NCBI GenBank assembly: GCA_963965975.1
Contig: OZ014412.1
Span: 3,970,501-4,034,500, forward strand
DNA length: 64,000 bases
Direction of reading: 5' to 3'
DNA from: Xestospongia bergquistia
Taxonomy: Eukaryota; Porifera; Demospongiae; Haplosclerida; Petrosiidae
The translations under genes and the position numbers were made by a program. How positions within the stretch are numbered: the stretch's first letter is position 1; each line of letters starts with the position of its first letter. Below the pieces are notes generated by a model. The model searched no databases. It was given only the letters and a program-made list of their open reading frames with translations, and was not told the origin of the DNA. Below, piece by piece: positions 1 through 64,000 of the stretch.

Positions 1-1195
1 AAAAGTTCACTATTTTATTCCATGCTGATTTCCACTGTCTTCATTCTCTAGTGATAAGTTACTATTATCATTGTTTTTGTTTATTTCTCTTTTATAAGTA
101 AAAGCCTTATTTATTGATGTCAACATTTAAATAGAGAAGGAACAAAGTCCCTAATGAATACTCCAATAGGTTTGATATTTCTGATCATAACATTATTAAT
201 TCCTCTTGTTCGTTCAGTAGTTTCCATTATATGATTAGTGTTTACTAGATAGTAATTATTCTGCTTTACATACATTCACAAATAAATTCATGTGTATGAT
301 CTTTTATGACATTCATTTCCTTCAGTTCATGCACTATTGTATGTAATGTACTATAATAAATGTCAGCAATAAGTAAAATTTAAATTGTAACCTACTTGTA
401 CATAAGAAATATTATGTATTCCTGTCACAATGTACTCATATACTTTATACATTTGATATAATATATTAGATTTATTGACCAACAAGGCAAAACCCTAAAC
501 ATATTTCCCCTTAAAGGTTAATGAAGTAATAACCCACAAGACAATCCTACTCAATACCACACAAGCTATACTGGTTATATGTACACCTATGTTAATGTAT
601 ATATGTTCTATATTGACAAGTAGTGTATATGATTATTATGACCTGGTTACAACCTATTCATTGTCATTTGGTTGGATACATGCCTACAAAATACATTGAC
701 AGCATATACTGTTTTGATTACTAGTTACAATAGAATTGACAGTCTTCTTAGAAAGGGTATGTATGTGGTATGTAGGATTGTCCTATAAGGTTGTCCATGC
801 TATGCTTTGGTCCTATTATACATTGACAGCCCTCATGTATAGGCTCAGTATCCATTTTAATAAGATATCAAAGAGAACCTTATAGCTTTGACAATTAACT
901 TCAAAACTTTCAAGTGCCAATCAGTATACTATTAATATGAAACAGTATAGTCTTTAATACTTCTCTGTGTCTAATCCTATACTATATACAATGAGAATGG
1001 CAATGATTAGCTTAAAATCAACCAATGTAGTTTTTCAATGAATTATTTCTACTATAAACAAATAGTGAATATGTTTTGGTACTTAAATGGAATATGAATA
1101 ATTGATTTGTTTCCTTTGATGGCTGTACAAGTTGTTTGTAAACAAGAAATGAATATGTCTTAGTATGAAATAGTAATAAGTAAGTAACTCTATAT
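1..1195. other. No gene recognised (AT-rich intergenic DNA)
   Basis: No exon with splice sites, long open frame or RNA gene could be supported here. The sequence is AT-rich and crowded with stops on both strands. Confidence 0.6.
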
Positions 1196-1647
1196 AACCT
1201 CCTCTACCTACAGTAGTAACATATCATTGATGTGTTCTCCAGTATGTAATAGTACAGTAATTGGATGTACATATGATATACCTAGTGGTATATATAATAT
1301 GTATGTATATGATATTGAAGAGGAGGATACATTATCAGATGACTGGGCAATATCATATACTAATATCACTATTACTGGATTGAAACCAACTTACTCATAT
1401 CCTTGTCAAGTTATAAATTCTATATCGAGCCCTGTTACTATAGTTACAGTATCAGTTGTTATACAGAAATATGTGCATTAGTTAGTAAACATGTTTTAAC
1501 TTGTTTTATCGATAAAACAATATACTAATATACTATAACGTAATATACTATAACGTAACACTGATCAATATTATTGTGTGTGTGTATGTGATGTATTATT
1601 ACATTACAGGTACCATCTACTAATAGATACTGTCCCTCTATATGTAT
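1196..1647 (+). pseudogene. Receptor remnant: cysteine-module exon and start of a tail exon
   Basis: Positions 1196-1481 translate to a stretch closely matching the cysteine-module exon of the short-tail receptor at 54084-56070. It shares M-C-S-P-V-C, the V-I-G-C-T-Y-D motif, Y-N-M-Y-V-Y-D-I-E-E-E and L-S-D-D-W. The 5' half of the exon is missing and the frame stops at 1481. After an acceptor-like TTACAG, positions 1610-1647 resemble the start of the tail exon but contain in-frame stops. No signal, Ig or FN3 exon is seen upstream. This is a decayed fragment of a short-tail receptor whose TM exon lies further on at 2882. Confidence 0.75.
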
Positions 1648-2625
1648 TCACTAATATGTCTGCTTATAGAAAGATGTTTTGTTTGTACATATGAATGTTG
1701 GATATACAAATAATCAATATTCATAGATAGATGTCGTAAGTCTTCTAACATTGATCTCCCAAAGTTTAAAAATAATTCATAATTATAAAATGCTTAATCA
1801 TTTATAAATGAAACCATCAACAAACAATTCCCAGAAGTTCACTGGCTTATCATTTCTCCTGAGAATACAATATTACATCATAGCTGTCATGATGCATAAG
1901 GAAAATGTTATGTTAGTATTCAGAATTATTCAGCTGTTATCCATTTCTATTGTACATTATCATCAGTACAATGGAATGAATGGTACATATAAAGATGTCA
2001 TTGTTGAAATTTGTGTAAACTAGAGCACCTGTATCATAATATGTTTCAGCTATACAATTTTTAAACAGATGGATGGAGATGTTAATGAAATATTACTGTT
2101 ACCAAGAATAATACATGCATTTATACCTGAGTATTTAATCTATATACAATTAATAAAAGTTAAATTTAAAGTCAATAAAGATTGGTAACTAATAGTATAA
2201 ATTAAATTGCCACCTGGCAACATAGGTTATGTTAGATAATGAATATGCTTTCTATGAAAAAGAATTATAATTTATTTATAGTGCATTTAAATGCAAGCAA
2301 GATTAATAAAGGGTATAAGTGACTTAATGACCGAACGTCATGTTCATATCATATTTATGTACTTTATTTAACTTATCAACAAATTAATTTATGATTAAAA
2401 TCTAAAATCAGATGTCTAGTCTATTTAAATTATTTTATTTATAATAACACATGCATATAATACATTTTAAAGTAACTAAACAATTGTGAACAAATAGCTA
2501 TAAAACAATACTAAACTAAATGTAATTTTAATTTTTTAAAATGAAGGTCAATGATAATGTCATTGCTATTTTTCATATTTATCCTCAGACATAGGAGGTA
2601 ATGTAGTATAATAATAATGTATATG
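1648..2625. other. No gene recognised between receptor scraps
   Basis: AT-rich DNA lying where introns or lost exons of the decayed receptor would be. A 71-codon open frame at 1808-2023 shows no family resemblance or splice context. Confidence 0.5.
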
Positions 2626-2862
2626 TTTTGCAATAAGGGACAATTCTGGCAAAACATTTGTGATGTAATTTATGAAAAGAACCACTGTTAAAACATCTTA
2701 AATAACAGTTTTGTATACATATAGCTACCATGCATACACAACAAGTTATTGCAGCTGCATAAATGTATGCAAAACTGTTTTTGAAGTTTTTTTAACAGTG
2801 ATTTTTTTTCATAAATCACGTCAAAAATGTTTTGACAGAAGTAGTCCCTTATTGCAAATTTG
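2626..2862. repeat. Fold-back inverted repeat (MITE-like)
   Basis: About 95-bp arms (roughly 2626-2725 and 2764-2858) are imperfect reverse complements. Both contain GCAATAAGGGA, CAAAACATTT, AATTTATGAAA-type and CACTGTTAAAA blocks. The loop is about 40 bp. The element sits just 20 bp before the acceptor of the decayed TM exon, so it interrupted the intron of the receptor copy. No coding capacity is seen. Confidence 0.7.
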
Positions 2863-2881
2863 GTCACATATGTAGTATTAG

Positions 2882-3102
2882 GTAGTCTAGTGGGTGTGTC
2901 AGTTTTAATACTAGTATTTACTGTACTAGTACATATAGTGATATGTTGGATAAGAAGAATTAAGTTACTGAGACAAGGTAATACTAACAGTGGGAATAGT
3001 TTGTAAATGATATTATTCATTGTAGGTACTGTACAATCTCCTGTTAGTCTGTTAACAGATACTGTTCCTTATCAAGTTATTCACAAAAACTGTTTACAAT
3101 GA
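2882..3102 (+). pseudogene. Receptor remnant: TM exon plus truncated tail exon
   Basis: The exon at 2882-2977 (96 nt, phase 1-1) follows TTAG and ends at AG|GTAATA. It encodes a hydrophobic helix (G-V-S-V-L-I-L-V-F-T-V-L-V-H-I-V-I-C-W) and then basic residues, as in the short-tail receptor. A second exon starts at 3026 after TGTAG, reads G-T-V-Q-S-P-V-S-L-L-T-D-T-V-P-Y-Q-V-I and stops at 3100-3102, before the tyrosine motifs. The lost tail segment appears inverted just downstream at 3195-3265. Exon structure is intact but the tail is broken, so this is called a pseudogene fragment. Confidence 0.78.
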
Positions 3103-3194
3103 AACACAAATAGAAAAGTAAGATATATATTTTAGTATGTATATTTATTTAATAATAGACACAATTTTAGTCATAAAATATAATATATGAAGTA

Positions 3195-3265
3195 CATTTG
3201 TTTATCCTCTAGTTCAGTAGTAGGATTAATTATCTCAACATTCTCATATTGAGGAATATCTGAAT
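3195..3265 (-). pseudogene. Inverted scrap of the short-tail receptor tail exon
   Basis: On the minus strand this reads I-P-Q-Y-E-N-V-E-I-I-N-P-T-T-E-L-E, matching the Y-E-N-V tyrosine segment of the short-tail receptors. It is inverted relative to the TM and tail exon at 2882-3102, which ends exactly where this segment should begin. A local inversion of the gene end is the likely cause. Confidence 0.7.
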
Positions 3266-4099
3266 AGTAGTACACTATTTAATATCAGAGTATTGAGTAT
3301 GTCCTCTTAATATATTAGTATATTATATAAGAAATATTACTCATTCAATATATTTTTATTATCATATCCTTCTTGAAATTGAGTAGTCATTGAAATTCCC
3401 CTTTATTTGATTGTAGTAACATATATATGTATATATTATGAATTAGACCAGTGAGCTAACTAAATAGAATGTACATACAGTGATATATTTTATATAATGT
3501 TATATAAGGGAAATATCAGTGTGTACATGTTATGTAGCCTTCTGATTCACCAAAGACCAACCCATTGTTTGAATAATAATCAACACATAAAGTCTTATGA
3601 TTTCTGGTGGTTTGAGTTTTAGTGATATTCAGTGTAGTTGCCACCCTCTTTGTTTAATAGTTAGGTTTTATTTTGATAAGGATGGGTTGTCCATAACACT
3701 TTAAAGGAGGGATAATATAACCATGCTATTGGCACTAAAATCTATTAATGCGTAATTATTATTGTGTTTTATTGTTTACTATCGTAACAGGCCCACTAGA
3801 TTTGTTACAGTAGGTGTATTGAACTAACCTACTTGTCAAGTGTGAAGTTATTGCTAAAGCTAATGAAAAAAGGACTATATCAATTGGGAGTTGTTATTGT
3901 TGTTTTTTCTTAATATATGAACCAAGTTCATATTTACCATGTCAAATTGTCAAATAATTCTCATTATAATTCTTTATATTGAACTCATTTAAAACAGAAC
4001 TTAAACCAGTCCTAAAACATATCTATTTTACATTGAAATACACATATCAACTAGTTACTAACAAGCTAATGAGAAATTTATTTTATTATGCTCTGGTTG

Positions 4100-4276
4100 T
4101 ATACCAGTAATATTACTAGTATATGTCCACTGGTAGTATATTAGATATATCAGTAATATTACCGGTATATGTCCACTGGTAGTATATTAGATATATCAGT
4201 AATATTACCAGTATATGTCCACTGGTAGTATATTAGATATATCAGTAATATTACCAATATATGTCCACTGGTAGGT
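4100..4276 (-). repeat. 46-bp minisatellite, about four units
   Basis: Near-perfect tandem units contain TATATGTCCACTGGTAGTAT, with TCAGTAATATTACC between them. This is the reverse complement of the larger array at 37984-38570. Each unit carries an inverted repeat (CCAGT...ACTGG). No coding role is apparent. Confidence 0.9.
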
Positions 4277-5639
4277 ATATAAATATATCAGAGAAAAACA
4301 AAGAGCATTTACCATACACTAAATATACATATTGATTGATACTTAAGGTAGAGTATTTGTTGTTAATAAAAGTCACATAATATTATACAAATATGTGTCA
4401 TGAAACATTAGTTTTCTTTAAAGTGCTTCATTTTCAAATTAAAATCACAAACAAACTATTAACTCAGTTATAAACGAAAGACTTAAATAACACAATTATA
4501 AATAAATAATAATTGACAACTCTGGTTCTACCCAGTAAATACAAATTGTTCTTAGAGTATAGTAGATTTGATAAAGTATTCAATTATCATTAAATATTCC
4601 AGTAAACAAACAAACTTGAGTATTATTAAAATATCAGTCCAATATATCAGAATCCTTGATAGATATAGTAGATATAATTGTACACCTGTCATTATGTATT
4701 ATATATCAATGATCACTCTAACTACAGCTACTTACCATTACAAAGTCTGTTGGTTCATCTTCTAATCACTATTATTCATTTTAAAATACTATATAACTGT
4801 TAGTATAATTATATTAATTAATACCTATATTACTAGTATCAGCATTTTAATAATTATATAAAATCTATCAATAATACTAAAATTTATTGTATAATATAAT
4901 AGTAAGTTTACTTACCATTATAAATTTTAGTATTACTAATTGTGTGGTTATTAACTACAATCTCATCAGAGTATTTTTATATACTATAACTGTAATAGGT
5001 TTAATTGATATTCCTACCAAGAATTGGTTTATCAAAAGACAACTGGTGACATAGTCAATAATGTGAGTAGATCAATGAATATTATTTATGTTGTTATGAC
5101 TATGTGTCAGATGATAAATGACACAATCCAAAGATTTGTGTTTCTGTCACATCTGACCTGTTGATGTTGGTACAAGAAATTTAGTATAGTTCCTATAAAT
5201 GGAGCAGGAACTGAAGTAATACTATGATGTAATAACAACTGACTAGACAATGGAACATTACTCATCATTCATGTTCCCCTTATCAATCACATGTGTTGTC
5301 ATGACCTATTGTTATGATATACCATGCACTTTCAAGTATGAGATCAACATCTATACTATCATACAACTCTATACTTGAGTAGGAGTAACAGTACGACTAC
5401 TATAAGAACATTAACTATGCTTTTACATTACATGATGTACCTTTATTACATGGAAATTCAATACATTATTATCTATGAGGGAGTGTTTACCTGTCACAAC
5501 TTTTGGTTACGAAAAAGAAATATTTTTGATAAAACTGATTTTATAGCCTTAGAGTGTTACATGTTAGAATAACAATACAACAATATTCAAGGATATGTAG
5601 TCATGAATAAGACTTGCTTTTCCTCATATACCAATTTCC
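4277..5639. other. No gene recognised
   Basis: AT-rich DNA with only short open frames. At 5480-5510 a short + strand frame reads E-G-V-F-T-C-H-N-F, and a similar E-G-V-Y-T-C-H-N-F occurs on the minus strand near 6500-6545. It could be an Ig F-strand scrap, but this is too short to call. Confidence 0.4.
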
Positions 5640-5930
5640 CTTTCTGTATATTGTAGTTTAATTACTGTATTATATCACTAAACCATTTAAGTATGAAATG
5701 TTTTTGTGAATGATAAATTATTTTCGTTGAAGTTATGACTAAATAATAACAGTTTTGACTTTGATACATACTTTCTCATAAGTTAGTCATACACAATATC
5801 ATTCATAACAGTAAGTGGGAATGACATGGTCATCCACCCCTCATTTCTAAGGGAAACACTTCATGAATTTAATTTGTTCAACAAATATTGTTAATAATTG
5901 ACCCTATAAGCTAGTTGTGTTTTAAGGAAT
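5640..5930. repeat. Direct duplication, copy 1
   Basis: About 290 bp that recurs about 0.9 kb downstream at 6532-6800. Shared blocks include AATAATAACAGTTTTGACTT, GATACATACTTTCTCATAAG and CACAATATCATTCATAACAG. The copies differ by small indels, so the duplication is not recent. No coding content was recognised. Confidence 0.75.
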
Positions 5931-6236
5931 GGTCACTACATTGTCCTTACTAGATATACTTGCCAACTGTTGTAATTCTGTAGTCCGATAACCATATAAA
6001 GTAACCCAGATGAGTAGTTATAGTAAAGGTAAAGTTAAAAGTAGTAGTTACTTTTATTGGTTAAAACAATATATGATAAACAGACTAAAAAGATTGAATG
6101 TTGACTGTGGCAATAACCATTATGTTTGCATTTATATATCTGTTATTGTTGATGTTTGTTTGTTTGTGCAAGGTAAATCTTTCCCTCTTATTATCTACAG
6201 AAGAGGCATTCAATTGGTTCTCAGAAAAGCTTGTTA

Positions 6237-6358
6237 TTATTTAATTTTTATCACATCATATGCAGTACATGTGTTTATCTCTAGTTCACTAGTAGGTAGT
6301 GTATTAGTGATCATGTCAACATTCTCATATTGAGGTATAACTTGATGAGGGACAGTAT
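6237..6358 (-). pseudogene. Isolated tail exon of a short-tail receptor
   Basis: The minus strand after a CTAACAG acceptor-like site is open for 41 codons to a TAA at 6237-6239. It contains P-Q-Y-E-N-V, L-P-T-S-E-L-E and T-A-Y-D-V-I, aligned with the tail of the gene at 54084-56070. The ITSM-like motif T-x-Y-x-x-I is preserved. No TM exon is found upstream on this strand, so it is an orphan exon, possibly carried here by the inversion suggested at 3195-3265. Confidence 0.72.
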
Positions 6359-6531
6359 CTGTTAGAGGAAAAGTAATCCATGCTGACAAAGGTTGACATT
6401 CATACTTTCTTTTTTCTCAATCACATAAGTGTCATGACCTATTTTAGGATATAACTTGCACTTTCAAGTATGAGATCATATCTCAAAAATATTCCATTAT
6501 TTGTAACAAAAGTTGTGACAGGTGTACACTC

Positions 6532-6800
6532 CCTCATATATTGCAGTTTAATTATTATGCTACTAAACAAACATAATTGAAGTGAATGGAATGTTTTGTG
6601 AATGATAAAATAATTTTGCTGAAGCTAAGACTAAATAATAACAGTTTTGACTTTGATACATACTTTCTCATAAGTTATTCATACACAATATCATTCATAA
6701 CAGTAACTGGGAATTTCATGGCCATCCACCCATTTCTAAGGGAAACTTTTTTATGAATATTATTGTTCCAGCTGCTGTTAATCTTATAAGATAGTTGTGC
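6532..6800. repeat. Direct duplication, copy 2
   Basis: Second copy of the segment at 5640-5930, with the same order of blocks and about 0.9 kb spacing. Confidence 0.75.
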
Positions 6801-8248
6801 CTAAAACTATTGGTTAAAATAAATCATTTTACTATGCCTTAATTGTTTCATTAACAAATAGCTAGTTGACCCTCAACACTTCCTTCATATTGTAGTCATT
6901 CATTCTATACTTGCATTGTGTCAAGTTGTAACACTCAATGTAGTCCACTCACAAAGGTTTGTTGACAAAAATAATATACATTCATTGCTGACATGTCTTA
7001 TTATACATTCATCTTCAATTTAGTAAACTGAATGGATTCATTACTACATTTAAAGTTTAGTTTCCTCAAAGAAACATGTGAGCATGGTTCAAAGGTCTAT
7101 GCCAACGAGATAAATTATAAAAAATTATATCTAAGAGTGGTATCTTTTCTAAATTTATATTGTTCATAGACTTCAAGTTTGAAGTTATATGTAATATATC
7201 TGTCAGTTTAATGAACCATAACATATAAATAATAACTTAATTTTAATTGTTCTAACATTACATTATAGCTATATATTACATGAGAAATATGATATGTAAT
7301 GATTTTTTTCTGTTCATTTGAGGCTACTTGTTGTCCAGTTTTGTTTTACTATTGAGATCAAGTTTAACATTGTTATTATTACAACATAATAAATTATTAT
7401 ACTTAAATTATATTATTATATTAAATTATATTGGTTTATTACTAGTATTACAAAATAATATAATATAGTACTAATAGTATAATTATTATATGTCCATACT
7501 ATACCAAACAGGAGATACAATTTTGACATTCCGATGTAACTATGTAGATACGTTTCTTTATTTATTTAACATGAAGTGTCTTTAATAAAAGGAATATATC
7601 AAGACATGATTGTAGAAATTATCATTGTTCTATGGAGCTAGAGATGAACACCTGCAGTGCATTTGTTTAGAATGGTTGATATTGGCCAACACCTAATTCT
7701 TGGTTTGACAGCTGTACAACCAAAACCAGATGGTACATCCTTGGATGGTTTTGTTAAGCATAATTAGTATCACACTTCCTAGAAATATTTATAAAGGAAC
7801 TCTGATAACATTAAATAAATAAAACATAACACTTCTCAGAACAAATAAATTTAATTTCCATTTTACAAAAATTACTGATCCAACTATAAGGTTATTTGCA
7901 CTAATTAACTGAAATTCATAATGTAGTCAAAAGAACATTAACCTAATCTTATTCAGTACATATATTACTATATACAAGATCTCAAACTCATCTACTTTAT
8001 AAAAAACTGAAGCGAAGGAGTCATTGCCTATGATTATATACACTATATTTCAATTTTCCATATACTAGATATTAACCATTTGTGGTGCCAATCTTTAAGC
8101 AATGATTAGGCTTTTTGCAAGACTATGGAATAAGGGTTTTAACAGGTTTAGAGTTTTAGCATAGTAATAATTTTAAAAACAATATAACTCAGAAAGTAAA
8201 ATTATATATTAGAATTATATATAGACTTGAGAAACATTTAATAGGAAA
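6801..8248. other. No gene recognised; one possible receptor-tail scrap
   Basis: AT-rich DNA. At about 7632-7660 on the + strand a short frame reads E-L-E-M-N-T-C-S-A-F-V then stop, echoing the E-L-E-M-N-T-C segment of the short-tail receptor tail with the tyrosine replaced. It is too short for its own entry. Confidence 0.4.
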
Positions 8249-8530
8249 TTTGTCATTTGAACTGAGGCCTTTGTTACCATAGTTTTATTAATGCAATGTA
8301 AGCCCAAAAGTGAGTTACCACAAAGCCAGAACAATAGTGTAACTCAATATGTATGAGACAACTAGTCGTAGTTTATAGTATTAGACAATAAACTATAAAG
8401 ATTGCTTTGGCATCTATTTGGCTTTATACATATTGAGTTAGACGATAGTTTTGGCTTTGTGGTAACTTAGTATTAAATTAACATCATCTTGACGAAACGA
8501 AGGTAACAATGGCCTCAGATGAATGACAAT
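8249..8530. mobile_element. Fold-back MITE-like element
   Basis: Two arms of about 105 bp (about 8249-8355 and 8423-8530) are reverse complements at roughly three positions in four. Matching blocks include GAGGCC...TTGTTACC, GTTACCACAAAGCC and AACTCAATATGTAT. A smaller palindrome (TAGTTTATAGT...ACAATAAACTA) lies in the loop. No coding capacity. A minus-strand open frame at 8438-8794 runs through it and is judged accidental. Confidence 0.75.
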
Positions 8531-8617
8531 GCTTTTTAAGTAAATACATACTGTAGAAAAATTGATTGATTGATTTTGGTTATGTAGGTTGTATGCATGT
8601 AGAAAATTATTTGATGC

Positions 8618-8710
8618 AGACTGAAAGTAAATATCATACTGTTTTGACTGTTTGCATAAATAACCAGTCCGATAGTGAATTAAAACAGTATGATATTTAT
8701 TTTCAATTTG
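8618..8710. repeat. Short inverted repeat
   Basis: Arms GAAAGTAAATATCATACTGT and ACAGTATGATATTTATTTTC are reverse complements separated by about 40 bp. This is possibly a small fold-back element. Confidence 0.65.
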
Positions 8711-9209
8711 CACTGTCACCAGTTTGACCCTGCAGCCTGCATACTGTAAAAATGAACAGTAATGTTCATTTCCTACCAGTGAACACTGTGTCAATTTGCC
8801 ACAAATTTCATTTGTAGGAAGCGAATGTCACATTATTTTTGCAGTACACATAAAACCATGTATCAGTTTTACAATGCAATAGACTGCGTCCGTCTTAACT
8901 ACTATGAAAATTTCTGTTTGAAATCTGTTTACTCGTTTTCAACTCTATACACCTCCAGGAAAAGTGGGGACAAAATCCATTTTTTTGTAGCACCAGAGAT
9001 ATACATACAAAATACCTTTCGCTCCGTAGACTGTGACAGTCTGGAAAGGTTAGGGGACGCAACAATAAAATACGTAACCATATAGAACGCGGAGAAGAGT
9101 GAACAGTTACGAGGGTTTTTTTTTATAAGTGAAATTCAATAATAATTACATTTAATAGTATTGTTTCTTTACTGTGAATGACATCCACGCCTCCGTAGTC
9201 CGTAACGGA

Positions 9210-9775
9210 CAGGGCCTCCAATGTTAGGGAAATTTCCCTAAAACTAGGGAATAATTGATTAACTTAGGGTCCAGGGGAGGAATTTTTAAAAATTAAGTAA
9301 TTTAGGGATTTTATAATTTCAAACTTTTAATAATATTCATAACTAATAATAAATTCATAGCCTATTTAAAATCTATTTTTGATAAACATGCATGATTACA
9401 TACATGTAAAATTTACTGATTAGCAGGTATACTACAAAACAAAGACAAGAAATAGTATGAAAACAAAAACTTTAGATGCTATTATTTTGACTAAACGAAG
9501 CTTGCCTTGCGCTTGTGTGGAATTTAAACCTGACAGTTCCATGTGCAAATGTGTCAACTTAGAAATATATGATAGTGATGAAAGTTCTGACTCTGACAAT
9601 GACTAAGTATTGGTTTAAGTATAAGATAAGTATTGGTTTTTCTAGAGAAAATTCAAGGAAATATTGTAAAACTTAAGGGGAGGTTTAGGGGGTTACTAAT
9701 TTTGTATTTAGGGAAATAAAGGGAAAAATTTTAGTTCCCCTAGGGGAAAATCAAATTTTGAGGTTGGAGGCCCTG
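9210..9775. mobile_element. Non-autonomous hAT-type transposon with 8-bp target duplication
   Basis: The element begins CAGGGCCTCCAA and ends TTGGAGGCCCTG, a perfect 12-bp terminal inverted repeat. It is flanked by the 8-bp direct repeat GTAACGGA (9202-9209 and 9776-9783). CAGGG-type ends and 8-bp duplications are the hallmark of hAT elements. Subterminal GGGAAA/CCCTA-rich DNA fills much of the 566 bp. A 49-codon + frame from 9457 ends in an acidic Ser/Asp run and may be a scrap of transposase C-terminus (inference). Confidence 0.88.
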
Positions 9776-9783
9776 GTAACGGA

Positions 9784-10354
9784 CAGACAAAAGTCACAAG
9801 ACTTAACGGAATGCAATCATTTAGTGCATTAGCGTGCGAAACTAGCGACCGTCATCTATATAGTTGTTGAAAGCAGACAGAATTGAAAACGAGATTGTAA
9901 GTGTATCTATGTTATCTAACACTCTAACACTTATTTTTTTAAGATTCTACCTAAGAAATGACTCTTGTGGTATATATCGTATTAATGTTACTTTCCAAGC
10001 ACATATTGGGTACGTACAGAATATATGTATATTACTAGTACTAGTCAGTATAGTCTATAAAAATAATTAATAGTTCATTGCTGCTGCGTCGAGCTAGACC
10101 CTTCTCTTTGCTGATGTTTGATAAAGACGAAGCAAAGGTCACAATGGAGGTAGTCTGACTTTCCCGACCTTCCAGCTAAAAAGACAAGCACAAATTAAAT
10201 AGGACTCGTACAGCGAGAATGTGGGTGTGCGTAGAACATACTCAGACCTGAGCATGTATTAGCATATTGAAAAACATAAAATGGTTGTTGTGATATACGT
10301 TGGAGATATGATCTTTCGAGCGAGACAACTAATGTGAACGGTGCAGCAAAATCT
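9784..10354. other. No gene recognised; CpG-richer spacer
   Basis: Compared with its surroundings this stretch has more CpG. No exon with a clear signal peptide or splice donor is found. A 68-codon + frame at 9864-10070 has no recognisable features. Confidence 0.4.
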
Positions 10355-10650
10355 CACGGAAGCCGAAGGGCGCCATCCATTTTTACTTCGTAATTTCATA
10401 TTCTGCTTTGAAATTTCTGAAAATATCCAATATACTACTTTTGAGTTTTCCCAAAAAATTTCAATCCTACACCCCCGCCCTAACTGGGAAACATGTCACT
10501 TCACTCGATTCTAAGAGACAGCTCGCGGTGCTCGCGCTTCATTTCATTGAGCGATGGAAAATAGAATTGGAATTGGAATATTTTTGAAAACTTCAAAGCA
10601 GAATATGAAATTACGAAGTAGAATTGGATGTCCGCCTTCGGCTTCCGTAG
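10355..10650. mobile_element. MITE with about 60-bp terminal inverted repeats
   Basis: The left arm starts CACGGAAGCCGAAGG. The right arm is the reverse complement of nearly the same sequence, and both contain ACTTCGTAATTTCATATTCT and GCTTTGAA. About 295 bp, no open frame. The target duplication is not clear. Confidence 0.8.
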
Positions 10651-10873
10651 TTATATATATATATATATTGCATATAACTTAGTCACACTTAGGAATGTGA
10701 TAATAGCTTTCCAGAACCAGGAACCATAAGAGATGAAGAGGAAGCTAATGAAGCAATATAGAGACAACAAAACACCAAAAAAATGATCTAATGGGACGTA
10801 TGCATTATTATTGATCTTTTAAATAAAAATTACGGTCAAAGGGGCAGCGCGTTAAATAGAGTATAGTTTTGCA

Positions 10874-12082
10874 ATGGTTCATTGCTGTTGTGTACCAGAG
10901 TGCTCGGCCAGATCTGACAGAGAGTCCCATTTATCGTTTTTTTCTCTTCCTCTAAAGAATAAAAGACTGTTAAAGCGATGGATTCATATGATTGAACGTA
11001 AAAACCTTCCGCTGAATCCCCACACACTAGTTTGTAAATGCAGAGGGCAGACGTTTGTATCTCAGCGAAGTTCCTTCATTGTTTCTATCAAGAACGTCTA
11101 TAAACTGGAATAAAAGCCGGAAGAAACCTCCAAGAGATTGATCTATCTTTTTATCCAACTTGGATCAGGATGAGCTTGTGATGGCTCAGGTATTTGAAGC
11201 TGAGGATCTGGAAGAGGATGATGAGGGACAAATGAAAGATATGGCTACACAAACTGAGATGAACAAAGAACAAGTGGAAGAATTACTCACCCTTCAAACA
11301 AGGTAGCAACTTTAGAAAAACAATTAGAAGAAGCAAACTCTATGATAACGTTACGACTAAGTAATATCAAAGGTGATGAAACAAAGGTTACTTTTTACAC
11401 TGGCTTTCCGTCTTTCTCAACTTTGAAAGCATGTTATGATTTTCTTGGACCATCTGTGGATCTTTTGAAATATTCCAAGAAGCAAGAGGATTGTGACGTT
11501 GAAAGGAGTGCAGAGAACAAGTATCTTCGTCAATGATTTTTGCCACCACTCGAGGAGTTTTTCATGACGTTAACTTGAACAAGACCTAGGATAGTCAAAT
11601 TACATGTACTTGGATTGATTTCCTCTTTGTGAAATTTAAAGAACTTCCTTTATGGCCACCTAAAGAGTTAGCGAAAGAAAACATGCCACAAATATTCAAA
11701 AGAAATTATCCAACAACAAGGGTCATCCTTGATGCAACAGAAATATACATTGAGCAACTCCATTTACCTGAACTTCTGCAGATGACCTTTTCCAACTATA
11801 AAAATGACAATACATTTAAAGGTCTTGCAGGCATCTCACCTGATGGCGTAATAACTTTCATTTCTTCACTCTTCCCTGGCAGCATATCAGATAAGTCCTT
11901 GACAAGACAGTAGTGTGCTGGATTTGCTGGAGGCAGGAAACTCAGTAATGGCAGATAGGGGATTTGACATTGAAGATGTTCTGTTGCGAGGTGTTCGTTT
12001 GAATATTCCCCCCTTTTTATGTGGTAAAACCCGGCTGTCTGAAAAAGAATTGATTATTACTAGATGCATTGCATCTCTATGA
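10874..12082 (+). pseudogene. THAP-domain, DDE_Tnp_4-type transposase, broken
   Basis: The start at 10874 gives an N-terminal THAP-like zinc finger: M-V-H-C-C-C-V-P-E-C, then F-F-S-L-P and K-R-W. Its second Cys/His pair is damaged (C-K-C-R where C-x2-H is expected). After several frame breaks, the frame at 11342 reads Y-T-G-F-P-S-F-S-T-L, and the one at 11629 contains W-P-P-K-E-L, L-D-A-T-E-I, and G-I-S-P-D-G-V-I-T-F with S-D-K-S-L-T. The next frame (about 11908-12080) has V-M-A-D-R-G-F-D-I and L-N-I-P-P-F-L. These are the D..D..E-type motifs of the DDE_Tnp_4 endonuclease family. At least three frameshifts or stops mean it is not functional. Confidence 0.82.
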
Positions 12083-12500
12083 ATCCATGTTGAATGAGCT
12101 ATGGAAAGTATCACATTCAGCACCGATAATATCATAACTGCTACTTTGAAGAGTGAACCGCACACAATAAACTCGATCTTTATGCATCTCTGGAAGGCAG
12201 TTTGATTTGAAATACAAGATGTTGTCCACTGCAGTTGATTCAATGTTCTGAACATGGCCACATCTAAACAGCAGACTTATTAACAGACTTAAAGTCTCTA
12301 GCTGGAAGTAAATCCTTTACTGTCCTGGTAACAAAATAAGTTACTATGTTGCTCATGTTGAATTCTGGGCATGAGTCTGTGCTGAAAAAATCAACAAGAG
12401 GGGACCATCCATCATCAGGGTACTTTAACTTAACTTTATCATCAATAACTACAGAATTTTCATTTTTCTCAGTGTTATCCCATCCATATTTCACACACAC
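12078..12500 (-). pseudogene. Second transposon ORF, SWIM/YqaJ-like, broken
   Basis: On the minus strand a frame from 12500 contains W-S-P-L-V-D-F-F and P-A-R-D-F-K-S. In a shifted frame it continues with G-H-V-Q-N-I-E, then M-H-K-D-R-V-Y, and S-Y-D-I-I-G-A-E-C before a stop near 12078. The G-H-V-x-N-I pattern followed by I-x-x-A-x-C is typical of the SWIM-type N-terminal part of the YqaJ-nuclease ORF of ISL2EU elements. The nuclease part is absent, and the gene converges on the transposase, which is normal for these elements. Assignment is from remembered patterns, not a search. Confidence 0.55.
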
Positions 12501-12786
12501 ATTAACCCTAAAGTGCTAGTGCTCAACACGGTTGATCAAAACTATACACATACTTACCTGTCTAATAGTTCGCTCTTCTTTCCTTTTGTCAGTGCCCTTT
12601 TACTGGTTAACCAGGCCTCAAGCTCTGCTATTGTCATCTGTTCGGGTCTTTTTGAGCAAGATGGACTAGTGTGTGGCATGATATGCGTCGTGATTTTTCC
12701 ACCACAGAATAGATTACAGACACTCTATTTAACACACTGCCCCTTTGAAATTTTTATTAAACTATTAATAATAATGCATATGTCCC

Positions 12787-12948
12787 ATTGACAAGAGTCT
12801 CTAAGAGAGAAAGGGAGATAAAGATGTTAAGGAGAAGAAAACAAATACAAGTATATACAAACTCACACTAATTTATTACACAGATATATAAATATCTTTT
12901 AAGTTGACATAGCTCCTTAACTAATGTGTTGATTTAACTGTGATGTCT
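12787..12948. other. Spacer between transposons
   Basis: AT-rich, no gene seen. Confidence 0.5.
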
Positions 12949-13095
12949 CTTGGTGTAACTCGTATGATGATGTAACTTGTACTCTGATGATGACATTGAT
13001 CACGTGTCATAGGGTTAATGGTAGTGTGGTTTAGATGATGTCATCAATATATGATGGTTTAGATGATGTCATCATAGTCAAGTTATGCCAAGAAC
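12949..13095. mobile_element. Small MITE rich in TGATGATGTCATCA motifs
   Basis: Ends resembling CTTGGTGTAACT and AAGTTATGCCAAG are inverted relative to each other. The interior repeats GATGATGTCATCA-like palindromic motifs. A related copy lies at 41505-41690. Confidence 0.65.
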
Positions 13096-13119
13096 CACCC
13101 TGTTATTTCTGACATTAAT

Positions 13120-14835
13120 TGTGATTTTTTCTGCTTCAGAGAGAAAAGACTAAGCATCATGCATAAGAGATCATAGCAATGTCAAAATAAAGAATCACAG
13201 GAAAAGAGGTATGGAAATTTTTCTTGCACAGCAAAAAAGACTTAAGTGATGTGTGTAAGAGATCACAGCAACCTTTTAATGAGGAATCACAGAAACAGAT
13301 GTATAGGGCTATTTGACCGGTGCTATATAGGAAAGTAAAAACTTTATCATTGTATAGAGAAAAGACAAAAGATTTTACGGGATAATAATAACTTGAAATA
13401 AATTCAGCAAAAAACAAGAGTTCAAAGAGAAGCTAGATTACAAAGAGCAACCACTGATGCCCCACATAAAAAGAGAAAACAAAGTTTTAAAGACAAGATC
13501 AGTATTTACACGAAAAGGATGGTTCGATTGAACTGAATCATTATATCAACAACCACATGTGAAGTTAACTATGGACCAATTCAATCAAAAGCAAACAGGA
13601 ACATTGACTTTGTTGTATGTGTCATGAACTGAGACCTACCATAACATGTCCACGTTCTGAACTATATATGCATAGTGAATGTAAACACGACAAAGGAAAA
13701 CCAAACGTTATTAAATGTAAACAACATGGAACCTGGCAACATTTCTTCATGTCTCCAGCGCCTCATTCAAATTAAAGAAATGTTGATTATTGGTGGTGCA
13801 TGCCCAATTATGTGGATATATCATAAACATGGTGGTCAATGTGAGTATATTGTTAATTTATCCCAATATATCAAGGAATTTCTTTCTAAATTACCGGTAC
13901 TTCACAAAATTGGTTACACTGATTTTTAGAATTCAAAATGCTCAAGCTGTGATTGATCATCCACACCTAACAGATTGGTATTTTTCATCAAGATTGACTT
14001 ATTTTGTCCACTGGTTGTGTAACCACTTGACACTAACTGGCATTGGTATCATTTAGAATATTGGACTCAGTACATGTACATGGTTGTACAAAACTGATAA
14101 TTATCCTGGAATTGGTGAATGTGTTCAAAAAGCTGGTGCTGGCTGGCTACCTGAACAAGATTCTACACAAGGGCAAGACAATAGAAGAAGGCAATCAAGC
14201 AAGGAAAATAGTATTAAATATGTTGATTGGCTTGTCACAACAAACAATGAAGCAATGCCGAATGTCATGTGATCGCTTCCAATTCCACATCCTTATTCAG
14301 TTATGCCAAATGAAATTGAAAATAATGATAAAGACCTCATGAGTGCTGGTCAATATCATGTAGTTGTATCTATTGCATTGATAATAAGACAAGCAATGAC
14401 AATGCTGCCAAACAGTCTACGCCTGTAATTGGTTGGACACATCCAACCTTTTCATCTCATCCACAAAGTGAAATTATAAATTTTACTGTAAAAATCAACT
14501 AATAAAATGTAAACCTTGGATTGGCAATATTTCTAATTTATGACATGTGGACAAACCAGCAGATGAGGACTATACTTCAGAATATAGCAAGTTTTTCAAG
14601 ACTGACCTTGGAAAGATTGTGTCCCAGATTTTGATAAACAAAACACAACAATATCACCAACTGAAAATTGATGATAATATGCGACAACATGCTTTATTGC
14701 CATTTAAACCAACAATTTGCTATGGAAACTTACAACACAACTCATCTCCCCTGAAACAAGAGTTAAAAGAGGAGCTTGATTACAGAGACCAGTATACCTG
14801 TGCCCAACTAAAGAAGAGACAACAAACTTTTTAAA
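13120..14835 (+). pseudogene. Helitron Rep/helicase remnant, copy 1
   Basis: An N-terminal repetitive basic segment (13120-13500) precedes a cysteine segment, V-C-H-E-L-R-P-T-I-T-C-P-R. Next is A-C-P-I-M-W-I-Y-H-K-H-G-G-Q-C-E-Y followed by V-N-L-S-Q and F-L-S-K-L-P. This is the conserved R-x-x-P-I-x-x-V-Y...G-H-V-x-N-F block found upstream of the Rep region in Helitron proteins. Near 14200 the frame reads V-D-W-L-V-T-T-N-N-E-A-M-P-N. Multiple frameshifts and stops break the gene. The copy ends where an almost identical second copy begins. Confidence 0.8.
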
Positions 14836-15429
14836 GACAAGATCAGTATATACATGAAAGGATAGTTCGATCGAACTGAACCATTATTACATCAACAACC
14901 ACATGTGAAGTTAGCTATGGACCAAGTCCATCAAAAACAAAATGGGAACATTGATTTTGTTATGTGTATCATGAACTGAGGCCTACCTAGACATGTCCAA
15001 GTTATGAACTATATATGCATACTACACGTAAAAATAACAATGGAAGATCAAACAATGTGGATCCTGGCAACGTTTCTTCGCATCTCCATGGCTTCACTCA
15101 GATTAAAGAAATATTGATTGTTTCGTGCATGCCCAATTATGTGGATATATCGTAAACATGATGGACAATGTGAGTATAATGGTCATGTTGTTAATTTGTC
15201 CCAAAATTTCAAGGAATTTCTAAGCAAATTACCAATAAATATCAAAGATCTACTAATTCTAATCATTCATTGGGGACTAAACTTAAAGCAGAGGCACCAG
15301 CTTCTATTATAGTCCAATGTATATATTAAACAACATCCAATAGCCTTGGATTAATTGACAGTAGAACAAAAATCTATGGTGGACCAAATATCTTCTGAAA
15401 TGAATAGTCTATAACATAAAGTTAGATTC

Positions 15430-16620
15430 ACAATATGGAGCGTTACGTTACGTTACGTTACGTAAACCGTTTGCGTTCCGTTCCGTCATCCCTTTCGTTG
15501 CAAATAGAACGATTCAACGTGTACGTGTTGAAACGTGTTATGTGGGAGGGAATGTGGGCGTGGTAAATTGAATAAAATGGAGGCTATGGAGCTCGCACAA
15601 GCCATTAGGGGAAGAATGTTATCATTTCGAATATTTCCGCATATTTTAGTATACTAGAAGAGGGCGGGGGACCACGCCTCTAATGATGACTAATTCATCA
15701 TCTGTTGATAATAATATATGATGTTATTGATATAATAATGTCATTCACGTCTATGATAATAATGTCAGGTAAATTATTATTATACTGTATACATCACTAA
15801 TATCAGTTATAGGCAATAGATATTACTAAAATTAAAATGTAACAGTACAACTTTTACAAAGAAAATTCTCATCTTCAATTGTACTGTCACAGCATGAGAT
15901 ATGACTCCATAGGCCACAGCAGTCACATTGGATCCATAAAATTTGTTCACCATTAGTGTCCTCATCATCCTGCTTCCAGCATACACCACACACTTTGACA
16001 TTGGTTTTAACCATCATCTTTTCAATTTTTTGCTGTTCTTCTATTGATGGTTTAGCCCATCGTAACTTTGTCATTTTTCTCTTTTTTTTATTGAAAAAAC
16101 CTATGTTGTTTCACATGATTTGTATTGGGAGCTGGAGTGATAGTGGATATGAAGTTTTCTTTATTTTCTGAATTAGATTTTGCTTGGAGAACTGAAACAG
16201 CTGATTGAAGGTGAGATTTCACTGGTGACATCAATTTCTTTTAATTTAGAGTGAGAAGATCCACAGTTTGTAATATAGTTTATGAAACTTGCTGTGTTCT
16301 GTGGAAATTTTTACATATGGAGTATGTACAATTTCCTTCTATACAACACAGGATTGGATTGGTATCAGCCAGCAGTTCTGGAGAAAATGGAACTTTCCCA
16401 ATTGTGTTGGAGCTATAGATGGGACGTCTCAGTTGGCCTCTTGGTTGAAATTTTACGCTCTCTGACAAACTTGTCTTAGGTTTTTCCATCTCCTTTTGCA
16501 GTCATCAACACTGGTGGCCAACTTCTCTGAAATCTTTTCCAGGCGTTTTCGTTCACTCTATTGTCTTTATACTACCTGAGTGACACATTCTAAAGACAAG
16601 GAAAACTTCTAATAGCCTCT
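15430..16620. mobile_element. Insertion of unclear class inside the Helitron remnant
   Basis: This 1.2-kb segment has no counterpart in copy 1 and interrupts the Helitron frame. It begins near a GTTAC pentamer array (about 15445-15465), is more CpG-rich than its host and carries a minus-strand PHD finger at 15832-16074. Terminal repeats were not resolved, so the exact ends are approximate. Confidence 0.5.
15832..16074 (-). CDS. PHD-finger fragment, probably from a DNA transposon
   Basis: The 80-codon minus frame starts M-T-K-L-R-W-A-K-P. It then has a full C4-H-C3 PHD finger: C-G-V-C, C-D-C-C, W-S-H-I-S-C and F-L-C-K-S-C in order. PHD fingers of this kind are commonly found at the C-terminus of pogo/Tigger-like DDE transposases in invertebrates (established knowledge). 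No DDE domain is seen upstream on the minus strand, so the source element is not proved. It is probably a fragment rather than a host gene. The zinc ligands are intact although everything around them is decayed. Confidence 0.6.
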   Translation of the reverse strand: MTKLRWAKPSIEEQQKIEKMMVKTNVKVCGVCWKQDDEDTNGEQILWIQCDCCGLWSHISCCDSTIEDENFLCKSCTVTF

Positions 16621-19059
16621 TAGGGTAGTGTACATGCATATGTTTGTGGAAAACTGACATAATTATTCTGGAATTTGTGAACTTATTTATAAAGGTGCTG
16701 CTGACTTACTAACTGAGCAAATATTACACAAGAATATTACACAAGAACAAGACAATGTATTTATAATAGAAGAAAGCAATCAAGCAAGGATAACAGTATT
16801 AAAATATATTGATTGGCTTGTCACAAGCTACAATGAAGTAATGCCAGATTCATGTGATCACTTCCAATTCCACATCTTTGTTCAATTATGCCAAATGGAA
16901 TTGAAAACAATGACCTTGTGAATGCTGGTCAATTTCATGCTTTTGTATTGGTAATAAACCTATTCATGAAATAAAATGCCGTTTGATCATCCTTTTCTTG
17001 AACGAACATCATCAATACTTACATTTGAGAATTGGAAAATGGTATAATTTGTGCTACTCTTTTAACAAAGGGAATTGGCCCTAAAATTAATTCTCACAAT
17101 CGCCTCCAACTTCCTAAATAGCAAGTAAATATAGATTTTCAAACTGTATAGGCTTATGCTAGGTACATGGCCCAAGTATAGAGTAAAAGGAGAACCAAGA
17201 TCACAAACAATACAGTCAATATTTAAATCCTGTGTCAACAACCTAGGTGAGAATATTGACACAAACAAAGTTTTTAAAAGGGCAATGTGCATTCAGTTGG
17301 TGAAAGAGGTTTTAATTTAAAAGAAACATCATGGATGATTCTTTGTCTGAATTACAGTTTTACGTTCATAACATTCTTTCTAGATGGATCTTATAAACTG
17401 GCCAAACATTAAGATTCTGAACAATATGCTTCTTGTGATGTTATTTTCTCTGAACCAAACTTGCATCCTTTATTGCAAACTATCATGTCATCAATGGAAC
17501 TACTGTCAAACACTCTACACCTGTAATTGGTCAAACATTTCCAACCTTTTCATCTCATCCACAAAGTGATATTATAAATTTTACTGTAAATAGTAACAAA
17601 TAAAATAAACCTTGGATTGGTAATTTTCTGGACAAACCAGCAGATGAGAACTATATTTCAGGATATGTCAAGTTTTTGAAGACTGAGCTTGGGAAGGAAT
17701 GTGTCCCAGATTTTGCTAAAGGATTAGACAAAACACAACAATATCTTTCCGATCCTGACACTAAACATTTAACATACTCATGAAGAATGGTGCTTGGATT
17801 AAATCATGTTGTAAATTCTGAACAACATCTTGCATATCACAGTTAAAAAATATTTTGCTCAACTTCTTGAATTACCACCTCTTTCTATGATTATATATAG
17901 GACACTAAGTACAGTCAAATCATATTTGATCAAAGCTATTTCAACAGCTCTTGACAATTTGTGTTATCACAGGAACTACAGGTATGGAAAACATTGCAAT
18001 CAACTTTGTTATTACCTGTAAGCAATTCAAGACAACAAGATCTACAAAAACCTTCATTATAACGACTACAACTTACAATGAAGAATAAAAAGGATCTATT
18101 AATTGATGAGATGTCTATGATGAGTCAAACAATGTTTTCATGGGTAGACAGACGTTTAAGACAAGCAACAGGACACCTCAATCAACCTTACTTTTTTGTG
18201 ACTTTACACAGCTCTTATCACTTTGTGACAAGCCTCTTTACATAACAGTGTTAATGGTTCTAATAATTTCCATGGTTATACAACTATTCAACATTTACAG
18301 CAGTGAAAATTCTTCATCAATTTCTTCACCAGTCTGGATCTGACCCATCAGATAAAACTTTCAATGAATTTCTTTTGAGACTAAAAGATGGTGATATACA
18401 CCACAATGACTAGCAGATGTTCCTACAACACTCATCAGTACATTCAGAAGATAGCAATATATTTGTTGATATTACGCATTTATTTTATGATCAAGAAAGT
18501 GTCTTAAAGTTCAATAATGAAAAGTTACACAAATTTTTTACTTCTGATGCCATAATCCAGGCAATTCTCTCCAGTTCCACTGTTGCAAAGACAAAATCAG
18601 ACGATGCTGGTGGACTACATCCCTTCATCTTTATTGCAAGAGGAGCAAAGTCATGCTTACTGTCAACCTGTGCAATAGTGCTACAGGAACAGTATAATAG
18701 CTGTACTTGTTATGTTTGATAACTACAAAAGACCATCATTTTTTATCAACATCCAAATTGTGTAACAATACCACCAGTAACACTTGAAATGTTCTCTGGA
18801 ACACAACATTATTTGTGTCAACAAGTACCTCTATAATTACAATATGCTATTACAATTCATAAGAGTCAAGGCCAAACGTTAAACAAGGGTAGGAATCGAT
18901 TTAGGGAAGAAGGAAATGTCACCAGAACGTACCTTTGTTGCAGTCTCAAGACTTAGAAAAATTAATAATAGATTCTTTGTACCCATGCAATTTGAGAGGC
19001 TACAACCAATTTGTCATACAAAATGTTTTAACGACAGAAAACTTACAGAAATACACCTG

Positions 19060-20770
19060 CTACAACTTTTACTATAGTGGTACACCAATTGAGTTACTTC
19101 CATTTCTATTTCTGTACCCTTGGGTGGTCTGTATCTACGATAGTACAATCCATTCTCCTTAAGAAATCTTCCAGTTTCACTTAGTAAGAAGTCTTTTGCT
19201 TCTTTTTCCAGGTGTAAGGGGTCCTGCTAATTGATTTTTTAGCTCCTCACTAGGAACATTAGTTAGCCCACCCTCATTCAAAGGTTATATGTCTTAAGAC
19301 CAATATCTTCTATGATTCTCTCTCTTCTTACTCCTAGTCATGTAGGTGCATGAGCACAAAGGCTGAAACAAATCATCAACAAATCAATACCTGTGTTGTC
19401 ATTGATAGCCTCTACTGGATGTCTCTTTTGTTTTACTCATGTTCTTCCTTCTCTACACTTTTAGCTTAATCTCTGGTTACAACCAGAGCTTTGTCGCTTG
19501 ATTTCCTTAAAACCTTCTCTTCTACTAGCTTCTGCTCACTCAATAAGAAAACAACCTGGTGTTTTAGTAACAGCTGCCACCATTATAAATTCCACTCTTG
19601 TGATCTCTATTCTGACACTTGCTAGTGGATAAGTATGTCACATCTCCATAAGCACACTTAATTTGATAAGTATATCTTATGAGGCACTAATTACTCATGC
19701 ACTAAGGTTCTGGAGTAACCTGTGTCTAGTAGTATTTCTAGAACTTACTTGCACTCAACAACTCCTTGAAGCATCTTATGTGTCATTTCATTAGTTACAG
19801 TAAGAGCATCACAGAACAATTTGCTGCAACATCCCCTTTCTTTGGCAACTAAAACATCATGGTAAATTCACTCCTTGCTTACTCATCTCCTCTGTTCTGC
19901 CCATTTTCTCGGACAACCTTTTGGCAAGTGATCTTGACCTTCACAAATGTAACATTTCTTGTTACTCACTATTCAAACGGCTAGCTTTGTTCGGGTGATT
20001 TTCAATGACATTGTACTTCCAATACTAGCACGTGCACCTCTGTCTTGAACATAGTCATCTGCTATATTTACCATCTTCTAAATTTGTGGAGAGTTTCCTC
20101 TCCTTGATCCAGACACATAAAATTTCTGACAGTGTGTTAGTAAACTGTTTGATCATCATCATCCAATACCTCCTCTATGGTACTGCAATCTCTTGTCCAA
20201 TATTTACAAAGCCCATCAGACAGGTTATTAATTCTCAGTAGTGTTTGTCAATTCATTTTGCTAGTCATAAACTATTGGCATGTCTTCTCATTTATATTGT
20301 ACCGCAGTATTACAGACTTAACTCCCCATAGACTCCTGACCTTTCAGCTTGAAGAACATAGTATGCTTGCTGAGCTCTTCCTGTTAACTGTAGAGTCAGC
20401 TTATAAGCCCATTCTTCTTTAGGTACTTCATAAACTTCCATCAAATATTGTCAAATGTGCCTCAAAGTCATCTTTCTCTGTGAAATGAGTAAGTTTCAGC
20501 TCCTCCTTAGTAGCATTTACAATGGTAGATGGTTCAATTTACCATTGTTTTTGAAATTTCCTGTCAGCTCAACTATTTGTTCTCTAATCATCTCTGATTG
20601 CATTTGGCTTTCCTCTTCTCATTAGCGAAACTCCTTGGAAACTTCTTATTTTCTCTGGCAGTGTTCCTCAGCCAGTTTCTCTTCTCTGAAACAATGCCCT
20701 TGTGCTAATTCTATTACTTACAAAAATGTCTTTGAGCAATTTCATAGCTTCTGCCAATTCAATTAATAGT
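19060..20770 (-). pseudogene. Ty3/gypsy-like gag and protease remnant
   Basis: Read on the minus strand from about 20770, frame fragments give L-T-H-F-T-E-K-D-D-F-E-A-H-L-T, then P-K-E-E-W-A-Y-K-L-T-L-Q-L-T-G-R-A-Q-Q-A-Y and R-Y-N-I-N-E-K-T. This is the layout of SCAN-like gag proteins of gypsy retrotransposons. Around 19940 a CCHC zinc knuckle is intact (C-Y-I-C-E-G-Q-D-H-L-P-K-G-C). Near 19720 the protease motif I-L-L-D-T-G-Y-S follows. Frameshifts are numerous, and reverse transcriptase, integrase and LTRs were not found. It lies directly upstream of the truncated receptor at 21250. Confidence 0.72.
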
Positions 20771-21249
20771 CTTCTAAGTTAGCAATAATCAGCAACAGCA
20801 GCAACAGTAAAATAATCATAGCCTGGTTTTTACAATTATGTTATTTTATTCGATTGTTGTATGTAACTATAGAATTAACTGCACACGTATTGACTGCAAA
20901 TCCTCTTAGCAACCATTGAATTTAATGAGACATTCCTTGAATACTACAACCTATTCCAGAAAGTAGTTTTTATTAGCACTATGTCTTCCAATCTTTAATA
21001 GAAGCAAAATACTAATAGAATCACTATCAAAGCCATCTTAAGACAATTTTTCTCAGTTATAATTTTGTTTAAATGGCTGTCTCATGAGATTGTGCATGAT
21101 TTCTATACACTAATTTTCCTAAACTCTAAACAGAGTAACATGTTTTGTGTGTTTCTAGGGAACCTGTTACATGAGCAATGTTAATGTATAATTCTTAATT
21201 CCACTACTGTTCAAGAGATTTTTTACTTAAAATTGCTTTTATTATATAG
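20771..21249. other. Sequence upstream of the truncated receptor, no exon found
   Basis: This should hold part of intron 1 of the receptor copy at 21250. No signal-peptide exon (ATG, hydrophobic run, phase-1 donor) was recognised here or nearby. It may have been lost to the retroelement insertion. Confidence 0.45.
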
Positions 21250-22425
21250 CTGTTCGTTTTACATTTACTCCACCTCCTGACATTGAAGTCAATCAACTAG
21301 CACATTGCCATTGTTCAGTAGATCATACTGGTGTAAGTATTACTTGGCTTGTTAATGGAACTGGCTCTAATCATAATGGTATTACCAAACTTGGTATTGT
21401 TACAAATGGAGCAGGATCACCTAAATCCAGTCTTACAATACCTGGACATCTTCAATATAACAATACAGTAGTGAGATGTAATGCATTTGGATTTGTAGAT
21501 AGCAATAGTTATTTTAATACCAACGAATCTACTCTGAGAATACAAGGTAACACACTCTCTGATATATGTCATCGTATCTCCTCTCATTAGGTCAACTAGG
21601 TCCTGTCAACAACTTGATATGTCATGTACAAAGTCAGTATATAAGCTGTTCCTGGTCTTCTCCCTTCTCTCTGGTATCCATACCTAGTTATATCATCAGT
21701 GTTACTTATGGAGGAGAACTAGTTACACAGAACACTACATCTTCTACAACATGGCAATTCTGTCCCAGTCAATTTGGTACATATGCAATTAGTGTAGCTG
21801 GTAATAACTCAGCTGGAGAAGGAGAGATAAGTACTACATCAGTTGTAGTACAAGAAGGTAAGTAATGTATGCATAATCAATCTCGCTTCACTAAATATAT
21901 ATAGATAGAATTACTTCCTATAATGTGACTTCTACTGAGTATGCTGTAAAACTGACTAATCAATATGTGACTGGACTATCTACTATATCAAGTGTGTCTT
22001 TGAGTTCATCATTGGATATTACATCTCCATCACCAACACTTCGTATGGAATTTACTAGTAGTAAGTTATTATAATATTAACATATTATCTATACTACTAC
22101 TACAGAAGAAGGTATTAATGGTGCTCCACTGGTGATATGTATTGGTATGTTTGGCTATGTTATATGTAGTAATGTTATTTTGAGTTGTTATTTATAGTTG
22201 TTCCAGTAATTTTTGTTATTATTATTATTGTTATTATTATTATGGCTGTAGTATTATACAAGATAAATAAAAGTAAGTTTTATATTATTATCAATAATGA
22301 GCATATTTCGACATCACACATTTATTTATAGATGAACAGACACCAAAGCCAAAGATAGAAAACAATGCTGAGGGTAATAAGAAACATTACTATAATACAT
22401 GTGATATAAATAACAGGACAATATA
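21250..22425 (+). pseudogene. DD-type receptor copy, internally deleted and tail-truncated
   Basis: Exons: Ig 21250-21546, FN3 21591-21857, fused exon 21905-22060, short exon 22106-22144, TM 22198-22272, tail start from 22332. The Ig and FN3 exons are intact and keep the 44-nt intron between them. The third exon starts like the beta-module exon of its relatives (I-T-S-Y-N-V-T) but jumps in frame to T-E-Y-A-V-K-L-T-N-Q, the end of the cysteine module. About 0.5 kb of coding sequence is thus deleted at a shared N-V-T sequence, with the frame kept. The TM helix is Ile/Val-rich and ends Y-K-I-N-K. The tail is degraded: a scrap resembling G-Q-Y-S-L lies at 22416-22460 and another scrap of the Tyr-rich exon at about 22810-22880. 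No Death domain and no signal exon were found. It could still make a small protein if an upstream exon exists. Confidence 0.78.
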
Positions 22426-22879
22426 GTTTAGTAAAACCATATCAGTCTTGTATTTATTTATTATTTGTGTTTGTCTATCTTATATATAGTAAAGTTATTG
22501 TGAATTCCTGTTTATAGTTGTCATAGTAACTGTTATTTTTTTTAAATAGATGACATCTATGTAAAGTCCAAGTCTAGAAGAGAGGTATCAATTAAAATTA
22601 TAGAAATCCACAAGTCATCCAGCTGATATTATACTATTAGAATAGATAGTACTAGTTTTTATTCAAAATTTTATATATACTATACTTCTTCTAACAGACC
22701 AAGTAGTGATAATTACATGTATAGCTTCATATTTTTGTTGTTAAGGATTATACATTTTAAAAATTTCTCCTATTTAACTTAGACAAATAAAATATACAAA
22801 TATGACCATCATCTCATAGTCCTCTTGATCTCCATTCTACAATGCTAGGTGCAGCATTACATGAAACATCAATAATGTG

Positions 22880-23395
22880 ATAATTTATATACCTTACAAA
22901 AGGGATGTTCTCTAATCTACATTTTTTATCCAGAGTATTATGATGAAACTGTACTCAATATATGGATTCATTATGATATTTTTGAAACTGAAACAAGCAA
23001 AAATTAAAGATATACGAACTGCATTTAAAAGCCAGTGATAGAACATGTTAATAATATTATTATACAGTGAAGTCATATACATATGTGATCCTGATAGTCC
23101 AAAGTTCTGTAGTGCAAACTATTCCAGGTGCAATCTCCTATGTATATGTTTATGATCTTGTCACACTATAAAAATAACTTCCCTGGTATAGTCCGTTCTG
23201 CTTGTGTTTCATGGTCAACTGGTTTATATCTCATACAATGAGATACAAACAAAACCAATGTATTCAATAAGCTAAATAAAAGCACATACTAAAGTTTAAA
23301 AAGCTAGATTCATGGAACATAATGTTAAGTTGATCCAATTCTAAAAATAATTTAAAGAAAAGTGAGATTACAATATTGAATTTGTGTATATATGC
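22880..23395. other. No gene recognised
   Basis: AT-rich DNA after the truncated receptor, with no conserved frame seen. Confidence 0.5.
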
Positions 23396-23478
23396 ATTGT
23401 AATATACCAATGTCTTAATGTATCAATATACCAATATACCAATGTACAAATGTATTCAATATACCAATGTACCAATAT
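23396..23478. repeat. Short tandem repeat, TACCAATRTA type
   Basis: Repeats of about 10-12 bp around ATACCAATGTA/ATACCAATATA. The same repeat type occurs on the far side of the LINE remnant at 24294-24506. Confidence 0.7.
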
Positions 23479-23678
23479 AATAAACAGTTAGTGATCTATG
23501 TCATTTTTAAGTATTCTTAGTAAAGTGCTGGAACATCATATATATTATTACAATTGGAACATCTTAATATCAATTACTCTCTCTCTATCTGACTTTCAAT
23601 AGATATTCATAAGAGGCCAATCCATTGCTACTGCATTACTGTCTCCAACTGATGAATGACTATAGATATTTGAAAATA

Positions 23679-24250
23679 AGGATGAAGTCTATATTGTTTT
23701 CTTTGACTTTAAAAAGACTTTTGACTCTGTTCCTCACGTTCCACTACTCAACAAACAGCAAATTACAGTTCATTGAGTTAAATAATTGGATTATTATGTA
23801 GAAGCCAGCCTATTGTAGTCAATGGTAATAGATTAGACCACTTCTTTCAGAATTTTTTCAGGAATGACTTTTGGGTCCAATACTATTTCTGATTTATATT
23901 AATGCATACAATATAAATGAATTAACACCCAATGGAAAGTTGACACTCTATGCAGCAGATAACTTACCTTTGTATCAGAGAATTGGTCTCTTAAGTTGAG
24001 GACTTCACTTTTGCTCAAAATAATATTTCAGCCATAAAGAGGGTGGTCAGTCAGATGCAAACTATTTATTGGTAAATCCATCACAATACAAATGTGTAAT
24101 GGTTTCTAGAAATAAAAAAACACTCTACAAATACTTCATACTTAATAAATCCTATCTGGAAATGGTAAAAGTATAAAATATCTTGAAGTTCTTTTATCAT
24201 CTGACCTGACATGGCTGTGTAGTTCTCAACATTAATGTCCTCAACTTATT
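23679..24250 (+). pseudogene. LINE reverse-transcriptase remnant
   Basis: The frame gives V-F-F-D-F-K-K-T-F-D-S-V-P-H, the RT block with the first catalytic Asp. After a frameshift come L-G-P-I-L-F-L-I-Y-I-N and then L-T-L-Y-A-A-D-N, where the Y-A-D-D catalytic box has become Y-A-A-D. Further on are L-L-V-N-P-S-Q-Y-K-C and V-S-R-N-K-K. This order is typical of non-LTR retrotransposons of the Jockey/CR1/L2 kind. At least four frame breaks and the damaged catalytic box show it is dead. Endonuclease and 3' tail were not seen. Confidence 0.88.
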
Positions 24251-24293
24251 AATAGTATCATGAATTTTCATTTAAAAGCTAAAAAAGAAAAAT

Positions 24294-24506
24294 GTACCAA
24301 AATACCACCAATATGTCAACATATTATGTACTAATTTACCAATGTACTAGCATACCAATTACCTAATATACCAATATATCTATTATAACAATATCTAATA
24401 TGACAAAAAAATATATTAACAATATACCAATGTACTCACATACCAATTTAACAATATGCCATGTACTAATTTACCAATGTGCTAAGATATCAATTTAACA
24501 ATATAC
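24294..24506. repeat. Short tandem repeat, TACCAATRTA type, second block
   Basis: Degenerate repeats around TACCAAT and AATATACCAA, like those at 23396-23478. The two blocks bracket the LINE remnant. Confidence 0.6.
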
Positions 24507-26026
24507 CAAGACCATTGAAATATAACTTCTGCTACTATCTAGATAATGCCTAGAAATGAGCATCTGTGCTATATAGGCTATAATTTTATAAAAAGCATAT
24601 TCAGCAAATACCAGCATTATGAGATATATGTGAGTAAGGTGTTGTGGTGATTTATATCACAAAGGCAAAGTTTGAAGAATGCAACACAAACATTATTAAT
24701 AACTAATTTACAGTTATTGATAGGGTTAAGTCATCTTGCACTAACTTTTAGTTTAATTCAGAATATGCTGATGGTCAGCAAAGGGAAGACTTATGGATAA
24801 ATACAAATCAGTTTTGGCTACATCGAGCAATAAGTGTATAAGAAAAGATTTGTTCCAAAATGTTAACTCTTACAATATCGTTTCAATGATGTTGATTCCC
24901 ATAATGTCAACTACCAAAATGTCTGTATACCAAAATGGGAATCAATGTTACTGGAACTATAATAATAGTAATTTTAAAACAGTTGATGATGTAACTATTA
25001 CACACGTGCTATGTGTATGATACACTAACAAGACAAATATTAGTTTTGTTTGTATTCTACTGTTGAACGTGACAATAACCATTCTTATTAATTAATTCCA
25101 GTGTTAATTAAAGTGGCTGGCTTCCTGTATACGGGAAATTAGTGACGTTTAGATTGCTTAAAATTGGAAATTTTTTCTTACATGAAGAATCTTCTGACTG
25201 CTAGAATGTGATTATGAAACATAAATACTATCACAATGCTAGCACCTTTGACTATTGATTGGGTCCTTACATATAACAGCTTCTCTACCTATATTTCCGG
25301 TATTCTATTGCTATAGTTTCCACAGACACTTCTGCAAATTATATACAATCTTTGTAGCTCTAGTTGGTGTTTCACTGTGAAGTCAATATCTTCCAAAACA
25401 ATTATAGGATGATTTTTTTCAATTATGGCAATCTTTTTTAATAATATTCAATCATTTTGAAATGTGCCATGCTTATTATGTATTAGTTGGTCTTGATTAG
25501 TCAGCCATATTGTAAGGCAAATACCAATAACATTAATGTATGTTATACAGAAATTGGAGTGACAATGTTTTGTTTAATGAAATACATTATACAAGAGATA
25601 GAGGAGGAGTTCAAGTAGAATGTATGAGACTTGTAATAGTTTTTTTACTATCTGATAATTTATGCCAAACAGAACAAAATATGAATGTAATAACATAAGC
25701 TAGTATAAAACACACATCCTATATATATACAAGATATACTAATACATAAATAGGTTTATGTTGCTAAATTCATTACAGTAGAAACAACAGGAAATATAGG
25801 TCATTAATCTTAAGTGTATATTGTAGTGGCTACATATTATTAATATATATTTACTTAAAAGATTTTTAGACTTTGGTTAAGACAGATAACATTGCCAGAA
25901 TCTAATATAGCCAGACTTTGGCTTTCCCAAGACATTGGAGTATACGAATCTAAATATTGTTCTCAGTTGGCTGAGGAACCAAGTTTGTGACCAGCCAAGA
26001 CAACAATTTATCATAGTAGCCATACT
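24507..26026. other. No gene; contains duplicated intron-like DNA
   Basis: About 25280-25440 is clearly related to 43195-43345 (intron 1 of the receptor at 42800), sharing CACAATCTTTGTAGC-like and TTTCACTGTGAAGTCA blocks. About 24890-24925 shares a GTCAACTACCAAAATGTC block with 43496-43520. This suggests a former receptor copy here whose exons are gone. Confidence 0.5.
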
Positions 26027-26236
26027 CTTTCCTAGAACATATAGGAATATGCTGATATAAATGACACAGGACTAACAGCTTTCAAAGAATATCATAAGTA
26101 TATAATAACTGTTTACATTACACAGTCTGTATCTTTCCTAGAACATAGGAATATGCTGATATAAATGACACAGGACTAACAGCTTTCAAAGAATATCATA
26201 AGTATATAATAACTGTTTACATTACACAGTCTGTAT
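26027..26236. repeat. 106-bp tandem duplication, two units
   Basis: The units at about 26027-26132 and 26133-26236 are almost identical from CTTTCCTAGAACAT through CACAGTCTGTAT, differing by a 2-bp indel. It is a recent duplication. Confidence 0.9.
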
Positions 26237-26379
26237 ATGTATCAACAACCCATATATGGTGAAGAACATGATATATGAATAATAAAGTATAGGAGATGTA
26301 ATCTGTAGACTACATTATTTGTTTAACCTATATTGTACTTACATGATCTGTCACTAGTATAGTAAATGATAGTATACCT

Positions 26380-26505
26380 AATGTTATATAAATAATATTA
26401 TGTATGTATATGATATTGAGATCAGATCACTGAGCAATATCGTGTACTAATATCATGTTCACTATTACTGGATTAGATAGAACCAACCTATCCATTTCAG
26501 TTTTC
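26380..26505 (+). pseudogene. Scrap of a cysteine-module exon
   Basis: Reads M-Y-V-Y-D-I-E with shifted and stopped continuation resembling the S-D-D-W...T-I-T-G-L segment of the short-tail receptors, ending before a TTTCAG. It lies just upstream of the intact DD receptor and is non-functional. Confidence 0.6.
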
Positions 26506-27195
26506 AAATGATAGCAGTTTCACTGATTAAGTTGTCATAAGATTTCAGCTCAATAAATATTTTCGTGTTCAGGTACATGTAGGAACATGTTATATTACTA
26601 AAGATACCCTATATAATGATTTAAATAATATTGGTAGAATATATCACAGCTGTCATTTTTCATTAACCCTTAACCATACTGACATCATTAATGCATTCTC
26701 CAGTGTCTAGAACTGCATATTAACTAGTTTGGTTGTACTGAGCTGTGAGCCAATACTAACCATACCAGAAGATTATGTCTGTACTACATCTGCAACGTTT
26801 GGGAAAATATACTTGCAGTGAGTAATTTTCAGTCATTTTGATGATAACAGAGCAACGAGAAATAATGTAGTGCTTTCTGAACATTGCAAGATTTCTAATA
26901 CCATTACTATAGTAGCAATGTTATATGGACTCGATTGTTGCTGTAATCTGGTCACAGCAACTTTATAATATAATTTTTTTAATAGTAATTGTTACTACTT
27001 GTATATATAATTATTATACAAACTATGAATAATAAAATTGTTTTCTCGCGAAGGCAGACATAAGACAAGCTTACTTTTTCGTTCCATAGACAGTCTCCCT
27101 TGAAAAGGTACTGTTATCTTGCTAATATATGTATATATCTTTATAAGCATAATCATGTTATATCTATTGCTCTTAGATTTTATACTACAAGAAAA

Positions 27196-30100
27196 ATGAA
27201 GTTTACATCTATACTGCTCGTGGCACTATCATGCTCTGCTGTGTTAGGTATGCGTTACAGTACATACAGTATAGATACTCTAGTTCTGCTATTAAAGTGA
27301 ACATAATGATGGTAGCGCTGCTCATTACAGAAAAATTTTAATAAACAACTGAATAGAAAACTGCCAATCTCGAAGCAATAATTAATATTTAAAATTATTA
27401 ATAATGGCAGTACCTATAGGTCTATTACAAAACACCAATAAAAAACTAAATTTCGTCACAAAAACGCAACTATAATTATATTTATATATGTAATTGTAAT
27501 AATGTTTTGAATGCTAATGGCTCCAAATGATCTTGTAGGTTGTCAAAAAACAAATGCTAATGAATGTTATCATAAGAACAACTAGATTCTAAATAATAGT
27601 ATCAATCTAAACTGAAAACTAGTATATAATTAAGTCTTTGAGAAAAACTTGAAATGTCACTTTTATTGCATTCTAGAACCTGTCAATCGGAATAGAGTGT
27701 GAAGGAACATATCTAGATACATGTTACTACTCTTTGTATTAACATTTTTTCTGTTTGTGCAAAATTAAGATAATTATTTTCATTAGAAGCTTTGTTGTCA
27801 GTTAGCACTTCCCAATTGAGTGTGGAGCTCTAACAGTCAGTCTAAAGTCACTTTTGCTTCTTGATGTTGAGTCTGTCAGGTTATACATATGATATTGTAT
27901 TACATAGTATTGAGGAAAACCTTATGTAATCTGTAGGTTAAAATTTATTTTTGTCAAGTCTAATATTCTTATTATTATATTTCTGTTTCAAGTGTTAATT
28001 TGTAATTTACTCTTATTATATATGATATTGCTCATGTTTTTCTTTTTAAGTCATTTTCAAGATCTTTCTGGTATTGCATCACATTTTGTATAAATAGCTG
28101 GTATTTTGTTGGAATGATAAGTCCATTTTAAAGTTGTATTTCAATTCTATCTTACTCATACCTTATGGGCTCAATTAATTTTCAAACCCTTATACTCAGT
28201 CCATCACAATAAATAATCCCGATCTATGCCTTGTACAGTGTGTACAGGGCCAGTATGACTTCCCTTTTGTATGTGTACGTGCTTAATCTATACAAAACAT
28301 TTAATGCATGATTATACCAACTTATGACAGGGTCTTGATACTCCAGTGGTTAGACAAAAAACAGCCTCAAACAAAATAATAAAAGAATGAGAGTTGGCAC
28401 AAGGAAGATAAGAGAAAGTACAATTAATCACACACACGATTGTAGAATTTGCAGTAGGAGTTGCTGTGTGCATTAGTGCTTGAGTAATCCAATTTATTCC
28501 TTTCAGTTGTTGTGTTATTATAAACAATAACAATTACCTCATACATAAGATATGGTCCAAAACAATTATAGTTAATCTTTTCTGTCTAGCATGCAATGTA
28601 TGCCAAGCAATAATGTTACAATATTTAAGGTGTGACTAACTTAACAGTAATGGATGCCATATTTCTAATATATTTAGGTTCCGTGGTTTAGTGCCTAGGA
28701 TATGACATTAATTTGACATTAAGGCGTAATATTCCATATGCATTGTCAGTAGAGTAACCATAGTTTAGATTTAATATTTGCTTTTTTGTTTCTTGTTATA
28801 TAGCTGTTCATTTCATATTTACTCCATCTCCTAACGTTGAAGTCTATCAACTAGCATATTACCAATGTTCAGTGGATCATACTGGTGTGACTATTGCTTG
28901 GCATGTTAATGAAACAACTTCTAACGATGGTAATATTACTCAACTTGGTATTGTTACAATTGGAGCAGGATCACCTAACTCCAGTCTTACCATACCTGGA
29001 TATCCTCAATATAACAATACAATAGTGAGATGTAATGCGTTTGGATTTGGTATAATTAATGGTAGTAATTATATCAATACTAACACTGCTACTTTGAGAA
29101 TACAAGGTAACACACTCTCTGATATATGTTATTGGATCTCCTCTCATTAGGTGAACTAGCTGCTGTCAACAACTTGATATGTCATGTACAAAGTCACTAT
29201 ATAAACTGTTCCTGGTATCCTCCCTTCTCTCTGGTATCCATACCTGGTTATATCATCAATGTTACTTATGGAGGAGAACTAGTTACACAGAACATTACAT
29301 CTTCTACAACATGGCAGTACTGTCCCAGTCAATTTGGTACATATACAATTAGTGTAGCTGGTAATAACTCAGCTGGAGAAGGAGAATTAAGTGCCACATC
29401 AGTTGAAGTACAAGAAGGTAGGTGATATATTTTTATTCATCAATTAAGAGTTTGCTTATAATAGACAATATAACTCATTGTAATGTGACTCCAATAAAAT
29501 TATTAAATGGTACTTACTTGGTTAAGTATGACATCCAGGTATGATTGTATCTTACATTCTACATACATTCTCTTTAGACCTTATATTCTATACCACCATT
29601 ATCAGTATCTATGAATGCAACTAGCATCAATGGAACTATAGTTGTATACGATAAAAACGTTAATGATATTGATAGAAATATATTTAAAGGAAACATAAGT
29701 ACTGGAACAACTGGCAGACAAAAGTTGAATATTACTTTGGTCTTGAGATATAACTGTAGCTCTCTTACTTCACAAATTAAAGCACTTAGTAAGTTCATGT
29801 AATTACATTTATTTAATATTGTTCCATGGCCATTAGCTACATTTGATGTACAAAATGGCAGTATAACAGTTATGGACTCTACTATTGGCCAAGTTTGTTT
29901 CACTTGTTATTTTATTGAGGGTACTCAATCGCAGGGATGTTATATTGAATATAAATGTATAGAGACAGATTACAATGGTAATATTACTATAGAGAGAAAG
30001 CCACTGAATGCCAAAAATGCTAGCAATTGTACTAAAGGAATTTTCACTGGTAATTATAATGTGGCCTTTTATGATCTGGATGAAAGCAGTGAATCTTATT

Positions 30101-31600
30101 CAAATGAGTATGCCTTAAAACTAACTAACCAAAATATAAGTGGTCTACCTGTTCCAGTTCAAACTTCTACATCCTATACATATTTGAAAACACTAACTAC
30201 ATTGTCATCATCACTGTCACCTCCATTATCAACTGTGCTATGTACAAATTGTACAAATAGCAGGACCCTGTGCCAAAATCACATCAATAGTGCCTGTACA
30301 TTTCCTACTACAGTAAACAATTCCATATCATTTGTAACTGGTATGTTAACTTATTATTGTAAAATATATATTGTATTTCAAATAGTTTCCATCGTGGTCC
30401 CAGTGCTTGTTTTGATTGTTTTTATTGTTATATTGATAATGTTCATAGCATTTGTGATGTTATCAAAACTGAAATCCAAAAAGACTCAAATTAGAAAAGC
30501 CCAAGAAGGTAATTAAAATGTTCTAATTACAAGCAAACCTATTTAATATCATAGATACAGGAAATTTATCAAAAGAGAATGGATCACATGATACTGAGGT
30601 TAAAAAAATTGAATTCTATATATTGTTATGTAAAAAATGAATAGTTGTGTTTTCTTATATATAGTATTATTACAGCAGTATTACTAGGTTAATTATGTCA
30701 TGCTTTCTCTCTGATTAAAATCTGATGGTTCAATGTATTGCATTATATGTGATGACCTCATGTAATCAAATTTAAAGATATTTTTCTCATTAAAAGTAAT
30801 TGTGTGGTATGATCATTATATAGACATTGTAAATAATACATGTTTTAATTTCCAACTAATACTTAGATATCATCAAAAACAACTCAACTAAACCAGATCC
30901 CCTATACTGATGTGACTCCATCATCTAATGGTCCTATTGCTCCTCCTACTCTCCATTCTACAGTACCATATAGTACAGTAGTACATGAGACACCAATAAC
31001 AGGACAATATAGTTTAGCACAACAATATCAGTCTTCATATTCAGTGAATGGACCATCTAATGAGGAATATGCCAGACTTAATCATAATGTACGTGCTAGT
31101 ATCCAACTTTATGATCGTACTCAACATCCTCATTCTCATACTTCAACACCTATTCCACCTATGTATTCTACACTACCTACTAATGGTAACATGACAAGTT
31201 ATATATCATCACCTGACAGTCAGTACTCTACTTTGTGTAATAAAACAAGTGATAAATTAACTATTAAGAAGACAACAGGTCAGTAACTTTACTATATAGT
31301 AGATATTATATTATATTTATTATATTAGAGTTAACTCATAAAGATCTAGTTACTTATGTTGCTCCACACGTAACTACAAAACTACGAGAGATAGGTACTG
31401 CCCTAGTACTAACTCCATCTGAACTAGATGACATTGAAGAGAACCATCAAGGTATCACTGGTGTGTTCCAACTCTGGTATGAGACTAAGAGACGTCCATA
31501 TACCTGGGACACATTGTTGATGATATTGAGATCACCAGCTGTGAACAATGCTGAACTTGCTGATCAATTAGAGATACAATTCTATGACAATTCTAGTTAA
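27196..31600 (+). CDS. Ig-FN3 transmembrane receptor with ITIM-like motifs and a Death domain (753 aa)
   Basis: Exons: 27196-27247, 28804-29106, 29151-29417, 29465-29538, 29578-29788, 29837-30340, 30386-30508, 30555-30598, 30867-31278, 31329-31600. The total is 2262 nt, an exact open frame. Residues 1-17 are a signal peptide; the MKFTS start is chosen because the minus-strand paralogue has an identical-length first exon. Ig 18-119 (C-S-V-D...I-A-W and V-R-C-N-A-F-G). FN3 119-207 (I-N-C-S-W-Y-P-P, A-G-N-N-S-A-G-E-G-E). Beta module 208-303. Cysteine module and Ser/Thr/Cys stalk 303-471. TM about 472-497. The Tyr-rich tail 527-664 has I-P-Y-T-D-V, V-P-Y-S-T-V and S-Q-Y-S-T-L, all fitting the ITIM pattern, plus Y-A-R-L. 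Death domain 664-753 (L-R-E-I-G, F-Q-L-W-Y, Y-T-W-D-T-L-L, E-L-A-D-Q-L). It probably sits in the plasma membrane and signals through SH2 and Death-domain partners (inference). Ligand unknown. Confidence 0.9.
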
Positions 31601-31656
31601 ATTGTGTGGTATTAGTGACTTCCTATATAATGTGTGTGTGTGTGTGATTGCATTTG

Positions 31657-31662
31657 AATAAA
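31657..31662 (+). terminator. Polyadenylation signal AATAAA
   Basis: AATAAA lies 57 bp after the stop codon of the DD receptor, following a short GT run. The position fits a 3'-end signal. Confidence 0.6.
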
Positions 31663-33643
31663 TTATGTACCTTGTTTTAATGTACTGCTTACACACAGAT
31701 GTAGCAAAGCATTTTATATATGACAATATGTAAATCAATAATACAATTACTTTTTTAAATTAATAGTAAATGTTTTTTTGTGATAATAGCTATTTTGGGA
31801 GGACAGATACATCATATTTTAGTACACACAATAAACATCAATTTGAGATCAATACACCATACTTTGTGCTCTAGGTATTTGTTGCTAAACATTATTTACA
31901 AATGATGGAACTATGGAAGAGATAACATTAGTTGAACATAAATTGAATCAAATTCTACCATGGAAATTACAATTTCATAATTGTGTGTACTTTAGTAACT
32001 ATCACAACATTGTAGTAATTGTGATTAGATAGCAAATGTTATGGTGGAGTGACTTCAGGCCACAGCTGTATATACCAGAGCACTGTAGTAAAAAGATTAT
32101 AATTTCAAAGAAATTACTATAATGGCACATCAATAGTACAATAGTTTTTCTCAAAGATACCTGAATATCACAAGATACTCCTTCATTGAGACACACTCAA
32201 TAAATGCCAAATGTCCATACAATTAGACTGTAATTACTGGAGCTATAACATGGTAAGTAGTATACCAGCTAGAGCAGGTTGTGGTCAAGACACAATATGC
32301 CTTATTTTAACTTTTGTATTCTATAAACTTACAATACTCTATACTTGTATAGTATATGTGCATATGATTATATTGTTGATTATATTACCTATCATGTTTT
32401 TATGTACTTGTACTTCAAAAGAAAGAACATATTAATGACATATACAGTTTTGATAAACTGTAACATTAACATGGGAGTAAGTAAAATAAACACTGAATGT
32501 GTGTCAAACTACAGTTATGTAAACAGTATATTCCATAGTTATCATTAATTGATAAAGTTTTTAGCACTAATAACATATACACACAAACATATTAGCTCTT
32601 AGCAGCATATTGCTATTGTGCCACAATAAAAATTGCATCTAATATCATAATATACCCAAATATACCCAATTTTAAAGAACAATTTAATTTGTGAGATTAA
32701 TTTTATCATTGAACTCTAATACAATAGGTATATGTTGCCATAGTAATCTACCTTTTGTATACTACTCATATATGTCATAAAAATTAGCTGTGGTTATACA
32801 GTCACTACATAAAGTATAAAGCACATTTTATATTGCTACACAAACATTTTTTAGTATGTTAGGATAATCAACCCAATGGGAGTTTCTGTTTACAATATCT
32901 TATAATAACAATATAAAAATAGTATAATCCCCTAAGAACATCACATTCCCAAAACTTTTGGTGTATCAACATGGGAGTAATGACTGGTTAGATAGCTTCA
33001 TTTAATTTTGATTTCTATCACTTGACATATATTGTATTGCCTACCTCTCAGTTGATGGCAGTATAGTGACCTTGTAGCACTAGCTATGTTATACTATGAC
33101 AATAATAAGATCCTTGTTTCTATTTTTCTCTGACTAAACAAAAAGACAATAATTACATTAATAAATGAATTGTCTTTCTCTTTGAAGCGCATTCCTTAGC
33201 AACAAAGAATACATGTGCTCATGTTATATGATAACTTTGTTTACAAGGAGAATCATAAGTGTGGGAAAGATGTATGACATTAAAACATACTTCAAACACA
33301 GTGATACTAGTCAGCTATAGATCTGAAATAAGTGTTGTCAGTTGTATTATAACAAATTAACCTTTGTTACTAATTATAACAACTGACACTCTGTGAATTT
33401 TCACTATTCGTTATTAATTAAGACTTTAGTTATAATTTACATGATACCATTATTAATTGCATGATAATGAATTATCAACATTTCTATATTGCTTTTACCC
33501 GGTGGCTAACACATACCCTATTGTCAGTAATTTCTAATGTCAATCACGACTTATTTATTAGAACAACAAATGGACATACTGCCTTAAATATCATTATGGA
33601 ATCACATGATCTACTAATTATCACATGACTTACTCTCTTACAG
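31663..33643. other. No gene recognised between two receptor genes
   Basis: AT-rich DNA. Upstream exons of the partial gene at 33644 should lie here, but no signal-peptide, Ig or FN3 exon was found. Open frames near 32211-32548 have no splice or family support. Confidence 0.5.
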
Positions 33644-34508
33644 TCCACTCAACTCTGTACTCAACCTACTATGAATACAACAGTGATGAGTTGTAATTTA
33701 AAGAACTCTTCTTATTGTTATAACAGTACTAATGTTACTATTATCATTGACTCTAATGGATATAAGACTATAATATCAGTAATTGAGAAGTTCAATACAT
33801 TTGTATACTTACAATATAAGAGTAAACAGATATTTCAAACTACTCCAGTAGTTACCAGTAAGTATATTGTATGTGTTACATATGTCATTACTATCTTTGA
33901 TAACAGGTAGTCATGATCTACAACAGTTAATTCCAATGAATACATCAAATGATATATTATATCTTCAGTTTATCTTTCTAAATTTATTAAACAATTAATA
34001 TACTTATCTCTAGTTATATCTATTACTACCATATCTACTGATATATTACAATATTATAATAATGAGTTTACCATTAGTGGTAAGTGATATATATCTTATG
34101 TGATATTATCTGTTATCATTATCATCTACAACATGTAGTGACTTGTTTATTATATCAGCTGTTGTCATGGTAATATCATTATTAGTTAATTTTACTACAG
34201 TTGTCATATGTTATAGAAGATATATCAACAGTGAGTTAAGAATTAAGAGCAATATAATATTTATGATAATATTGTAAAATAACGTACTTCAATGTGAAAT
34301 TAATACACATAAGGGTCTAAAGTTTATTGGTTAGGGTTCTGGGGTTTAATATTACTTTTAGATTGAAATATAAAATATAATTTTAAGATCTTAAAATAAT
34401 AAAATATTTCATCGATATATTATTGTAGGAACTAAAAAGAGAGAGATTATCACTGATATGATAACAATGAAGGACTGTGATACATATGGTGTTATTATAA
34501 GACAATAA
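33644..34508 (+). CDS. 3' end of a third-type receptor: stalk, TM and Tyr tail (partial)
   Basis: Four exons join in one frame (432 nt): 33644-33857, 34014-34079, 34159-34230 and 34429-34508. The first follows TTACAG and encodes an N-glycosylation-rich segment (N-T-T-V-M-S-C, N-S-S-Y-C, N-S-T-N-V-T). The second is a short stalk. The third is a TM helix (V-V-M-V-I-S-L-L-V-N-F-T-T-V-V-I-C) ending Y-R-R-Y. The fourth is a 26-residue tail ending C-D-T-Y-G-V-I-I-R-Q. The Y-G-V-I matches the ITSM-like motif of the short-tail receptors, but Asp replaces Thr at -2. No 5' exons were found, so it is either a truncated gene or one with an unrecognised ectodomain. A decayed copy of its first exon lies at 39348-39470. 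Confidence 0.55.
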
Positions 34509-34725
34509 CTAACTAACTAACTACAGTGTAGTCTCTCTCTCTCTCTTCCTGTGTGTGTATTTTTAATGTGTTAATAAAATCTTAATCAACAATTTTAACT
34601 AATATATTTTCACATATGAACAACACACTGAGTATGAACAAAATATCATGTTTTAATATTTGATATAAAAATAAACAAAACAGAAATGGAGTGTCACTAT
34701 GATGTAAATATGTAATAATGATGTA

Positions 34726-36685
34726 ATGGATCTAGTGAAGACAACATGGCTACTACTGATATTGTCAGTATCTATTATATTTAAATGTACAGGTATGATT
34801 ATATTAATAACTAGTGTACTATTTTATTTAGTTTTATTATATAGCTGTTCAGTTCATATTTACTCCATCTCCTAACATTGGAATCTATCAACTAGCACAT
34901 TCCCAATGTTCAGTGGATCATCCTGATGTGGGTATTACTTCCCTTGTTAATAGAACAACCTGTGATATTAATTGCAATATTATACAACTTAGTGTATTGG
35001 TATATTGTTACAAATGGAGTAGGAACACCTAATTCCAGTCTCACCATACCTGAATATCCTCAATATTTTAGTGAAATGTACTATTGATATGTGAATGGAA
35101 ATATTGTAATTGAAATTATGTCAACTTCAGTTGATCTACTCTGAGAATACAAGGTAACACACTCTCTGATATATGTCACTATATCTCCTCTCATTAGGTA
35201 AACTAGCTGCTGTCAACAACTTGATATGTCAAGTCAGTATATAAACTGTTCCTGTTCTCCTCCCTTCTCTCTGGTATCCATACCTGGTTATATCATCAAT
35301 GTTACTTATGGAGGAGAACTAGTTACACAGAACACTACATCTTCTATAACATGGCAGTACTGTCTCAGTCAATTTGGTAACTATACAATTACATATTTGG
35401 TACATATATAATTAGTGTAGCTGGTAATAACTCAGCTGGAGAAGGAGAGATAAGTACTACATCACTACATGTAACAGGAGGTATTATCACTATGGTTACT
35501 AATGTATAATTTGTTACTTTGACTTTAGTTAATATAAGTAATTTAACAACTACCTTTATCAGATCAGTTAATAGTTGGATACTAAATGTAACAATATATG
35601 ATTTGGTAAGTTACATTATGATATCTCTAGATACCTCATGTTTGTGATATTAGGAACTTCAACAATGTCCACATACAGTGGAGTCAACTCAACTAAATGT
35701 TGTTATATATAATGAAGATAATTCTTCTATATTTCTAAATAATCCAATAATTCTAACTGATGAAGGAGTTATTGTTGTTACCATCTATATTGTAAATATA
35801 ACTGAGAATAAAATATGGAAGACAAGAATGACTTTATCATTAGCAAGTGGAGCTGTTATTGATGTAACAGAATCAACTGTACTAAGTAAGTACATTATAA
35901 ATGACTTACAAATATTTTCTCATTTACTAGGTACATTATCAGATCACTGAGCAAGATCATCTACTAATAATACTATTACCAGAATTGAACAAATTTACCA
36001 ATCTCTTGAAGTGTCCTGTTTGGTATGTCCTGCTTCCATGTTTGCTATTACTACAGGAACTGACCATTAAGTAATTATTAGTACATTTGATATCATTATA
36101 TCTCATTTATGTTATAAATACAAAAATTGTTAAAAAAGCTGCTGGTATAGCAGATGGTAATGAATGGACATTTTAGTAGTCTAAACTGGTTGTCATATCA
36201 TTATGTGAATAGATAAATAAATAGATGACTCAAAAAAGTTCTTGTCACTGGAAATCATTCTAAGAATGAAGTTCTGAGAGAAAGAGAGAGAGAGAAAAAA
36301 TAACACAAAAAAATCACTTTTATAGAAATAGAACAAAACAGATCTGTGTGCACACTGTTTACAAATTACAGATTATATTTCCTTATCCACAGGAAATGTA
36401 GTGGGTATGTCAGTTCTACTGGTATGTACTGTACTAGTACATACAGTGATATGTTTGATAAGAAGAACTAAGTCACTGAGACAAGGTAATACTAACAGTG
36501 GGAATAGTTTGTAAATGGTATTATCCATTGTAGGTACTGTACCATCTTCTGTTAATCCACTAACAGATACTGTCCCTCATCAAGTTATACCTCAATATGA
36601 GAATGTTGATAAGATCACTAATACACTACCTACTACTGAACTAGAGATGAACACATGTGCAGCGTATGGTGTGATAAAATATTAA
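34726..36685 (+). pseudogene. Short-tail (ITSM-type) Ig-FN3 receptor, broken copy
   Basis: Exons correspond one-to-one to the intact gene at 54084-56070: signal 34726-34792, Ig 34845-35153, FN3 35198-35480, then 35529-35605, 35654-35885, 35931-about 36075, TM 36393-36485 and tail 36534-36685. The signal peptide is intact (M-D-L-V-K-T-T-W-L-L-L). The Ig exon has a frameshift with an early stop, and its core Trp is changed (I-T-S instead of I-T-W). The FN3 exon lost 7 nt after N-L-I-C and carries an internal tandem duplication. The cysteine-module exon has a large deletion and an in-frame TGA. The TM exon and the tail remain open, with Y-E-N-V and A-A-Y-G-V-I. It lies 3.1 kb downstream of the DD receptor on the same strand. 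Confidence 0.85.
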
Positions 36686-36876
36686 AGAAACAGTTGCTCT
36701 AGTGTATTGTTAATCAGAGGACTATATAAATTTTATATATTGTCATAAACATTTCTCAAAAGAAATTGATAGACTAAATGGCTATTTGACCTCATGTATA
36801 TAAAGTTATTGTTTCAATATAATATTCATCAATAACTAATTTGTTTATAACTATATATATATATATATACATATAC

Positions 36877-37303
36877 CTGGGTTGGGCCCGATTACAATTG
36901 TAATTGTAATCGATTACAGTCAACTACATTTTTTGTTGTAATCACAATCGTAATTGTAATCAACTTTCCAGAAACAGTGCAATCAGTAATTGTAATTATA
37001 ATCAGGCAAAGTAATTGCTGTAATCACAAGTGATTACAGGAATTACAGTAGTACATTGAACAAGTACATATCGCCTGTGCTAGCATCTACTGGTGTAAAT
37101 TTATGAAATGATGCATGAAAGAAGATGTGATTACACTGATTACACCTTGCATATTTGCAGCTGAATGTAAAAAGCGTATATATACTGTCACTGCTCAACT
37201 GTAATCTGTATAATCATAATCTTTTTTCCCTATAATTATTGTAATCACCTTGCATAATCACTGTGTAATTGTGATCATTCTCATGTAATTGACCCCAACC
37301 CTG
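36877..37303. mobile_element. MITE rich in GTAATTGTAATC repeats
   Basis: The left end CTGGGTTGGGCCCGATTAC and the reverse complement of the right end, CAGGGTTGGGGTCAATTAC, form imperfect terminal repeats. The interior is full of TGTAATC/GATTACA motifs on both strands. There is no coding capacity. CAGGG-like ends suggest a hAT-type MITE, but no clear 8-bp target duplication was found. Confidence 0.7.
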
Positions 37304-37373
37304 ATATATGCATATAGTTATAATTACTAGCATTAATTTACCTTGCATTGGATCAGTGTCATTATTATATAGA

Positions 37374-37983
37374 GGTACAGTGTATGAAAATCTTCCCACT
37401 GGTATATTATACCTTGTGTTACCAGTAAGTACATTATAAGTATTATGTTAATACTGACATTATTTTATAGGTATCTTTATTATTGTACCAGAGACACAAT
37501 TATGCCTACCTCAATCATAATGTGACATTTAAGTGTGCTACTAACTTAACTGGATATAGTCAACTAGGTTCTCTAGAATCTGTCTCTGATTTCCAAGGAT
37601 ATCAGTTAGATCATTGTTGTATTGTCTTCTCCTGGTCTTTTCCGTACAGTTAAGTGTGTGGTATCAAGTGACATTAAGTGTAGGAGAAGAAGTGATGTCA
37701 TCAGAAGTAATCTATACTACTAACTACACTTATTGTCCTATTGAACTAATTAATGGAGAATATAGACTTAATATTACTACAATCTACAATCTATAGACTT
37801 AATATTGCTACAGTAACACTATACAATGTTTAAAATAGGTAGTATAGTTCAGTTAATAAAAACTGATTTATTTATAGTTCCTAAACTGCTGAGTAATATA
37901 CAAATATTATGTCAATCTGATGTGATATTCTATAATAACAAATATTACATTCAGATTCTATTACTTCATCCTTCTGACCTTGT
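37374..37983 (+). pseudogene. Divergent receptor exons (FN3-like), broken
   Basis: Three exon-like pieces are seen. About 37374-37423 (G-T-V-Y-E-N-L-P) ends at a GTAAGT donor. About 37471-37796 follows TTTTATAG and reads N-H-N-V-T-F-K-C-A-T-N, then H-C-C-I-V-F-S-W-S-F-P-Y-S. After a frameshift it continues V-W-Y-Q-V-T-L-S-V-G-E-E-V and Y-T-Y-C-P. The last part aligns with the FN3 exon of the cluster (C-S-W-S-P-P-F-S...Y-C-P) but is divergent. A third piece at about 37879-37983 follows TTATAG and runs into the minisatellite. It may be the missing ectodomain of the type seen at 33644, rearranged downstream. Confidence 0.5.
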
Positions 37984-38570
37984 ACTACCAGTGGACATAT
38001 ATGGTAATATTACTGATATATCTAATATACTACCAGTGGACATATACTGGTAATATTACTGATATATCTAATATACTACCAGTGGACATATATGGTAAAA
38101 TTACTGTATAACTAATATACTACCAGTGGACACATACTGGTAACATTACTGTATATCTAATATACTACCAGTGGATATATACTGGTAACATTACTGTATA
38201 TCTAATATACTACCAGTGGACATATACTGGTAACATTACTGTATATCTAATATACTATCAGTGGACATATACTGGTAATATTACTGATATATCTAATATA
38301 CTACCAGTGGACATATACTGGTAAAATTACTGATATATCTAGTATGCTACCAGTGGACATATACTGGTAGTATTACTGATATATCTAATATACTACCAGT
38401 GGATATATACTGGTAATATTACTGATATATCTAATATATATGCTGGTAATATTACTGATATATCTAATATACTACCAGTGGACATATACTGGTAATATTA
38501 CTGATATATCTAATATACTACCAGTGGACATATACTGGTAATATTACTGATGTATCTAATATTGTACCAG
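37984..38570 (+). repeat. 46-bp minisatellite, about 12-13 units
   Basis: Tandem units of TACCAGTGGACATATACTGG followed by TAATATTACTGATATATC and TAATATAC. Some units are variant or shortened. The same unit in opposite orientation occurs at 4100-4276. There are no spacers of unrelated sequence, so it is not CRISPR-like. Confidence 0.93.
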
Positions 38571-39347
38571 TATGCTGTATGTATATAACTTGTTGATATA
38601 ATAAATATAATGTTGTTACAAATTAATATATATATATATATTAGGAAGCCTTTAAATGTTAATTCAACAGTTCCAATTCCACATAACCTGAAGCATATAA
38701 AGGTATTATAATAATACACATACTAACAGAATCAACAAATACAGTTGCATGTATAGTATACTCTCATCTTACTATAAGCAAGTTACAGTTGATTTAGTTA
38801 GTAGACTTTTGTCAATTTAGTGTAATATGTACTACTATCTAGCTATGTGACCAATTTCCGGTGTTTATCTTTATATCTGTAAGCTACTACTAATATTATC
38901 TTTATGACTGGACTGCTACTGATAGCCTTAGTATACATAAAGCACCCTTGTGATTCGATAAAACTATTTAAACTTTTGTTGTCAAACTAAAAGAGCTTAA
39001 GAAAACTGGTAACCACATAACAAAAGTTGAGTATATAAAATCATAAGAAAGTGGAAGGTGTTTGAACAACCATTGATATATACATTATGAAACATGTACA
39101 AATCAACATGTATACTGTCCGTCTGATCTTTTTCCTCTTAAAGATCTAACCTTTATAACACACATTGTAATTATTATAATAAATGTATCACTTTCTAGAG
39201 GTATTTGATTCTTATCAGATTATAAAGCAACATCTGTAAACTACTCAAACACCATCTATTGTCTTAAATGCAGCATCATGTTGATACAATAGTCAGCCTA
39301 CCACTTTACCACATAGTCAATTGATATGTCACATGACTTAATCTCTT
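38571..39347. other. No gene recognised
   Basis: AT-rich DNA including a short AT run near 38630; no supported exon. Confidence 0.5.
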
Positions 39348-39470
39348 CCTGTCCACTTGACTCTGTACTCAACCTATTTAGAATACAACAGTGATGAGTT
39401 GCAACTTAATGAACTCTTCTGATTGTTATTTTGGTACTGATACATTAAGGATTATAGTAATTAGAGTACT
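39348..39470 (+). pseudogene. Decayed copy of the third-type receptor exon
   Basis: Matches 33644-33760 closely at DNA level (ACTCTGTACTCAACCTA, ACAACAGTGATGAGTTG, GAACTCTTCT) but carries a stop and loses frame after N-S-S-D-C-Y. It is a remnant of a tandem duplicate. Confidence 0.75.
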
Positions 39471-41504
39471 AGTACAGATAATATAACTAGTTGAGTAATT
39501 AACATACAACTCTACACTTGTTTTAATAATCATTATTATGCCAAATGATAGTATAAAATGGGCCATAATTAAGTTAAAGTTAAGTCTAGAATTAGCAGTA
39601 ACATGAAAAAACTCTTGGAGGGATGTTCAAGCCTTACTAATATTACTAACATGTGCTTAATACAACAGTATGGGTGTGTGAGTGTTAGTATTACTGGATA
39701 AAGTAAAGATGAAATTAATAAACAACAAGTCTATGTAGTCAAAATATTTGTTACACCTTATAATGTATTAGTGTTAAGAGCACATTGTTGTAAGATAATG
39801 TGTGGTGACTACATTGAATAAACATAGCCATATTTCCTTGCTTATTATTTATATAGCTCAAGTTACCTACATTCTTATCATGGGTTTATGTCCTTGATAC
39901 TGGGAGTAAGCCTCAGTTTTATATATGCATGTCAAAATTTCTTTAAAGAAATTTACCTTATTGTCAAAAGTCATTTTCTTGTTCCTTTACTCTGTTTATT
40001 AGGATACTGACATCATTGGTTTAAGTTTAATTACTATTAATAAAGTGATTCATGACAGATATTAACTGTGCCCATAACAACTTATAACAAATTAAACTAT
40101 GAAGATACTGTAACAGTTGTCAAGTTGAGGGTACATTAACATATATAGGTAGTAGAAATTTTTCACAATTTAGACTGATTAATACATAAACTATATTTAG
40201 TACTAACATATACTTATCTCCATAGATACCTAATATGGTAGGAATAATATATGAGCAACTACCTGTATACCAATTACATTAAGTATGTACTAGATGTATA
40301 ATGTGTAACTACTGATATATAATAATATGTATGAAAAATAAATTATATGACTAGTTTGTAAGGTATTTTATATTGTGTACGCTCATGACATTGTAAATCA
40401 TGTTTATTTACGTCTATAATTTTGTCTAGTATCATATAATAATGGATACACATAGATTGTATATTATCAGTTCAAGTATATTGTCTTTTATAGTGTGTAT
40501 ACATAGTACTTAGTCATGGCCAAAACTTTTTATTATACACATTGAACTATTTGCTGTTCAATGTGTAGGTTAATAATACTAACACCAAATCTAATCATTC
40601 AATGTTATTGGAACTACAATATAAGTGTAAAATGGTTGGAATTTAATATAAATATAACTATATATATATATAATTATATTTGTTAACAACAACATACCAG
40701 CACACGTCAACAGAGCTCTTGATTGTGTTTCATAATTTGTTTATATAATTCATAATCCATTTAAAATGTAGACAAACCCTAACCATAAAAGGACTATTAT
40801 AATGTTTATAACTATTTGTAAATAAATATATACATATACATATTTTGAAACCACCTCTATAAGAGTGCCCCCTATATGCAGAAAACTGTTTCACTTATTT
40901 ACTTCCTAACTATATTTTCTTTTCAGTGAATGGGGAGCTTGCTCTTGGGTAGCTAAATTTTATAGATCCAATAGCCCATTCACAGTTATTAAGAAGAAAT
41001 TATGAAAAAGATTTAAGATCAAATCATTTACATTAAACCATTAATGATACATAATGCTTAGGAACTTTATCATAGCAAGTTACCAATGAATATATGGTTT
41101 TGTTATAAAACAACAATTGACAGAATTTTGTTCACTTAATAACAATTACATTGACTTCATGTATTTGGGTGTGTCTGTGGTATGAATAACCACAATGTTT
41201 AGGGTTAATTATAGTGTTAAGCTTGCATTTTTTGATACATTTAAGAACCTATAGTTCAACATAATATTGGCTGTCAATGAGACCAAAAATGACAATGTCA
41301 AAGGTGCCCTTGTGCATAGATAAGGTGTTTGAAGGGTGTGTGTTGAGTAACAACTTTGTATAAGCACATTGTGTACAGTACACAATTTGACTATGTATGT
41401 GGGTGTGGTTTGGATGGCATTTATGGAATATGAAATAGTTTAATGTTAAGTTCTTACCCTGCAAAGGATAGAAAGCAAGAATTGTGATCAAAAAATAGCT
41501 ATGA
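39471..41504. other. No gene recognised
   Basis: About 2 kb of AT-rich DNA. No exon or known repeat was identified; open frames are short and unsupported. Confidence 0.5.
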
Positions 41505-41690
41505 GTAGTAAGAAGACGTTATTCAGTTATGTCACTTGTACTATGATGATGACATCACTATGTGTCATAAGGTTTGGTTTAGGGTGTAGGTGATGGATCT
41601 AGATGATGTCATCATATATGATGACATCACTACCTGTCATTTAATGATGATGTCATCAGAGTGAAGTTACACCAAGAACCACCCTGTTTG
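41505..41690. mobile_element. MITE related to 12949-13095
   Basis: Shares GATGATGTCATCA-type motifs, an end reading AGTTACACCAAGAACCACCC, and the trailing ACCACCCTGT with the earlier copy (AGTTATGCCAAGAACCACCC). Confidence 0.68.
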
Positions 41691-42703
41691 TGCATATTAA
41701 CTTTTCACAGCAGGGATTTAAGTCTCAATACTAGTACTTACTTATCAGTGAGTGGCTATAATAATGTCCTTATTATTAAGGTGTAAGAGCTGGCACTGAT
41801 TCATGGACATTTTTGTTACATATACATACAACCATACAAATAAGTGGTCTATCCCATAGTAATTAGCAATCAAAACTGTGTGTTTATTTTTTGCTATATA
41901 AACAGTCAACCCTATTACCATTAGTAATCTAAACAGCATTTTTATTATTTTCATCAAATAAACAACTGAAGGTGTAGTCCACAGAGAATGACTTCCCCAA
42001 ACACACTAGGTGGAGAATGTCATCCATATCGAATTGTTATCACATCTCCTAAAAGCACCTTTATGTAGAAAAAAACATAAACCTTGAGAACTTCCTCAGT
42101 GTCACTTATTTGTATGTGAGCCTTATTCTCTTCACCTTATTCAGAAGTTCATGTTGTTCAGTCATGGTTAAGACAGAATACACTCCAACTTGTCTAACAA
42201 CTAAGGATCAAGTAATGAAAGTACAATTACCTACAAATTCAATGTGGGAATTTCTGTAAAACGTTTTCTTTTGAAGTTATGTAAGTTTTATTCACATTGA
42301 GAGTCTTTTTGTCAACAGCTGTAGAGGTAAGTAGATAGATATTATCTAGAGAAAACTGTTTGTGTCATGAGACTACTGCTATTAGTCTCACAAACAAGAG
42401 CCAACCTCTACGATTGAATTTGTTCGTTATCACAAAAGTACACATTATCTTTAACATCAATAATAGTCAGCAATTATACCTGTCCCCATACTTTCAATTT
42501 AACGGGGATTGGATGTAGTGGTGCAGCTTGCTTTGCAAATTTTGTGTCATTGGTTGTTTGACACAAGTTCAAATGATCATGAAATCAGTTACATCTTAAT
42601 TTCCAATAAAATCTTTCAGCGAGGTAGCTACTTCCGTGTCTGACCAGCCTTGTAATAATTAAATAAGTGGCCACTGCGAGGGGATTCAGGGGGAAAAAAT
42701 CAC
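41691..42703. other. No gene; presumed upstream region of the next receptor
   Basis: No supported exon. The last few hundred bases are less AT-rich than average and precede the signal-peptide exon at 42800. Confidence 0.4.
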
Positions 42704-42746
42704 ATCATGTTGTCGGAGTTAAGTTAGTTAACACCGACAACATGAT
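42704..42746. promoter_or_regulatory. 13-bp perfect hairpin just upstream of a receptor start
   Basis: ATCATGTTGTCGG and CCGACAACATGAT are perfect reverse complements with a 17-nt loop. They lie about 55 bp before the ATG of the receptor at 42800. It may be a regulatory palindrome or a transposon footprint. Confidence 0.4.
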
Positions 42747-42799
42747 ATGAATTATTGTGAAATTTCGTTTGACAGTATACTTTCGTTGAAGATATGACG

Positions 42800-45700
42800 A
42801 TGCTAAAGCTGCGTACAATCGTCTTTATGATGCTGCATGGCTACATCTCTGGTATGTCGTTAATCACCTAAGTAAGAGTACAGTAGTATAACAATTTAAG
42901 GGCAACCCAATTTTTCTATTTTAGTGAGGTCTGTCGACATTGTCGCTTTATAAGAGTAAAATTGTAGTAATATAGTTACTTTTTCACTGCCTGGCTCTCG
43001 CAGCACGAAAAGAAATCTATAATCGTTTTTGGACAACATGCACATTATGTGTATATATTATTACTCTCTTTATTTTATTCCGTTATTGTATTCTACAATA
43101 TTAATCTATACCGACGTTTAAACGTATGTTTACGCACTTGTCCTATAATCGTTTTGGACCATGTGTTAACTGATCATGCTCTTTCTTTCTTTGTCTATAT
43201 TTCTAGCATTCTATAGCAATTAGTCTTCCACAGGCACTGTGCTAATTACACAATCTTTGTAGCACTAGTCAATTTTTTCACTGTGAAGTCAGTATCTTCT
43301 AAAACAATCATAGGATAATTTTTTTCAATTATAATCTTATTTAATTTACAATCATCATAGTTTGTAGATTTTTCAGAAATATACTAGAACAGTTAATGAC
43401 TAAAGTATGTAACTAGCAATAATTAAAGCAGCAACAATTTATTCCAGCAGGAAGACCATGTATTATGATACTGATTTGCACAGTTACTTCCCAATGTCAA
43501 CTACCAAAATGTCACTTCCCAAAATATCAACTATCAAAATACCAACTTTCATTATTGTATTAGAATTATGTTTTAGATAATAACTTGGTGGTACATCCTG
43601 TAATTGACCAAATGGCAGTCCCTATAAATTTCATTTTAGCGTTAAGCCTTATGACCTTTGATGTTTTTTTGGATGGTACAAATAGCAATTCCCACTCACT
43701 AAACATTCACTATATACAGAAAAGTATGACTTCCTGCTAAACACAAGGGAACGTTTGTTTTTTGTGTGCTTGTTTTTTGTGTGCTAGTAAAAAAGGTTAA
43801 GTTTTGTTAACTTCTCCCCTAACCTTATAGTGTAGAGCTAGTATGCATTTGTGTGAGTTATATTTACTGAACAAATAGCATCCATAGACTGATAATAGAA
43901 TAAGACGGGATGAGTTATGAATTATAATAGAGCTACTACATGTAACATCATTCCTATACAATTCAAAGAAGATTCATTTCACAATTACCATCTGTAAGGA
44001 CAATTACAACTTGTGAAATGTATTGACAAGCTTAATTTTGAAGATTTTTGCCCTTTTATTAGTGTTGCATCATAGCTAAATTTGTTTAATAAACCATGGC
44101 AGATCATAACATCTCCAACTTGCAGATAAAGAGGTCACCCTTTATCAAGAACAATAAAACTGTTGACATGATGTACATTCTGCTCTACAAATTGCCCTTA
44201 ACAGACATTTAAAATTGGGAAGTAGATGGCTATCACAATATTCATAAATTTTGTAATTAAAAATTATAATTTCTTTCATTGTGCAGCTATCCAAATGACA
44301 TTTGATCCATCTCCTAACATTGGAGTCTATCAACTAGCATATTACCACTGTTTTGTAGATCATCCTGGTGTGAGTATTACTTGGCTTGTTAATGGAACAG
44401 GTTCTGGTCATAATGACATTATGAAACTTGGTATTGTTACAGATAGAGCAGGATCACCTAACTCTAGACTTACCATACCTGGATATCCTCAATATAACAA
44501 TACAATAGTGAGATGTAATGCTTTTGGATTTGTGAATGGTAATACATATTTTAACTTCAATGAATCTACTCTGAGAATACAAGGTAACATACTCTCTGAT
44601 ATATGTCATTATATGTCCTTTCATTAGGTGAACTAGCTGCTGTCAACAAGTTCACATGTCATGTACAAAGTCAGTATATAAACTGTTCCTGGTATCCTCC
44701 CTTCTCTCTGGTATCCATACCTGGTTATGTCATTAATGTTACTTATGGAGAAGAACTAGTTACACAGAACACTACATCTTCTATAACATGGCAGTACAAC
44801 TACTGTCCCAGTCAATTTGGTACATATACAATTAGTGTAGCTGGTAATAACTCAGCTGGAGAAGGAGAGATAAGTACTACATCAGTTGTAGTACTAGAAG
44901 GTAAACATTATAGACCTTTTAATTTATCAACTACTTGATACTAATAGATATAATTACTAACTATGATGTAACTCCTAAAAGATTATCAAATGACATATAT
45001 CTGATCGACTATATTGTAGAGGTATGATAGCTCTCTTATATAAATATCATATACTTTTATATATATTTTATTTAGACTGTGTATTCACTACAGCCATCAT
45101 TAGTATTTATCAATATAACTAATAGTACTGGAACTACATTTATTTTTAATGGAAGTGTAGATGACTTTGTTGGAAATAAGTTAATTGGAAATATAAGTAT
45201 TGACATGACTGGTAGACAAAAATGGAGTATTGTTTTGACATTAAGATATAACTGTATATCTCTTAATTCACCAGTTAAACTATTTTGTAAGTTTGTTTAA
45301 TCATATTAGTTGTATTAATATTTTTATTAGCTACATTTGATGTACAAAATGGCAGTTTAACAGAGGAGTCTGGACAAGTTTGTTTTACTTGTTATTTTCT
45401 TGAGGGTAGTCAATCACAAGGATGTTATATTGAATATAATTCACTTATAACAGACTACTACAGTGGTAATATTACCATAGTGAGAACATCAGTAGATAGC
45501 AGTACTGCTAGTAAATGTGTGACAGGAATATATACCAGTAACTATAATGTGACATTTTATGATATGGATTATAACAATGTAACATATACTACTGAGTATG
45601 CTGTAAAACTGATTAATCAATTAATTACTGGACTATCTCTTGGTATTCCCACTTTGTTTATTACATCAAGTGTATTTTCTCCATCAATTATACTTGATAA

Positions 45701-46048
45701 TAGTAAGTTATTAAATTATTATATTATTACATTAAGTTATATATACTACAACAGTGAAAGGTGGTTCATCAGTAACAACAATTATTAGTAAGTTTATACA
45801 TAATATAATATAGTGTTATTATTATGAATTATCTTTTATAGTTGCTACAATAGTCTCAGTGATAATTATGTTATTAATTATTATTGTTATTGTGTTATTA
45901 GTAACTATATTCCTATACAGAGTCAACAGAAGTAAGTTAAATACACTTTATTAATAATGACATAATCACATGTATAGATGAACGGATACCAGAACACAAT
46001 GGAAGTACCGGAAATGATTCAGATGAGGTTAATAAAAAGGACAGTTAA
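42800..46048 (+). CDS. Tail-less DD-type Ig-FN3 receptor (490 aa), possible decoy
   Basis: Exons: 42800-42851, 44287-44583, 44628-44900, 44948-45021, 45076-45286, 45331-45702, 45755-45787, 45842-45931, 45978-46048. The total of 1473 nt is open. The 42800 ATG (M-L-K-L-R-T-I-V-F-M-M-L) gives the same 52-nt first exon as its relatives; an ATG 6 nt upstream is also in frame. Ig 18-117, FN3 117-208 (two extra residues, N-Y, before C-P-S-Q), beta module 208-303, cysteine module 303-427, TM about 438-462, then a short tail ending S-D-E-V-N-K-K-D-S and a stop. The weak donor GAG|GTTAAT used by relatives to reach the Tyr-rich exon is present. Downstream, though, that exon is cut after R-H-S-K and the Death-domain exon is gone. 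It probably binds ligand without signalling (inference). Confidence 0.78.
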
Positions 46049-46064
46049 TGATCATAATATTGCT

Positions 46065-46770
46065 ATATTATAATATGGAAGCTGTATTAGTTATTATTAG
46101 TTCATCAGTAACAACAATTGGTAAGTCTATACGTAATATAATGTTATTCTGAATTATCTTTTCTCATCAATTGTATTTGTATTACTTATTCTTATTGTCG
46201 TTGTGTTAGTTATAATTGTAGTCCTATTATCAAGTCAATATAAGTAAGTTAAATACATTAATAATATTAACTAATTTTATTGTCACATATATAGGAAAAT
46301 TTCTGCAATAACAAAACAATTGAAATAATCCAGACAAGATTAATAAAGACAGTCAACAAGCATAATACAAAACAAACCATAATACTATGGAAAAATATAA
46401 TCACGTGTCTCAAATTTTGTAAAATATAATCCAACAGCAGTACTATGATGTCTCATTTTGTGTTTGTGTGAATGTTTTCTTATGTATGTAAGTACAACAA
46501 ACATTTTCTTAATATCAATTATTAATGTAATTATTTGGTGTGATAATAAAACTATTATGTTAATAAATACTACATGTTGTAATATATTTTGATCAACTAT
46601 ACTGATGTGACTCCATTATCTAATGGTCGTATTGATCCACCTGATCGCCATTCTAAAAGTCAATAACCAGGTTGTTACATTGAATATAACTCACTTATAA
46701 CAAACTACTACAGTGGTAATATTACCATAGTGAGAACATCAGTAGATACCAGTACTGCTTGTAAATCCAT
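46065..46770 (+). pseudogene. Scrambled 3' remains of the tail-less receptor
   Basis: 46110-46250 repeats the stalk/TM exon pair in decayed form (S-S-V-T-T-I, then an Ile/Val-rich stretch). About 46596-46665 is the start of the Tyr-rich tail exon (Y-T-D-V-T-P), broken off. 46668-46765 is a piece of the cysteine-module exon (G-C-Y-I-E-Y-N-S-L-I-T), out of order. Together they show how the tail was lost. Confidence 0.75.
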
Positions 46771-47634
46771 AATGGCAGTCTTGGATATAAATTTTACATA
46801 TCTAATATCAGAATCAATAGAAAATGTCAAGAATTGATTTCTCAGATTGTACACACTTCCGTATGTAAGGTATGTATCAGGGTGTGTTCTTGTAAACATA
46901 AACAAGACAGATCAATATAGCTGCATGTAGTGTGCCTTTTCTCACCCCCACACTACATGCAGCTACATACAGACATATTATTTGTGCTTTCTGTAAACGA
47001 TATATACACAAAAACATGACAGACAACCACATAGATGTAGTCATTATTTGTCATATAGGTATGTATACCTAATATGTACAATATTATCTTTGACCCAATA
47101 GACCAATAGTTGATAACCAAATTGTATGGAGGAAAGATAAGTTAGAATATTAGCATAGGTATAGTATACAGACCACATAGTATCGGTCCAATAGCTTATA
47201 GTCTTGATGTCTGAAGAGGTTAAGAAAGACCTAACAATTTGACATAGTGTTATGTTAGAGAGGTATTCCTAAAAGTGAGGTAATGTTGTTTAATGTCTCT
47301 GACTTGATTGTCACACGATGATAAGCCCAATGCTGTAATTTGATTACTTCAGTATTATAATATGTTAATGCTAACTTGTGAATATCACCTTTATACCAGC
47401 ATATACTGTAATATAACATAATATATAGTTATACAATATTATATGTTTAATATGACTGTGTGTGATTGGGTGTGTAACTGTGTATCCTTTGTTGAACAAT
47501 GTCTTGTTATACTTTTCCTGTTTACAATGTCATGTGTTCTTTTCTGCCTGGCACAATGTGCAACATGCCAGGTGGTCTCAAGACTGTTTTAAAAATCTAT
47601 CTGTCAATCTGTATCTATACATATATAATTTGTG

Positions 47635-47669
<35 letters not shown>

Positions 47670-48077
47670 CTCCACTTCTACGTATTTAATGTAAAGTTGT
47701 GTGTGATTTTAAAGATGGATAAATGAAATTAACCCACATAAAGTAACTAATAACACACATAGAAACCATGGAATATTATTAATTTTATCATGAGTGGTGC
47801 AAGTGCTTTGAATTGGGAGTGACTAAATTGTCATTGTATACATATTTATATATTTATATAGTATTATAGATTATATTATGCTTTGCATGTGTAACTTGGT
47901 ATATCAATTTATATGACAGGTCTACTACTATTATATATGCTATAACATACCCAGTGTTTTATAACATAAAGACTTGTGACTTATAACAATGCAGATCAAT
48001 ATAGTTAAACAGTTATAACTTTGTACAAGTGTTATCTCTTTTCAGAAGTAATAGATAGCTCTTGCTTGACCTATTGT
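46771..48077. other. No gene; simple repeats
   Basis: A (GT)n microsatellite lies at 47641-47670 and gives rise to cysteine/valine-rich artefact frames. About 47990-48050 recurs at 48177-48243. No exon is supported. Confidence 0.55.
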
Positions 48078-48175
48078 TTAACCCTTTACTAAATTAGTGC
48101 TAAGTGTAAGTACAAGTGTAGTAAATAATTAGTTTAACACATCACCTCGTATCACCTTAAATCAAAAACAGATAT
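48078..48175. repeat. Dispersed direct repeat, copy 1
   Basis: About 98 bp beginning TTAACCCTTTACTAAATT and containing TAAGTGTAAGTACAAGTGTA and AATTAGTTTAACACATCACC. It recurs at 51211-51310 with few differences. Confidence 0.85.
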
Positions 48176-51100
48176 CACTTATAACAACACAGATCAATAT
48201 AGTTAAACAGTTATGACTTTGTACAAGTCTTGTCTCTTTTCAGCAGTAATATTTGCTGTCGAATTCATTTACGGAAAACAGATCTATATAAAATGAACAT
48301 GACATTAAGGTATATCACAAATGATGTACCTTAAATTATGCTAATTTTGCTGTTATTTAATTTTTTGAAGCTCAAATATTGGTGTACAAAATTATATTTA
48401 ATTTGCACATTTTTAATTTTGTGAAAATTGAGTAATTAACGTCTGCGTAAATTTAAAACATGTTACTTCTAGTGAGATTGATCTCCATTTAAATTAACTC
48501 TTGACCTGCAAATACATTGCTGATCAAATGGCTTCCATGTTACTTTAACAGACTATGTCTTGTCCTATAGCAAGTTTAGGGCCAAAGAAATAGACATAAT
48601 TGATATTCTATATAGACCTTGCTGACACTCAAGACTGTTTTATGAACAAAATAATGAGAGAGCTAAGTGCTATGGGTTGAACTCAATAATATACAGTAAT
48701 TTTATATACCAGAATGTACTTCAGTAATATTGATCTGTTTGTTTTAACACTACAGCAATGATTTCTCAATTGCTTACTCTCTCTGTGCCTATCCTAATTG
48801 CAATTAAAGTGATCATATAGGCAAAACGATACAATCCTGTTAATTTTGTTAGCTATATTAGTGTGTAAAACAAGGCTATATCAGGGTACATTGCCTTATT
48901 TTAAAAATAGTTGGCTTATAGTAGATACACTTAACTAAACTTATCTCACAAAAAATATATATAAAACACTTTGTTGTATCTAATATCATGCCAGTTCGCC
49001 CACACAATGCCCTCTCTTATACATATTATAGTAATACTAATATGGACTTACAGTGATTGTGTGACATAAATGCGTCACATGAAGGTTATCAAACTAACCA
49101 CAGATATACGATAGTAGAGTGACCCAAACTAACCACAGTATACTATAGTGGAGTGAACCAGTGTAGTAAACATGACGAAAACACAATCGATATGTACATG
49201 TATATAACCTAGTATGTACACAATATATGTGTACATATATAATATATTAGGTTAAGGTTGTCAACAAAGGAACACTATACATTAACCACTTACTTACTCC
49301 TAATCAGAATTTCCCAATGTACTGGTCAATTTATCACGTTAAAAGCACCTGGATAAATCAGTAGTTTATAGCCTAATGTATAGAGGAAAGTTAAGTCAGA
49401 CGTTAATGACATTTTTATATAGGAAAACATTAAAGTATGTATAACATAGTGTGACAATGATCTACATTAGATTAGAGTAAAATGAATTTTAAAGAGTAAT
49501 GTTTGGTTGTCTATCTGCGAAGTGTGTGAAAACATTTTAATTTACTGCTATTGGACACCTAATTCACTGTAATTACATGTAACATTTTACTTACCCATAG
49601 TGACACATTAACTCAATATATTGACTTATTCCTTTATACATGTAATACTATCAGTTCAGTAAACCACATATCATAACATATACTTAATCTAATAGTACAT
49701 TACTCTAGTGTAGAGAAAAGATAATATGACAGGAAATGCTGGACTATATTCAATCAACTCATTTTATAGGTTACTACTGTAACATTTATAACTATAATCT
49801 ACAAAGGAGAGCTTCCTGGATTGCTTGAGGTTTCTGAAACATATGGCATTACTCTTTTGTCAGAAGCTTCAAAGATCAGAAGGTGAAGGAGAATGATCTA
49901 CTTGATTAATTAAAATACCAAGTAGAAATACAATACCTCATTATTGTGGTTATATGAGTGAGGCTTGCACATTAATGTAAAGTAAATTTGTATTGTCATA
50001 AGATAGCTTTCGCAATACCATCACAGTCTATAATTATTTCAAGTCATTTACAACTTTCCATCTCCACTGTTTTGTATACTAGTAAGTCATGTGACTACTT
50101 TTGTGGGTTAGTCTAAATATAATAACACAAATCTTAAGACCTCTACCTAAAATTTTAATCAAGAAAATTCACAATTCTTCTCACTTTTCATTTTCTCTCA
50201 TTATACGCTTTGTAGTTTTATCTATAGCAACAATATCTAGAGATATTGAAATTGTAATTACATCATATCCCAAAGGAATATCCATAACTATTGCTTAACA
50301 AACATGTTGTCATTAAACTTGATTACAATATATATAGACATGATTATAAAACATCTAAATAGGCACACATATGTACTTTGTACACACACATACACTACAA
50401 TGTCCTATACTGTTGGTAACTTGTTGAGAAGGCCTTACTAGTGTAAAAATGTGCAGGGTTAGGGATATCTGACTTCTGCAACCTTATTTTCCATAATATA
50501 TCAGCATTTATCTATAGATATTGTATAGATAATATGTATTGTAGACAAGTAAAAGGGGCTAGTTTGTTGTGCATCACTACATGACATTGTGATAAAGGTA
50601 CAACACATGACTATACTGAATAAACATAGGGGGGTAACCAGATTAATGCTCAAGTATTTCATGTACAATCTGTCTACAATCAAATACTTTTAGGATGGAA
50701 CATTTTAAAGGGGAACTCCCATATTAACTAAGTTTCAAAGCCACACACTGTCTGGAGGTTAAAGAATTAAGTAACTGTTACAGCTGCAATAATTGTTACA
50801 ACAATAAAAAAAAATAACAATTACTTTTCCAGTACATTGACTTGTACAATATTTTATATCTTGTCTTTGTTTTTCTCTGATATACTACCTTTAAATAACA
50901 ATGAAGACATGTGTTATATATTATACCAGACTACCAGTAAGATAATGTAGACATCATGATCATTATTAATATAAAGTTACACTAAGATGATCAGAGTAAA
51001 GTACACTATCAACACGCAACAATGGTCATAGTGAAGTAGACTATCAACCTTTTAACTATTACTAACTTAGTTCAAGTTTTAGTTATTCATCAATACATCA

Positions 51101-51210
51101 AAAATTTTATCCACTATAATTCGGAATACTAATAAGCACAAAGTACATATATGTTTTCTACTGTACTCACTTCAATGAAGCCAATTAACTATTGTGTAAG
51201 GGCTTGTTTG
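48176..51210. other. No gene recognised
   Basis: About 3 kb of AT-rich DNA without supported exons, RNA genes or recognisable transposon frames. Confidence 0.5.
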
Positions 51211-51310
51211 TTTAACCCTTTACTAAATTGGAGCTAAGTGTAAGTACAAGTGTAGCAAATAATTAGTTTAACACATCACCTCACATCACCTTAAACCAAT
51301 AATAGATACC
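51211..51310. repeat. Dispersed direct repeat, copy 2
   Basis: Second copy of the repeat at 48078-48175, same orientation, 3.1 kb away. Confidence 0.85.
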
Positions 51311-51471
51311 AGTATATACCAAAAATAATAACAATTAATGCACTTTCTAATCTAGTTACTAGTAGCAATACACTGGAGTGTAAAATTAAGGAAGATTTGT
51401 GTCTCAAGGAAGTGGATCAAAACACCTATAGACATCCCACATGGCTACACCCAACACACAAGATTATACTA

Positions 51472-52455
51472 CTATAGAACATGCTATTTATAGGACACAA
51501 CTACTAATATGAAAAAATACTATTTATGGATCATGATACTATTTATAGAATATATTAATATTAGTAAAATCACAAGACTATACTAATATTACATACCACT
51601 ATTGAGACATATCTTTGTTTACTTAGTATTTGTCTAAGATATTCTATAGACACTCCTGGTATAAGTTAACAATATGTAGTGAAGTAACTAGTACTATAAG
51701 GAGAATTAAAACATTCAAGTAATATAATGACTTGTGTTCTATTAGATGCTGCCTCTTGGACTAGTTCAGTAGCTCATTGAAGATTGGTCACTTTATTATA
51801 TCCAGCTGAGAACTGTATTAGACCATTACTGTTAATAATAAGAGGGTTAAGCTACCATTGACAGGTTATGCAATCATGGTAGGTCTTAAATATTGTCATT
51901 AGTCTCAATAAAGACATTAAATATTAAATAATAGACTAAAATATCATCATGGGACTAGTGAAATCCTGAACAGAGAGGGTGTCCTCAATTCATACCATCT
52001 ATTATGTTCTACTATGATACATAAATGATATTAACATAACAGTATTATATTAATAATCTACATTATACAGACAGTGACATGGAATTGTTGTTAATTAATG
52101 ATAAGGTCATGATTAATATTAGAACAGACACCATCAACAAAATAGTTAACAACACAAGCTCTTCTTGGTCTGTCTGATCTGTAGTAGTTTGTATTATTAT
52201 TATCTATCATTTAGTAAATGTAGTACTTACTTGTTAGCATATGAACCATGTACCATAAGAGGATGATGAAAACTAACATAACTAATCTTAGATATTATAG
52301 TCTATTAATATTATTATGTTATATATATAGTATCATGTATGTTGCAGTTTGAATATATATATATATATATTAATATATTCTATAAATAGTATCATGATCC
52401 ATAAATAGTATTTTTTCATATTAGTAGTTGTGTGCTATAAATAGCATGTTCTATA
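51472..52455. mobile_element. Element or hairpin bounded by about 90-bp inverted repeats
   Basis: Arm 51472-51563 and arm 52369-52455 are nearly perfect reverse complements, sharing ATGCTATTTATAG, ACTACTAATATGAAAAAATA and GATCATGATACTATTTATAG. The interior of about 800 bp has no coding capacity. Beyond the right arm, CTATAAATAGTA-like motifs continue to about 52555. Confidence 0.75.
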
Positions 52456-52555
52456 GCTAGTATTGCGTGCTATAAATAAAAATGTTCTATGAATAGTATT
52501 GTTACTGTAAATAGTAATGTTCTATTAATAGTACTATGTTTTATAAATAGTAGTG

Positions 52556-53298
52556 TTATGTGAAGTACACTTTATATACCAGGCAATCCCAATGCTTAGG
52601 TCACGTATTTGTTTTTGTTGTCTAATTACATTGTTGTATGTGACTATTGAAGATCACAAATAAAATGAAAATACATATGAACATAGACACTAAATACAAA
52701 TTACAAGAATTAGTACCTGACAGTCTGTAACTTCTTTTTAATGGTAGACACATATGGTCTAATATATTATGTATGACAATAGTAATCAAGAAGAAATTTA
52801 CTTTATTCAATAAAAGAATTTATATAATGATAAATTATAAAATGAGTTAGAGATGAAAACTTTGACTATTTATATTAAAGTTTTGTTACAATTTAGTGAT
52901 AGCATTAAAAGTACATTGTAAGGATGAATTGTTGGTTTGTTCATTCAGATCTCAACAGTGAGTGATGTATTCTATATGTAGTTATATGCATTAACAATAT
53001 AATGATAACAATACAGTATTATAGTATCAAAATTTGATAGTATGTTCTTGCAACTTATACATTATGTTAGTATTAACATTGATTTAATAGATACTCATAA
53101 ACATTTCTAAAAGATTGAAACATTTTAGTTTTAGTGTGGATTGAATTTATTTACTTATACTATTGTAATAGTTTTATGTTTTTAATAATAAATATATCAT
53201 CCTAACTCTACAGAGAATATTAGAAATGACCATTACAGTTATTTGTGTTTGTTCATTGTGGGTCATCAATCAGTAGTTTATGATCATAATTTATACCA
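52556..53298. other. No gene recognised
   Basis: AT-rich; a 62-codon minus frame at 52622-52810 is unsupported. Confidence 0.5.
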
Positions 53299-53463
53299 CC
53301 ATACCAACATACCACCATCCACTGTACCATCATCCACCATACCACAAGCCACCATACCAACATACCACCTTCTACCATACCACCATCCATAATACCACTA
53401 TCCACCATACTACATTCTACCATACTACCATCCACTATACCACCTTCCAACATCCACCATACA
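53299..53463. repeat. CCACCATACC-type tandem repeat
   Basis: Imperfect repeats of about 9-10 bp (CCACCATAC, CAACATACC, CATCCACC). The repetitive open frames on both strands here are artefacts of the repeat. Confidence 0.85.
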
Positions 53464-54083
53464 TGGCCACACTAATAAAATTGACTTGTGCAGTCCACTG
53501 CAGATATAAAAACTTACACTCCATAACATATATAGCTTCTTCTGTTTCCACATAGGGACATTGGTACCGATTTGTATCTCCAAGGTAGTGTGTAATTAAT
53601 AATACACAATATCTTGGTGATTAATTTGACATGAAAATTATTGCTATGGTATAAGTTTCAAATTCAGCTGTAACTTTCTGTACAGTCTTAGCTCTAAGCT
53701 TCAAGATTATTCAATAGATCTAGTATGACATATTGTTATATATAACTCAATTGTTTGTTGTTAATTATTAACTTAACAAATTGCTGTATTCAATGGCTAT
53801 TGTTTGACTACTAGAAAATTATTTGTAAAGATTGTATTACTGCCACTACCTGTATGTATGATAAAATAACATTATGTAATTATATTAATAAAGAATACAA
53901 AAAATATTAATAAAAAATACAATGAGTCTCTGTTCTTCCATGTGACCACACTAAACACTAAATAGCACAAAATATTATATCTTTCTAATATATTTACAGT
54001 TTAAAAACTTAAGGCTTGACTATAAGGACCATTGATGAGGTAATTATACACATGATGACATTTAAAAATTTCCACTGTGTTGA
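53464..54083. other. No gene; 3' flank of the minus-strand receptor
   Basis: AT-rich DNA downstream of the receptor ending at 54084. No further exon was seen. Confidence 0.5.
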
Positions 54084-56070
54084 TCAATGTTCAATCACAC
54101 CATATGCAGTACATGTGTTCATCTCTAGTTCAGTAGTAGGTAGTGTATTAGTGATCATATTAACATTCTCATATTGAGGTATAACTTGATGAAGGACAGT
54201 ATCTGTTAGTGGATTATGGATAATACCATTTACAAACTATTCCCACTGCTAGTATTACCTTGTCTCAGTGACTTAGTTCTTCTTATCCAACATATCACTA
54301 TATGTACTAGTACAGTACATACCAATATTAGAACTGACACACCCACTAGACTACCTATATACTACAGTAACAGTTTAATAATAACATATGTTTACTACTA
54401 CATACCAGCAGCTGTTAAAAAACTGTTATCAACATGTGTATCATCTATATAACATACATAGAGATATAATAATGATAAAAAATGTACTAATGATTACTTA
54501 CTAGACAAACAGTTGTATGTTCCTGTAGTAACTATAGAAATTGGACATGTGTATATAGAATTAGTCACTTCAAGAGATGAGTAAGTTGGTTCTAATCCAG
54601 TAATAGTGATATTAGTAGATGAAATTACCCAGTCATCAGATAATCTACCCTCCTCTTCAATATCATATACATACATATTATATATACCACTAGGTAGATC
54701 ATATGTACATCCAATTACTGTACTACTACATACTGGAGAACACATCAATGATATGTTAGTACTGTAGGTAGAAGAGGTTAATGAAATAAGACAACCTTTA
54801 ACAAGAGCTCCTCTTATAAAATGACAGCTGTAACATGTTCTACCAATATTACTTAGGTCATTATATAGGATAGCTTCACTAATATCATATGTACCTAATG
54901 AATGAGAAAATATTTATAAGTCATTTATAATGTACTTACTTAGTACAGTTGATTCTGTTACATCAATAACAGCTCCACTTGGTAATGATAAAGTCATTCT
55001 TGTCTTCCATATTTTATTCTCAGTTATATTTACAATATAGATGGTAACAACAATAACTCCTTCATCAGTTATAATTACTGGATTATTTAGAAATATAGAA
55101 GAATTATCTTCATTGTATATAACAACATTTAGTTGAGCTGACTCCATTGTATGTGGACATTGTTGAAGTTCCTAATATCACAAATATGAGGTATCTAGAG
55201 ATATCATAATGTAACTTACTAAATCATATATTGTTATATTTAGTAACCAACTATTAATTGATCTGATAAAGGTAGTTGTTAAATTACTTACATTAACTAA
55301 AATCAAAGTAACAAATTATATATTAGTAACCATAGCGATAATACCTCCTGTTACATGTAGTGATGTAGTAGTTATCTCTCCTTCTCCAGCTGAATTATTA
55401 CCAGCTACACTAATTGTATATGTACCAAATTGACTGGGACAGTACTGCCATGTTGTAGAAGATGTAGTGTTCTGTGTAACTAGTTCTCCTCCATAAGTAA
55501 CATTGATGATATAACCAGGTATGAATACCAGAGAGAAGGGAGGAGACCAAGAACAGTTTATATAGTGACTTTGTACATGACATATCAAGTTGTTGACAGC
55601 AGTTAGTTCACCTAATGAGAGGAGATATGATGACATATATCAGAGAGTGTGTTACCTTGTATTCTCAGAGTAGATTCATTGGTATTAAAATAACTATTAC
55701 CATCTACAAATCCAAAAGCATTACATCTCACTACTGTATTGTTATATTGAGGATATCCAGGTATGGTAAGTTTGGAGTTAGGCGATCCTGTTCCATTTGT
55801 AAGAATACCAAGTTGAGTAATATCATTATGACCAGAACCTGTTCCATTAACAAGCCAAGTAATACTCACACCAGTATGATCTACTGAACATTGGTAATGT
55901 GCTAGTTGATAGACTTCAATGTTAGGAGATGGAGTAAATATAAACTGAACAGCTATATAATAAAACTAAATAAATAGTACATTAGTTATTAATATAATCA
56001 TACCTGCACATTTTAACATAATAGATACTAACAATATCAGTAGCAGCCATGTTGTTTTCATAAGATCCAT
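54084..56070 (-). CDS. Short-tail Ig-FN3 receptor with ITSM-like motif (528 aa)
   Basis: Exons in transcript order: 56004-56070, 55656-55952, 55345-55611, 55220-55296, 54940-55171, 54502-54894, 54406-54444, 54259-54354, 54084-54202. The sum of 1587 nt is an exact open frame. Signal peptide 1-22 (M-D-L-M-K-T-T-W-L-L-L). Ig 23-122, FN3 122-211 (C-S-W-S-P-P), beta module 211-314, cysteine module 314-445 (C-Y-S-C-H-F, G-C-L-I, C-S-P-V-C, V-I-G-C-T-Y-D), stalk, TM about 461-482. The 39-residue tail has P-Q-Y-E-N-V (Y-x-N, a Grb2-type SH2 site) and C-T-A-Y-G-V-I, which fits T-x-Y-x-x-I (ITSM-like). The usual acceptor of the last exon is deleted; a CTAACAG inside the exon restores the frame. It lies 3.0 kb downstream of the DD receptor on the same strand. 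Probably a membrane receptor regulated by tyrosine phosphorylation (inference). Confidence 0.88.
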
Positions 56071-56457
56071 GTTGAGTTTTTCTTACAACTGATTTATGAC
56101 GATCATATTATAGTGCATATTGAAATTTGATAATATGGTTTATGTAGTATATGTGAAATTATCTTGTCTTGTTATCATTAATTTGTTATACATTTGTGTA
56201 TATATTTAGTTAATGTTGTTCATAAGACTTCATTAAATTAATAATTATCACTATCAAAACTCACAGTAACCTTCCAACAATTATATGCTTTGTTTTATAA
56301 TTTGATAAGTAAAGAAAATACCTCCTAGTACACTAAGGTCATCATAGCTATAATATAACTGGCCAAATAAGCATCTTTTGAGGAGTTAGAATAAATGTAT
56401 CTACTAGTGTAGAGAATTATGATTAAAATGCACAATATAATTATTATGATCACATAT

Positions 56458-56535
56458 CTCCTGGTACATGTAGTGATGTAGTGCTTATCTCTCCATCTCC
56501 AACTGACTTATTACCAGATACACTAATTGCATGCA
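56458..56535 (-). pseudogene. Scrap of an FN3 exon
   Basis: On the minus strand this reads A-I-S-V-S-G-N-K-S-V-G-D-G-E-I-S-T-T-S-L-H-V-P-G, equivalent to the last strands of the cluster FN3 exon. It is isolated upstream of the short-tail receptor. Confidence 0.75.
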
Positions 56536-56874
56536 TACAGTATATATTATAATATGATAAAATGCACATTTTTTTCATATGACATACATTATACCAGCAT
56601 AAGAATGACTCTTAAATACATAACAATTCCCATAGACCATCTACTTCATAATTTTGTAAATGTTTATATACTATTCTTAATGATGACTAGATTAAAAGTT
56701 TGATAACAGTCCTAGTTACATGTTAATGTGACACACAATATATTAATACACTACATGTCATTAATGTACTACATAAAATATTTATCAGGACAATCAACTG
56801 ACAAGCAAGGTTTAATAGTGAACATAAAAAATTAACATTTATATGGTTGATGTATTAAGAATCAATAATATATC
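56536..56874. other. No gene recognised
   Basis: AT-rich spacer. Confidence 0.5.
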
Positions 56875-57010
56875 AACCAGTTTAGCCTAGTGGTCAAGGT
56901 TGACAGATAATTAGGGGTTGAACTCTAGTTTGAACATTCATTCCGTCTATATACAAATGAATACAGTTTTTTTACTACGGTTCAGTGGGTTTCTTCCCTG
57001 TAACATTGGC
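56875..57010 (+). mobile_element. Possible tRNA-derived SINE
   Basis: TAGCCTAGTGG fits an RNA polymerase III A box. About 35 nt later GGTTGAACTCT is a weak B box. The segment does not fold as a clean tRNA by eye. A similar A-box-like TAGATCAGTGG occurs near 57630. Low confidence. Confidence 0.35.
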
Positions 57011-58893
57011 TGCATTATCTAATTTAAGTATGATATATTCTCAGTACTATCCTTCAGATGTAATCATACCACAGTCAATTATTCTTTCTCATAATATCTA
57101 CAGATAACATTTTAATGTACATATACCAGAAAAGATATGATTCCAGGAGTATGATGTCCTCAACTCTGGGATTGAATGACAAACTTTTAACACTGGTAAG
57201 GGTTCCTAAATACTCTCATAATTTTGTAAAATCTTCCTAAGAAATCAAACTTCTTTTCTAACTGTAATAACAGAAGACTTATAATGTTACTACTGTGATA
57301 ACTTTCATGGTAATGGTAGTCCACTTATTAGAATAATGTACAATTGAATTTAATAATGTAAAATTACAGAGTTGGCTAAAATGTGTAACTATACTACATA
57401 TAGTTATAGTGATAGTCACCAACAAGCATATGGTTCATGATGTTTACATAACTCTGACTTATTTCAAGAGACACATATCATCATGATCACTATGTTGATT
57501 TTAGTTATAGTATTTCATTTCTAAGTTTATTTAAATGTTTGAATTGTTATCTTCCCTCCATATGTTGGGCTGAAACAACTGGTCCATCCAGGCTCTTTTA
57601 ATATGACCAGTGCATTCAGAGTTTTTGGTTAGGAATAGATCAGTGGTAAAGTCATTGCCAGATTTGGTTTTTCTCTACCTCACCCATACTTTGCACATAT
57701 ATACAACACACATGTAGATGCATAATATTATATGTACTGTATACACACACATAGTCACTAAATGGGAAGCCACTCGAGATATTTTATATATATCCACATA
57801 TATTACATATAAATTATGGTTATGGTTATGGTTAAGTGGTTATGCTGTCTACATGTTAGGTTTGTATATCTGATAATACAAAGCTTTATAAGCAAAAGGA
57901 CATACATTATATCAAGAAGTAATGGATGTTATTATAACAGCCACATACATTCCACCTGTAATATCACATACATATATATATATGCTATATACTATTACCT
58001 TGTCAATACACACATAACCATATAGTCATGTACATAGGGTATACTCTTTTGAATGCCACAGTATTATATAGCCCAAAAAATTATATATGTTATAGTGGCC
58101 ACATCATTGACAATAGCATTTGACTATAGTGGATGTAATCATGCTATAATATCAGATATTCCTCCAATAGGTCACAATTACACACAGATTACAATTAAAA
58201 ATGAAGCTGTTATTGACTTATGACTGACGAATTATTATCAACATGTAATGTGACAAAGTCACTCCACTATAGTATTATATAGTCTGATAAACTATCATAA
58301 CATCTAGATAGTTTACCAGATTATAGTATAATATTCACTGTAAAGTCAATATCAGGGAGACAGTCATTTACTCAAATATCAGTTACTTGTTACACTTCAA
58401 TAGAACTAGCATTACTGTATGAGTGAGAAACATAATGAAGGTCATGTTTAACAGATGTTATCTTGTAGATCAGTCTTATGTAAATGAAGTTTGACAGCAA
58501 ATACAAATTACCACTCAAAGCAGACGAGGCTTGTACAAACTGATACATAGTTCACTATTGTGTACACTGAACAAGGAGTTTTGTGTAACTGTGTATATGT
58601 GTATGTATTCCATAACACTGTATATATATTATTTTCAATATCAGATATAATTATTTTCAAAGATTTATCATACCAACAAATGTGTAAACAAAAAATTATA
58701 AATGATTAAAAAGCCGTCTCCTTTTCACCTCTTAATGAATTAGAAATAAATGTCATGAAGATAAAATATACAAAGACAACAAGGACATATATTGTAAAAC
58801 AGAGAACGTGATAGCAACACATATCACATATATAATATAATACATATTATGTATGAAATATACAAAACAGTTTGTGTAAACTTGGTAAGTAGT
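57011..58893. other. No gene recognised
   Basis: AT-rich spacer between the two minus-strand receptors. The third-type receptor fragment that occupies the equivalent interval on the + strand (33644-34508) has no detectable counterpart here. Confidence 0.5.
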
Positions 58894-58934
58894 TCAAACA
58901 TCAAATTTACTAGCAAGATCAGGTTCATTTACAG
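58894..58934 (-). pseudogene. Duplicate of the last Death-domain helix
   Basis: After a CTTTTACAG acceptor, the minus strand encodes (A)-V-N-E-P-D-L-A-S-K-F-D-V and a stop. This matches the V-N-E-T-E-L-A-D-Q-L-E-V end of the Death-domain exon 130 bp upstream. It is either a scrap of a tandem duplication or an alternative 3' end. No matching donor within the Death-domain exon was found. Confidence 0.55.
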
Positions 58935-59058
58935 CTGTAAAAGTAACAATATAATATATAATAAAGTCACACCAGATGTGTGCTAGTACACACCCAGTTA
59001 TATAGATATTGCTCACATAACACACATGATTATTATAACAATACACTTGACATAGTCA

Positions 59059-62000
59059 TTAAGTAAGTTGTACTTCTAATTGGTCAGCAAGTTCAGTTTC
59101 ATTTACAGCTGGTGACCTCAATACCATCAACAATGTGTCCCAGGTATATGGACGTCTCTTAGTCTCATACCAGAGTTGGAACACACCAGTGATACCTTGA
59201 TGGCTCTCTTCAATATCATCTTGTTCAGGTGGAGTTAGTGCTAGGGCAGTACCTATCTCTCGTAGTTTTGTAGTTACGTGTGGAGCAACATAAGTAACTA
59301 GATCTTTATGAGTTAACTCTAATATAATAAATATAATATAATATCTACTATATAGTAAAGTTTACTGACCTGTTGTCTTCTTAATAGTTAATTTATCACT
59401 TGTTTTATTAGACAAAGTAGAGTACTGACTGTCAGGTGATGATATATAACTTGTCATGTTACCATTAGTAGGTAGTGTAGAATACATAGGTGGAATAGGT
59501 GTTGAAGTATGAGAATGAGGATGTTGAGTATGATCATAATGTTGGGTACTAGCATGTACATTATGATTATGTCTGGCATATTCCTCATTAGATCGTCCAT
59601 TCACTGAATATGAAGACTGATATTGTTGTACTAAACTATACTGTCCTATTATTGATGTCTCATGTACTACTGTACTATATGGTACTGTAGAGTGGAGAGT
59701 GGGAGGAGCAATAGGACCATTAGATGATGGAGTCACATCAGTATAGTTGAGCTGGTTAGATTGAGTAGTTATTAATATCTAATGTGTGTATAGAAATAGA
59801 AAAAACATGCAGTATTTATTGATGTGATCAATTTATCACACTAAACCATTACTTTAATAATTAATATTCAACAATAAAGAACATTTGAATTGTATTTTAT
59901 AAGTAGTTCGTCATCATTGACAATACACAGATGAACTGTTGGATAATCTGTCACATACATATAATGAGACACTTTGCTGTTTAAATATAGCTTCCATATT
60001 ATAATGGATCAATATTATGATTATCAAGATATCAAGATTAGCTGTCTTTTTCATTAACCTTATTTAAATTATTCTTAGCACTTTCTTTGTCTTGTTCTGG
60101 TATTGATATATCTATATATGTGACAATGTCATTATTAATAAAGAGTGTATTTAACTTACTTTTCTTAGCTCTATAAAGGACTATAGTTACAAATAACATA
60201 ATGACAATAATAATTAATAACATAATTATCACTGAGACTACTACACCAACTATAAAAGATAATTCATAATAATAACACTATTTATATATTATGTATAAAC
60301 TTACTAATAATTGTTGTTACTGATGAACCACCTTTCACTGTTGTAGTATACATAAATTAATGTGATATTTGTAATAATATAATAACTTACTATTATCAAG
60401 TATAGTTGATGGAGATGATGATATAACATTAGTTGATAAAGAAAATACACTTGATATAAAGGTAGAAGAAGGAATAATAGTGGAAGAAGATAATCCAGTC
60501 ACTAATTGATTAGTCAGTTTTACAGCATACTCAGTAGTATATGGTACATTGTTATAATCCATATCATAAAATGTCACATTATAGTTACTGGTATATATTC
60601 CTGTCACACATTTACTAGCAGTACTGGTATCTACTGATGTTCTCACTATGGTAATATTACCATTGTAGTAGCCTGTTATAAGTGAGTTATATTCAATATA
60701 ACATCCTTGTGATTGACTGCCCTCAAGAAAATAACAAGTAAAACAAACTTGTCCAGACTCCTCTATTAAACTGCCATTTTGTACATCAAATGTAGCTAAT
60801 AAAAGAATACAAATAACAAATAAAGTAATTATATTAACTTACAAATTACTTTGGCTGGTAACTTATTCTTTAAAGAGTTGTTATTGTCATATATTAGACT
60901 TAAAGACACAGTCAACTTTTGTCTTCCATTTGTACCAATATTTATATTCCCTTTAAATTTATTATCAACAATATCAGTAACTGTTCCAGTATATGTTAAT
61001 ATAGTTCCATTACTAGTAGTTAGTTTGAGAGATATTAATGATGGTACTATACAATATGTAGTCTAAGAGAGAAAATGAATCTGAAATAACTTAGGTTATG
61101 ACATACCTCTATAATACACCTGATCAAATAAGAACCATTTGATAATATTTTAGTAGTCACATTATAGGAAGTAATTTCATCTATATATAGTTATAGTGAA
61201 GAGAGATTGAATATAACTATATCACTTACCTTCTGGTACTACAACTGATGTGATACTTATCTCTCCTTCTCCAGCTGAGTTATTACCAGTAACACTAATT
61301 GTATAGTTACCAAATTGACTGGGACAGTACTGCCATGTTGTAGAAGATGTAGTGTTCTGTGTAACTAGTTCTTCTCCATAAGTAACATTAATGATAAAAC
61401 CAGGTATGAATACCAGAGAGAAGGGAGGAGACCAAGAACAGTTTATATACTGACTTTGTACATGACATATCAAGTTGTTGACAGCAGCTAGTTCACCTAA
61501 TGAGAGGAGATATAATGACATATATCAGAGAGTGTGTTACCTTGTATTCTCAGAGTAGCATTATCAAAGTTAGTATAACGATTGCCATCAACAAATCCTG
61601 CAGCAAAACATATCACTACAGTATTATTTAAATGAGGATATCCAGGTATGGTAAGACTGGAGTTAGGTGATCCTGCTCCAATTGTAACAATACCAAGTTT
61701 CATAATATCATTATGACCAGAACTTGTTTCATTAACAAGCCAAGTAACAGTCACACCATTATGATCTACTGAACATTGGTAATGTGCTAGTTGGTAGACT
61801 TCAATGTTAGGAGATGGAGTAAATATGAACTGAACAGCTATACATACACAAGGAATAAATTAATGAAAATTATGTATAATATGTATATTTACATACTTGA
61901 AAAATTTCCTTAATTATTGATAAATTAGCTTTATATTAAACACTACCATATTAATAACAATACATTAAAGTTGCAAACGTGGACATATTGTTATTATGCG

Positions 62001-63747
62001 ATATCTGGCACTCTGCTTAGAAAAGCTTAGAAATAACATATAACAAAAGCACCCCCTACGTATAAGCCTAATGAAATTCTAATGGGAACCCTCAGACAAG
62101 CTATAGATAGAACCTAACTACATGTACATGTCTTTTATTATATGTACTTGTATCATATCACACAGAGTCATGATCAGTGTAGAGTCTACATGTATGGTAC
62201 AGTATGAAAGAAAATTTTAATTCAAATATAACTATGTAGTTCCTTTTAACAAAATCCCATAGATCATGTAGATGGATGCACCTTCTTTATTTTGAGTGGG
62301 CATGGTCATAATGTCATCATGTGACATTGTGATTACTAATACACTAAAGCTAATGTGCTATATAATAGTGCTTCTAATGACATTGTTAAGTGGACATGGC
62401 TAGATGTAATCATGTGAATAGAAAAGTGATGTTTATGTAGTCTTGTTACAAGACACCCACTTACTCAGTACTGTGAAAAGGTCTCCTTGTCCACATTAGC
62501 AAATAGGCATCTGGGAATGAGATAGTGTTTGTGCTTTACTAAGTCAGATTGTACTGATATCATGACCATTCCCACTCAAAATAATCGAGGTGCCACACCA
62601 TTTCCATGCTCCAATCCCATACAACATTGTTGTCTCAAACACAAATATGACAATAAAATGGCATTTCCAAATAGCTATTCTTGGGGTTCAGAGGTCCCAA
62701 GAATTTGTCCCTGCTCCCTCCCTTTCTCAACAGCCCTACCTACATACTTTCACTCTGAATAAAGCTATTAATAAATTACTTGCTGATTCAAATAATAAAT
62801 CACACAGGTATCAGGTGTACAAGGTACCATGTTGACCAATCTGATTGCTTCATTTTAATTGTTGCATTCAATGCAATGTGTCTGCTGCTTTGAATACACT
62901 TGTGTCACTCTGCTTGTTAACTTTAGTTAACAAAGAAAAGCTCATTACTTTACTGGAAGTAGAAGAAGTGGACTTTCTTGTTTACACTTTTGCTGACAAT
63001 ACATAACAAGTCTATTCTACTAGGTGATATACACCTTCATTAGTCCTACCCCCTATTTTTGATGTTCAGTTAAGCATCGCACCGATTAGCCCATTTGGCT
63101 CGGTAGCAATAGTTCTTACTTCTAAACAGAGGATTATGCTCAAAAATCCACAATGAAATTATAGCTCATGGAAAAGTTTTACTTAGTATTAGTTTCTATC
63201 AAATGGAAATTGAACCACTGAAATAGTCTTACGAGGATAGCTCTTTCCTTAAAGGAAGACCTCACAAGACTACCACTGAATTTGCCAGTGTTCATCAAAT
63301 TTATACTTTAAATCTCAATTTTTGCTTGTTTCACGCTTTTAGGAGTATTGTCTTTCATATACAAAGAGTCTTAATTTGCATTTATTACTAACAGAAATTT
63401 TCATAATGTTATAAAAATTTACCGACTAATTGAAAATTAAAAGATAAGGCAGTAATTTCTGCCAAGTTGATCACTATAACCTTAGAAATCATAGCTACAG
63501 AAAAGATTTTATAGGAACTTATACACCTCTCCGGGATGTGTACAAGTTATTTTATTGAGTAATGAATGACCTGAGATGGAGCAATCTGATTGGTCAATTA
63601 AGGTATACCATATAAGATACAAACCCCTCCTACAATATAGATTCAGTTTGTATAATACTAAGCAAGTGCCAGTGCGTGATCACCAAATATCTTACCTGAG
63701 ACACCGAGACGTAAAATAATCAGTAAGGGTACTAACAGGAACTTCAT
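59059..63747 (-). CDS. Ig-FN3 transmembrane receptor with ITIM-like motifs and a Death domain (719 aa)
   Basis: Exons in transcript order: 63696-63747, 61541-61837, 61230-61496, 61107-61180, 60843-61062, 60391-60795, 60305-60337, 60160-60249, 60059-60111, 59370-59778, 59059-59318. The total of 2160 nt is an exact open frame. Signal peptide 1-17 (M-K-F-L-L-V-P-L-L-I-I-L) with a phase-1 donor; intron 1 is 1.86 kb and shows no other gene. Ig 18-117, FN3 117-205, beta module 206-304, cysteine module and Ser/Thr stalk 304-450, TM about 452-473 ending L-Y-R-A-K-K. The Tyr-rich tail 498-634 keeps L-N-Y-T-D-V, V-P-Y-S-T-V and S-Q-Y-S-T-L; Y-A-R-L has become Y-A-R-H. Death domain 634-719 (F-Q-L-W-Y, Y-T-W-D-T-L-L, E-L-A-D-Q-L). 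Retention of the intron with the weak donor AAG|GTTAAT at 60059 would end the protein six codons later, without ITIMs or Death domain. Closest relative in the window is the + strand gene at 27196. Confidence 0.9.
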
Positions 63748-63754
63748 TTTTTGG

Positions 63755-63990
63755 CTGTTTCTTACGGAAAACTGTTTGGGCACCACAATTTCTTATGTTG
63801 CTGCGATAAATACCACAATGTAGCTATAAGTGTCCTTCTTGCCTCGATAAACACTACAAGTCTTCTGTCGCAGCGATTAGTGTCCTTCTTGCCGTGACAA
63901 ACACCATAAATCTTCTGTTGTCGCGATTAGTGCCGCGACAAGTCTTCTGTTGTTGTGATAAACACTCGTTCTTACCGAGACAACAGTATC
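63755..63990. repeat. About 50-bp GC-richer tandem repeat upstream of the DD receptor start
   Basis: Three to four degenerate units contain CGATAAACACTACAAGTCTT, TCTGTYGYMGCGATTAGTG and TCCTTCTTGCC. They lie within about 10-240 bp upstream of the ATG at 63747 (minus strand), so they occupy the expected promoter/5'UTR. A regulatory role is inference. Confidence 0.7.
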
Positions 63991-64000
63991 GAAGTGAAGT

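Follow-up and report, generated by a model that had tools for sequence, protein, structure and literature searches.

Does this sponge locus encode receptors that join an Ig/FN3-type ectodomain, ITIM-like tyrosines, and a Death domain in one chain, and what would such a chain do? Receptors for invertebrate self-recognition are largely unknown. A review terms these mechanisms a complete mystery and describes the candidate proteins as not conserved among sponges, cnidarians, and ascidians (PMC12065747). The first-pass annotation of a 64,000-nucleotide stretch of Xestospongia bergquistia DNA (the window) proposed the combined architecture for one gene, here called gene A.

Exon structure and domains of gene A

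The gene A model was read from the sequence and divides positions 27196-31600 into 10 exons that encode 753 amino acids. Every intron is bounded by GT-AG, which bears out the chain reconstructed in the first-pass annotation. Window positions equal the genome coordinate minus 3970500. The exons are as follows.

27196..27247, plus strand: exon 1, start codon and signal peptide (inferred from sequence)
28804..29106, plus strand: exon 2, Ig-like domain with a C..W..C pattern (weak Ig_3 match in 3 of 8 members)
29151..29417, plus strand: exon 3, FN3-like domain (fn3 in all five members, A under the cut-off)
29465..29538, plus strand: exon 4, ectodomain block (gene model, family alignment)
29578..29788, plus strand: exon 5, ectodomain block (gene model, family alignment)
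29837..30340, plus strand: exon 6, membrane-proximal ectodomain block and Ser/Thr-rich stalk
30386..30508, plus strand: exon 7, transmembrane segment (19-residue hydropathy 3.7)
30555..30598, plus strand: exon 8, juxtamembrane, weak donor (score 3.9)
30867..31278, plus strand: exon 9, Tyr-rich tail with five YxxPhi motifs
31329..31600, plus strand: exon 10, Death domain and stop

The exon 10 sequence of A alone scores 16.9 bits against Pfam Death (PF00531), under the cut-off of 22.6, and the profile check proposed at first pass was carried instead by other family members, relatives, and the fold. Of 12 family members, ten give a Death match, with E values down to 0.0056, and one matches Pribosyltran (E 0.0033). 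A relative in the same genome that is 35% identical scores 25.7 bits, and database relatives with identities of 56% and 47% reach 25.4 and 35.8 bits, all over the cut-off; further relatives score under it. The structural model and the fold search agree on the six-helix death fold, and the Fas-FADD Death domains rank among the top fold matches. A two-sequence AlphaFold model (pLDDT 57), with fold matches toward Death domains, was replaced by this deeper model. The Death-domain profile gave 0 hits among PDB sequences up to E=1. A profile-profile comparison of the family with eight strong Death domains of the genome (E 0.09, probability 0.6%) was set aside because it contained one wrong-strand row (L007) and had very low diversity. 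These data support the identification of exon 10 as a Death domain.

The Ig call is weak. The best Ig_3 match in the family has an E of 0.0086, one of the eight members matches ig, and among PDB sequences neurotrimin is a weak match (E 0.53). The fn3 score of A is 20.8 bits against a cut-off of 25, and a profile search with the FN3 exon returned the FN3 domain of DCC (E 0.0047) behind a bacterial protein (E 0.00031). A class-I cytokine-receptor type of FN3 (C..C.W) was considered and dropped, with one weak IL6Ra-bind hit. No relative of exon 6 was found among PDB sequences up to E=1. A search with the whole A protein against 5.8 billion proteins gave 0 matches at E<=0.001 (7995 candidates scored), and no NCBIfam family matched; exon-sized queries worked in the protein database because it holds exon-sized frames. 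The combined plan, the Death domain, and the ITIM-like pattern of the original proposal are supported. A itself has no Ig hit, and its fn3 score is below the cut-off.

Splicing of the transmembrane exon to the Tyr exon is a predicted join in A. The donor at 30598 scores 3.9, compared to a family median of 9.8 and a 5th percentile of 5.6, and the corresponding donors of eight paralogues score 5.3-9.0. If this donor is unused, A reaches a stop 13 codons on, after VKKIEFYILLCKK. Free chain-building ranked the earlier chain third for A, with chains in the Tyr-exon-compatible frame scoring slightly below both other frames; this frame came out on top in 7 of 14 genes, A not among them. The splice-chain tests covered 15 alignable genes (g3574 gave no chain), and the juxtamembrane donor and read-through list covered nine (g4117 is out of frame as listed).

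A second gene of this type, paralogue B, occupies 63747-59059 on the minus strand with 11 exons, GT-AG introns throughout, and 719 amino acids. A neighboring family member has the other, short tail.

63696..63747, minus strand: B exon 1, signal peptide
60160..61837, minus strand: B exons 2-8, Ig-like, FN3-like, ectodomain blocks, transmembrane segment
60059..60111, minus strand: B juxtamembrane exon, donor score 5.3
59370..59778, minus strand: B Tyr-rich exon (LNYTDV, VPYSTV, SQYSTL)
59059..59318, minus strand: B Death-domain exon
54593..55950, minus strand: short-tail member, ectodomain matches (Ig-like, FN3-like, membrane-proximal block)
54093..54355, minus strand: same member, transmembrane and tail matches, approximate exon ends
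54233-54355, minus strand: same member, transmembrane match
54093-54215, minus strand: same member, tail match of the YENV..YGVI type

The tandem cluster and its alternative tails

Sequence comparison places gene A in a tandem family of predicted surface receptors that extends over about 1.5 Mb and has at least two tail types. Among the 150 matches listed for the FN3 exon, at least 112 copies with identity of at least 79% lie on contig C2 at 2.74-4.17 Mb. All 72 Tyr-exon matches of the 146-Mb genome fall on C2 at 2.87-4.37 Mb, and every one of them with at least 119 residues was retrieved for analysis. The commoner tail is the short YENV..YGVI type, whose exon has more than 100 copies (143 of the 150 matches listed are on C2); the transmembrane segment that accompanies it has 127 of 133 matches on C2. 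The YxxPhi and Death tail is confined to a subset: the Tyr exon is open in 17 copies, and beside about 14 of these the Death exon is open as well. Some copies of either exon in the cluster are broken. Splice sites from the Ig exon to exon 5 are retained in 15 of 17 aligned genes. Divergence is mosaic, with median DNA identities of 91.5% for FN3, 81% for Ig, 64-70% for exons 4-6, 51% for the transmembrane exon, 88% for the Tyr exon, and 87% for the Death exon. Clustered multigene Ig-type receptors with ITIM-type tails are a trait that the locus shares with Alr/fuhc-type allorecognition complexes, with the caveat that the Ig call is weak. Positive selection on the Ig exon was considered and dropped, as dN exceeded dS in just 25 of 105 pairs and the pooled ratio was 0.84.

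Tyr-exon homologues were also compared across other public contigs. All 14 on three of these contigs match the assembly at 99% identity or more; all 21 on five other long contigs lack a match above 93.5%. The comparison covered 106 hits, and 46 were tabulated by contig, these 14 and 21 on long contigs and a further 11 on short contigs. Most of the remaining 60 are shorter pieces. Some of these, from the contig that equals the assembly, have no close partner either, since the set of own copies left out short or broken ones. Other contigs apparently carry a different tail repertoire, which resembles polymorphic recognition loci and may reflect a difference between haplotypes, individuals, or species.

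Conservation of the tyrosine motifs

The first-pass annotation correctly located three [SIVL]-x-Y-x-x-[ILV] motifs in the exon at 30867-31278, directly before the Death exon. The exon carries five YxxPhi motifs in all.

30897..30914, plus strand: IPYTDV, ITIM-like, Y539, residues 537-542 (pattern in 11 of 14 own members)
30963..30980, plus strand: VPYSTV, ITIM-like, Y561, residues 559-564 (13 of 14 own, 28 of 30 database copies)
31062..31079, plus strand: EEYARL, YxxPhi, Y594, which we take to be hemITAM-like (11 of 14 own, 24 of 30 database copies)
31158..31175, plus strand: PMYSTL, YxxPhi, Y626 (11 of 14 own, 29 of 30 database copies)
31218..31235, plus strand: SQYSTL, ITIM-like, Y646, residues 644-649 (strict pattern in 13 of 14 own; 29 of 30 database copies when N is accepted at -2 as well)

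If the tail exons join the transmembrane exon, the predicted cytoplasmic tails of A and B would each contain three such ITIM-like motifs. At least three occurred in 0.9% of 20,000 shuffles of the A Tyr exon. Y539 and Y561 are 22 residues apart, and Y626 and Y646 are 20 residues apart. B was said to keep the same three motifs; the pattern does fit at all three sites, but the letters are identical at two and the first reads LNYTDV. Nor does this sharing by itself argue for selection as had been proposed. A single pair says little because the members share a young or homogenized cassette, in which the intron behind the Tyr exon is 96% identical (median DNA identity), and, taken over its full length, the Tyr exon evolves almost neutrally (pN/pS 0.82-0.86). 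The Death exon is constrained (pN/pS 0.49).

The wider set of copies gives modest support for selection on the motifs, as the motif tyrosines vary less than the other tyrosines of the exon. Mean diversity in 30 database copies was 0.079 at YxxPhi tyrosines compared to 0.290 at the others, and the motif tyrosine is retained in 29 or 30 of the 30 copies at three of four sites and in 26 at Y594. The dN/dS comparison suggested at first pass returned a near-neutral exon (0.82). Motif-conservation tests gave p values of 0.006-0.11 depending on the set and positions chosen, most of them 0.03-0.11. Three of the 17 own genes, g3837, g2865, and g3574, are out of frame or stopped, which left 14 for the Tyr-exon tests. 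The dN/dS sets held 16 of 17 genes for the Death exon (g3205 is frameshifted), 15 for Ig and FN3, and 14 for exons 4-5 and exon 6. The 30 database copies were drawn from the 106 hits, 21 on long and 9 on short contigs.

Proposed phosphatase control of a Death-domain receptor, and rival readings

The genome encodes an SHP2-type phosphatase at C7:8318067-8319560 with a near-full-length PTPN11 match (E=6e-197), and further copies are on C3. The SHP-type family is expanded; the SH2-SH2-PTP arrangement occurs in seven uninterrupted frames, one split copy, and one interrupted copy. DED proteins are also encoded.

ITIM and Death-domain signaling had been assigned to separate receptor families in vertebrates, a view contradicted by Fas/SHP-1 and UNC5C/SHP2. 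The Fas Death domain bears an ITAM/ITIM-like tyrosine, Y291, and SHP-1 is reported to regulate Fas phosphorylation and to associate with the receptor, an association not seen for the Y291A form (PMC4778973, PMC4572867). UNC5C is an Ig and Death-domain receptor that recruits SHP2 when phosphorylated (PMC6080411). Phosphatase control of Death-domain receptors is already known in Fas and UNC5. Like the predicted A chain, Fas/CD95 is a Death-domain receptor with tyrosines; in Fas, Src kinases and SHP-1 act on them (PMC4778973). The tyrosines of Fas lie inside the Death domain, whereas those of A occupy a separate preceding exon, and the cysteine-rich repeats of the Fas/TNF receptor family contrast with the Ig/FN3-like ectodomain of A; a Pfam search of A and B up to E=1 gave no TNFR repeats. 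The netrin receptors UNC5A-D differ in that A and B have an FN3-like domain in place of TSP1 or ZU5, neither of which was found in the same Pfam search, and in that the A family has serial ITIM-like motifs and a multigene cluster. No title describing an ITIM and Death-domain receptor in a sponge was found in the portion of the open-licence full-text literature searched.

It is about an even call that the locus encodes tandem type-I receptors with exchangeable tails in which tyrosine phosphorylation sets the Death-domain output. The varied ectodomain would bind a self or foreign ligand, and Src-type kinases would phosphorylate the YxxPhi tyrosines. SHP-type tandem-SH2 phosphatases could then dock on the Y539/Y561 and Y626/Y646 pairs and damp signaling. 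With the tail unphosphorylated, the Death domain would build an adaptor complex with DED or other Death-domain proteins that leads to death or an NF-kB-type output. Phosphorylation would thereby set the output in a Fas-like manner.

The tyrosines might instead be mainly clathrin/AP-2 sorting signals for internalization, with the Death domain as the sole signaling module. All five tail motifs are YxxPhi, which is the form of AP-2 signals. The -2 position at Y594 and Y626 is E/D or P, which is non-ITIM, the +3 position is hydrophobic in most copies, and phosphorylated Fas Y291 is described as priming clathrin-dependent endocytosis (PMC4778973). We regard this explanation as unlikely; the 20-22 residue spacing and the expanded SHP family suit SH2 docking. 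Moreover, two motifs keep their -2 residue, V at one in all 14 own copies and S at the other in 13 of them, and AP-2 is not known to require V or S there.

Another explanation places the Tyr and Death exons outside the receptor mRNA, so that the receptor stops in the juxtamembrane exon, leaving the cassette as a relic or as a transcript of its own. The weak juxtamembrane donors with short read-through ends (A VKKIEFYILLCKK, B VNEKDS, and others), the lower rank of the in-frame A chain, the far commoner short-tail exons, and the broken Tyr or Death copies all fit such an arrangement. It is nevertheless distinctly unlikely: the Death exon is under purifying selection, the Tyr-to-Death splice phase is retained, in nine genes the Tyr exon shares the strand of the juxtamembrane exon and begins 153-522 bases past it, and the head of the Tyr exon has no conserved start codon. 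Recent duplication and gene conversion alone could also account for the conservation of the tail in a decaying family whose motifs are not functional ITIMs, as the near-neutral Tyr exon, the 96% identical Tyr-Death intron, and the range of most motif tests would allow. The free loss of non-motif tyrosines while motif tyrosines are retained, together with the constrained Death exon, renders this explanation quite improbable.

KIR, LILR, and similar loci are clustered Ig receptors with common ectodomains and different tails, and their ITIM-type motifs are about 20-30 residues apart. Those paired receptors lack a Death domain, and in the sponge family both tail types have tyrosine motifs. Botryllus FcoR and Hydractinia Alr are likewise Ig-type receptors, encoded in variable loci of many genes, whose tails bear ITIM, hemITAM, or core YxxI/L/V motifs; the likeness is one of organization, and the term 'death domain' occurs 0 times in the accessible text of the review (PMC12065747). 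Sponge Ig-TIR receptors also combine an Ig-type ectodomain with an innate-immune adaptor domain, which is TIR there and Death in the A family (PMC6208332). Their reported number is small: two transcriptomes have one and two of them (PMC6208332), and the Dysidea avara genome has six (PMC12909245), compared to a cluster of more than 100.

A role of the locus in allorecognition or defence is inferred from its multigene, apparently variable organization. More tentatively, and with some doubt, the 1.5-Mb cluster could be a polymorphic self/non-self complex in which a subset of receptors joins ITIM-type SHP control and Death signaling in one chain, contact leads to tolerance or death, and the SHP family has expanded alongside. 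If the proposed chain works in this way, phosphatase control of Death-domain receptors would be ancient or repeatedly evolved. With more than 100 clustered Ig/FN3-type copies, exchangeable tails, and an expanded SHP family, the locus is a testable candidate for self-recognition.

Separately, two silicatein active-site patterns had no match in the genome (the first also accepted Cys for Ser, and the second covered one of two Ser codon types), and a silicatein-type query identified cathepsin/silicatein-like genes.

Exon architecture and tyrosine motifs of the receptor pair

The receptor gene on the plus strand (gene A) was rebuilt as 10 exons with GT-AG introns throughout and a joined frame of 753 aa. 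From the N terminus, the exons encode a signal peptide, an Ig-like domain, an FN3-like domain, three more ectodomain segments, a TM segment, a 44-base juxtamembrane exon, a Tyr-rich exon, and the last exon.

Receptor family features in the window
27196–31600, plus strand: gene A
30867–31278, plus strand: Tyr exon (exon 9)
31279–31328, plus strand: 50-base intron
31329–31600, plus strand: Death exon (exon 10)
34847–36676: fragmentary Ig/FN3 family copy, then short-tail TM and tail matches (36392–36676)
44289–46795: family gene with every ectodomain exon type, its tail in fragments only
54093–55950: short-tail gene
59059–63747, minus strand: paralogue B

The first-pass annotation placed IPYTDV, VPYSTV, and SQYSTL in gene A, and all three are found at those positions in the rebuilt frame. 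Two extra YxxPhi sites, EEYARL and PMYSTL, lie between these ITIM-type motifs. Shuffling gene A's Tyr exon yielded at least three ITIM-type motifs in 0.9% of shuffles and five YxxPhi sites likewise in 0.9%. Paralogue B encodes 719 aa with LNYTDV, VPYSTV, and SQYSTL.

A clustered family with two tails

A whole-genome search with the Tyr exon gave 72 matches, all within 2.87–4.37 Mb of C2, the assembly sequence that holds the window. Seventeen, counted by eye, are stop-free and span at least 120 residues; the frame of two (3839281, 2866225) does not fit the usual acceptor, and about 14 of the 17 adjoin a Death exon that is open across its match or has a stop only at its end. The best Death exon matches (149 matches; 150 of 531 candidates scored) fall in the same C2 stretch, followed by other Death domains at 26–39% identity. 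The genome is rich in Death domains, with 150/150 scored over the cut-off (best 150 of 983 candidates). For the FN3 exon (150 of 210 candidates scored), at least 112 of the 150 matches listed lie on C2:2.74–4.17 Mb at an identity of at least 79%, a few with stops.

The commoner ending is a short tail with a different TM (127/133 matches on C2), followed by an exon ending PQYENV..CAAYGVI (on C2 in 143 of 150 matches listed). Because some of the short-tail exons form small tandem arrays, there are fewer such genes than exons. The arrays hold 3–5 copies, mostly ~250 bases apart (C2:3695026–3696708, 3594033–3594670, 3715776–3716403), and one gene may therefore choose among several terminal exons. 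Both tail types are adjacent in the window, in paralogue B and the short-tail gene. The account with most support is a cluster of immune- or self-recognition-type receptors whose tails are exchangeable.

Matches at C2:4069649–4097056 and 4135017–4162628 repeat at a 65.4–65.6 kb offset (e.g., 4084974/4150366), which suggests a recent 65-kb segmental duplication inside the cluster. A few family copies fall outside it (C14:3442065–3445566, C9:4028698–4035495, C9:5428748–5433897); they match FN3 and the short tail, and some contain stops. The short-tail TM sequence also occurs three times at C9:2160686–2177313 (84–93% identity), adjoining a phosphatase cluster, perhaps through exon sharing between receptor families.

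Tail junction, mosaic divergence, and tests of selection

The family's 75 donors have a median score of 9.8; the juxtamembrane donor scores 3.9 in gene A and 5.3 in paralogue B, with 9.0 the highest value among the paralogues. Read-through meets a stop within 4–16 codons in 8/9 listed genes; the remaining one, as listed, is out of frame. The first-pass exon chain for gene A ranked third in free chain-building. In a separate chain-building test, phase 0 came first in only 7/14 genes (chance is about a third), gene A not among them. In related members the juxtamembrane exon closes with a comparable phase-0 donor, compatible with a Tyr exon that is itself phase 0. The weak donors, read-through stops, and chain ranking make alternative endings, short read-through or Tyr plus Death, quite possible.

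Across 17 aligned genes that carry the tail (Ig and FN3 not alignable in two), median pairwise DNA identity was 81% for Ig, 91.5% for FN3, 64–70% for exons 4–6, 51% for TM, 88% for Tyr, and 87% for Death. The Tyr–Death intron reached 96%, above its flanking exons; possible reasons are a conversion tract or a regulatory element. Pooled pN/pS was 0.84 (Ig), 0.69 (FN3), 0.83 (exons 4–5), 0.60 (exon 6), 0.82 (Tyr), and 0.49 (Death). These data indicate a young or homogenised tail cassette. Motif retention in the paralogue had been taken to argue for selection; given such a cassette and the Tyr pN/pS, the A–B likeness is weak evidence.

Among 30 database copies, mean diversity was 0.079 at four covered motif tyrosines versus 0.290 at the exon's five other tyrosines; the VPYSTV-type motif is kept in 28/30 and the SQYSTL-type in 29/30. 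Column-sampling p values were 0.03–0.05 in these copies, 0.08–0.11 in 21 long-contig copies alone, and 0.006–0.08 in 14 copies from this assembly. A circular-shift test gave ranks 6, 13, and 16 of 120, and a separate set of similar tests gave p 0.04–0.10. Motif conservation thus lends modest support to a function of the YxxPhi tyrosines.

The protein database holds 106 Tyr-exon homologues, 46 of them tabulated by contig. Compared with all fetched matches of at least 119 residues from this assembly, and with contigs distinguished by size alone, these 46 split sharply: 14/14 Tyr exons on contigs of 1,508,125, 1,603,339, and 564,068 bases equal this assembly at ≥99%. Of the Tyr exons on five further long contigs, 21/21 lack a partner above 93.5%, and for 7/21 the nearest relative comes from this genome. 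Such a pattern would be expected from a second haplotype of a locus whose gene content varies; the further contigs may also come from a different individual or species.

Precedents and candidate signalling partners

ITIM and Death-domain signalling had been assigned to different vertebrate families, but precedent exists: Fas (PMC4778973, PMC4572867) and UNC5C (PMC6080411) join tyrosine/SHP-type and Death-domain signalling. ITIM-type tails also occur at Botryllus and Hydractinia receptor loci (PMC12065747). What is new here is a predicted Ig/FN3-type chain that unites several ITIM-like motifs with a Death domain, a combination described by no title listed in searches of an open-licence library, together with the cluster scale and alternative tails.

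SH2 and phosphatase searches of the genome found SH2-SH2-PTP in seven uninterrupted frames.

SH2-SH2-PTP frames
Uninterrupted: C7:8318067; C3:916188, 1265457, 1268722, 1273556, 1275615, 1282056
Incomplete: one split (C6:199640–201523), one interrupted (C3)

On C7, the encoded protein aligns with residues 1–517 of the 532 in PTPN11 (SHP2; E 6e-197) and retains HCSAGIGRTG and WPD. The single C3 copy read has HCSSGIGRTG, and it may be impaired because WPE replaces WPD. DED proteins gave 12 matches, nine over the cut-off. With SHP-type genes and DED proteins present, SH2-phosphatase docking and Death-domain signalling are possible, not proven. In long-tail members, Tyr phosphorylation and SHP-type phosphatases would tune Death-domain output.

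Mammals have two SHPs. The cluster at C3:1265457–1283528 holds five SH2-SH2-PTP genes in single uninterrupted frames, one interrupted, and one PTP only; the copy with WPE belongs to it. A 493-aa frame at C11:6694988–6696274 has four consecutive DED domains, with two frames of two DEDs each nearby. Ten clustered SH2 frames of 398–500 aa (C6:1622265–1697212) are possibly Src-like kinases. Large tyrosine-phosphatase domain clusters (194 reported matches, with scores for 150 of 405 candidates) lie at C9:1993085–2150236, C5:438649–784372, C10:973421–1246711, and C2:6833447–6926631.
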